Shown here: piece after piece, positions 1 through 37,817 of the stretch
Layout: the number at the start of each line of letters is the position of its first letter
How positions within the stretch are numbered: the first letter of the stretch is position 1
From: Clostridiales bacterium
GTDB taxonomy: Bacteria; Bacillota; Clostridia; Lachnospirales; Lachnospiraceae
Assembly: GCA_029098165.1 (NCBI GenBank)
Contig: JAQXNU010000043.1
Span: forward strand, 1 to 37,817
Length of the DNA: 37,817 nucleotides
Direction of reading: 5' to 3'
Program-made: the position numbers and the translations under genes
The notes under the pieces: generated by a model
Told to the model about the DNA's origin: nothing
Seen by the model: only the letters and a program-made list of their open reading frames with translations
Database searches by the model: none

Positions 1-140
1 TTCTCCCATTGTGATTTCTACTGATGCATTGGCATACATCATTTTAGAACACGAAAAGGAAAATACAATGGCTTTTTCTATCTGACTAAAAATGGTTAAT
101 TCTAAGCGACTCTGGGTGGTCGATTCCGCCCGACGCTAAC
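1..140. mobile_element. Terminus of an IS66-like insertion sequence (partial)
   Basis: Read on the minus strand from base 140, the sequence begins GTTAGCGTCGGGCGG, close to the GTAAGCG-type inverted-repeat ends known for the IS66 family. It sits exactly where the permease to its right loses its expected C-terminus. A short open stretch on the plus strand ends with TGA at 83-85, and a minus-strand ATG lies at 40-42; either could belong to the element, but both are too short to identify. The rest of the element lies outside the window, so family and boundary are inferred from one end only. Confidence 0.45.
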
Positions 141-2675
141 AGGGATTATCACACACAAAAAAATCATAATACATATAATACATAAAAGCCCTTCAAATGG
201 ATATTGAAAGACAAAGTATTCTATATTTTTTCTTAAAATATAAGCTACTATTCCCATAACTATACTTCCTATAATCAATAATAGACCAATAACACCCCCT
301 ACATATATTACCCCCTCATATATAAGCATTTTCCTAAGCATCCCTTGCGTCATCCCAATACTCCGCATAGTGGAAAACTCACGTTGCCTAATAATTATAT
401 TCGTGGATGTAGTACTGAAATAATTTATCAATCCCATAAATATCAAAATACCACTAATAGTATACATAATTATCTGACTTGTCCTAATATACAAAGACTG
501 TTTTGCAATTTCATCACTATTACACTTTATCGTATACAAAAGCTGATTTTGGTTGCCTCTGGTAGATTGAAACTTTAGATTTTCCTCTTGAACCCATGCT
601 TTTAATTTCTGTTTACAAATAGCCTCTTTATTTGCTTTTACATTAATCTGTACTTCCAGATTTCTAGCTTTTAAAACATTATTTAACTCTCTGAAAGTTT
701 GATCTGAAACAATCAGATAAACTTTATTATTTCCTTTCCATGATAAATCCAAAGTTGGACAATCCGTCTGTGAAATATTTATATATCCACAATTTCTAAG
801 TCTAACTGTGGGCATTTCCTGCATATTTGTTCCTACTGGCACCAAATCATAAAGTTCTATAGTTTTTCCAATATATTTCGTTTCCAGTTCTTCATATGTT
901 TGTGGTATTAAATTTTCATGTAATATTAATGCACCATTTTTCTCGTTAAATGCTTTTTGATCAACTATTATATTCTTTTCCTCTACATATTTCATTAATT
1001 TTTTCAAACTTTTATCATCTAACGTTTGCATTACAGGTAATGAATCATGCTCTATAATTTTCAAGCTATCAGTTTCTGTTGCATTTTTTATAATAGGTAA
1101 AAATCCTTGTACTATTTTTAGATTCTCATCATAAGAAGCAAGTATATTTTCAATATCCACTACATTATCATCTGTTATCAATTCCATTTCATTTTTTCCA
1201 TTTTCTACTAAATACGTTACAGTATCCATTGGCACTTCAATAGTAAAATCCGGATTCTTCCGTAATCTATTCATTTGATTTGTCCCCTTGGTGACCACTA
1301 TTCCTAATAGCCCTATTTCACAACCAAATGCCAAAAATATTATTATGAATATAAATTTTTTCTTATAACGTAATACATTACGAAACGCCATCCTAAAAAC
1401 AATTCCGGTTCTTTTTGTAAGAGACATTCTACCAAATTCATAACCTGATTGTTGTTGTCCCGCCACTTCTTCATATTTTGCTGCCTCTATTGGAGTAATC
1501 ATAGTTAACTTATGTACTGCCAAAAGGGTTGCCCCAAATAGAGTTATAGCAACTAAAAAAGATACCACGATGTATGCACTTAAGTTAAACAATTCTAATT
1601 GATTATTTGCTTTATACTCACCTAAATAAAGATTTTTAACCACATTGTTTAAGACAAAATATTGTATGGCTATACTGAGTGTTATACCAAATAAACAACT
1701 GTTCAAATAAATATCCCAGGTTTGCATACATACTATTTTTTTTATCTGCCTATTAGTTGCACCTATTGTACGCAATACTCCATATTGTTTAATATCACAT
1801 CCCAGTGATATATATATAATATTATAAATTACTAAAAACAAACAGAAAAATACAGCCAAAACAAACATGTACGCAAGCAAATAATTTCCAACTGTCCCTT
1901 CAATTGCTCTGTACTCTGCAGAATCATAGCTTATAATTCTTTGCTTATCACTCAGATTAATATCTTTTTTTAATTTATTCTCTACTTGTCTTCCGCTTAA
2001 CCCCCAATCTTTTACATCAACAAATAATCGACATGGATATTGTGAAATACCAGCCTGTTTTATTCTGTTCTCAGAAATATATGCAATTGAACTATCGGAT
2101 AATTCGTTATTATAACTACTATAATACCCAGATAAAACAAACTCTTGCTCACCTGTCATTTTTGTCGTAAAAATATCATTCCAATAAAAATTTAATGTAA
2201 TATTCATTCCTATTTTTGGATTATCAATCCCCAAATAGTCTAAAGTCTTTTTTGACACCATTATTTCGTCAGTTTGTTTTGGATAGTTGCCGTATAACTG
2301 TACAAAAGCAGGTTTTATCATATCTTCGTAAGCGGTTTCGTCCAAAACAACGCATCTACTATATGAGTACCTCCCATTCATTAGCTTTCCGATTTCTTTT
2401 TCCTCTCCTATACTATTCACATAGGAAAGACGTTGTAGTTGTTGTTTTGTTGTATCTGTTCCTTCTTCAATAATTGTTGAAATCGTTTTTCCATCTTGAT
2501 ATTGATTTTTCAACTTATCCGCTTGAAGTTTTCCGTGTATTAAAGAAATGATAACTAATGATACTACTACAACGCTCACTACAATACATTGTAAAATGAT
2601 ATTTCTTTCTCTGTTTTTTTTCTTATAAGCTTTTATCAGCGTATTTAGGGATTTTCTTGTTCTATCGTTATTCAT
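102..2675 (-). CDS. FtsX/MacB-type ABC transporter permease, 3' end probably truncated
   Basis: This 857-aa membrane protein has a TM helix near residues 25-47, a large extracytoplasmic domain, a group of TM helices around 265-390, a second single TM near 440-460 followed by another extracytoplasmic domain, and TM helices at about 735-850. That is the two-FtsX-domain layout of MacB/BceB-like permeases, which export or sense peptides with a separate ATPase. The start is supported by AGGAGAGG upstream of the ATG. No partner ATPase gene adjoins it here. The protein ends GRNRPPRVA, codons contributed by the IS66-like end, so the native C-terminus is probably lost. It is the last gene of the C39 exporter cluster and may serve immunity or export; the substrate is not visible. 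Confidence 0.8.
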   Translation of the reverse strand: MNNDRTRKSLNTLIKAYKKKNRERNIILQCIVVSVVVVSLVIISLIHGKLQADKLKNQYQDGKTISTIIEEGTDTTKQQLQRLSYVNSIGEEKEIGKLMNGRYSYSRCVVLDETAYEDMIKPAFVQLYGNYPKQTDEIMVSKKTLDYLGIDNPKIGMNITLNFYWNDIFTTKMTGEQEFVLSGYYSSYNNELSDSSIAYISENRIKQAGISQYPCRLFVDVKDWGLSGRQVENKLKKDINLSDKQRIISYDSAEYRAIEGTVGNYLLAYMFVLAVFFCLFLVIYNIIYISLGCDIKQYGVLRTIGATNRQIKKIVCMQTWDIYLNSCLFGITLSIAIQYFVLNNVVKNLYLGEYKANNQLELFNLSAYIVVSFLVAITLFGATLLAVHKLTMITPIEAAKYEEVAGQQQSGYEFGRMSLTKRTGIVFRMAFRNVLRYKKKFIFIIIFLAFGCEIGLLGIVVTKGTNQMNRLRKNPDFTIEVPMDTVTYLVENGKNEMELITDDNVVDIENILASYDENLKIVQGFLPIIKNATETDSLKIIEHDSLPVMQTLDDKSLKKLMKYVEEKNIIVDQKAFNEKNGALILHENLIPQTYEELETKYIGKTIELYDLVPVGTNMQEMPTVRLRNCGYINISQTDCPTLDLSWKGNNKVYLIVSDQTFRELNNVLKARNLEVQINVKANKEAICKQKLKAWVQEENLKFQSTRGNQNQLLYTIKCNSDEIAKQSLYIRTSQIIMYTISGILIFMGLINYFSTTSTNIIIRQREFSTMRSIGMTQGMLRKMLIYEGVIYVGGVIGLLLIIGSIVMGIVAYILRKNIEYFVFQYPFEGLLCIICIMIFLCVIIPVSVGRNRPPRVA

Positions 2676-2717
2676 TAGTATCCTCTCCTTTATTGCATAT
2701 CCTTTTGATTTCTAAAA

Positions 2718-3377
2718 TCAATCAAGATTCCAATATTTATCTAATGGTTGAGTATCGCTTTCCAGAAATTCTATAATTTCTTTATCGTCAAAATAAAAAT
2801 TTATCACTTTATGATTTTCAAATTCTACTAATGTAGGTACCCCGCCCAATACAAATTTGTCTTTATTCAATTCTTCTTTTTTTATATATGGATGCGTAGA
2901 AACCGCATACACCTTACCTGCTTCCTTTCCCTCATGCAATGCTGCATAATTCTCATTTGCCCAAATAACTTTATAGAATATTGGCGGATATTTTTCTTTT
3001 ATCAAATTTTCATTCATCCCATCATAGAACATAATTTTTCCGGTACTGTCTTTTTCTCCAATTTCAACATCATATTTTTTTTCATGGGAATCCCAATCAT
3101 AATTCCTCGTCCCTTTACATGCCTCTGCATCAATTTCATAGACTTCATTTCCTTGTTTAAAATTTTTTATGTCTTCTTTTATGTTATCGCAATATGGACA
3201 TTCTTTTCTATTGAAGTACACATAAAAGTGCCCCTCCTTATCAAACAGATCCTCTATGGATGTAGAATATGCTATATTTTCTTCTTTCACCTTTGGGAAT
3301 AAAATAATCCCCGCACCTACACACATTATAAAAAACACACTACATACTACACTAATTAAAACATTTTTCTTCTTCAT
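2718..3377 (-). CDS. Membrane-anchored thioredoxin-like protein (bacteriocin accessory type)
   Basis: The 219-aa protein has an N-terminal hydrophobic anchor (about residues 5-28) and then a thioredoxin-like domain with a CPYC active site at 60-63 in the context ECPYCDNI. A likely cis-proline loop, GGVPTLVEF, lies near the C-terminus. Proteins of this kind act outside the membrane to form or reshuffle disulfides, and similar ones accompany cysteine-containing bacteriocins. The gene starts inside the last codons of the C39 exporter gene (26-nt overlap), so translation is probably coupled. Its likely client is the five-cysteine peptide two genes upstream, but that is inference from position. 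Confidence 0.75.
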   Translation of the reverse strand: MKKKNVLISVVCSVFFIMCVGAGIILFPKVKEENIAYSTSIEDLFDKEGHFYVYFNRKECPYCDNIKEDIKNFKQGNEVYEIDAEACKGTRNYDWDSHEKKYDVEIGEKDSTGKIMFYDGMNENLIKEKYPPIFYKVIWANENYAALHEGKEAGKVYAVSTHPYIKKEELNKDKFVLGGVPTLVEFENHKVINFYFDDKEIIEFLESDTQPLDKYWNLD

Positions 3378-5559
3378 CTATATATTCCCCCTCACCACAT
3401 AACTGGCGGTACAATTCACATTGTTTTTTTAGTTGCTCGTCTGTTCCACTTGCTACTATACTGCCTTTTTGAAGAACATAAATGCAATTGCTATCTGCTA
3501 TTACATCGATCCTATGTGAAATCAGTATAAGCGTTAGATTCTGAATTCCTTTGATATAGTTCAAAATCTCTCTCTCACTTATAGAATCCATATTGCTCGT
3601 TGCTTCATCTAAAATTAGAACCTGAGGATGGCGTAAGATAGCTCTAGTTAATGATATTTTCTGTCTTTGACCTTTTGAAAGATTTTTTCCACGCTCTTCA
3701 AGTACACTATCATAGCCTCTTTCCATCTTGCTTACAAATTGATCTACTCCCATGTTATGTGAAATTTCAATCATTTCATCATCCGTTATTCCATCATTTC
3801 CCATTTTTAAATTTTCTCTAACACTCGCAGTAAACAAGAAATCTTCTTGTGACACATATACAATAGCTGCTCGGATTTCTTGAACCCCCAAATTTTGAAA
3901 TTCTATATTGTCAACATATACCTCCCCCTTATCCGGAGAATAAAATTTCATAAATAATTTTGCTAAAGTTGTTTTTCCCGATCCTGTTTCTCCAACAATG
4001 GCTATCTTCTCTCCTTTTTTTATTTTAATATTGATCTTATCTAGTACATTTTTTCCAGAACGGAACTGTAAATTAACATCTTTCAGTTCTATTTTTTCAT
4101 TAATTTTAAGTGCCTCTACATTATCCTTTGATTTCTCTATTTTGATGCACAGCACACTTTCTAAACGCTCCATGGCGACATGAGCAGCATGGTATAGTGG
4201 CTGTAAATTTACAATATCTTTAACTGGTGTTAATAGATACCCAATCAAAATATTATAAGTAACCAATTCTCCTATGGATAAGTTATTACGGATAATTTCA
4301 AATGTTCCAAAACACAACACAATAATTTCTCCCACTCCACCTATTAGAACTTTTATAGCTGACTGTAAATTTTCTGTACTTCCTAGTTCTAAAATCGTAT
4401 CTTGCCATTTTTCTATTTTCTTTTTTCCATTATTAAAGATTGTCCCATTATATGTATACGCTTTAACTGTCAAAATTCCTTCAATAGAATCAATCAAATG
4501 TGCAGTCACTCGTGCCTCTCTAGACATTTCTTTCGAATTTAAAACAGTATAATATTTCTTAAACCACACCATAACCCCAATATATGCAAAACACATTATA
4601 GCAACTACGGTAAATATTTTAATATTCAACAGACATAAAATAATGCTTACTGCAATTACAAATAATATATCAATTGGTAGAACCAATATGCTGCTTACCA
4701 AAGCCTCTTGAACTCTAATAACATCCTGAAATCTTGAAATAAATTCACCATTTTTACGTTTTTCAATAGAATCCACTTTTAAGTCGAGCAAATGCTTATA
4801 ATATTTAAGACTAAGCTCTAAATTGAAGGACTTTGAAATATCTAATGAAATTTTCGCTCTCCCCCAATCTACAATCGTTTTAACCAGCAACATTAAAATA
4901 ACCATTAGTGTCATAAATATTAAACTATAGATCAATCTATTTGGAATAATAGTATCTATCAGAGTTCCAAAGTAAAAAGAGGTAATAATAGAAATTCCCA
5001 TTGATATCCCAGAAAGTAACATAATATAGATCGTTCTCTTCCATTCTTTTTTTATCAACCCCAAAAATTTATTCTCATTACCTCGTATACTTTCCTTTTT
5101 TCGATAAAATTCTTCTGTTGTCTTAAAAATAATAATAATACCTGTCCAAAAATAGGGACAATTTTCCCCAAACTCAGAATTAAAAAATTTATTTCTATTC
5201 ACTTCTACGATACCAACAGATGGATCCGCAATTACTATGCTATCCTTTTTTATTTTGTAAATTACAACAAAATGTGCTAAGCCATCTTCTTGATATACGT
5301 GTGCAACGCATGGGAATTCTAATTCATTTTCTCTGAATTCTTCATTTTTTTTATATGCTGATGCCAAAAATCCTATATTTTCTGCAACTCGACAAATATC
5401 CCAGACACTCGTTCCTTCTTTGTTAGTTTCTAAAGCTTCGCTTAGTTCTATCATAGACATTTTCTTTCCATAGTACCATGCTATACTTGCTAAACAGGCC
5501 CCCGCACAATCTGTAGAGTCATATTGTTTTACACATCTGTATTTCATGTCTTTCACCAT
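3352..5559 (-). CDS. Peptidase-containing (C39) ABC exporter for double-glycine leader peptides
   Basis: This is a 735-aa bacteriocin-type processing exporter. Residues 5-125 form a C39 peptidase with catalytic Cys18 (STDCAGACL), His96 (AHFVV) and Asp112 (ADPSVG). A six-helix TM domain spans about 175-450. The nucleotide-binding domain has Walker A GETGSGKTT at 522-530, signature LSKGQ at 626 and Walker B VLILDE at 646. The family cleaves after Gly-Gly while exporting the cargo. The adjacent upstream gene encodes such a substrate. Translation may start at the ATG at 5559 or at the ATG at 5547 (MKYRC); the AGGGAG ribosome site is better spaced for the latter. A terminator-like hairpin lies between the peptide gene and this gene. 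Confidence 0.92.
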   Translation of the reverse strand: MVKDMKYRCVKQYDSTDCAGACLASIAWYYGKKMSMIELSEALETNKEGTSVWDICRVAENIGFLASAYKKNEEFRENELEFPCVAHVYQEDGLAHFVVIYKIKKDSIVIADPSVGIVEVNRNKFFNSEFGENCPYFWTGIIIIFKTTEEFYRKKESIRGNENKFLGLIKKEWKRTIYIMLLSGISMGISIITSFYFGTLIDTIIPNRLIYSLIFMTLMVILMLLVKTIVDWGRAKISLDISKSFNLELSLKYYKHLLDLKVDSIEKRKNGEFISRFQDVIRVQEALVSSILVLPIDILFVIAVSIILCLLNIKIFTVVAIMCFAYIGVMVWFKKYYTVLNSKEMSREARVTAHLIDSIEGILTVKAYTYNGTIFNNGKKKIEKWQDTILELGSTENLQSAIKVLIGGVGEIIVLCFGTFEIIRNNLSIGELVTYNILIGYLLTPVKDIVNLQPLYHAAHVAMERLESVLCIKIEKSKDNVEALKINEKIELKDVNLQFRSGKNVLDKINIKIKKGEKIAIVGETGSGKTTLAKLFMKFYSPDKGEVYVDNIEFQNLGVQEIRAAIVYVSQEDFLFTASVRENLKMGNDGITDDEMIEISHNMGVDQFVSKMERGYDSVLEERGKNLSKGQRQKISLTRAILRHPQVLILDEATSNMDSISEREILNYIKGIQNLTLILISHRIDVIADSNCIYVLQKGSIVASGTDEQLKKQCELYRQLCGEGEYIDEEEKCFN

Positions 5560-5570
5560 CTCCCTAATAA

Positions 5571-5601
5571 ATAAAGGGGCGATACAAGCTCGCCCCTTTA
5601 T
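5571..5601 (-). terminator. Hairpin terminator or attenuator between peptide and exporter genes
   Basis: An 11-bp perfect stem (ATAAAGGGGCG with its complement) closes a 9-nt loop, followed on the minus strand by TTTATTTATT. It lies between the precursor stop codon and the exporter start. Partial termination here would give more precursor than exporter transcript, a common arrangement in bacteriocin operons. Confidence 0.65.
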
Positions 5602-5630
5602 ATGTGCCTTAATCCTTAATCAGCAGATAT

Positions 5631-5831
5631 TTAATATCCACAATCTTCATAACAAAACTGAATGTATTTGCTTGCCTTATTTTTCTGTCCAGAATTCATC
5701 AGGTTTTCAATTGTAGCTACCATGTCATCTGCATTAGCTGGGCAACAGAAAAAATAGCCATAATCAGAATTACATTTACCTCCCGTTACCATTTCCATTT
5801 CTTTTTGTGACATTTTTTGCATTCCATTCAT
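5631..5831 (-). CDS. Double-glycine leader peptide, bacteriocin-like precursor with five cysteines
   Basis: The real start is the ATG at 5831, preceded by AAGGAGG at good spacing; the longer ORF in the track has no ribosome site. The product is 66 aa. The leader MNGMQKMSQKEMEMVTGG has the acidic/hydrophobic pattern and GG end recognised by C39 peptidases, giving a predicted 48-residue mature peptide. That peptide has cysteines at precursor positions 20, 29, 30, 60 and 64, a CC pair and a CGY end. The odd number of cysteines means at least one stays unpaired unless the peptide dimerises or is modified. No lanthipeptide or radical-SAM enzyme is adjacent, so a disulfide-type unmodified (class II) bacteriocin or signal is the simplest reading. 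Sequence family is not recognised. Confidence 0.82.
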   Translation of the reverse strand: MNGMQKMSQKEMEMVTGGKCNSDYGYFFCCPANADDMVATIENLMNSGQKNKASKYIQFCYEDCGY

Positions 5832-5863
5832 GTTCGCTTCCTCCTTATATATTTGATACTTAA

Positions 5864-5931
5864 TTAGTACTCCATAATATAAATTTTTTCTATATTTTTT
5901 GCGTAGTTTGTGTTTTTTTTTGCCTAGTTGG
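5864..5931 (-). promoter_or_regulatory. Promoter of the GG-leader peptide with island element copy 1
   Basis: The 41-bp element at 5891-5931 ends in TTGG on the plus strand. On the minus strand it contains two near-identical half sites, AACTAGGCAAAAAA and AACTACGCAAAAAA, exactly 21 bp apart (two helical turns). A -10-like TACTAA (5864-5869) follows 21 bp downstream. No good -35 is present, as expected for an activated promoter. The same element occurs in front of metK, the tandem receiver gene and the first YTDDCG peptide. Confidence 0.65.
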
Positions 5932-5962
5932 AATTTGATTAAATACTTTAAAAACATCTATG

Positions 5963-6658
5963 CTACACTGGAATTATATCTAAAACTTGTACACCTACTA
6001 AAATTCCCCTCTCTATCTTTCTCCTATAATTCCGAAGGCTATGGATATGAAACCCAGGAATTCCCCAAGCATAAGAAATTTTGCGAACATAATACTCTTT
6101 TGATTTTGTAAATATTTTTCCTTGCTTCCTATTTAATAACTTCATAATCCGTAACGACTGAGCTGAGATCTTAGGGAACGCACCATTAACTTTTTTGTAC
6201 AAATCCCCTCTTTTAGTTTCTTCCAAAATAATGGTTTTTCCATGCATACAGGACCATTCTATACATGGAATATCTACACTTCTTATCCCTGTTTCCATTG
6301 CAATTCTCAAAAATAAGGAAGTTTCAAAATCTTTTTTGTATAGGAATTGATCTGCTATCATCTTATAATATTCAACAAAATAAATTTCTCTTATCTTTCT
6401 TTGTAGTTCTGCCAAAGAAATACTATCCAGCCATTCCAGTTTTTCTCTATATTTTTCTACAAATATCATTCTCTGCTCAGCTTTAAAAGATTGCCTCAAA
6501 GCACGGATAGCCTCTGGCCAACATTTTCTTTGTCCAGGTAATAATAAACATACCATTTTCTGTAAAAATTTTTCTTCACTATCCGGATGCCACTGTATTA
6601 AGCGATTTAATTCTTCATAGGCTTGATTCACTTTATATTCCATTGTACTGTTTCTCAT
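5963..6658 (-). CDS. Tyrosine-recombinase-like protein, apparently lacking the catalytic tyrosine
   Basis: The 231-aa product starts at the ATG at 6658 (AAGGAG upstream); the track start is a TTG two codons earlier. The C-terminal half resembles the catalytic domain of phage-type integrases: AMETGIRSVDI carries the first conserved Arg, and HIHSLRNYRRK resembles the HxxR box. After this box the protein ends within about 20 residues with no GH..[TS]..Y segment, so the nucleophile is missing. It overlaps the preceding gene by 26 nt and forms a cassette with the unknown ORF, DUF5348 protein and resolvase. It may be a truncated, inactive integrase or a divergent relative with another role. Confidence 0.55.
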   Translation of the reverse strand: MRNSTMEYKVNQAYEELNRLIQWHPDSEEKFLQKMVCLLLPGQRKCWPEAIRALRQSFKAEQRMIFVEKYREKLEWLDSISLAELQRKIREIYFVEYYKMIADQFLYKKDFETSLFLRIAMETGIRSVDIPCIEWSCMHGKTIILEETKRGDLYKKVNGAFPKISAQSLRIMKLLNRKQGKIFTKSKEYYVRKISYAWGIPGFHIHSLRNYRRKIERGILVGVQVLDIIPV

Positions 6659-6941
6659 CTTCAACTTCTCCTTCGTATGGCTCTAAAATCTTTGAAGCCC
6701 TCTCCACAAACATCCTGTCTGCCCCTGAAATCTCATATTCTTTCCAAAGTGTCTTATGTATCTGTTCCTCTGTTAAATCCCTACACTTTTCTTGCAGCAT
6801 ACGGACAAATGGATATATCATGGTTGCATGAATATTTTTCCCGGATCGTACCATATCTCCTTCCATTTGATATGCTTCCTGTAAGCATTCCAGTATAATG
6901 CGAACATCCGTAACACTTTCTCTCATTGTGCTTCCCCTCAT
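6633..6941 (-). CDS. Hypothetical protein of the recombinase cassette
   Basis: A 102-aa soluble, mostly helical, charged protein of unknown function. AGGAGG precedes the ATG at 6941; a second ATG at 6923 also has a purine-rich ribosome site (GAGGGG). It overlaps the integrase-like gene downstream, implying coupled translation, and lies 17 bp from the DUF5348 gene. No recognisable motif was found. Its position suggests an accessory role in the mobile cassette, for example a recombination directionality or replication helper, but nothing in the sequence proves that. Confidence 0.6.
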   Translation of the reverse strand: MRGSTMRESVTDVRIILECLQEAYQMEGDMVRSGKNIHATMIYPFVRMLQEKCRDLTEEQIHKTLWKEYEISGADRMFVERASKILEPYEGEVEDEKQYNGI

Positions 6942-6958
6942 CAGGCTTATCCTCCTAT

Positions 6959-7180
6959 TTACATACGTACTCTCAGTCCATCTAATCTCGACACATTCAA
7001 TCCAACCAGATACCAGTCGTCTCCCATTTCAATCCTGACCGGAACCCAAACATCTTTCACCTTTACATCGAAGCATTCCCCACAATGTAGCCCTCCATAA
7101 AAAGATTCCAAATCAAAACGTATATCATACCTCCCTGTTTCAGTATCATAAAACAATGTTCCTTCTCTGTGTTCACTCAT
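6959..7180 (-). CDS. DUF5348 family protein
   Basis: A 73-aa protein with the pattern GTLxYDxETGRYDIRF, then YGGLHCGECFDV, then WYLVGL near the end. I recognise this as the small DUF5348 family, which is typically carried on mobile elements of Lachnospiraceae and Ruminococcaceae and has no known function. AAGGAGG precedes the ATG. It sits between the resolvase and the unknown cassette ORF. Confidence 0.75.
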   Translation of the reverse strand: MSEHREGTLFYDTETGRYDIRFDLESFYGGLHCGECFDVKVKDVWVPVRIEMGDDWYLVGLNVSRLDGLRVRM

Positions 7181-7228
7181 AACATCTGCCTCCTTAAATT
7201 TTTCTTTTACTTAGTAATTACCTCATCC

Positions 7229-7885
7229 CTATACAGATTGAAGAAATTCCGGAAAAATTTCATAAAAGTTTTTCCGATACCGATAATAGGTAGAAGAAGT
7301 TAACCCCAACTCCCGCTGCAGTTGTGTCGGTGTTACCTTCTTTTGTACCACCCTCATAAATTCCTGGTTAAACTTTTCCTGTTCTATAGCCCGTGGTCTT
7401 CCTACTTCATCCCATTCACCCCGAAGCCTTTTTGCCTCCATACCTTCCTTTTGTCGCTTCTCCTTTTTCTCCATCTCTGCCTGTGCCATGGATGCATAGA
7501 GTTCAATCATCATATTATTGATTGTTTCTATCATCATCTTTGCCAGATTATTTTCCATCTGAGACAGATCAAACAACGTGGTAGGAAGTTCCAATACCAT
7601 TACCCGAACCCCTTTTTCTTCTAAAAAACGTAGCTGCTTCAAAATCTCCTGCTTGTTCCTGCCAAGTCTGTCCAGCTCTGTAATAATCAGGGTATCCCCT
7701 ACCCGTAAAACATCTTCCACAAGAACGGTATAACGTGGTCTGTCAAAATTTTTACCGGTTATCTTATCTGTAAAAATACTTTCCAGTTTAATTTTCTGAT
7801 TTTCACAAAACCTCTTTATTTCTATAATACCTCGGTCCAAGTGTTGTTCCTTAGTACTGATTCTGTGATACCCATAATATGCCAT
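7229..7885 (-). CDS. Serine recombinase (resolvase family)
   Basis: This 218-aa protein has the resolvase catalytic domain at residues 1-145: YHRISTKEQ with nucleophile Ser10, ITGKNFDRP, and ELDRLGRNKQEIL carrying the active-site Arg region. A long helix follows, then a C-terminal helix-turn-helix around 170-200 (TPTQLQRELGLTSSTYYRYRK). That matches the small Tn3/gamma-delta-type resolvases that act on directly repeated res sites. AAGGGGG lies upstream of the ATG. A set of repeated motifs fitting a res site lies just upstream of the gene. The enzyme probably resolves cointegrates or inverts DNA for the surrounding cassette. Confidence 0.88.
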   Translation of the reverse strand: MAYYGYHRISTKEQHLDRGIIEIKRFCENQKIKLESIFTDKITGKNFDRPRYTVLVEDVLRVGDTLIITELDRLGRNKQEILKQLRFLEEKGVRVMVLELPTTLFDLSQMENNLAKMMIETINNMMIELYASMAQAEMEKKEKRQKEGMEAKRLRGEWDEVGRPRAIEQEKFNQEFMRVVQKKVTPTQLQRELGLTSSTYYRYRKNFYEIFPEFLQSV

Positions 7886-7904
7886 ACGTATCCCCCTTTA
7901 TACA

Positions 7905-8017
7905 TTCCCAAAAAGTCTTAAAATATTTTGGCATATCTCAAAACCTTCTTATATACTTTTTGGAAATAAAAAAATAGCCTATTACATCTCCCATCAAAAA
8001 GCATACTTTTTGGGAGG
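7905..8017. promoter_or_regulatory. Candidate res recombination site
   Basis: Repeats of CCCAAAAAGT or its complement occur at 7907-7916 (forward), 7955-7963 (reverse), and as an inverted pair at 7995-8001 and 8005-8015. A related AAATATTTTGG lies at 7921-7931. The last pair forms a near-palindrome of about 28 bp, the form expected of a crossover subsite. Multiple inverted 12-bp-like subsites directly upstream of a resolvase gene are typical of res sites, which also autoregulate the resolvase promoter. Confidence 0.6.
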
Positions 8018-8066
8018 TGACTTTCACTACTTCTGTACGCAAGATGGCATAAAAAAGCAACAAAAA

Positions 8067-8098
8067 AAGACAGAGGTTTTTGAAAATTCCTCTGTCTT
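8067..8098 (-). terminator. Intrinsic terminator of the stand-alone winged-helix gene
   Basis: A 10-bp perfect stem (AAGACAGAGG and its complement) with a 12-nt loop is followed on the minus strand by a run of seven T. It lies just after the stop codon at 8107 and ends the minus-strand transcript that contains metK. Confidence 0.85.
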
Positions 8099-8106
8099 CA
8101 GATCAA

Positions 8107-8508
8107 CTATTCTGGAAAGATGTCCATCTTTTTTCCTTCAAACTTATATCCTACACCTCTCACTGTTTTAATATAGCGGCACTGCTTTAGCTCCGGTTCA
8201 ATTTTCTTTCTCATACTGGATACCAGACAGTACACAATATTATCAATGCTTTCCGGCAATTCCTCGTTATAAAGAATCTCAAAAATTTTTTCTTTGGTAA
8301 ATATCACACCTGGTCTCCCTGACAAAAGCATAAACAATTCATACTCTGCTTTCGTTAAGACGATCTCCGTCTGTCCTCTATAAATCTTATGATAATCCGG
8401 ATAAATCCTAAAATCGGAATTTTCTTCATCCTCTCCCAGAATGTTTTTTATATTTTCCGCCACATATTCTTTGTATCCCAATACAGTTGAAATAGTTACT
8501 TTCCCCAA
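8107..8508 (-). CDS. Stand-alone OmpR-type winged-helix DNA-binding protein
   Basis: A 133-aa protein consisting of a short N-terminus and one Trans_reg_C winged helix (about residues 32-125). It carries the usual landmarks: LTKAEYELFMLL, a recognition helix region ending in SSMRKKIE, and YIKTVRGVGYKF. No receiver domain precedes it; the in-frame region upstream runs only about 9 codons to a stop. The start is TTG with GAAGGGAAG upstream. It is the third gene after metK and the hydrolase, and ends at a strong terminator. Loss of the receiver implies control by abundance or by a partner, possibly the tandem receiver protein encoded upstream. Confidence 0.75.
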   Translation of the reverse strand: MGKVTISTVLGYKEYVAENIKNILGEDEENSDFRIYPDYHKIYRGQTEIVLTKAEYELFMLLSGRPGVIFTKEKIFEILYNEELPESIDNIVYCLVSSMRKKIEPELKQCRYIKTVRGVGYKFEGKKMDIFPE

Positions 8509-8563
8509 GCTACACTTCCCTTCTGTTTTCTCTTATTTAGAAATCTCATCACACAGATTCCTT

Positions 8564-9583
8564 TTAAAAATGATTCTCTATTCTCCATTCATCGATATGC
8601 TGTACAACCTGGGTCAAATTGGTATACCAGATATAATGTCCTCCATTTACAATATATAACTGGTGATTACCAGATTCTAAATCCAATTGATTTCTATGAG
8701 CAGTCTCCCATGCCGGAACATTTTGTACATTCTCTGAAGAAATCATAGTTAATACAGGAAGTGCCGATGGGAATTTTTTATCTTTTATAGAGAGTAATGA
8801 CTGATCCATCCCGTTCACTTCATTTCTAATCGTATCGTTGCTGCTTAAAGAATATGCCTGAATGTATTCCTCCCCATCACTCTCCGTATAAGTGTACCCG
8901 GAAACCTGTGGTAATGCTGCCCCATATTTCTCCGGATCTGTTTTCAGTGCCGTCTGGAATTCTTCCAAAGAAGAAAAGGAATTCTTGATTTTCTGAAATT
9001 CATCAATTCCCTGCAGCATATATTTCTTTTCCATTTCCATAGCCTCTGCCAGTTCTTCATCATATACCGTATTATCAACAGCAATGAAACCTTTTACTTT
9101 TTCCGGATAATTCTGTACAAAGTTAAGTCCATATACTCCAGAAATCGAATGTACCAGCAATACACACTGCTTAATTCCCATGGTGTCCAGTGCAGCATTC
9201 AATTCACTATTGATATTATCTACAGTTCGGTTAGTCGATGCACCATCACTAAGTCCATATCCAAACGGCTCTACAATCACTATGTTAAAACTCTCATCTA
9301 AAGATTGTGCCAGAGGTTTGAAGTAGATATGCGGTGATGGAACTCCCAGTGCCGGCATCATCACCAATGTGTTTTTTCCCTCATCTGCAAATGTTTCGCC
9401 ACTTGCATCCAATTTCCCATACAAAGCAAGATGCATATTATTCCCTTTCACTGTGATATATTTACTCGCATATCCAACTTGTGTTGCTCCCATAGCATAT
9501 ACCATATTAGAATTTCCTACCAGAAATGTAAACAGCATCGCAATCGTCATAATTCTTGAGATTCGCTTTTTGTATCTTCCCAT
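8564..9583 (-). CDS. Alpha/beta hydrolase with signal peptide
   Basis: The 339-aa protein starts with a clear signal peptide (positive MGRYKKR, then a hydrophobic stretch to about residue 30), so it is exported or membrane-tethered. The body is an alpha/beta-hydrolase fold: a strand-loop with PALGVPSP (oxyanion region), a nucleophile elbow LVHSISGVYG (Ser in HSIS, a variant of GxSxG lacking the first Gly), and a late GGHYIW carrying the probable catalytic His. AGGAGG is spaced well from the ATG. It follows metK by 18 bp, so both share the metK promoter. The substrate is unknown; an esterase, lipase or peptidase activity on a peptide or its ester is possible but unproven. Confidence 0.78.
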   Translation of the reverse strand: MGRYKKRISRIMTIAMLFTFLVGNSNMVYAMGATQVGYASKYITVKGNNMHLALYGKLDASGETFADEGKNTLVMMPALGVPSPHIYFKPLAQSLDESFNIVIVEPFGYGLSDGASTNRTVDNINSELNAALDTMGIKQCVLLVHSISGVYGLNFVQNYPEKVKGFIAVDNTVYDEELAEAMEMEKKYMLQGIDEFQKIKNSFSSLEEFQTALKTDPEKYGAALPQVSGYTYTESDGEEYIQAYSLSSNDTIRNEVNGMDQSLLSIKDKKFPSALPVLTMISSENVQNVPAWETAHRNQLDLESGNHQLYIVNGGHYIWYTNLTQVVQHIDEWRIENHF

Positions 9584-9601
9584 ACGTTTCCTCCTAATAA
9601 A

Positions 9602-10792
9602 TTATTTCAAATATTTTTTCAGTTCTTCTACCTTATCTAATCTTTCCCATGGAAGGTTGAGATCGTTTCTTCCAAAATGTCCATAGGCTGCCGTCTGTTT
9701 ATAGATCGGACGGCGGAGATCCAACATCTGAATGATTCCTGCTGGTCGCAGATCGAATTCTCTTCTTATCATCTCTACCAGACTCTCATCTGAAATTTTC
9801 CCAGTTCCAAAGGTGTCTACCATAATAGAGGTCGGATGAGCCACCCCAATTGCGTAAGACAACTGAATTTCACATTTTTTTGCCAGACCTGCAGCCACAA
9901 TATTCTTCGCAACATAACGAGCAGCATAAGATGCAGAACGATCTACTTTCGTACAGTCTTTTCCAGAAAAAGCTCCGCCGCCATGCCGTGCCATACCACC
10001 ATAGGTATCTACAATAATCTTGCGTCCTGTTACACCACTATCACCGTGAGGACCGCCTATGACAAAACGCCCTGTTGGATTGATGAAAAATTTTGTATTC
10101 TCATCTACCAGTTCTGTTGGAATAATCGGTTCCAATACATATTTTTTTATATCTTCGTGGATCTGCTCCTGTGTCACATCTGGATCATGCTGTGTTGACA
10201 GAACCACTGCATCCAGCCGATGCGGAATACCTGCTTCGTCATATTCTACAGTAACCTGACTCTTACCGTCCGGTCTTAAATAATTCAACAAACCATCTTT
10301 ACGGACCTGAGTAAGCTGCCGAGTCAATTTGTGTGCCAGTGAAATTGGATATGGCATAAATTCATTCGTTTCGTCACATGCGTAACCAAACATCATACCC
10401 TGATCCCCAGCACCAATTGCATCAAGCTCTTCTTCTGACATTTTGTGTTCTTTTGCTTCCAATGCCTTATTCACGCCCAAAGCAATATCTGCTGACTGCT
10501 CATCAATTGCCGTTAAGACAGCACAGGTATGTGCATCAAATCCATAATCTCCATTGTCATAACCAATTTCTTTAATCGTTTCTCTTACCACCTGCTGCAT
10601 ATCTATATACGCATTGGTCGTGATTTCTCCCATCACTAATACCATACCCGTTGTAATTGCAGTCTCACAGGCCACTCTGCTCATCGGATCCTTCTCCATA
10701 AGAGCATCCAATATGGCGTCTGATATGGCATCACACATTTTGTCCGGATGCCCTTCTGTTACTGATTCTGAGGTAAATAATCTTTTCTCCAT
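9602..10792 (-). CDS. metK: S-adenosylmethionine synthetase
   Basis: A full-length 396-aa methionine adenosyltransferase, which makes SAM from methionine and ATP in the cytosol. Visible landmarks are [12 protein letters not shown] at the N-terminus (active-site His15), [12 protein letters not shown] (signature 1), [10 protein letters not shown] (signature 2) and GTG near residue 330. AAAGGAGAA precedes the ATG. It is an ordinary, intact housekeeping enzyme in an unusual place: inside a peptide/regulator island, co-transcribed with a secreted hydrolase and driven by a promoter carrying the island's shared element. It may be a second metK supplying SAM for a peptide-modifying or methyltransferase step, or the chromosome's only copy caught beside the island; the window cannot decide. 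Confidence 0.95.
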
Positions 10793-10832
10793 AGTAAATT
10801 CTCCTTTGTATCAATATTTCATATTTGTCAAT

Positions 10833-10900
10833 AACATAAAATATCTTGACTACAATTGCTATATTTTTTGTTTACATTGTACTTTTTTCTGTCCGGTTGG
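10833..10900 (-). promoter_or_regulatory. metK promoter with island element copy 2
   Basis: The element at 10860-10900 aligns without gaps to copy 1 (31 of 41 positions identical by my count). A -10-like TATGTT (10833-10838) lies 21 bp downstream on the minus strand, and the element ends 68 bp before the metK start. No canonical -35 is present. Confidence 0.6.
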
Positions 10901-10926
10901 TTTTGCCTTCAAGCCAAATTATTTTG

Positions 10927-11700
10927 CTATTCTTCTACGAAATAACATATCCGTCTGATTAATTCTGGAATATTAACAGGACTGGTTATATAATCGCTTA
11001 CACCTTCATGACGGTATTGATATTCTAAAGATAAATCTTTATTATCAGTGAATATAAAAAACGGCAGTTCTCTGAATATTGGATTCTTCGTATTTTGATA
11101 TATTCCAGCAAGCTTTTTCATAGAATGAAAAAAATCCATGGCAATTCCATCTTGTAAAAATAAGTCACACAGAATCAATTCAATATCTTGACATTCTAGT
11201 AATTTATTCTCTGCTTCCCATATAGTTTCTACCATAATCATATATATCCCTTTTTTTAGAAGCTCTGTTTGTATAATAGAAGTAATTTCCGAATTCTTTT
11301 TTACAAGAAGTATCTTATGAAAGGCAGCTCCCTCCCCCTTGGATTCTTTATAAGCATACTCCAATAATGTTTCCTTCACTAAATCCAATTGTAGTTTGTT
11401 TATGCATATCTTAGCTCCCTTTTCCAACGCTTCTTTCTCATAATACTTTTTGTCATAGCATGTGAAAAAAAGGAATGGAATTTTGTATGCTTTCTCCTGC
11501 AAGTATTCTAGCAATTCCATTCCACTTCCATCTGACAATTTCAAATCCGAACTTATAATAAGTATTTGTTCCTTTTCTATAAGTTCTTTTCCTTGTGATA
11601 CAGAATGTGCAACTAATACATGATATCCTTTTCGCTGCAGAAAGTTTTTTATATGCCAAATATAATTACTATCGTCCTCTATTAACAATATCTTTTTCAT
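10927..11700 (-). CDS. Tandem receiver-domain response regulator without output domain
   Basis: The 257-aa protein has two REC domains and nothing else. The first (about 1-118) has the complete phosphorylation pocket: EDD at 8-10, phospho-acceptor Asp52 (SSDLKLSDG), Thr in FLFFTCYD and Lys in CINK. The second (about 128-257) keeps Asp in LILCDLFLQDG and Thr in FFIFTDN, but has KKN in place of the acidic pair and YITSP where the conserved Lys belongs, so it is probably not phosphorylated normally. No DNA-binding domain is present, so it likely acts through protein contacts, perhaps with the stand-alone winged-helix proteins nearby. Its promoter carries a weaker copy of the island element. Confidence 0.78.
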   Translation of the reverse strand: MKKILLIEDDSNYIWHIKNFLQRKGYHVLVAHSVSQGKELIEKEQILIISSDLKLSDGSGMELLEYLQEKAYKIPFLFFTCYDKKYYEKEALEKGAKICINKLQLDLVKETLLEYAYKESKGEGAAFHKILLVKKNSEITSIIQTELLKKGIYMIMVETIWEAENKLLECQDIELILCDLFLQDGIAMDFFHSMKKLAGIYQNTKNPIFRELPFFIFTDNKDLSLEYQYRHEGVSDYITSPVNIPELIRRICYFVEE

Positions 11701-11776
11701 TCCTTATCTCCATTGAATATCACAGCAATGAGTTACCTCTATTTTCATTTGCAACTAGAAACTTCTTATGATTACC

Positions 11777-11844
11777 ATCATAAACCACTTTAAGCAAGTT
11801 CGGTATATCTATTGTATATTTTGATTTTTTCTTTGCCTATTTTA
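11777..11844 (-). promoter_or_regulatory. Promoter of the tandem receiver gene with island element copy 4 (divergent)
   Basis: TATATCTATTG at 11804-11814 and GCCTATTTTA at 11835-11844 align with copy 1 at the same spacing, with the internal TTG kept and a TATGAT -10 candidate at 11777-11782, again 21 bp from the element. Similarity is lower than among copies 1-3, and the terminal TTGG is changed. Confidence 0.42.
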
Positions 11845-11878
11845 ATCCTATATATTTTTAGCATACATCACTCCACAT

Positions 11879-11908
11879 AAAAAAGCAGTGTAAATCCACT
11901 GCTTTTTT
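11879..11908 (-). terminator. Intrinsic terminator
   Basis: A 12-bp perfect stem (AAAAAAGCAGTG and complement) around a 6-nt loop, with the T run formed by the end of the stem. It lies directly after the stop of the winged-helix gene at 11918 and separates that transcript from the tandem receiver gene. It is symmetrical enough to work on both strands. Confidence 0.85.
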
Positions 11909-11917
11909 CTCCATCAC

Positions 11918-12331
11918 TTAATCTGTAATTTCCACAAATGAGTATCTTTCTTCTTTCTTTTGTACAATTGCAGAACCTGTTTGTTCTTGTATCGTTTTTA
12001 ACAACTCTTCTATACATATTTTGGCTTCATGCACTTCAATATTCGTAGCGTATGCAATTTCTTTAATCGAAAAACTCAACTCTGAATCACTCATCAAAAG
12101 TTGTAAAATATCCCATTGCAGATCAGTAATTACGATTTCTGTTCCATCAAAAATCATCCTTTTCTCTCCAAATTCAATATCCCATTTTCCGAAATGAATT
12201 CTTTCTTCTTCTATTATGTTTTGCATATCTAATCGCATGACTACAAAGGATACTTCCGGCCAACATTTCTTTAACAATTCCTCTGCTTTTTTTCTTTCCT
12301 CACAATTCTTAAAGTATAATAATTCTCCCAT
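11918..12331 (-). CDS. Divergent stand-alone winged-helix regulator
   Basis: A 137-aa protein whose start is best placed at the ATG at 12331 because AGGAGG lies 6 nt upstream, inside the longer track ORF. Residues about 45-135 resemble an OmpR-type winged helix: a strand-rich entry (HFGKWDIEFGEKRMIF), then ITDLQWDILQLLM, a middle helix and a C-terminal hairpin YSFVEI. The recognition part is diverged from typical Trans_reg_C. The first 45 residues are charged and unassigned; no receiver is present. It ends at a strong terminator and follows the XRE gene. It is the second stand-alone winged-helix protein of the island. Confidence 0.65.
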   Translation of the reverse strand: MGELLYFKNCEERKKAEELLKKCWPEVSFVVMRLDMQNIIEEERIHFGKWDIEFGEKRMIFDGTEIVITDLQWDILQLLMSDSELSFSIKEIAYATNIEVHEAKICIEELLKTIQEQTGSAIVQKKEERYSFVEITD

Positions 12332-12403
12332 TCTCTGCCTCCTCATATCATTTATCTTTATACTTTAAGTCTACATCCGAAATATTGCAGAAATCTTATT
12401 AAA

Positions 12404-12760
12404 TTATTCCTTTAGCCTTTTTTCTAAGATACTATCTTCATTGTATTTGTGTAACTGACCGCCCAATAAACGCTTTCCTATAATAATCCAAGTATCTCTA
12501 TTGTACTGATCCATATCCCTATACAACTCCATGATTTCTCTTTTATTGTCCTGCTCTCTCTGCTGTTCCTCTTCATCCTTTCTCAATATATAATCAACTG
12601 GGACTTTAAAGAATTTGGATAATGCAAGCAACATATCACCAGAAATATTCTCGTCTACCTTTTCATACTTACTAATTGTCTGTTGACTGACTCCTATTTC
12701 TTCCCCAAGCCTTGTCTGAGTCAATCCTAACTTTTTTCTTAATTCAGATATTCGATTCAC
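12404..12760 (-). CDS. XRE-family transcriptional regulator
   Basis: The 118-aa protein starts at GTG with GGGAGG upstream. Residues 5-60 form a Cro/C1-type helix-turn-helix (LRKKLGLTQTRLGEEIGVSQQTISKYEK followed by FFKVPVDYIL), and the remainder is a charged helical tail, possibly for dimerisation. Proteins of this size commonly repress their own promoter and neighbours. It is divergent from the atypical response regulator gene across a 205-bp region containing repeated TATCGT(G/A)GTA motifs that could be its operator. Confidence 0.85.
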   Translation of the reverse strand: MNRISELRKKLGLTQTRLGEEIGVSQQTISKYEKVDENISGDMLLALSKFFKVPVDYILRKDEEEQQREQDNKREIMELYRDMDQYNRDTWIIIGKRLLGGQLHKYNEDSILEKRLKE

Positions 12761-12829
12761 AAGCGTACACCTCCCGATACAATCATTTTACACTTAAATA
12801 CGCCTATGTTTTACTTTATTTAAGAGTAT

Positions 12830-12866
12830 TACTACCATGTATCGTGGTATATCGTAGTATTACTAT
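12830..12866. promoter_or_regulatory. Repeat cluster, candidate operator between XRE and response regulator genes
   Basis: Two head-to-tail 10-mers, TATCGTGGTA and TATCGTAGTA, occupy 12841-12860. The flanking TACTACC and GTAGTA make an inverted arrangement (ACCA...TGGT and TACTAC...GTAGTA). Such mixed repeats between divergent genes often bind the XRE repressor; the assignment is inference. Confidence 0.45.
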
Positions 12867-12965
12867 TTCAATTTCTATATATCTATGCCGAAAAAAAGTC
12901 AATCTATACAAACAATATTACAATTTCTTTTCTTTTAAATATACTAGTGCTTATAGGGAGGAGAA

Positions 12966-13643
12966 ATGCTTATGAAAAAACTATTATTGATTGGCACCCC
13001 GTCCGTCTTAGGGAAAAATCTGGAGAATATCTTAAAGCAAAATTATCACACCGATGTTATTTCCATCGTACCAAAGCAAATTAGCAGCATACCATTTAAC
13101 TCCTATAATGCTTTGATCTTGGATTTCACATTGTTACATAAATACAGCCTTACCATAAGTAAGACTGCAAAAAAACACTTCCCCAATATTATTGTTCTGT
13201 TTTTATGCCCTACCAATATTCCAGAACAAATTATTTTGGATTTGTATGAATCCGGTGCTGACGACCATTTATATATTTCTCTTTCATCACCAGCACTTTT
13301 GCTGAAAAAATTGGATATCTTATTTACCAACTATCATCTAACCACAAAGTACGAAGACAGCCACATAACTTTAAATTTTGACTCCTTAACCGCAGTGATT
13401 GACGGGATTGCTACTTCCTTTACTCCATTGGAATTTAAGCTGCTCAAACTACTCTCTCTAAATCCAAACACTGTTTTAACCAGACAACATCTTTTATATT
13501 CACTATGGGACCGAAATGGAAATTACGTAGAAGAAACCTCTCTGAATAGTATGATCTGCCGTATACGGCAAAGAATTGATACCGAAAATCATCATTATAT
13601 TAAGACAATATATGGGATTGGATATATGTGGATCACCTATTAA
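12966..13643 (+). CDS. OmpR-type response regulator with a degenerate receiver
   Basis: The 225-aa protein has a receiver-like domain (1-120) and a C-terminal winged helix (about 130-222; FTPLEFKLLKLL, SMICRIRQRID, YIKTIYGIGYMW). In the receiver Asp53 is retained (ALILDF), but the N-terminal acidic pair is replaced by GT (LLLIGTPS), and the conserved Lys near the end is absent (ADDHLYISLS). It is therefore unlikely to be phosphorylated in the usual way. A GGGAGGAG site precedes two possible starts, 12966 and 12972 (MKKLLL). No histidine kinase is adjacent. It is the only plus-strand gene of the island and converges with the three YTDDCG peptide genes, which makes it a candidate controller of them. 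Confidence 0.82.
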   Translation: MLMKKLLLIGTPSVLGKNLENILKQNYHTDVISIVPKQISSIPFNSYNALILDFTLLHKYSLTISKTAKKHFPNIIVLFLCPTNIPEQIILDLYESGADDHLYISLSSPALLLKKLDILFTNYHLTTKYEDSHITLNFDSLTAVIDGIATSFTPLEFKLLKLLSLNPNTVLTRQHLLYSLWDRNGNYVEETSLNSMICRIRQRIDTENHHYIKTIYGIGYMWITY

Positions 13644-13646
13644 AGA

Positions 13647-13677
13647 AGCAGCATAATCCATTACAGATAACGCTGCT
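13647..13677. terminator. Weak hairpin between convergent genes
   Basis: AGCAGC at 13647 pairs with GCTGCT at 13672, closing a 19-nt loop between the stop codons of the response regulator and peptide C. The U tract is poor on both strands, so terminator function is tentative. Confidence 0.3.
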
Positions 13678-13695
13678 CCTTCCCTATTACACCAT

Positions 13696-13833
13696 CTATT
13701 CTACACAAGTAATGAAACAATTAATCATAAAACAATCCGTTATACATTTATGTCTTGTTATGCCACAATCATCTGTATATATATTTACTTCTTCTTCCTG
13801 TAATTCAACCTTCTCTAATTTTACATCGTTCAT
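13696..13833 (-). CDS. Small cysteine-rich peptide C (YTDDCG family)
   Basis: A 45-aa peptide not listed in the ORF track. The ATG follows AGGGAGGAT at good spacing. The N-terminal half is acidic and charged like a leader (MNDVKLEKVELQEEE), followed by VNIYTDDCG, then C and DC in the CX6CX3C pattern shared by three tandem genes. This copy differs from its siblings: instead of the GGGA segment it reads FMINCFITCVE, adding two more cysteines (five in all). No GG leader cleavage site is present. It is the most distal of the three peptide genes and the most diverged. Confidence 0.78.
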   Translation of the reverse strand: MNDVKLEKVELQEEEVNIYTDDCGITRHKCITDCFMINCFITCVE

Positions 13834-13949
13834 AGAAATCCTCCCTAATCTATTTCGAACTTTTGATTATGCATATATCTAAACGCTGCTACCAATATTG
13901 GTATTTTGTTAATCCGAAAGCGTCTATATGGACTTTCTCCTACTTTATA

Positions 13950-14090
13950 TTACTCCATAGGGGTTATAAAAGCACCTCCACCGATACAATCTGTTACACA
14001 ATCTTTTCTTGTTGTTCCACAATCATCTGTATATACATTCACTTCTTCTATCTCTATTCCATAATTTTTTGCTTTTCTCTCGTTTTCCAT
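13950..14090 (-). CDS. Small cysteine-containing peptide B (YTDDCG family)
   Basis: A 46-aa peptide absent from the ORF track. AGAAAGGA lies 8 nt before the ATG. A charged N-terminus (MENERKAKNYGIEIE) is followed by EVNVYTDDCG, five residues, CVTDC and IGGGAF, ending ITPME. The three cysteines are spaced CX6CX3C exactly as in peptide A. The conserved part begins at about residue 16, so the first 15 residues behave like a leader and the rest like a core. Function unknown; precursor of a ribosomally made, possibly modified peptide is the best guess. Confidence 0.82.
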   Translation of the reverse strand: MENERKAKNYGIEIEEVNVYTDDCGTTRKDCVTDCIGGGAFITPME

Positions 14091-14128
14091 GTCTTTTTTC
14101 CTTTCTGTATAAATTTATCCAGTTGTTA

Positions 14129-14272
14129 TTAGTATTCAATATTGAGCCAAGCACCTCCGCCCAAGCAATCATTTAAACAATGAAACTGAATCTCTCCACA
14201 ATCATCCGTATAAATGCTTACTTCTGCAATAAGGAGTTCTCTTGCCTCTTGTTCATCTCTTCGCTCCTTCAT
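14129..14272 (-). CDS. Small cysteine-containing peptide A (YTDDCG family)
   Basis: A 47-aa peptide absent from the ORF track, with a very strong ribosome site (AGGAAGGAGG). The N-terminus MKERRDEQEARELL is charged; then come EVSIYTDDCG, CLNDC and LGGGAW, ending LNIEY. Cysteine spacing is CX6CX3C. It is the first of three tandem paralogues, 112 bp downstream of the permease stop codon, with its own promoter carrying the island element. Adjacent transport genes make it a likely exported product or the ligand sensed by that transporter. I do not recognise the family. Confidence 0.85.
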   Translation of the reverse strand: MKERRDEQEARELLIAEVSIYTDDCGEIQFHCLNDCLGGGAWLNIEY

Positions 14273-14313
14273 CCAACTTTCCTCCTTCCTGTTAATATTT
14301 TTTTGATAACATC

Positions 14314-14380
14314 AGTATACTATTTTAAAATTTCATTTCCATATTTTATGTGCAGATTGCATTTTTTTCTTTCTGTTTGG
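14314..14380 (-). promoter_or_regulatory. Promoter of the YTDDCG peptide genes with island element copy 3
   Basis: The element at 14340-14380 aligns without gaps to the copies in front of metK (31 of 41 identical) and the GG peptide (29 of 41), and ends in the same TTGG (plus strand). A good -10 box TATACT (14314-14319) lies 20 bp downstream on the minus strand. The element ends 68 bp before the peptide A start, as in metK. Confidence 0.65.
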
Positions 14381-14384
14381 ATAA

Positions 14385-16739
14385 CTATTCCATTCTTAGC
14401 TGATCAATGATTGATTTTTTCTTCTGCTCTCTTATTTGATAAATAGATAGTATAACCTGTATTAACAGAAGTACCAATACGTATATACTCATATAAAAAA
14501 ACGGAAATGAATATTCTACCACTTTCCCATAACATCCTATACTCATTTGACGACAAATCAACATTGCAATAGGAGTTCCAATTAGCAGTGTTACGCAAAT
14601 GCTTAAGATAGAATAGCACATACCTTCACAGATAATAACTTTATAAAGTTGTTTTTCTGTCAACCCTATAGACCGTAAAACACTATATTCACGTCTTCTA
14701 AATAATTGATTTGACAGTGTTGTGTTAATCAAGTTTATCACACCAAAAAGGAAAATCAGGATTGAAATTATTTGCAACATGAAATATATTGTATTATCTT
14801 TCTCATATCCATTCACTCTTTCGCTAAAGCTTTCGATTGCAATATCTTCGTTTTGTGAAATCATATTTCGAAGATTTTCATCAACATTGCTCTCTTCCTT
14901 TGGATCAATGTTGATTACCCATGTAAAATCAAAATTATTTATTCCAGGCAATAATTCTTTAAAAGCATCTTCCGTCATACACATCATCGCAGCATTAAAT
15001 CCTAAATGCCCACTTCCTTTTGTAGATGCAACTTTAGTTGATTGGAAAATTCCTGATACTGTTACTGGTATTTTTTCTTTTCCTAACGAAATCTCAAACT
15101 GCATTCCTACTTTTACTTCTTCCCCAAAATCTTCATAACCAGTCTTTACTAATATTTCATGGGAATTTTCCGGCATTCGCCCTGCAATTAATGAATCTTC
15201 GATTTCTTTCTTATTTTGCGCGGTAATCATATCACACATTCCTCTTCCTCCATATCCCTTATATTCAAAGGTAAAGGTTGCTGATTTTCTTAATGTTTGT
15301 ATCTCTTTGATACCTGGAATGCTACCGATTTCTTCTTTCAGCTTATCATTAAGAGGATTCCCGGAATATAATAGTTCTGTAGGTTCTTTATCTGACTTTA
15401 TATATATTTTATAATCAGCATCACCAAAATAATGTTGTGCCATCTTTAGCGGCGACTGTAAAAGTAAAGCTGAAGATACCGTTAGCAGAATGATTCCTCC
15501 GAGGCTTAATGATATAACAATGCTCCATACTTTTTTTGGTTCTCTCTTAAAATTCATTATTCCCAAAGATATTGGCGTAAGCTTTCTATTTTTTTCTTGT
15601 GCCGATATTTTTATATTACTAATTGCTGTCATCCTCACAGATTCCATCGGAGATGCCTTCATTGCTATTTTAATTGGTTTATTTATAGATATACTGACAA
15701 TAATGCTGCAGATAGCTGCGGTTATCATTGCACATACAATATAATTCCTAACATTAATTCCTTTTGCTAGTATTATCGCTGAACAAAGTATTGCTAATGA
15801 AATACCTGTCAGTATTCCTCTAACACCTAAATATCTTCCTTCTTTTTTTACAATCTTTTTTATCTGCTTTTGTGTCGTTCCTATCGTTCTAAGTTGTCCG
15901 TAATTTTGTATTTTGTTAATTATGGAAATTTGGAAAATGCTTTTTATAACCGTATAGCTTCCTATCAAAACAAGTCCAATTAATATTCCTAAGATACCTA
16001 ATTGATCTGCAGAAATCACTTGATTAACGTACCGAAAATATTGATTGTTAAATGCTACAGGTAGATTATTTTTTTCACCAATTTGGCTACATAATTTCTT
16101 TATTTCTTCAGCATTTTTTTCCTTCACATGTATATAAACCATATTGGAATCTTCATCATAGTTTTCATAATTTTTCAGTTGTTCCCAAGATATTAAAAAT
16201 GGATATGTTTCTCCACTAGTCTTCATATCAAGAATCCCTGAAATCGTATATTCGCCTGATAGTTGTTTCGTGTTTAAAGTAATCTTATCTCCTACCTTTT
16301 TATCTTTCTCATACTTTTCCAACCATTTTTTACATACAGCAATCTGATTTTCTTCCTCTGGAACTTCTCCACTGGATAAACTCATCTGATTTCTCATCAT
16401 ATAGAACATTGGCTGATCCATGTAAAAAAAAGCTGCTGTATATTTTTTGTCAGACGGTATATCCCCAACAATATAATATTGTCCTACTCTTTCAAATCCC
16501 GTTTCTTCTTTTAGCTTTAACAGCTTTTTTTCTGAAACATTCATGTATACTGCTTCGTATGTATCCTGAATCTGTTTTTTCTGCACTTCCATCAGTGAAG
16601 TCGCAATAAGTCCTGAAAAACATATCAAAAATGATGCTAGAGCTATAGAAATCATTAACATAAAATTTCTTCGTTTTTCAGACTGAAGATTCCTCTGTAC
16701 AATATTTTTTATTACTTTTTTATTCCCTGATTTTCTCAT
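14385..16739 (-). CDS. FtsX/MacB-type ABC transporter permease of the YTDDCG peptide locus
   Basis: The 784-aa permease has an N-terminal TM helix (about 25-50), an extracytoplasmic domain, a TM cluster near 245-365 containing the TIGTTQKQIKKIV segment typical of FtsX domains, another TM near 410, a second extracytoplasmic domain, and three C-terminal TM helices with RREYSVLRSIGLTEKQL. The start chosen is the ATG at 16739 (GGAG upstream), which overlaps the ATPase gene by 20 nt. The track start is an upstream TTG. Permeases of this form work with MacB/LolD-type ATPases in export, immunity or sensing of peptides. It is related in layout to the permease at the left edge. Confidence 0.88.
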   Translation of the reverse strand: MRKSGNKKVIKNIVQRNLQSEKRRNFMLMISIALASFLICFSGLIATSLMEVQKKQIQDTYEAVYMNVSEKKLLKLKEETGFERVGQYYIVGDIPSDKKYTAAFFYMDQPMFYMMRNQMSLSSGEVPEEENQIAVCKKWLEKYEKDKKVGDKITLNTKQLSGEYTISGILDMKTSGETYPFLISWEQLKNYENYDEDSNMVYIHVKEKNAEEIKKLCSQIGEKNNLPVAFNNQYFRYVNQVISADQLGILGILIGLVLIGSYTVIKSIFQISIINKIQNYGQLRTIGTTQKQIKKIVKKEGRYLGVRGILTGISLAILCSAIILAKGINVRNYIVCAMITAAICSIIVSISINKPIKIAMKASPMESVRMTAISNIKISAQEKNRKLTPISLGIMNFKREPKKVWSIVISLSLGGIILLTVSSALLLQSPLKMAQHYFGDADYKIYIKSDKEPTELLYSGNPLNDKLKEEIGSIPGIKEIQTLRKSATFTFEYKGYGGRGMCDMITAQNKKEIEDSLIAGRMPENSHEILVKTGYEDFGEEVKVGMQFEISLGKEKIPVTVSGIFQSTKVASTKGSGHLGFNAAMMCMTEDAFKELLPGINNFDFTWVINIDPKEESNVDENLRNMISQNEDIAIESFSERVNGYEKDNTIYFMLQIISILIFLFGVINLINTTLSNQLFRRREYSVLRSIGLTEKQLYKVIICEGMCYSILSICVTLLIGTPIAMLICRQMSIGCYGKVVEYSFPFFYMSIYVLVLLLIQVILSIYQIREQKKKSIIDQLRME

Positions 16740-17418
16740 TTTCACCAACTCCAGTTTTCAAAAATTTTCCGTCTTCAATCCGCACTATTCGTTCTGCTAG
16801 ATCTGCAATATGCTCATTATGAGTAATCATCACAACACTTTGCTCAAATTTTCTACTCGTACTTTGAATCAATTCCAGTACATCCTGGCTCGTCTTGCTG
16901 TCAAGATTTCCTGTAGGTTCATCCGCAAGTATAATTGCCGGCTTCGTAATCAAGGCTCTTGCAATGGCAACACGCTGCTGCTGTCCGCCAGATAACATAT
17001 TCGGCATACTTTTCAGTTTCTCCTGTAAACCGAGCATATTAATAATTTCATTCAAAAATGTCTGATCAACTTCCCGCCCATCTAATTCAATCGGCAAAAC
17101 TATATTCTCATAAACATTTAACATGGGGAGTAAGTTATAGTTTTGAAAAATAAATCCGATATTTCTTCTTCGAAAGATTGTGAGCTGCTCATCATTTAAG
17201 TCTGACAATTTTTTCCCTTGGATCTTAATTTCCCCAGATGTCGGTATATCCAATCCTCCCAACATATTCAATAAAGTAGATTTACCACTTCCGGATGTAC
17301 CAACAATAGCTACAAATTCACCCTTTTCAACACTAAAATCTACTCCATCCAATGCCTTTGTTATATTAGGCTCCTTTCCATAATATTTTTTTATATTTCT
17401 TGCTTCCAATACTTTCAT
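16720..17418 (-). CDS. MacB/LolD-type ABC transporter ATP-binding protein
   Basis: A 232-aa ATPase starting at the ATG at 17418, preceded by AGGCGG; the track start is 11 codons further up and lacks a ribosome site. Walker A is GTSGSGKST, the Q loop lies in FQNYNLLP, the signature is [15 protein letters not shown], and Walker B is [11 protein letters not shown], all typical of the MacB/LolD/BceA group. It powers the overlapping permease gene. Three small peptide genes follow the permease. The region upstream of this gene borders the IS110 element, so its native promoter may be altered or partly replaced. Confidence 0.93.
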
Positions 17419-17529
17419 AATTATATTCCGCCTTTCTGCGAAAGCCACCAATAGGGTTATGAAACTTGTTGGAGAACTTCCGCTATCTTATTTTAATTCT
17501 TTCTGATATATTCTTTTTATAAGACTGAC

Positions 17530-17700
17530 ACACTACAGAACACGCGGAGGTGAGTGGCGGGGCTGTATAGCGGCGACCTCGCATAGTTATTTGTTGTCGG
17601 TCATCCGTTAAGGCATCAATGATTGGCGCATAACGTAGCCCGTAAACTTATCTCTTCCAAAGTCGACTCGATTTTGCCGGATGACCAGTCACTATCAGTT
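17530..17700 (+). ncRNA. Candidate IS110 bridge RNA
   Basis: The 210 bp before the transposase start contain two clear stems. The first is GAGGT at 17547-17551 with ACCTC at 17576-17580, extended by a GC/GC pair after a bulge. The second is GGTCATCCG at 17599-17607 with CGGATGACC at 17678-17686, enclosing about 70 nt. IS110 elements are known to encode a bridge RNA upstream of the transposase with a 5' hairpin and guide loops, which fits this layout. Guide loops cannot be assigned without the exact element ends. Confidence 0.6.
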
Positions 17701-17731
17701 TTATAACTATTACTATCAGGAGGTTTGTTTA

Positions 17732-18988
17732 TTGTTCAAAATTATCAAGAAAAACTGCTGTGGTCTTGATGTCCACAAGACTTGGATCTTTGCCTGTATC
17801 GGTATTACTGATTCCAATGACCGTACAGAGTATAAGCAGGCTCGTTTCTCTTCCTTTTCCAAAGGATTGCTGGAACTGTGCGATTGGCTTGCCAAGTACA
17901 ACTGTACCGATGTCTGCATGGAATCTACCGGAAAGTACTGGATCCCTGTCTATAACATTCTGGAGAAAAATAACCTATGGGTTACTCTTTCTCACCCAAA
18001 ATACACAAAACCTATGAAGGGTAATAAGACTGACCGTAAAGATGCCAAATGGATCTGCGATCTCTACATGTGTGGTATGGTCAAGCCTTCCTTTATTCCA
18101 CCTGCTGATATCCGTCATCTAAGAGACTTGGTTCGTTACCGATTCAAACTTACCTGTATGATTACCGGAGAAAAGAATCGTGCACAAAACTGCTTAACTG
18201 TATCTAATCTCAAACTTGATGATGTATTCAGTGATGTATTTGGCAAGTCCTCTCGTTCCATTATAGAACAGATACTTGCTCACCCTGGGGAAACCTTTGA
18301 TGTTACACCTTTTGTTGACAGTCGTTGCAAAACTCCGATTGAAGAAATCCAAGCCGCTGTTGATGGTGCTATCTCGCCTGAACAGGCTGTGAAACTTCGC
18401 CAATGCCTTAATCACATCGACGAATTAGAAAAGCACATAGAAACAGTGGAACAGGAAATTCTTCGCCTCTCTAATCAGTACTCGTCTGCACTTGAACTAA
18501 TACGTACTGTTCCTGGCTTCGGTAATAATCCGATGACTGCTATCCAAGTTCTCTCAGAAATCGGCGGTGATATGTCTGTCTTCCCCACAGCCAAACACCT
18601 CGTATCCTGGGCTGGATGTTGTCCTCGTAACGACCAAAGCAACAAAAAAATCAAATCGACTCGAATTTCCCGTGCCGGTTCTTATATTAAACCATTATTG
18701 GTACAAGTTGCAAACTCTTTAATCTTATCAAAGAAATATCCTGAGTTTACGACTCGTTATCGTCGTATAAAAGCACGTCGTGGTCACAAGAAAGCTACCA
18801 TCGCTCTGTGTCGTATGATCCTGACCGCTATCTGGCACATGCTTTCAGAGTTAAAGCCTTATACACCAGATGGATTTCTTGAATCGCGTCCTGTGAATGA
18901 ATCAAAAACTTTGACTACATCACAGGCACTTAATCTTCTTAAGCAACGAGGTTACATCATCAAAGATGATCCTGTAGCAGTTTCCTGA
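17732..18988 (+). CDS. IS110-family DEDD transposase
   Basis: The best start is TTG at 17732 because AGGAGG lies 8 nt upstream (17718-17723); the track ATG at 17681 lies inside the candidate bridge RNA stem. The 418-aa product has a RuvC-like DEDD domain: GLDVHKTW (Asp), MESTGKYW (Glu) and KTDRKDAKW (two Asp). A coiled region follows (EQAVKLRQCL...ETVEQEIL), then the C-terminal Transposase_20 domain with TVPGFG, SWAGCCPRND and RISRAGSYIK, whose Ser is the expected nucleophile. All landmarks are intact, so the enzyme is probably active. The protein would be guided by the bridge RNA to target and donor DNA. Confidence 0.93.
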   Translation: MFKIIKKNCCGLDVHKTWIFACIGITDSNDRTEYKQARFSSFSKGLLELCDWLAKYNCTDVCMESTGKYWIPVYNILEKNNLWVTLSHPKYTKPMKGNKTDRKDAKWICDLYMCGMVKPSFIPPADIRHLRDLVRYRFKLTCMITGEKNRAQNCLTVSNLKLDDVFSDVFGKSSRSIIEQILAHPGETFDVTPFVDSRCKTPIEEIQAAVDGAISPEQAVKLRQCLNHIDELEKHIETVEQEILRLSNQYSSALELIRTVPGFGNNPMTAIQVLSEIGGDMSVFPTAKHLVSWAGCCPRNDQSNKKIKSTRISRAGSYIKPLLVQVANSLILSKKYPEFTTRYRRIKARRGHKKATIALCRMILTAIWHMLSELKPYTPDGFLESRPVNESKTLTTSQALNLLKQRGYIIKDDPVAVS

Positions 18989-19016
18989 TTAGGTGTTGTG
19001 TCTATATTTATTTTTG

Positions 19017-19037
19017 AAACCACCCAACGGATGGTTT
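19017..19037 (+). terminator. Hairpin downstream of the transposase gene
   Basis: AAACCA at 19017 pairs with TGGTTT ending at 19037, with an internal CC/GG pair. It lies 28 bp after the transposase stop. The following sequence is only mildly T-rich, so it may be a weak terminator or part of the element's right end. Confidence 0.35.
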
Positions 19038-19079
19038 GTTTGCTATGCTCTTTATTTTTTCTCTATCCGCTACCTCTTT

Positions 19080-19221
19080 GTTTCAAACTTATCCTCCCCT
19101 TACTGTTATATGATATTATTACTTCATGTCCCTTTAATTTTAAATAATCCTGTAAAGAGAAACACTATAAGACCGTGCCGTAGTTATGAGCACTATGTAT
19201 AGTGATTATTCCGATTTTCAT
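19080..19221 (-). pseudogene. 5' remnant of a polysaccharide pyruvyl transferase family gene
   Basis: The minus-strand ATG at 19221, with ACGGAGG upstream, opens a frame reading MKIGIITIHSAHNYGTVL, the characteristic N-terminus of polysaccharide pyruvyl transferase family proteins. Codon 19 is TAG where the family has Gln (CAG to TAG would explain it). Beyond it the same frame continues with CFSLQDYLKLKGHEVIIS, again as expected for the family, and then loses similarity before 19,080. So the gene has a nonsense mutation and has lost almost all of its length, probably through the event that placed the IS110 element here. It is divergent from the MerR gene and fits a cell-surface polysaccharide neighbourhood. 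Confidence 0.72.
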
Positions 19222-19423
19222 GATTGAACCTCCGTTTTGTTACCACTAATTATACCTTATATAACAGGTCGGATTCAAGTACACTTACATAAACATGTCA
19301 GTATCTAAAACAAATTTCTTCCCATTATGATTGTAAGCCTATCTTCTTACTGATAAGAATTCATTGCACCTTACATAATTCCTCGCTATAATGTACATAT
19401 ATAAGAAAGGATTCGTATCGATC
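19222..19423 (+). promoter_or_regulatory. Promoter region of the MerR-methyltransferase gene
   Basis: A near-consensus sigma-A promoter is present: TTGCAC at 19364-19369, a 17-bp spacer, and TATAAT at 19387-19392. Because the -10 box covers the ATG of the track ORF (19391), translation must start downstream, at 19424. Together with 18,989-19,221 (IS right end and pyruvyl transferase remnant) this accounts for the long stretch without an intact gene. Confidence 0.75.
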
Positions 19424-20602
19424 ATGAAAAAACAAGGTTATTATTCCTCGGGTGTATTTGCACATATGGCTCATGTCACACTGCGTACCATCCGTTATTA
19501 CGATAAACAGAATATACTAAAGCCTTCCTTCGTCAACGAATCGGGTGCCCGTTTTTATACCGATGAAGATTTTGCACGTTTGCAACAGATTCTTCTGTTA
19601 AAATACTTAGGCTTTTCGCTAGAGGATATTAAAGAAATGATCATCGATGATTCCGATTACCATTACATGATCAACTCTCTGCATATTCAGCGAAAGCTGA
19701 TTCAAGACCGTATTGAACAGATGCAACTGGTGGAAAAGGCAATTCAAGATACGACCGAAGTGATTGAAACTCACCATAACATTGACTGGAGCCAGATGTT
19801 AAACTTGATTCACCTTACTGGTATGGAAAAGAGCATGAAGAATCAATATCAGAATGCTTCCAATATCTCCTCCCGAATCAATCTTCACCACCTTTATTCT
19901 CAAAATAAAGAAGGCTGGTTTTCTTGGATTTATTCCCAGTGTGAGTTTGATGACAACATGAAAGTTCTCGAGTTAGGGTGTGGGGATGGAACCTTTTGGA
20001 TTGAAAATCAAACGAAACTTCCTAAACACATTCAGATCACACTATCCGATATCTCAGAGGGAATGCTTCGCGATGCCCATCGTAGCATTGGTCACGACGA
20101 TTCGCGATTTTCTTATAGTTGTTTTGACTGTAGCACCATACCATACGATGATAACAGCTTCGATTTGGTAATCGCAAATCATGTTTTATTCTATTGTTCG
20201 GACATTCCCGCCATCTGTCAGGAAGTCTGCCGAGTTTTAAAACCAAATGGTACCTTTATTTGTAGTACTTATGGAAAAGATCATATGAAAGAGATCCGTC
20301 AGCTCGTTACGGACTTTGATGACCGTATCGTACTTTCTGCAAAAAAACTGTATGATGTCTTTGGATTAGAAAATGGTAACGAGCAATTAGCTCCTTACTT
20401 TTCTCAGATTGAATTAAAACATTACGACGATGAGCTCATTGTTCCCGATTCTGAACCATTGATTTCCTACATTCTATCGTGCCACGGAAATCAGAATCAA
20501 TATTTGATCAACCATTATAAAGAATTTCGTGCATTTATTCAGAAAAAAATACAATATGGGATTCATATAACGAAAGATGCTGGAATATTTATTTGTCGAT
20601 AA
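19424..20602 (+). CDS. MerR-family regulator fused to a SAM-dependent methyltransferase domain
   Basis: The start at 19424 is set by the promoter and by AAGAAAGGA 12 nt upstream. Of 392 residues, about 6-75 form a MerR winged helix (VFAHMAHVTLRTIRYYDKQN, FYTDEDFARLQQI, LGFSLEDIKEMI) and 80-118 the usual dimerisation helix. Residues 175-390 form a class I methyltransferase: VLELGCGDGTFW at 181-192 (SAM-binding), SDISEGML (motif II-like acidic loop), FDLVIANHVLFYC and VCRVLKPNGTFICSTYG. In MerR proteins the C-terminal domain senses the effector, so here SAM, a SAM-linked metabolite or a methyl-acceptor may be the signal. The rhamnose operon directly downstream has a MerR-type promoter and is the likely target. 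Confidence 0.85.
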   Translation: MKKQGYYSSGVFAHMAHVTLRTIRYYDKQNILKPSFVNESGARFYTDEDFARLQQILLLKYLGFSLEDIKEMIIDDSDYHYMINSLHIQRKLIQDRIEQMQLVEKAIQDTTEVIETHHNIDWSQMLNLIHLTGMEKSMKNQYQNASNISSRINLHHLYSQNKEGWFSWIYSQCEFDDNMKVLELGCGDGTFWIENQTKLPKHIQITLSDISEGMLRDAHRSIGHDDSRFSYSCFDCSTIPYDDNSFDLVIANHVLFYCSDIPAICQEVCRVLKPNGTFICSTYGKDHMKEIRQLVTDFDDRIVLSAKKLYDVFGLENGNEQLAPYFSQIELKHYDDELIVPDSEPLISYILSCHGNQNQYLINHYKEFRAFIQKKIQYGIHITKDAGIFICR

Positions 20603-20634
20603 TAAAAATATTTAGTAATTTGTGAAAAAAGTAC

Positions 20635-20665
20635 TTGAAGGTGACCTTAGGTCACCTTTTATAAT
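20635..20665 (+). promoter_or_regulatory. MerR-type promoter of the dTDP-rhamnose operon
   Basis: TTGAAG (-35, 20635-20640) and TATAAT (-10, 20660-20665) are separated by 19 bp instead of 17. The spacer carries the palindrome AAGGTGACC-TTA-GGTCACCTT. An over-long spacer with a centred dyad is the diagnostic arrangement for MerR-family activators, which untwist the promoter. The MerR fusion protein is encoded immediately upstream. Confidence 0.85.
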
Positions 20666-20728
20666 ATACTTAACAATCAAGGAGACATCAATTTATGAAA
20701 TAGAATAAAGAAACAAGGAGATTCATTT

Positions 20729-21625
20729 ATGAAAGGAATAATTTTAGCTGGTGGGTCAGGAACACGTCTCTACCCACTAACCATGGTCACTTCAAAGCAA
20801 CTGCTTCCGATCTACGATAAACCGATGATTTACTATCCGCTCTCAGTTTTAATGAATGCCGGTATCCGTGATATCTTAATTATCTCCACCCCACAGGATA
20901 CACCTCGTTTTGAGGAGCTTCTAAAGGATGGAAGTCAATTTGGACTTAACCTCTCCTATGCGGTACAGCCAAGTCCAGATGGACTTGCTCAGGCATTTCT
21001 CATTGGAGAAGAGTTTATTGGGGATGATAGCGTTGCTATGATTTTAGGAGATAACATCTTTACAGGTCATGGTTTGATCAAACGATTAAATGGAGCAGTA
21101 AAAAATGCAGAGAGTGGGAATGGAGCAACCATCTTTGGTTACTATGTCGATGATCCAGAACGTTTCGGTATCGTTGAATTTGATAGTAATGGGAAAGCGA
21201 TATCCATTGAAGAGAAGCCAGAACATCCAAAGAGCAATTACTGTGTTACTGGATTATACTTCTATGATAACAAAGTTATTGATTACGCAAAACAATTAAA
21301 ACCAAGTGCTCGTGGGGAATTAGAAATCACTGATTTAAACCGTATTTACCTTGAGAATAACAATCTTAATGTAGAGCTGCTTGGTCAAGGATTTACCTGG
21401 CTGGATACTGGAACACATGAAAGCCTTACCGAGGCTACTAACTTTGTAAAGACAGTAGAAAATCATCAACATCGTAAAATTGCCTGTCTGGAAGAAATCG
21501 CTTATCTTAATGGATGGATTTCTAGAGAAGAGATGCAAGAATGCTATGAAAAATTAAAGAAAAACCAATATGGTCAATATCTAAAAGATGTACTAGATGG
21601 AAAGTACTTAGATATCCTTCACTAA
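20729..21625 (+). CDS. rfbA: Glucose-1-phosphate thymidylyltransferase
   Basis: This 298-aa enzyme makes dTDP-glucose from glucose-1-phosphate and dTTP, the first step to dTDP-L-rhamnose in the cytoplasm. The N-terminal [11 protein letters not shown] nucleotide-binding signature, [25 protein letters not shown] (metal and sugar-nucleotide site), EEKP and the late TWLDTGTH are all present, and the length is normal. AAGGAG lies before the ATG; a similar site-plus-ATG sits 39 bp upstream as a two-codon mini-ORF. It is the first gene of a four-gene operon behind the MerR-type promoter. Equivalent to rmlA. Confidence 0.96.
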
Positions 21626-21700
21626 TCTCATTAACTACCAAGTGAAAGATTGATAATTTAACACGTAAATTAACAAAAATAAGATTAGGAGAATTATACA

Positions 21701-22720
21701 ATGAATATTATCGTAACTGGCGGTGCCGGATTTATCGGAAGTAATTTTATCTTCCACATGTTAAATAAATACCCTGATTATCGTATTATTTGCTTAGACT
21801 GCTTAACTTATGCAGGAAATCTTTCAACCTTAGCTCCAGTGATGGAAAATCCTAATTTTCGATTTGTAAAGGAAAGCATCACGGACCGAGAAGCAGTTTA
21901 CAAATTATTTGAAGAAGAACATCCGGATATTGTAGTTAACTTCGCAGCAGAAAGTCATGTAGATCGTTCCATCGAAAATCCTCAGGTATTTCTTGATACG
22001 AACATTGTCGGTACTTCAATTCTTATGGATGCTTGTCGTAAATATGGCATCCAGCGTTATCATCAGGTTTCTACCGATGAAGTTTATGGGGATCTTCCAC
22101 TCGACCGTCCTGACCTCTTCTTTACCGAAGAAACTCCAATCCATACAAGTAGTCCATACAGTTCCTCTAAAGCCGCTGCGGATCTTTTAGTATTAGCTTA
22201 CCATAGAACTTATAACCTGCCTGTGACGATCAGCCGTTGTTCGAACAACTATGGACCATATCATTTCCCAGAAAAACTCATTCCTTTAATGATTGCGAAT
22301 GCCCTTGCAGACAAACCACTTCCTGTTTACGGAGAAGGTTTAAATGTTAGAGACTGGCTTTATGTTGAAGATCACTGCAAAGCAATCGATCTTATTATTC
22401 ATAAAGGACGTGTTGGTGAAGTCTATAACGTAGGCGGTCACAACGAGATGAAAAACATAGATATCGTTAAAATCATCTGTAAGGAACTTGGGAAACCAGA
22501 AAGTCTGATTACCTTCGTTACGGATCGTAAAGGCCATGACATGCGCTATGCCATTGATCCAACTAAGATTCATAATGAATTAGGCTGGCTTCCTGAAACC
22601 AAATTCGAAGATGGTATTAAGAAAACTATTCAGTGGTATCTAGATAATCAAGAATGGTGGAGAACAATTATATCTGGAGAATACCAGAATTACTACAAAA
22701 AGATGTATGAGAACCGTTAG
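21701..22720 (+). CDS. rfbB: dTDP-glucose 4,6-dehydratase
   Basis: A 339-aa short-chain dehydrogenase/reductase that converts dTDP-glucose to dTDP-4-keto-6-deoxyglucose, the second pathway step. It has the NAD-binding GGAGFIGSNF, the catalytic STDEVYGDL segment and YSSSKAAAD (Tyr-x3-Lys), then SRCSNNYGPYHFPEKLIPL, a hallmark of this dehydratase. AGGAG precedes the ATG. It follows rfbA by 75 bp in the same orientation. Equivalent to rmlB. Confidence 0.96.
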   Translation: MNIIVTGGAGFIGSNFIFHMLNKYPDYRIICLDCLTYAGNLSTLAPVMENPNFRFVKESITDREAVYKLFEEEHPDIVVNFAAESHVDRSIENPQVFLDTNIVGTSILMDACRKYGIQRYHQVSTDEVYGDLPLDRPDLFFTEETPIHTSSPYSSSKAAADLLVLAYHRTYNLPVTISRCSNNYGPYHFPEKLIPLMIANALADKPLPVYGEGLNVRDWLYVEDHCKAIDLIIHKGRVGEVYNVGGHNEMKNIDIVKIICKELGKPESLITFVTDRKGHDMRYAIDPTKIHNELGWLPETKFEDGIKKTIQWYLDNQEWWRTIISGEYQNYYKKMYENR

Positions 22721-22787
22721 ATAGAAGGAGAACAGCTCGTTCTTCATAAGGAATTCTCAACAACTTGAAATATGAGGTATTAAGAAT

Positions 22788-23675
22788 ATGAAAGTTTTAG
22801 TTACAGGAGTTAAAGGTCAACTAGGATATGATTGTATGAATGAACTTAAAATAAGAAATCATGAAGCAATCGGTGTCGATATTGAAGAGATGGATATCAC
22901 AGATTCAGCTTCCGTTGAATCTGTATTACATGAAGTAAAACCTGATGCCGTCATTCATTGTGCTGCTTGGACCGCGGTAGATTTAGCTGAAGATGAAGAC
23001 AATAAAGAAAAAGTTCAACTTGTTAATGTAGTAGGTACAGAAAATATCGCAAAAGTTTGCAAATCACTCGACTGCAAACTGATGTACATTTCTACCGACT
23101 ATGTCTTTGATGGTCAAGGTACAAAACCTTGGCAACCTGACTGCAAAGACTACCACCCTCTCAATGTTTATGGTGAAACAAAACTTGCTGGCGAATTAGC
23201 AGTTTCTAGTATTCTAAACAAGTACTTCATTGTACGTATAGCATGGGTCTTCGGAATTAATGGAAATAACTTTATTAAAACGATGTTAAATGTCGGAAAG
23301 AATCACAATACGATCAACGTTGTGAATGACCAAATCGGAACTCCAACCTACACGTTGGATCTTGCAAGATTATTAGTCGACATGATCGAAACGGATCAAT
23401 ATGGATACTATCATGCAACCAACGAAGGCAGTTATATCAGCTGGTACGATTTCACCAAAGAAATCTTCCGTCAAGCAGTAGAACTTGGTCACACCGAATA
23501 CACCGAAGACAAAGTTTGTGTCAATCCAGTAACTACCGCAGAATATGGGATTTCCAAGGCAGCCAGACCTTTTAATAGTCGCTTGGATAAACAAAAACTG
23601 ATTGTTCATGGGTTTACTCCATTGCCAACCTGGCAGGATGCCGTAAAACGCTATTTGAAAGAAATTGACTTCTAA
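22788..23675 (+). CDS. rfbD: dTDP-4-dehydrorhamnose reductase
   Basis: The 295-aa enzyme catalyses the last step, NADPH-dependent reduction to dTDP-L-rhamnose. It shows the N-terminal GVKGQLGYD dinucleotide-binding loop, STDYVFDGQG, YGETKLAGE (Tyr-x3-Lys), RIAWVFG, and the C-terminal RPFNSRLDKQKL typical of RmlD/RfbD. Spacing from rfbB is 67 bp. Gene order A-B-D-C places the reductase before the epimerase, one of several orders seen for this pathway. Confidence 0.95.
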   Translation: MKVLVTGVKGQLGYDCMNELKIRNHEAIGVDIEEMDITDSASVESVLHEVKPDAVIHCAAWTAVDLAEDEDNKEKVQLVNVVGTENIAKVCKSLDCKLMYISTDYVFDGQGTKPWQPDCKDYHPLNVYGETKLAGELAVSSILNKYFIVRIAWVFGINGNNFIKTMLNVGKNHNTINVVNDQIGTPTYTLDLARLLVDMIETDQYGYYHATNEGSYISWYDFTKEIFRQAVELGHTEYTEDKVCVNPVTTAEYGISKAARPFNSRLDKQKLIVHGFTPLPTWQDAVKRYLKEIDF

Positions 23676-23763
23676 ATGTATAAGTTTAATTAGCCGGAAG
23701 CTTCATAGGCTCCTAGCTATATTGAAACGCTCAGATAAAGAAACTATATAAGGAGAAAAATAA

Positions 23764-24357
23764 ATGGGACAAATTACAGTAGAAAAAAATGTAGGTGGTA
23801 TTGAAGGCTTATGCGTTATCAGTCCTGCTGTTCATGGTGACGCACGTGGATATTTTATGGAAACATATAACCAGAATGACATGAAAGAAGCAGGGCTTAA
23901 TATGGTATTCGTTCAGGATAATCAGTCCTGCTCTACGAAAGGTGTACTTCGCGGTCTTCACTTTCAAAAAGAATTCCCACAAGGAAAATTAGTACGCGTG
24001 ATCAAAGGGCGTGTCTTCGATGTTGCTGTTGACTTACGCAAAGATTCCAATACCTATGGGAAATGGTACGGAATTGAGCTAACAGAAGAAAACAAGAAAC
24101 AATTTTACATTCCAGAAGGATTTGCTCATGGATTTTTAGTACTTTCTGATATTGCCGAGTTCTGCTATAAATGCACTGACTTCTATCATCCTGGGGACGA
24201 AGGTGGTCTTGCTTGGAATGATCCTAAAATCGGTATTGTATGGCCTGAAGTTGTCGGAGAATATAAGGGAAGTGCTTCCGGCGTAGGATATAAAATGACA
24301 GATGGTACGGTATTGAATTTGAGTGAAAAAGACCAAAAACAACCTAATCTGATTTAG
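23764..24357 (+). CDS. rfbC: dTDP-4-dehydrorhamnose 3,5-epimerase
   Basis: A 197-aa cupin-fold epimerase, third step of the pathway. GVLRGLHFQ carries the catalytic His, FDVAVDLRKDS and IPEGFAHGFLVLSD are family landmarks, and the Tyr of CYKCTDFY is the likely acid. AAGGAG precedes the ATG. It ends the rhamnose operon and is followed at once by a strong bidirectional hairpin. Equivalent to rmlC. Confidence 0.95.
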   Translation: MGQITVEKNVGGIEGLCVISPAVHGDARGYFMETYNQNDMKEAGLNMVFVQDNQSCSTKGVLRGLHFQKEFPQGKLVRVIKGRVFDVAVDLRKDSNTYGKWYGIELTEENKKQFYIPEGFAHGFLVLSDIAEFCYKCTDFYHPGDEGGLAWNDPKIGIVWPEVVGEYKGSASGVGYKMTDGTVLNLSEKDQKQPNLI

Positions 24358-24369
24358 GAAATGAAATAA

Positions 24370-24408
24370 CCCCAGAGTAGTATGATTCACACTCATAACG
24401 CTCTGGGG
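24370..24408. terminator. Terminator between rfbC and the flavodiiron gene
   Basis: CCCCAGAG at 24370-24377 pairs with CTCTGGGG at 24401-24408. Further pairing inside the loop (TATGA/TCATA) lengthens the stem. The plus strand continues TCTTCTTCGTTTT. It lies between convergent genes and probably serves both. Confidence 0.75.
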
Positions 24409-24446
24409 TCTTCTTCGTTTTGTTCTATACAATTCTTAGCCTTGCT

Positions 24447-25619
24447 TTACGCTTTTTTCTCTTTCATTACAAGCTGCTCGACTAATTTATCTATCTGTTC
24501 TCTATTCTCGTCACTCATAGAAGACTGAATAGTAATCACCGGTTCAAGATAAGTGATATCTTTGCACTTCTCCATCATGCTCTTCATGACTTTTGCAGCC
24601 ACAGGTGCCCAAGATCCATTCTCCATCAGTGCGATTGTGCGATTTTGGTAATTACGTTCTGTCAAATGCGTAATAAATGTCTTCATAAATGGAAAGATAT
24701 CGGTGTTGTATGTAACCGATGCTAATACTAACTTTCCATATTCAAACGCTTTCGCAACTGCTGTTGTGATATCGGTTCTTGCAAGATCGAACACAATCAC
24801 ATTTTCGCATCCTTTTTCCTTAAGCTTCTTAGCAAGTAAATCCACTGCTTTCTTTGTATTTCCGTAGATGGAAGAATACGCAATCATAACTCCATCCGTT
24901 TCCACTGCATAGGATGACCATGTATTATATTTATCTAAATAATAATTCAGATTCTCCGTTAAAATCGGTCCATGTAACGGACAGATCTTTTCAATTGGAA
25001 CTCCTGCGACCTTTTTAAATAGCATCTGTACAGGCTGTCCATATTTACCAACAATACCGATATAGTATCGTCTCGCTTCCTCATCCCAAGGCTGTTCTAC
25101 ATCTAACGCACCGAAAGTACCAAAAGCATCTGCAGAGAAAAAGATTTTTTCTGTTGTTTCATAACACATCATAACTTCTGGCCAGTGAACCATTGGTGCA
25201 AAGATAAACTTAAGTGTATGTTTTCCTAGACTTAAGGTATCTTGATCTTTTACTTCCAGTTTTCTTCCGTCGATTTTTAAATCACGAAAGAAATTTTCCA
25301 TCATCGTAAATGTTTTTGCATTTCCTACAAGTACCGCTTCCGGATACGTTTCTGCAAACAACTGAATATTGGCACAATGATCTGGTTCCATATGATGAAC
25401 AATCAGATAATCTGGTTTCTTGTCCTTTAAGATACTTTTAACATTACTTAACCATTCTTCACCAAAATCTTTATCTACGGTATCCATAACCGCTATTTTG
25501 TCATCCTTAATGACATAGGAATTATAAGACATACCATTGGGAACGACATACTGCCCTTCAAAGAGATCAACTTTATGATCATTTACACCTACATAAAAAA
25601 TACTATCTGATATAAACAT
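24447..25619 (-). CDS. FprA-type flavodiiron protein (oxygen/NO reductase)
   Basis: A 390-aa A-type flavoprotein. The N-terminal metallo-beta-lactamase-like domain carries the di-iron ligands HHMEPDH (residues 75-81), a later His in MVHWPE, Asp in FSADAFG and His in CPLHGPIL. The C-terminal flavodoxin-like domain starts near 250 with YSSIYGNTKKA (FMN phosphate loop) and includes ENGSWAP. In anaerobes these cytosolic enzymes reduce O2 to water or NO to N2O using rubredoxin or similar donors, giving protection during brief air exposure. It stands alone, convergent with the rhamnose operon, with 228 bp upstream in which no clear operator was found. Confidence 0.93.
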   Translation of the reverse strand: MFISDSIFYVGVNDHKVDLFEGQYVVPNGMSYNSYVIKDDKIAVMDTVDKDFGEEWLSNVKSILKDKKPDYLIVHHMEPDHCANIQLFAETYPEAVLVGNAKTFTMMENFFRDLKIDGRKLEVKDQDTLSLGKHTLKFIFAPMVHWPEVMMCYETTEKIFFSADAFGTFGALDVEQPWDEEARRYYIGIVGKYGQPVQMLFKKVAGVPIEKICPLHGPILTENLNYYLDKYNTWSSYAVETDGVMIAYSSIYGNTKKAVDLLAKKLKEKGCENVIVFDLARTDITTAVAKAFEYGKLVLASVTYNTDIFPFMKTFITHLTERNYQNRTIALMENGSWAPVAAKVMKSMMEKCKDITYLEPVITIQSSMSDENREQIDKLVEQLVMKEKKA

Positions 25620-25847
25620 GTAAATTTCCTCGCTTTCTTTTGTTATGAACCTTATACATCAATCGTCCATATTTTAAGTATTCACATAAACAAATACATT
25701 ACTCATATTTTAATAATAAAAGTTAGAAAAAATTCTGGAATACAACTTTGTAAGGTAACATAATATTATCATTTGTATTTACTCGTTGAAAATTTCTTTT
25801 CTATTATATCATTTTGTTCAGATGCCTTTCAAGACTTATGAGAGTTG

Positions 25848-26270
25848 CTACTTTATTTTCTCTACTAAACTTTCATACATCTCCTTGGTATCTTCTTCAT
25901 TCTTGCAGTTAAATACTACTGTTTCTCCATGATCATATTGAATTACTATGTATCTTGGAATCCTGTCATTGACAAATAGTTTATAAGAACCATAAGCCGA
26001 GTTTCTATAGTTACCCAGATGATAATTACCTATTGCTGCTCCATCTGTTCTTGAACCATAATCAATGGAATCCACTAACTGCACATCATTAATTTCTGAA
26101 AACCTTACATCTACACTATAAAAAAGACCACCTGATATCTTGATACCTGTATTATCCTGTTTTACCTGAACTCCTTGTTTTACGGTAACTACAAGCATTA
26201 TCCCAACTACTATAAAAATCGCAATTACTATAATTGTTTTCTTTGGAGTCATCGTTTTCTCATGCTTCAT
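25848..26270 (-). CDS. Small membrane protein with a bacterial PH-like domain
   Basis: This 140-aa protein has one N-terminal TM helix (about 11-30) and then a beta-rich domain resembling bacterial pleckstrin-homology domains: an FYSVDVRFSEINDVQLVD strand pair, a Gly/Tyr-rich turn (GNYHLGNYRNSAYG), YIVIQYDHG and a final helix. Function unknown; such proteins are usually membrane-associated and of unknown ligand. Its ATG overlaps the stop of the upstream mosaic ORF by ATGA, suggesting translational coupling to that broken gene. Confidence 0.6.
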   Translation of the reverse strand: MKHEKTMTPKKTIIVIAIFIVVGIMLVVTVKQGVQVKQDNTGIKISGGLFYSVDVRFSEINDVQLVDSIDYGSRTDGAAIGNYHLGNYRNSAYGSYKLFVNDRIPRYIVIQYDHGETVVFNCKNEEDTKEMYESLVEKIK

Positions 26271-26803
26271 AATAATTCCTCCTTTGATAATAAATCCATA
26301 GTTTCGCTCGACTCATATTCTGGCAATACACGATAATGCATAAAGATACGATGTTCGGCATAACCTGGTGCATCATCTTCCTGCTTATCATAAATCATTG
26401 CATGCCCTTTACCGATTACCTGATCATGTTCATCCAAGCATAAAAATACATGTTCCCCCCAGCGAGTCCTTGGATCATAGCTCCAATAGATACCGTCTGG
26501 GTATTTTGCATTCACCGCCATGTATAACTGATTTAAAGGTTCATTCCATTTATCCTCATAGATAAATTCCACAATCCGATAGGTACCATTCATATCCTCG
26601 TCTGCCTCCCTCCGAGTAGAATGCCGTTTCCGATTAACTTTATTGGCACTCATCCTAATTTTCTTAATCGGAATCATGATTTCACCACGAACATTTCCGT
26701 TTCTGGCATTTCCATAATAGAATTCAAATGATGGACCTTCGCTGATTTCATAGCCTGTATTCGGAATCCATTCCGAATGAACTCTTGACCATAGTTTAGA
26801 CAT
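26267..26803 (-). pseudogene. Chimeric ORF: GyrI-domain tail joined to a GNAT N-terminal fragment
   Basis: The 178-aa ORF is not a natural protein start. Residues 1-48 (KLWSRVHSEWIPNTGYE to IPIKK) match the end of a GyrI-like effector domain, normally the C-terminus of AraC-GyrI regulators. From about residue 74 (MNGTYRIVEFIYE) it looks like the first two-thirds of a GNAT acetyltransferase (YPDGIYWSYDP, DQVIGKGHAMIYD), but the acetyl-CoA and C-terminal parts are missing and the reading ends EELL. It overlaps the AraC ORF in another frame by 130 bp. The simplest explanation is two deletions that joined remnants of two genes. Confidence 0.6.
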
Positions 26804-27120
26804 GTTTTCACCTGACTTGGAGTCATTCCATGTTGTTTTTCAAATGCTCTCGTAAAACTGTCTGCACTTAAGTAGCCGTATTTTAAGGCAACGTCGATTA
26901 CTTTTTCTCCTTCCTGCAAATCAAACACTGCCATGGATAGCCGCCGTTTTCGAATATACTCCGATAATGGAATTCCAGTGATATAATTAAATATTCGCTG
27001 AAAATGATATGGAGAATATGATGTTACCTTTGCAATCTCTTCTAGCTCTAACTTATCATCGAGATTCTCTTCTATATATTCAATTGCCTGATTTAGTTCT
27101 GTGATCAAATCCATCCTCAT
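26674..27120 (-). pseudogene. AraC-family regulator, HTH part with GyrI domain deleted
   Basis: Residues 1-105 are an intact AraC double helix-turn-helix (LELEEIAKVTSYSPYHFQRIF, VIDVALKYGYLSADSFTRAFEKQHGMTPSQVK). Directly after MTPSQVK the frame runs into 43 unrelated residues, while the overlapping frame (from 26803) reads the tail of a GyrI-like domain. In the family about 110-150 residues of effector domain should lie between, so an internal deletion with a frame change has removed most of the sensor. The HTH might still be made as a short DNA-binding protein. No clear ribosome site was seen before the ATG. Confidence 0.65.
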
Positions 27121-27200
27121 GGCTCCTATTTTACCAAAATAAATGGTATCTATCCCGACTATTGAAATAAGAATATGTCGGATTTGCTTATGCGAATGGC

Positions 27201-28379
27201 TTATCTTGCATTCTTTAAAATTTCCAGCATATCCTCTTCATAAAGCACCTTTGCAGACCCCTTAGCTCCACCAACACCGACTGCACATTTATGCGCCATA
27301 TCCGCTAATTCTTCTTCAGTTGGTTCAATTCCAAGCTCTTTTAGATTTGTAGGCATCTTAATTTCACGATAGAATGCTTCCATCGCTTCAATTCCTTTCA
27401 TAGCAATCTCCTCGTCAGATCCTGTATCATTTACGCCCATAATACGGATTGCAAATTGCTTAAATCTTAAAAGGCAGTCTTTATATACATATCTTGCCCA
27501 ACTTCCCCATACCGCAGCGAGCCCCGCACCATGAGCCACGTCAAATAATCCTCCGATTTCATGCTCGATTTTATGTGGCATCCAGTCACCACCGTCGCTT
27601 CCACAGCCTGTCAGTCCATTATGCGCTAAACTTCCTGCCCACATCACTTCGGCACGTGCCTCATAATTTAAAGGATCCTTCATAAGGATTCTAGCATTAT
27701 GCATTACGGTACGAATGAGACCTTCTGCGATGGAATCGGTAATCTCCATATTCCCGCCATTCGTAAAATATCGTTCCATTGTATGCATCATAATGTCCGT
27801 ACATCCACAAGCAGTCTGATAATCAGGTAAGGTTAATGTTAATTCTGGATTCATGATCGCAAACTTCGGACGAGCATAATCTGTACCATAACCACGTTTT
27901 ATCCAACCTTCTTCCTTGGTAATCACAGAAGAGGAACTCATCTCGCTACCAGTTGCTGATAAGGTCAATACAACACCAATCGGAAGACAGCCTGTAGCCT
28001 TTCTCTTATAATCGTAAAAGTCCCAGACATCTCCCTCGTTGGTTACTCCATAACCAATGGCTTTGGCAGAGTCAATCACACTTCCACCACCGACTGCAAG
28101 GATAAAATCTATGTTTTCTCTCTTACATAGTTCGATTCCTTCATAGACAAGTGAAAGTCTTGGATTCGGTACAACACCGCCCAATAAAACATAAGCGATT
28201 CCTTCAGCATCTAGAATCGCTTTGATTCGATCAAGAAGGCCCGAACGGATTACACTTCCTCCGCCATAATGAATTAACAGTTTCTTGCCACCAAACTGCT
28301 TCACTAGCTTTCCAACCTGATCTTCTGTTTTCTTCCCGAATACAACTTTCGTTGGTGTATAATAATTAAATGAGTACAT
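27201..28379 (-). CDS. Iron-containing alcohol dehydrogenase (butanol dehydrogenase-like)
   Basis: A 392-aa group III alcohol dehydrogenase that interconverts aldehydes and alcohols with NAD(P)H in fermentation. It begins MYSFNYYTPTKVVFGK, has the dinucleotide motif GGGSVIDSAKAI, LTLSATGSEMS, and metal-ligand segments around CGCTDIMMHTMERY, PHKIEHEIGG and VAHGAGLAAVWG. Length and motif order match the clostridial BdhA/BdhB group; the exact substrate cannot be read. TGGAGG lies before the ATG, and a promoter with TTGCCC and TACAAT lies upstream. Confidence 0.92.
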   Translation of the reverse strand: MYSFNYYTPTKVVFGKKTEDQVGKLVKQFGGKKLLIHYGGGSVIRSGLLDRIKAILDAEGIAYVLLGGVVPNPRLSLVYEGIELCKRENIDFILAVGGGSVIDSAKAIGYGVTNEGDVWDFYDYKRKATGCLPIGVVLTLSATGSEMSSSSVITKEEGWIKRGYGTDYARPKFAIMNPELTLTLPDYQTACGCTDIMMHTMERYFTNGGNMEITDSIAEGLIRTVMHNARILMKDPLNYEARAEVMWAGSLAHNGLTGCGSDGGDWMPHKIEHEIGGLFDVAHGAGLAAVWGSWARYVYKDCLLRFKQFAIRIMGVNDTGSDEEIAMKGIEAMEAFYREIKMPTNLKELGIEPTEEELADMAHKCAVGVGGAKGSAKVLYEEDMLEILKNAR

Positions 28380-28440
28380 CTCAAATCCTCCAATGAATGA
28401 TAAACCTAAAAGAAGCTTCTATTTTGTATCAACTACACTT

Positions 28441-28469
28441 ATTGTATCTCATTTTAACTAATAGGGCAA
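28441..28469 (-). promoter_or_regulatory. Promoter of the alcohol dehydrogenase gene
   Basis: On the minus strand TTGCCC (28464-28469) and TACAAT (28441-28446) are separated by exactly 17 bp, about 60 bp before the start codon. A reasonable sigma-A promoter; no operator is obvious. Confidence 0.5.
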
Positions 28470-28504
28470 ATAACATTTGTTTGTTCGCAAGTAGCATTTC
28501 CCTT

Positions 28505-29290
28505 TTATTTCATCTTTCTGTCCCATTTCTTATCATTGATCATAAGAACTGCAAAAATGACATATGGTATCTGCATCGCAATCATACCAACTGCCGTTCC
28601 TATAGATACATCTAACGTATTGGCAGCATTCCAATGGTCAATGGTCCAGAAGGAAGAAGCAAAATCTTCTAAAAAGTGAATCACAATACACACCCATAGG
28701 TTGTTTGTTCTAAGGTAGATTGCACATAGATAAGTCCCTGCCATAGCAGTAAAAATCACTTGTGCTATCGTTCCAATCACTGCTTCTGGCATCTGAATTA
28801 AATTTAAAAGATGGCGCAGTCCAAAAATCACATTTGCCAAGATTACTGCTTTCCATAAGCCAGATTTATTCTCCTTACGATCATATGTAGTCAACAATGC
28901 ATTCAAGATAACTCCACGAAATAAAAATTCTTCACTGACTGCAATTGCAACATTTAACGCTATACATCCCAAGATTGATTCAAAAGTCAGTGGTGCTACC
29001 AATGGCTCATAACTGAATATAAACGCACCAATCGCACCAATGAGTCCTAACAGACCAAAGGTAAATAAACTATGTAAAAACTTCGAACTTTTTAAAGAAA
29101 ACAGTTTCTTTTTCCATAATAGTTTCATAAATAGTACGCTCAAAATCGCGGTGATCGTATATTTCATGGTGTCTCTCCATACTGGCGACAATGGCTCTAA
29201 GATTGGATACAAGATTCCCCATACAAGAGGCATAGCAATCATAAAAATGATAATACATTTAATCAGAACTGTATTTTTCTTTGCATTCAT
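28505..29290 (-). CDS. CPBP-family intramembrane metalloprotease
   Basis: A 261-aa polytopic membrane protein with about seven to eight TM helices. It has the ABI/CPBP motifs: SEEFLFRGVIL (Glu-Glu plus Arg), FGLRHLLNL (His) and CIVIHFLEDF (second His, with Glu-Asp in place of the more usual Asn/Asp). The family includes CAAX-type proteases and bacteriocin self-immunity proteins. AAAGGAAG precedes the ATG. It is divergent from the response regulator gene of the two-component system, which hints at a role in the same envelope response, though this is inference. Confidence 0.85.
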   Translation of the reverse strand: MNAKKNTVLIKCIIIFMIAMPLVWGILYPILEPLSPVWRDTMKYTITAILSVLFMKLLWKKKLFSLKSSKFLHSLFTFGLLGLIGAIGAFIFSYEPLVAPLTFESILGCIALNVAIAVSEEFLFRGVILNALLTTYDRKENKSGLWKAVILANVIFGLRHLLNLIQMPEAVIGTIAQVIFTAMAGTYLCAIYLRTNNLWVCIVIHFLEDFASSFWTIDHWNAANTLDVSIGTAVGMIAMQIPYVIFAVLMINDKKWDRKMK

Positions 29291-29319
29291 AGTTTTTCTT
29301 CCTTTCTTTTCTTTTTTCT

Positions 29320-29348
29320 AATATATCAGATTGATATATCATTTGCAA
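29320..29348 (-). promoter_or_regulatory. CPBP promoter with repeat overlapping the spacer
   Basis: Minus strand TTGCAA (29343-29348), 17-bp spacer, TATATT (29320-29325). The spacer and -10 contain a repeated ATATATCA motif (two copies, 13 bp apart) that could bind a regulator, perhaps the adjacent response regulator. Confidence 0.5.
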
Positions 29349-29377
29349 TAGTGAATCTTTTTCCCGAAATTCTTTTT

Positions 29378-29406
29378 TTGTATCAAGTCTACTCTTATGG
29401 TATACT
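29378..29406 (+). promoter_or_regulatory. Promoter of the two-component system
   Basis: TTGTAT at 29378-29383, a 17-bp spacer, and TATACT at 29401-29406, with the start codon 71 bp further on. It is divergent from the CPBP promoter about 30 bp away. Confidence 0.55.
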
Positions 29407-29477
29407 ATAAATAGCATTAATTTTGTCAAATACATTTCCGATACATTTTTGTCGGATCAGATGAAGGAGTAACCAAT

Positions 29478-30167
29478 ATGAATTATCAGTGTCTGATTGT
29501 CGATGATGAAGAAACCATTTGTCAGACGACATGCGAATACTTTAATATTTTTGATGTACCTTCCACTTATGTCACTTCTTATGAAGAAGCACTAGAATTT
29601 TTAAAACATAATCAGGTCGATCTTCTGTTATTGGATATCAACCTTGGAAATCATTCCGGTTTTGAACTCTGTAAAAAATTACGTACAGAAAGTACAATTC
29701 CTATCCTCTTTCTTAGTGCAAGAACAAGCGATGATGATATTCTAACGGCTCTTAACATTGGTGGTGATGATTACATAACAAAGCCTTATAGCTTAAATAT
29801 TTTGCTTGCGAAAGTGAAGGCAATTCTAAAACGATGTGCAATGAAAAAGCAACCAGAGCCAGTGACTGCCTGCAATGGAATCGTATTAGATTACAATTAC
29901 CGCCAGGTCATTGTACAGAATAATCCAATCAAATTAAAAGATATGGAATTTAGACTGCTAAGCTATCTAGTAGAACATTCCAATACCGTGATTACAAAAG
30001 AAGAACTGTTTGATCATGTGTGGCAGGACCGCTTTATTGGCGACGGAACCTTATCGGTACATATTCGTCGCTTACGTCAAAAGATAGAAGTCGATCCCGA
30101 TCATCCAAATTATATCAAAACCATCTGGGGCATCGGGTATGTGTTTGAAACAAAAGAAACGGTTTGA
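29478..30167 (+). CDS. OmpR-family response regulator
   Basis: A 229-aa regulator with a complete receiver domain (VDDEE at 8-12; Asp53 in LLLLDINLG; Ser/Thr in FLSART; Lys in DDYITKPY) and a C-terminal winged helix (LKDMEFRLLSYL, VHIRRLRQKIE, YIKTIWGIGYVF). AAGGAG is upstream. Its stop overlaps the region before the kinase start, 14 bp away, so the pair is one operon. In contrast to the response regulator of the peptide island, all catalytic residues are present. Likely targets are the convergent ABC transporter operon and the divergent CPBP gene. Confidence 0.93.
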   Translation: MNYQCLIVDDEETICQTTCEYFNIFDVPSTYVTSYEEALEFLKHNQVDLLLLDINLGNHSGFELCKKLRTESTIPILFLSARTSDDDILTALNIGGDDYITKPYSLNILLAKVKAILKRCAMKKQPEPVTACNGIVLDYNYRQVIVQNNPIKLKDMEFRLLSYLVEHSNTVITKEELFDHVWQDRFIGDGTLSVHIRRLRQKIEVDPDHPNYIKTIWGIGYVFETKETV

Positions 30168-30181
30168 AAAAGGGAGACAAT

Positions 30182-31450
30182 ATGAGTCAAAAACGTATCT
30201 TTATATCCATATTCTCATCTATTTTGCTTGGTTTGATCTTTCTTATAGTATTATTTCGTATACCAAAAAAGCAAAATGATGTAATACAGCTGAACCGAAT
30301 TTATCAGGAAGTCACCTTACATATAAATTCTCTAAGTAGTGGTGATTATTCCGATTTTACTTACCCTTTTGCAGTCATCTCTTTGCAAAACGAAGTATTA
30401 TATCAACATGGAATATCACCAGATACTACAATGGCCTCAGCATTAGAACATGGAGATACTATATTTAGCTTAAAAGACGCTAACAACCGAGAATTTGCTA
30501 CGTTACTTATCACTACCAATCTTGCCAGCTCCTTTGATCATTTAAAGTTGTATGCCATAATTTTGGTAGCCATTGTCATCTTGGGAACCATATGTATTCA
30601 GTTGTATGATTATTTTTATATCCGAAAGCATATCATAAATCCCTGCCGTCAGATGCAACGATTTAGTAACAACATTGCAAGTGGGAATTTAGATATTCAG
30701 CTTCCAATTGCGAAGGATAATATCTTTGGTTCTTTTACCGAAAGCTTTGATTTGATGCGAGAAGAACTATCCCATGCAAGACAGCAGGAACGCCTTGCTA
30801 CCCAGAGCAAAAAAGAGCTCGTCGCCTCTTTAAGTCATGATATTAAGACACCAATTACCTCGATCCAGCTAACAACCGAACTGCTCTTGGTAACAACCAA
30901 GGAAGAGATGACAAAACAAAAGCTATTAACCATCGCTCAAAAAACGGAGCAGATTAATAGCTTAGTTACCGATTTATTCCATGCAACCTTAGAAGATCTG
31001 GAAGAATTAAAAGTTAATGTCGTTGAAATCTATAGTTCTACACTTGAAGCCATGCTGAAAGAATGTGATAGCAATGATTTAATGACCATCTCTCATATTC
31101 CAGACTGCATTCTATTAGCAGATCCGATTCGGTTACGACAAGTATTCTCTAATATTATCTACAATTCATATAAATATGCTAAGACTTCCATTCGTGTCTC
31201 CTTTGCCCTAAATGAAACCCATCTGGAAGTTCATATTCAAGACTTTGGTCCAGGTGTCAACGAACACGATCTTCCTTTAATCTTCAATAAGTTCTATCGA
31301 GGGGAAAACTCCGTACACGAAACCGGTAGCGGCTTAGGACTTTATATCTGTAAACAGATTCTAAACCAGATGCAGTCTGAAATATACTGCTCGAATAATG
31401 ACGAAGGATTTGAAACTTTAATCCTATTAAAGCTGGCGTTTGCTTCGTAA
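30182..31450 (+). CDS. Sensor histidine kinase
   Basis: The start is the ATG at 30182 behind AAAGGGAGA; the track start is an upstream TTG. The 422-aa protein has a TM near 5-27, an extracytoplasmic sensor of about 100 residues, a second TM near 120-145, a HAMP region, a HisKA box SLSHDIKTPITSI with the phospho-accepting His, and the ATPase domain with N box NIIYNSYKYA, DFGPGV and GSGLGLYIC. The extracellular loop makes it a sensor of an external ligand, unlike BceS-type kinases with two short helices. The end of the gene lies within a terminator hairpin. Confidence 0.93.
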   Translation: MSQKRIFISIFSSILLGLIFLIVLFRIPKKQNDVIQLNRIYQEVTLHINSLSSGDYSDFTYPFAVISLQNEVLYQHGISPDTTMASALEHGDTIFSLKDANNREFATLLITTNLASSFDHLKLYAIILVAIVILGTICIQLYDYFYIRKHIINPCRQMQRFSNNIASGNLDIQLPIAKDNIFGSFTESFDLMREELSHARQQERLATQSKKELVASLSHDIKTPITSIQLTTELLLVTTKEEMTKQKLLTIAQKTEQINSLVTDLFHATLEDLEELKVNVVEIYSSTLEAMLKECDSNDLMTISHIPDCILLADPIRLRQVFSNIIYNSYKYAKTSIRVSFALNETHLEVHIQDFGPGVNEHDLPLIFNKFYRGENSVHETGSGLGLYICKQILNQMQSEIYCSNNDEGFETLILLKLAFAS

Positions 31451-31471
31451 TACGAGGCAAACGCCAGCTTT
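31429..31471. terminator. Bidirectional terminator overlapping the kinase stop codon
   Basis: A 15-bp perfect stem, AAAGCTGGCGTTTGC at 31429-31443 with its complement at 31457-31471, has the kinase TAA stop in its loop. It separates the convergent kinase and serine hydrolase genes, which end 26 bp apart. Confidence 0.8.
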
Positions 31472-31476
31472 TCCTA

Positions 31477-33510
31477 CTAATTAAAATCAAAAACGCAACC
31501 AGGTGCTCCTACAAATACGATAGAACCATTCTTCGGTAATACAACAGAATTTACTTCATCTACATAGATGGAACTGGCAATGCACTGATCCTCTTCGTCA
31601 TATACATAGTAAGCACAATTTTCTGGTACATGAATTTGTATTAATTTTGAAGCATCCTCATCGTCAATCCGATACCACACTGCCATATCATCCGATACAA
31701 TTACCTGATTCTGTAACTGACTGCTCGATAACATAGCATCTTCTGAAATATAGGTCAATTCATTCACATGAAGTACCTCATAATCGTCCTTTGATTCAAA
31801 AGAGTATGTTACCAAATCTCTTCCGAGCATTCCTGGCAGACTCATCTCACTAGTTGCTATCGATTGATCAATGATCTTGCAAGGTTTATTGGAACCAAAC
31901 GATTTGATATAACCGTTCATTCCTTGGATTGGCTCTGTTTTTACATAAGGGGCGATAATATATTGTGCGGAATTGTACCCTTCATTGACAAGATAGTATT
32001 TATGATCCAATCTTTGATTCCATGCTTCGCTGATCTGATCGGGCAGTACTTGATTTTCTACCTTTTCCCCGATGAGCATCTGAAAGATTGTTTCCCCAAT
32101 CCCTTGCTTTGTCTCATACATCTTAGCTTTAAGATACGTCTTACCGTTGTTTTCTTTTACAAACTTCAAGATGGTCTTACCATAATTTCCATTGGAATTC
32201 ATAGCAAATCCATACTGATTTAGATAAACTCCGCTACTCGATACAAATTCCCCATTTCCTGTATAGATAAATTTTCCTACCATATCAAAATCACTGTCCG
32301 CTGCTCGTAATACTAATGTTCCATTGTCCTCAAACTGGGCATCGATCATGTTATTGGAGATATAGTATCCTGCATAATCCAAATACTCTTTTGGCAGAGC
32401 CTTTGCTTCTATTTTTTCTTTCGGGTTCACGGAAGATTCTTTGACCTCATGAATGATTCCTTCTTCTAATAGCACTTGTAGTATGATATCCTGTGCAATC
32501 TCACCTGCTACCACATTATCTTCTCCTGCACTATTGATTGCAATTGAAATATTATGTTCCGGCAATACAGTCAGATTCGCATGATAACCTATAATATCTC
32601 CTCCTTTGGATAGCGCTTTGATTCCATATATGTTATAAGGATACATATCCACACAATCCCATCCTAGTCCATATCCCATCTGATTATCTCCTTCACAAAC
32701 GCCGAAGGCATCATTCTGATACCATGCCCGTTGCATGAGTTCTATAGATTCTTCGGATAGTATCTTTCTCCCACTCTTTGTAAAGATCTGGCCAAATCGG
32801 GCTACGTCTTCCGTAGTACTATAAAGTCCACCACTGCCTAGACAATGACAATTCATATATGGCATCGTATGACCATCCATCGTAATTCTTGCTATGTTTT
32901 CCTCCGTAAAACCCTCGACTGGTGTAAAAGTATCATCGAGTCCAAGTGGTTCTGAGATCTCTTTCTTAACATAGGTAGAAAAACTCATACCACTGACACG
33001 TTCTACTAATAATTCTGCTAATGTAAATCCATCGTTACAATAAACCGAATATTCGCCAGGATTAGCTTTTAACTTCTGATGTGAAAGTGTTTCTAAGAAG
33101 GTATCATGATAACTGGTATCATCCTTCCCATAATCAAAGGCATTATGATTAATCGTTCCTAACAATCCAGAAGTATGGTTTAATAGCATCAAAGGAGTAA
33201 TCTTTTGATAACGTTCATCCTCCATTTTAAACTCAGGAAGATAATGGAACACTGGTGTATCTAAATTGATTTTTCCTTCCTCCACAAGTTTTAATACGGC
33301 AACGGTTGTAAACATCTTGCTAACGGAACCAATTCCATAGATTTTTTCTTCATGTTCTTGTGCTCGGTCAATGGCAGACTCTTCTCTTATTACCGATAGA
33401 GTCTCTGCTGCCTTTACTTGTTTTTCTTTCGTCATAATCGATGATGTAAACATTGCACTTACACAAGCTACCACTGTCAGTATGATAATATATTTTTTCA
33501 CTACTCTCAT
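31477..33510 (-). CDS. Serine hydrolase (beta-lactamase/PBP class C type), membrane-anchored
   Basis: The ATG at 33510 is preceded by AGGGGGAG and lies 10 bp after the permease stop; the track start is an in-frame TTG. The 677-aa protein has an N-terminal TM/signal (about 7-28) and a class C beta-lactamase-like domain with the SVSK catalytic tetrad (SxxK) followed by a YCN motif and a late HANLTV segment. About 330 further C-terminal residues have beta-rich character and no assignment. The lipocalin-like strand before the SxxK is short compared with typical members. These enzymes act on peptides or esters outside the cell, such as D-amino-acid peptides. Co-transcription with the ABC transporter suggests a shared substrate. 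Confidence 0.85.
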   Translation of the reverse strand: MRVVKKYIIILTVVACVSAMFTSSIMTKEKQVKAAETLSVIREESAIDRAQEHEEKIYGIGSVSKMFTTVAVLKLVEEGKINLDTPVFHYLPEFKMEDERYQKITPLMLLNHTSGLLGTINHNAFDYGKDDTSYHDTFLETLSHQKLKANPGEYSVYCNDGFTLAELLVERVSGMSFSTYVKKEISEPLGLDDTFTPVEGFTEENIARITMDGHTMPYMNCHCLGSGGLYSTTEDVARFGQIFTKSGRKILSEESIELMQRAWYQNDAFGVCEGDNQMGYGLGWDCVDMYPYNIYGIKALSKGGDIIGYHANLTVLPEHNISIAINSAGEDNVVAGEIAQDIILQVLLEEGIIHEVKESSVNPKEKIEAKALPKEYLDYAGYYISNNMIDAQFEDNGTLVLRAADSDFDMVGKFIYTGNGEFVSSSGVYLNQYGFAMNSNGNYGKTILKFVKENNGKTYLKAKMYETKQGIGETIFQMLIGEKVENQVLPDQISEAWNQRLDHKYYLVNEGYNSAQYIIAPYVKTEPIQGMNGYIKSFGSNKPCKIIDQSIATSEMSLPGMLGRDLVTYSFESKDDYEVLHVNELTYISEDAMLSSSQLQNQVIVSDDMAVWYRIDDEDASKLIQIHVPENCAYYVYDEEDQCIASSIYVDEVNSVVLPKNGSIVFVGAPGCVFDFN

Positions 33511-33520
33511 TGTGCTCCCC

Positions 33521-36052
33521 CTACTCAATCAATAAATCATACGCTGTGATTTTTTTAACCTGATACGCTTTCCATATCGCAATTCCATAAGTATAAGCAA
33601 TCAATCCGATTCCTAACAGAAGGACTACTGGATATGGAATAGCAAAACCGAGTTGTGTCAGTCCCATGCCTTGGAAGAAGAATTCAAGCAGCTTATTTCC
33701 AAACATCAATACGGACACTATACCGATCAATACTCCAATCAATGCAGAAATAGCATAATTCATGGATATCTGATATACAATTTCCTTCGTCGTATAGCCT
33801 AATGCTTTATAAATTCCGTATTCCACGCGTTTTTTACGTATCATAGATTTGATTGTTATGGATAAGATTCCGCCAATGATCACTAAACTAATCAATGCTA
33901 CCACTCCTACGAGTCCTACTGTCATACTGGAGAATGTATCAAGCTGACCACTACCAAACTCAATGTAATCACCAAGATCTGCAATTTTATAATCATAAGA
34001 ATCTCCTGCCAGAATCACCTTTCCATCTAACATAACGGTATAAGAAATACTATCGATTCCGTAATTTTCAAGAAGTTTCGCTATCTTCTCTTCTGCTTTT
34101 AGCGATGCAGCACTATACTTTGCATTCTCATCAACAGTAGCAAGATTATCTGTGGTACCCTCTTCCTTTACAGCGACTTTGTAAATTGTGCGTAATTTTT
34201 CTTTAAACTGATCTTTGTCATAACCATCATTTAGGTAAACATCAATTCTTCTAATCTTATACTGTGGACGTATCTGAATCACTCCATCGTAAGGAAGTAT
34301 AAGCATTTTGCCATTCTCATTGGTCGACTGAAACTCACCCACAATATAGAATTCTTTTGCTCTTCCTTCCGCCGAGATTGTAACAGTATCACCTAGATCC
34401 TTCTTGAGTAATTTTAACATTACACCAGTCAATACTACTTCATTTTCATACTTTGGCAGTGTTCCTCGATATGGTTTCAATGTTTCTGTTTTGGAAAAGT
34501 CTATGGAGGTAATTGCACTTGCCTCGATATCATCTACCGTTACGGCGAGCAGATCCGAAAGGTTCGTCTTTCTTACTTCTTCCATCTGTAACAACTCTTC
34601 TGAAAACTCCATAATATCGGTTTGTTTGGTCACCTCCACCTGAACATCCGATAATTCCATCCCTAGCATTTGGAACATCATCGTTCGATCCGTTGCAAAA
34701 TTGATATAGACGATAATCATAAGAGATACCACGAATGTGGAACAGGCAAGAACAAGTGTAAACATGATATTCTGTTTTTTGTTCTCAAAAATATTCTTAA
34801 CTGCAATCCGAAAATGTACTTTTCCAACACCTTTATAAAGAGGACAAATATTCTTTCCGAAATGATGGGATTTCATCCCCTTATTTAAAGCCTTCACTGG
34901 TGGATACTGTAAGATTCTAAGTGATGTCAGTCCAGTAGCTATCAAGATAGCGAAAACAACAATTCCAATGCAAATAAGATCAATCCATGCTGTGAATGGG
35001 AAACTTGTTTCCAAACCACTTGCCATAGTAAACACGTTCTTAACGGTTGGTAGTACAATATAAGTGAGAGCCGTCCCGAGAATACATCCGATCAACGATA
35101 ACAAACCAAATTCAACTACAACCGAACCAATAATATGCTTCGAAGTATATCCCATTGCCTGTAAGACTCCAATGTTTTGCATATTTTCCTCAATATGTTC
35201 TATGACACGGTTAACAATAACAACAAGGATTACGATACATAAAATCATAGCAAATGCAATAAGCAAAGCAGAGATAACCGCGAGAACTGCCATACAGGAA
35301 TCCTTCATTTCATGCAAATCCACACATTTTAGTAGCATATTATCTAACGAGCTATTAAAATCTGTATTATCTTTGAATTCTTTCTGAAAATCAGATAACA
35401 TATGTAGTCGTTCGGAATAAGAGCCTTCTAACTGTACTGACAGCACCATCGCTCTTCCTACTTCAGCATATAATCTTTGAAATCCCTCATCGGTAACAAA
35501 ATATTTTAACATTCCAGAGAGAGACGTTCCGTAATACGTAGTTTCAAAAAAGCCTGCAACGATAAAATCATACTGTTTTCCTTTGCATGTCAAAGAGAAA
35601 GCGTCTCCAAGTTTTACATCAAATCCTTGTAGAATCATTGGCACATAGATTGCTTGATCAGCAGGTACCGAAGTATCTTCTTTGACAAGATGCATTGGAG
35701 CAATCTCACGATTGGTATTACAATTGAACATAACCGCACCAAGTTCTAGCGTATTTTTATTATTCTTCGTTGTTGGCATATAGATGACTTCGTCTTTCTC
35801 TATTTTTGCAACTCTAGGATCCTTAAGTAAATAGGTTTCGTACTTCTGTTTATACTTTGTAACATTACATGAAGCTACAAAGTCTGGTGCCGATAGTTCT
35901 TGGACTTTCTCCATCACAAGATTGTCACATTTATCTCCTAGCTTCATACCTATATTGAAACACATCGTTGCAAGTAAAATAAATATGACTAGTGTTATGG
36001 AAGTTCCTTTTTTCTTTCGCATATTTGCAAATGCCAAACGTGTAATCAGCAT
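33521..36052 (-). CDS. FtsX/MacB-type ABC transporter permease
   Basis: This 843-aa permease has an N-terminal TM (about 18-38), a large extracytoplasmic domain, three TM helices near 255-385 with the QNIGVLQAMGYTSKHI FtsX segment, a TM near 430-450, a second extracytoplasmic domain and three C-terminal TM helices with EYGIYKALGYTTKEI. It pairs with the ATPase gene whose stop is one base upstream of its ATG; translation is coupled, as no good ribosome site is visible. The duplicated FtsX arrangement suits peptide export or detoxification driven by the ATPase. Confidence 0.9.
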   Translation of the reverse strand: MLITRLAFANMRKKKGTSITLVIFILLATMCFNIGMKLGDKCDNLVMEKVQELSAPDFVASCNVTKYKQKYETYLLKDPRVAKIEKDEVIYMPTTKNNKNTLELGAVMFNCNTNREIAPMHLVKEDTSVPADQAIYVPMILQGFDVKLGDAFSLTCKGKQYDFIVAGFFETTYYGTSLSGMLKYFVTDEGFQRLYAEVGRAMVLSVQLEGSYSERLHMLSDFQKEFKDNTDFNSSLDNMLLKCVDLHEMKDSCMAVLAVISALLIAFAMILCIVILVVIVNRVIEHIEENMQNIGVLQAMGYTSKHIIGSVVVEFGLLSLIGCILGTALTYIVLPTVKNVFTMASGLETSFPFTAWIDLICIGIVVFAILIATGLTSLRILQYPPVKALNKGMKSHHFGKNICPLYKGVGKVHFRIAVKNIFENKKQNIMFTLVLACSTFVVSLMIIVYINFATDRTMMFQMLGMELSDVQVEVTKQTDIMEFSEELLQMEEVRKTNLSDLLAVTVDDIEASAITSIDFSKTETLKPYRGTLPKYENEVVLTGVMLKLLKKDLGDTVTISAEGRAKEFYIVGEFQSTNENGKMLILPYDGVIQIRPQYKIRRIDVYLNDGYDKDQFKEKLRTIYKVAVKEEGTTDNLATVDENAKYSAASLKAEEKIAKLLENYGIDSISYTVMLDGKVILAGDSYDYKIADLGDYIEFGSGQLDTFSSMTVGLVGVVALISLVIIGGILSITIKSMIRKKRVEYGIYKALGYTTKEIVYQISMNYAISALIGVLIGIVSVLMFGNKLLEFFFQGMGLTQLGFAIPYPVVLLLGIGLIAYTYGIAIWKAYQVKKITAYDLLIE

Positions 36053-36053
36053 C

Positions 36054-36830
36054 TTACCACCCCATTTCTCCTAAGAACTGCTGCAGCTTCTGTTTCCGAA
36101 GCTCATTGCAATCGGTTGTATATGGCTTTAGTGTGATTTCGCCACAAATTGTTCCATCCTTAACATACAGGATTCGATTTCCGCGAAGTGCTGTTTTAAT
36201 GTCATGAGTAACCATAATGATGCTCTGTCCTTGTTCATTTAATTTTGTAAATGTATCCAACACCTGAACACTTGATGCCGAGTTCAAGGCTCCCGTCGGT
36301 TCATCTGCAAATAAAATTCTCGGATGATTGATGATTGCACGAACAATGGCAACGCGCTGTTTTTCACCACCAGATAGTTGATTTGGAAATTTTACAAAAT
36401 CGGTTTGATTCAGACCAACACTTAACAAAAGAGTCACGGCATGTTCGTAGACTTCTTTCTTATTGTGATTAATTAGCAATCCACTTGTCATAACATTATC
36501 TAAAACATTCATGTTATCCAGCAGATACATGGACTGAAATACAAATCCACAATTATTTCTTCGAATTATCGCCAGCTGGTCATTATTCATCTTTGCAATA
36601 TTCTCTTTCCCGATAAACACATCTCCAACCGTTGGCACATCCATTCCAGAAAGTGCATATAATAAGGTGGACTTACCTGATCCTGAACTTCCCATGATTA
36701 CAGTAAAGTCTCCTTCTTTAATCTCTAGGTCTAAATTACGCAAAACATGCTGCATAACTCCTCCATTCGAAAAGGATTTGCAGAGTTTATGAGTTTTTAG
36801 TATTATTTCTTTTTGTTTTGTTACTTCCAT
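36054..36830 (-). CDS. MacB/LolD-type ABC transporter ATP-binding protein
   Basis: The 258-aa ATPase starts at the ATG at 36830 (GGAG upstream); the track start is a GTG eight codons earlier. Walker A is GSSGSGKST, the Q loop FQSMYLL, the signature LSGGEKQRVAIVRAI, and Walker B ILFADEPTGALN. The last Walker-associated residue Asn in place of Asp (GALN for GNLD) is common in BceA-like ATPases. A C-terminal extension of about 30 residues (LKPYTTDCNELRKQ...) follows the domain. It is the first gene of an ATPase-permease-serine hydrolase operon convergent with the two-component system. Confidence 0.93.
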   Translation of the reverse strand: MEVTKQKEIILKTHKLCKSFSNGGVMQHVLRNLDLEIKEGDFTVIMGSSGSGKSTLLYALSGMDVPTVGDVFIGKENIAKMNNDQLAIIRRNNCGFVFQSMYLLDNMNVLDNVMTSGLLINHNKKEVYEHAVTLLLSVGLNQTDFVKFPNQLSGGEKQRVAIVRAIINHPRILFADEPTGALNSASSVQVLDTFTKLNEQGQSIIMVTHDIKTALRGNRILYVKDGTICGEITLKPYTTDCNELRKQKLQQFLGEMGW

Positions 36831-36913
36831 ACGTGCTCCTGCCTTTCTATTCACTCCACTGTTTGAGTTTCATTTCACGAAGAAACTATATTTTTGATTG
36901 TATTTACTGTAAC

Positions 36914-36949
36914 AAAAAAAAGATAGGAAGTCTTTAAAACCTTCCTATC
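36914..36949 (-). terminator. Intrinsic terminator of the nuclease gene
   Basis: GATAGGAAG at 36922-36930 pairs with CTTCCTATC at 36941-36949, followed on the minus strand by eight T (36921-36914). It lies 44 bp after the nuclease stop and insulates the ABC operon from it. Confidence 0.88.
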
Positions 36950-36992
36950 GATTTCTTAACAAATTCTTACCAGAATTCGAATGTTTTCGTTG

Positions 36993-37817
36993 TTATTCTC
37001 CTACTATGCCATCTCCATCACGATCGTCCATATACTTGTACAACCAATGATCTTTATAAATTGGCATCGTATAACCAGCATCCTTCGCTTCTTTGATTGT
37101 CACTTTCCCATTGCCATTCTTATCGATTTTTTGCAATTCCTTCTTTTCATCGAACGTAGAGTTTGTTTCCTCTACTTTCTCTGGTATAATCTCTGGTTCA
37201 GACTCTGGTTTTTCTGGCATAGTTTCTGGTTTGACATCTGGTTTCTTCTGTGGATTCATCTGAGGCACGATTTCTTCTTTTTTCTGAGTCGAATCATTTT
37301 GCTTCTCTGGATTCCCATTTGCAAACTCATCTACTATTCTTCTACCTTTTAGTGTATATTCATATTTGTATCTCGAAGGGATCTGAGTTTTGGTATCAGG
37401 GTAAGTGATAGTAGCAATAAAGTTTTGACATCCACCTGCATCACGGATTACTTTCTCCATATATGCCTGGTCACCATGTCTGTTCAATGTACTATCTTGA
37501 GGTGTTATGTTATAAGCATTCGATACTCCGCCTAAGGAATCAGCAATTACATGGCCTTCATCGAGATCCTTTCTCTCCACTCCCGGTACTTTTGCTTCAT
37601 CATAATAATATCTACCATTTGATTTTACTGGCTCATTTTTTTCATCTTGCAGAATAATCTTGTCAGCGATTACGGTCACCAGTTGGCCATACTCATTCGT
37701 TAATGCCCAATATTCTCGATCTCCGAACCCGATGTCCACCGCAACATTCGCTTGTCGATTTCCAGACAAATCTCCACCATCTACTTCGATAATGGTGTAT
37801 TCTTTTCCACCATATTT
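36993..37817 (-). CDS. DNA/RNA non-specific endonuclease with excalibur-like tail (5' end outside window)
   Basis: The reading frame stays open to the right edge, upstream of the TTG that the track takes as start, so the gene is incomplete. The visible 274 codons begin YGGKEYTIIEVDGGDLSG. The nuclease core has GRYYYDEAKVPGVER and DEGHVIADSLGG, the DxGHxxA form of the His-Me-finger NS_2 endonucleases, then NAYNITPQDSTLNRHG. A Pro/Glu/Lys-rich linker (about 60 residues) leads to a calcium-binding end: DKNGNGKVT and an excalibur-like DRDGDGIVGE, in which the usual Cys is Gly. It is probably secreted or surface-bound and degrades extracellular DNA or acts in DNA uptake; a signal peptide cannot be seen. 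Confidence 0.88.
   Translation of the reverse strand, partial: KYGGKEYTIIEVDGGDLSGNRQANVAVDIGFGDREYWALTNEYGQLVTVIADKIILQDEKNEPVKSNGRYYYDEAKVPGVERKDLDEGHVIADSLGGVSNAYNITPQDSTLNRHGDQAYMEKVIRDAGGCQNFIATITYPDTKTQIPSRYKYEYTLKGRRIVDEFANGNPEKQNDSTQKKEEIVPQMNPQKKPDVKPETMPEKPESEPEIIPEKVEETNSTFDEKKELQKIDKNGNGKVTIKEAKDAGYTMPIYKDHWLYKYMDDRDGDGIVGE

Follow-up and report, generated by a model that had tools for sequence, protein, structure and literature searches.

MerR-type activators convert a signal into a distortion of the promoter DNA that aligns the −35 and −10 elements. BmrR, Mta, TipA and EcmrR pair a MerR head with a palindromic operator in a 19-bp spacer, and the same arrangement was found at the locus described here, in which a gene for a MerR-methyltransferase fusion protein is followed by the dTDP-rhamnose genes. 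The locus lies in a 37,817-nucleotide stretch from a Clostridiales bacterium (contig JAQXNU010000043.1), which was analysed as a whole and is referred to as the window. The solved sequences nearest to the MerR head of the fusion were 3hh0, MtaN (1jbg), TipA (2vz4), BmrR and EcmrR. In contrast to BmrR, Mta, TipA and EcmrR, the effector domain of the fusion is a complete class I SAM methyltransferase, and the predicted target is dTDP-rhamnose synthesis, whereas theirs is a drug response. The enzymes TmtA, GtmA, OxaG, YcgJ and RebM share the fold of this domain over residues 139-392 (Z-scores of 19-22) as well as the SAM motif, but the domain of the fusion is joined to a DNA-binding head and is only 13-17% identical to them. 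A literature search over titles and the openings of abstracts, with subscription papers mostly outside its coverage, returned no study of a MerR-methyltransferase fusion or of a MerR regulator of rml. Many polymers of the bacterial cell surface are built with rhamnose. The comparisons below indicate that the fusion is likely a one-component regulator devoted to the synthesis of dTDP-L-rhamnose; a MerR regulator dedicated to rhamnose synthesis, with a methyltransferase as its presumed sensor, would be a variant of the MerR regulators.

The fusion gene (19424..20602, forward strand, ATG at 19424) encodes 392 amino acids. Its MerR winged-helix DNA-binding domain spans residues 7-73 (19442..19642, forward; Pfam MerR_1, E 1.6e-16), and the N-terminal head scored 60.6 bits against PF13411, for which the cut-off is 21.6. 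The class I methyltransferase domain covers residues 139-392 (19838..20599, forward), as delimited by fold alignment of the predicted model; Pfam Methyltransf_11 matched residues 182-280 (E 5.6e-20), and a Rossmann-like methyltransferase fold is present according to both Pfam and the model. The predicted structure had a mean pLDDT of 79 with a weak linker region, and it contained a helix at residues 79-117 after the DNA-binding domain (pLDDT of about 53-66) that is a candidate dimerisation helix. Superposition of model residues 139-392 on solved small-molecule methyltransferases gave a best Z-score of 21.7 with an rmsd of 3.1 over 244 residues. We noted by eye a candidate promoter of the fusion gene, TTGCAC-17-TATAAT (19364..19392, forward), which contains no palindrome and was absent from the promoter-scan output.

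The rml genes follow on the forward strand in the order rmlA (rfbA; 20729..21625; TIGR01207, 483 bits, cut-off 361), rmlB (rfbB; 21701..22720; TIGR01181, 497 bits, cut-off 365), rmlD (rfbD; 22788..23675; TIGR01214, 292 bits, cut-off 224) and rmlC (rfbC; 23764..24357; TIGR01221, 238 bits, cut-off 156). The four-gene dTDP-rhamnose set is complete, and all four genes scored above the NCBIfam cut-offs. The rml promoter (20635..20665, forward) consists of TTGAAG (20635-20640), a 19-nt spacer and TATAAT (20660-20665), a layout that recurs in relatives. It holds the putative operator AAGGTGACCTTAGGTCACCTT, an exact 21-bp palindrome at 20638..20658 (strandless), which at up to three mismatches occurs at a single place in the window, where 100 shuffles of the window gave an expected number of 0.00. 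Thus, the two structural claims of the earlier note were both borne out: Pfam matched the two halves of the proposed fusion of a MerR head with a complete class I methyltransferase, the fold of which spans residues 139-392, and the palindrome proposed for the 19-bp spacer before the rfb operon is exact and flanked by TTGAAG and TATAAT. In the 3.76-Mb genome to which the window belongs, the core palindrome occurs at three places at up to two mismatches. A wider regulon in this genome was considered and rejected; promoter elements are missing around the other two places, one of which falls within a 454-residue open reading frame.

To compare related loci, we searched a one-genome-per-species collection and kept the best 80 of 301 stretches encoding a relative; in these 80, the fusion relatives were 61-73% identical over nearly their full length. 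A promoter site, defined as TTG, a 21-bp palindrome, one nucleotide and TAnnnT, was found in 74 of the 80 loci, and 66 matches in the real loci compared with one match each in reversed or complemented loci. Wherever rmlA or rmlB was present in the fetched DNA (73 loci), the operator lay 21-204 nt (median 76) upstream of an rml gene, which was rmlA in 68 cases and rmlB in five. The other seven loci contained neither gene in the fetched DNA; one of them (L067) has a site near a contig end, and whole-genome searches of the remaining six revealed one site each, directly before rmlA in all six. The distance between fusion and site ranged from 11 nt up to several kilobases among the loci, the two were about 11 kb apart in G148, and they were on separate contigs in G118. 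Because the operator tracks rml while its distance from the fusion varies, the site belongs to rml rather than to the fusion gene's end. The arms of the palindrome also co-varied: positions 7/15 are mostly A/T and otherwise C/G, and C and G are swapped at positions 9/13. The main scans presumed the 19-bp layout; a search with the core that made no assumption about spacing returned 19-bp spacing wherever both elements were close (72 sites), and the −35 and −10 elements stand at a fixed distance across the operator sites. The short contig of one locus (L083) bears a second operator-like promoter (site at 4309, minus strand) close to another rmlA match; this may reflect a duplication of rmlA with shared control, or else an artefact of assembly.

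We then compared the presence of fusion, operator and rmlA in 299 genomes of the family, with counts tallied by hand. At E<=1e-80, with the best six candidates per genome scored, the fusion was called in at least 45 genomes, or at least 46 if G114 is included; two of the 45 (G115 and G125) belong to a different branch, leaving 43 rml-type fusion genomes. The operator was present at up to two mismatches in 34 of the 299 genomes, and the fusion was detected in 32 of these. In the two others, G003 and G218, the match lies away from rml, and neither was retained as an example of an operator without the fusion. The G003 site (L101) precedes a different MerR-type gene, a 277-aa frame that matches the MerR part only, and there is no rml gene within 1.5 kb of the G218 site. 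A further apparent exception, G114, with a three-mismatch site at rmlA, was rejected since the fusion adjoins it as two matches in one open frame. The backwards pattern, used as a control at up to three mismatches, matched seven of the 299 genomes, compared with 55 for the true pattern, and almost all matching genomes contained a single site; G067 and G179 each have a further one with three mismatches. Among the 43 rml-type fusion genomes, a site was found at up to two mismatches in 32 and at three mismatches in a further five (G046, G073, G118, G149 and G243), and a divergent site before the fusion was located by script or eye in G108, G132 and G194. No recognisable operator was found in three of the 43, G111, G174 and G266, where the 12 kb fetched for each of G174 and G266 contained no rml gene. 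In comparison with the ordinary rml/rfb operon, the present one has a dedicated MerR-type promoter and regulator: rmlA was found in 253 of the 299 genomes and the fusion in at least 45, so that in about 210 genomes rmlA is present but no fusion was detected. In these, no operator at up to two mismatches was found at rml.

The recognition-helix residues L20 and R21 (19481-19486, forward) were identified by their co-variation with operator bases. They fall in the stretch that we take to form the recognition helix of MerR proteins, and the predicted model has a helix at residues 20-28. Identical proteins were collapsed for this comparison, giving 128 rows including L001, which is the window itself; with the window added, there are 128 rows without L001. 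The family counts leave out L001 as well as L002 and L003, which are other sites of the window's own genome. Residue 21 and operator position 7 formed the combinations Arg-A in 92 proteins and Lys-C in 12, with none of the 104 discordant, where the operators of eight distant relatives are palindromic promoters that we chose immediately upstream of the fusion gene. In the best tree inferred from the methyltransferase columns only, residue 21 and position 7 changed seven times and always together; independent changes on well-supported branches amounted to three pairs, too few for significance (sign test p 0.25). When all 392 columns were scanned against position 7, residue 21 ranked first with a normalised mutual information of 0.87, the next value being 0.32. 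For the inner operator pair, residue 20 ranked first narrowly (0.39, next 0.38), and within the rml branch alone it reached 0.48 (next 0.41). The counts of residue 20 against the inner pair were 45:2 for Leu and 3:27 for Val; this second link is strong by counts but was set aside as unsupported by independent pairs. The R21/K21 rule provides a ready basis for a specificity-switch test.

Conservation of the operator, its tracking of rml where the fusion is unlinked, the co-variation of helix and operator, and the absence of the operator at fusion-free rml together argue for control of rml, and they lend strong support to the proposal of the earlier note that the fusion controls the rml operon. 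The palindrome, which that note proposed to look for before rfbA in genomes with the fusion, stood before rmlA or rmlB in 73 of 73 loci and before rmlA in six of six unlinked genomes; the opposite outcome, a palindrome kept where the fusion is missing, was looked for in the 299 genomes and not seen at rml at up to two mismatches. We are therefore highly confident from these sequence patterns that the fusion binds the palindromic site and controls rml. Activation rather than repression is very likely, by analogy, because of the promoter layout and the MerR family. A dedicated regulator of rhamnose precursors in gut bacteria, among them Blautia, Anaerobutyricum and Coprococcus, would offer a handle on the surface-glycan output of common commensals.

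The methyltransferase domain was examined in an alignment of the window protein and 67 of the 80 locus proteins (68 rows). In particular, E183, G185, G187, G189 and D209 were invariant in all 68 proteins, the first four lying in the SAM-binding motif ELGCGDG (residues 183-189; 19970..19990, forward), and because these motif residues are invariant, the domain likely binds SAM. Across a wider set of 128 rows, six departed from the exact pattern of motif I (ExGxGxG) and the later acidic residue. Row comparison also revealed a signature of the rml branch, the C-terminal motif SCHGNQNQY (residues 352-360; 20477..20503, forward): SCHGNQ was present in 106 of the 107 rml-type proteins, the exception being truncated, and in none of the 21 others. 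The rml-type grouping was derived from identity and the tree, and it includes L130 and L131, whose fetched DNA has no rml gene, and L122, which adjoins a gene for a dTDP-glucose 4,6-dehydratase. The confinement of SCHGNQ to the rml branch suggests a pathway-specific ligand beside SAM, for which we see an even chance, and since the C-terminal motif is the rml-associated feature, the signal may be a ligand other than SAM. We infer that SAM would serve all branches as co-ligand, with pathway specificity perhaps conferred by the C-terminal site; dTDP-sugars as the ligand are our guess. The domain is probably the sensor, and a methyltransferase that serves a MerR switch as its sensor would, if true, be a new type of effector domain. 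The earlier idea that SAM binding or methyl transfer is coupled to rhamnose output remains plausible from the sequence.

The regulator might instead respond solely to the level of SAM in the cell, or to the SAM/SAH ratio, with rhamnose output then tracking the methylation state. The SAM motif is kept in all branches, as this explanation would have it, but it is also present in stand-alone methyltransferases and in relatives whose neighbours are sugar-aminotransferase or arginine-deiminase genes, and the rml-specific conservation at residues 352-357 lies outside it; we consider the explanation rather unlikely. A bifunctional protein, in which a working methyltransferase acts on a sugar nucleotide or lipid-linked sugar and its occupancy by substrate or product sets rml expression, also appears unlikely. 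The fold has the length of an enzyme (residues 139-392, Z 21.7) and aligns throughout with SAM- or SAH-bound small-molecule methyltransferases, and stand-alone homologues of the domain exist, but no sugar-methylation partner was seen among the conserved neighbours: in the best 80 of 301 loci, wide recurrence was limited to the rml genes. The SAM synthetase gene of the window (9602-10792, minus strand) was rejected as a functional link, as it is not a conserved neighbour in the 80 loci. No enzyme name could be assigned to the domain from the 25 NCBIfam matches listed, all of which were below cut-off, and the fold matches were broad; catalytic activity is doubtful.

It is improbable that the fusion is a constitutive activator or plain repressor in which the methyltransferase domain is a dimerisation or stability module only; the model is of low confidence in its linker region, which leaves room for such a role, but the SAM-motif and C-terminal residues are invariant among proteins 61-73% identical to the window protein, which argues for a kept ligand site. 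The last alternative, in which the palindrome would not be an operator but would terminate transcription of the fusion gene as an intrinsic terminator, is very improbable and was rejected on a T-tract test of 73 sites and on the sites away from the fusion: the RNA folds at −16.6 kcal/mol (z −3.2) and is followed by UUUU, but fewer than five T occur in the 8 nt past the stem at 19 of the 73 sites, the −35 and −10 elements keep a fixed distance, the site stays with rml when fusion and rml are apart, and its bases co-vary with the recognition helix.

For the preferred reading, a ligand-controlled activator of rml, we propose that a dimer would bind the 21-bp palindrome in the over-long 19-bp rml spacer through its MerR heads. 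The signal would enter via the C-terminal methyltransferase domain with its predicted SAM pocket, where SCHGNQ in the rml branch might, speculatively, read a further ligand or substrate that is specific to the pathway, for example a dTDP-sugar. Ligand binding would be passed along the linker helices to the DNA-binding heads, which would twist the spacer, bring −35 and −10 into register and so permit transcription of rmlABDC.

The fusion also occurs more widely. In a class-wide scan of 391 sampled genomes (E<=1e-60, best four candidates per genome scored), at least 18 had a match, rml-type ones included. Fusions of the other branches in Clostridia have the same two-domain layout at 30-43% identity and are without SCHGNQ, and several distant fusions have a palindromic 19-bp promoter before the fusion gene itself. 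The genome of the window encodes such a second fusion (G000:C2:24630-25811; L182, 6637-7812, minus strand), which is 30% identical and has its own palindromic promoter, TTG-ACCTTTACGTTAGGGTAAGGT-TTAACCT, just upstream. In eight loci (L164, L165, L167, L169 and L171-L174), the fusion is followed by two open reading frames of one aminotransferase family; the one pair checked was PseC-like, below the equivalog cut-off, and these loci are possibly a second sugar regulon of the same regulator family. In two others (L166 and L168), genes of the arginine-deiminase pathway follow, of which arcA and that of ornithine carbamoyltransferase in L166 and arcC in L168 were above cut-off, which suggests that this pathway is controlled by the same kind of regulator. 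A general scheme, in which a SAM-dependent methyltransferase domain would have turned into a metabolite sensor, is somewhat less than an even bet: SAM as co-ligand and SCHGNQ reading a dTDP-sugar of the rhamnose pathway would switch rml, and sister fusions with altered pockets would act likewise on amino-sugar and arginine pathways, so that together they would make up a family of MerR sensors based on methyltransferases. The domain family also includes two stand-alone methyltransferases. Conversely, MerR genes without a methyltransferase domain, in L191 (1477-2280; G256) and in L101 of G003, have a similar operator-like site just upstream; by eye, the next open reading frame in L191 resembles an ABC transporter ATPase.

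Several other features were observed in the window. A remnant open reading frame on the minus strand (18990-19221) begins MKIGIITIHSAHNYGTVL*CFSLQDYLKLKGHEV, with an internal stop, and adjoins an IS110-type transposase gene (17681-18988); we take it to resemble the start of a polysaccharide pyruvyl transferase. A Peptidase-C39 ABC transporter gene and an adjoining small open reading frame (3352-5559 and 5631-5957, minus strand) are probably a bacteriocin export pair; the small frame had no Pfam match and presumably carries a GG-type leader. Additionally, a protein with a non-specific endonuclease domain (PF13930) is encoded at 36993-37769 on the minus strand, where it is cut by the contig end.
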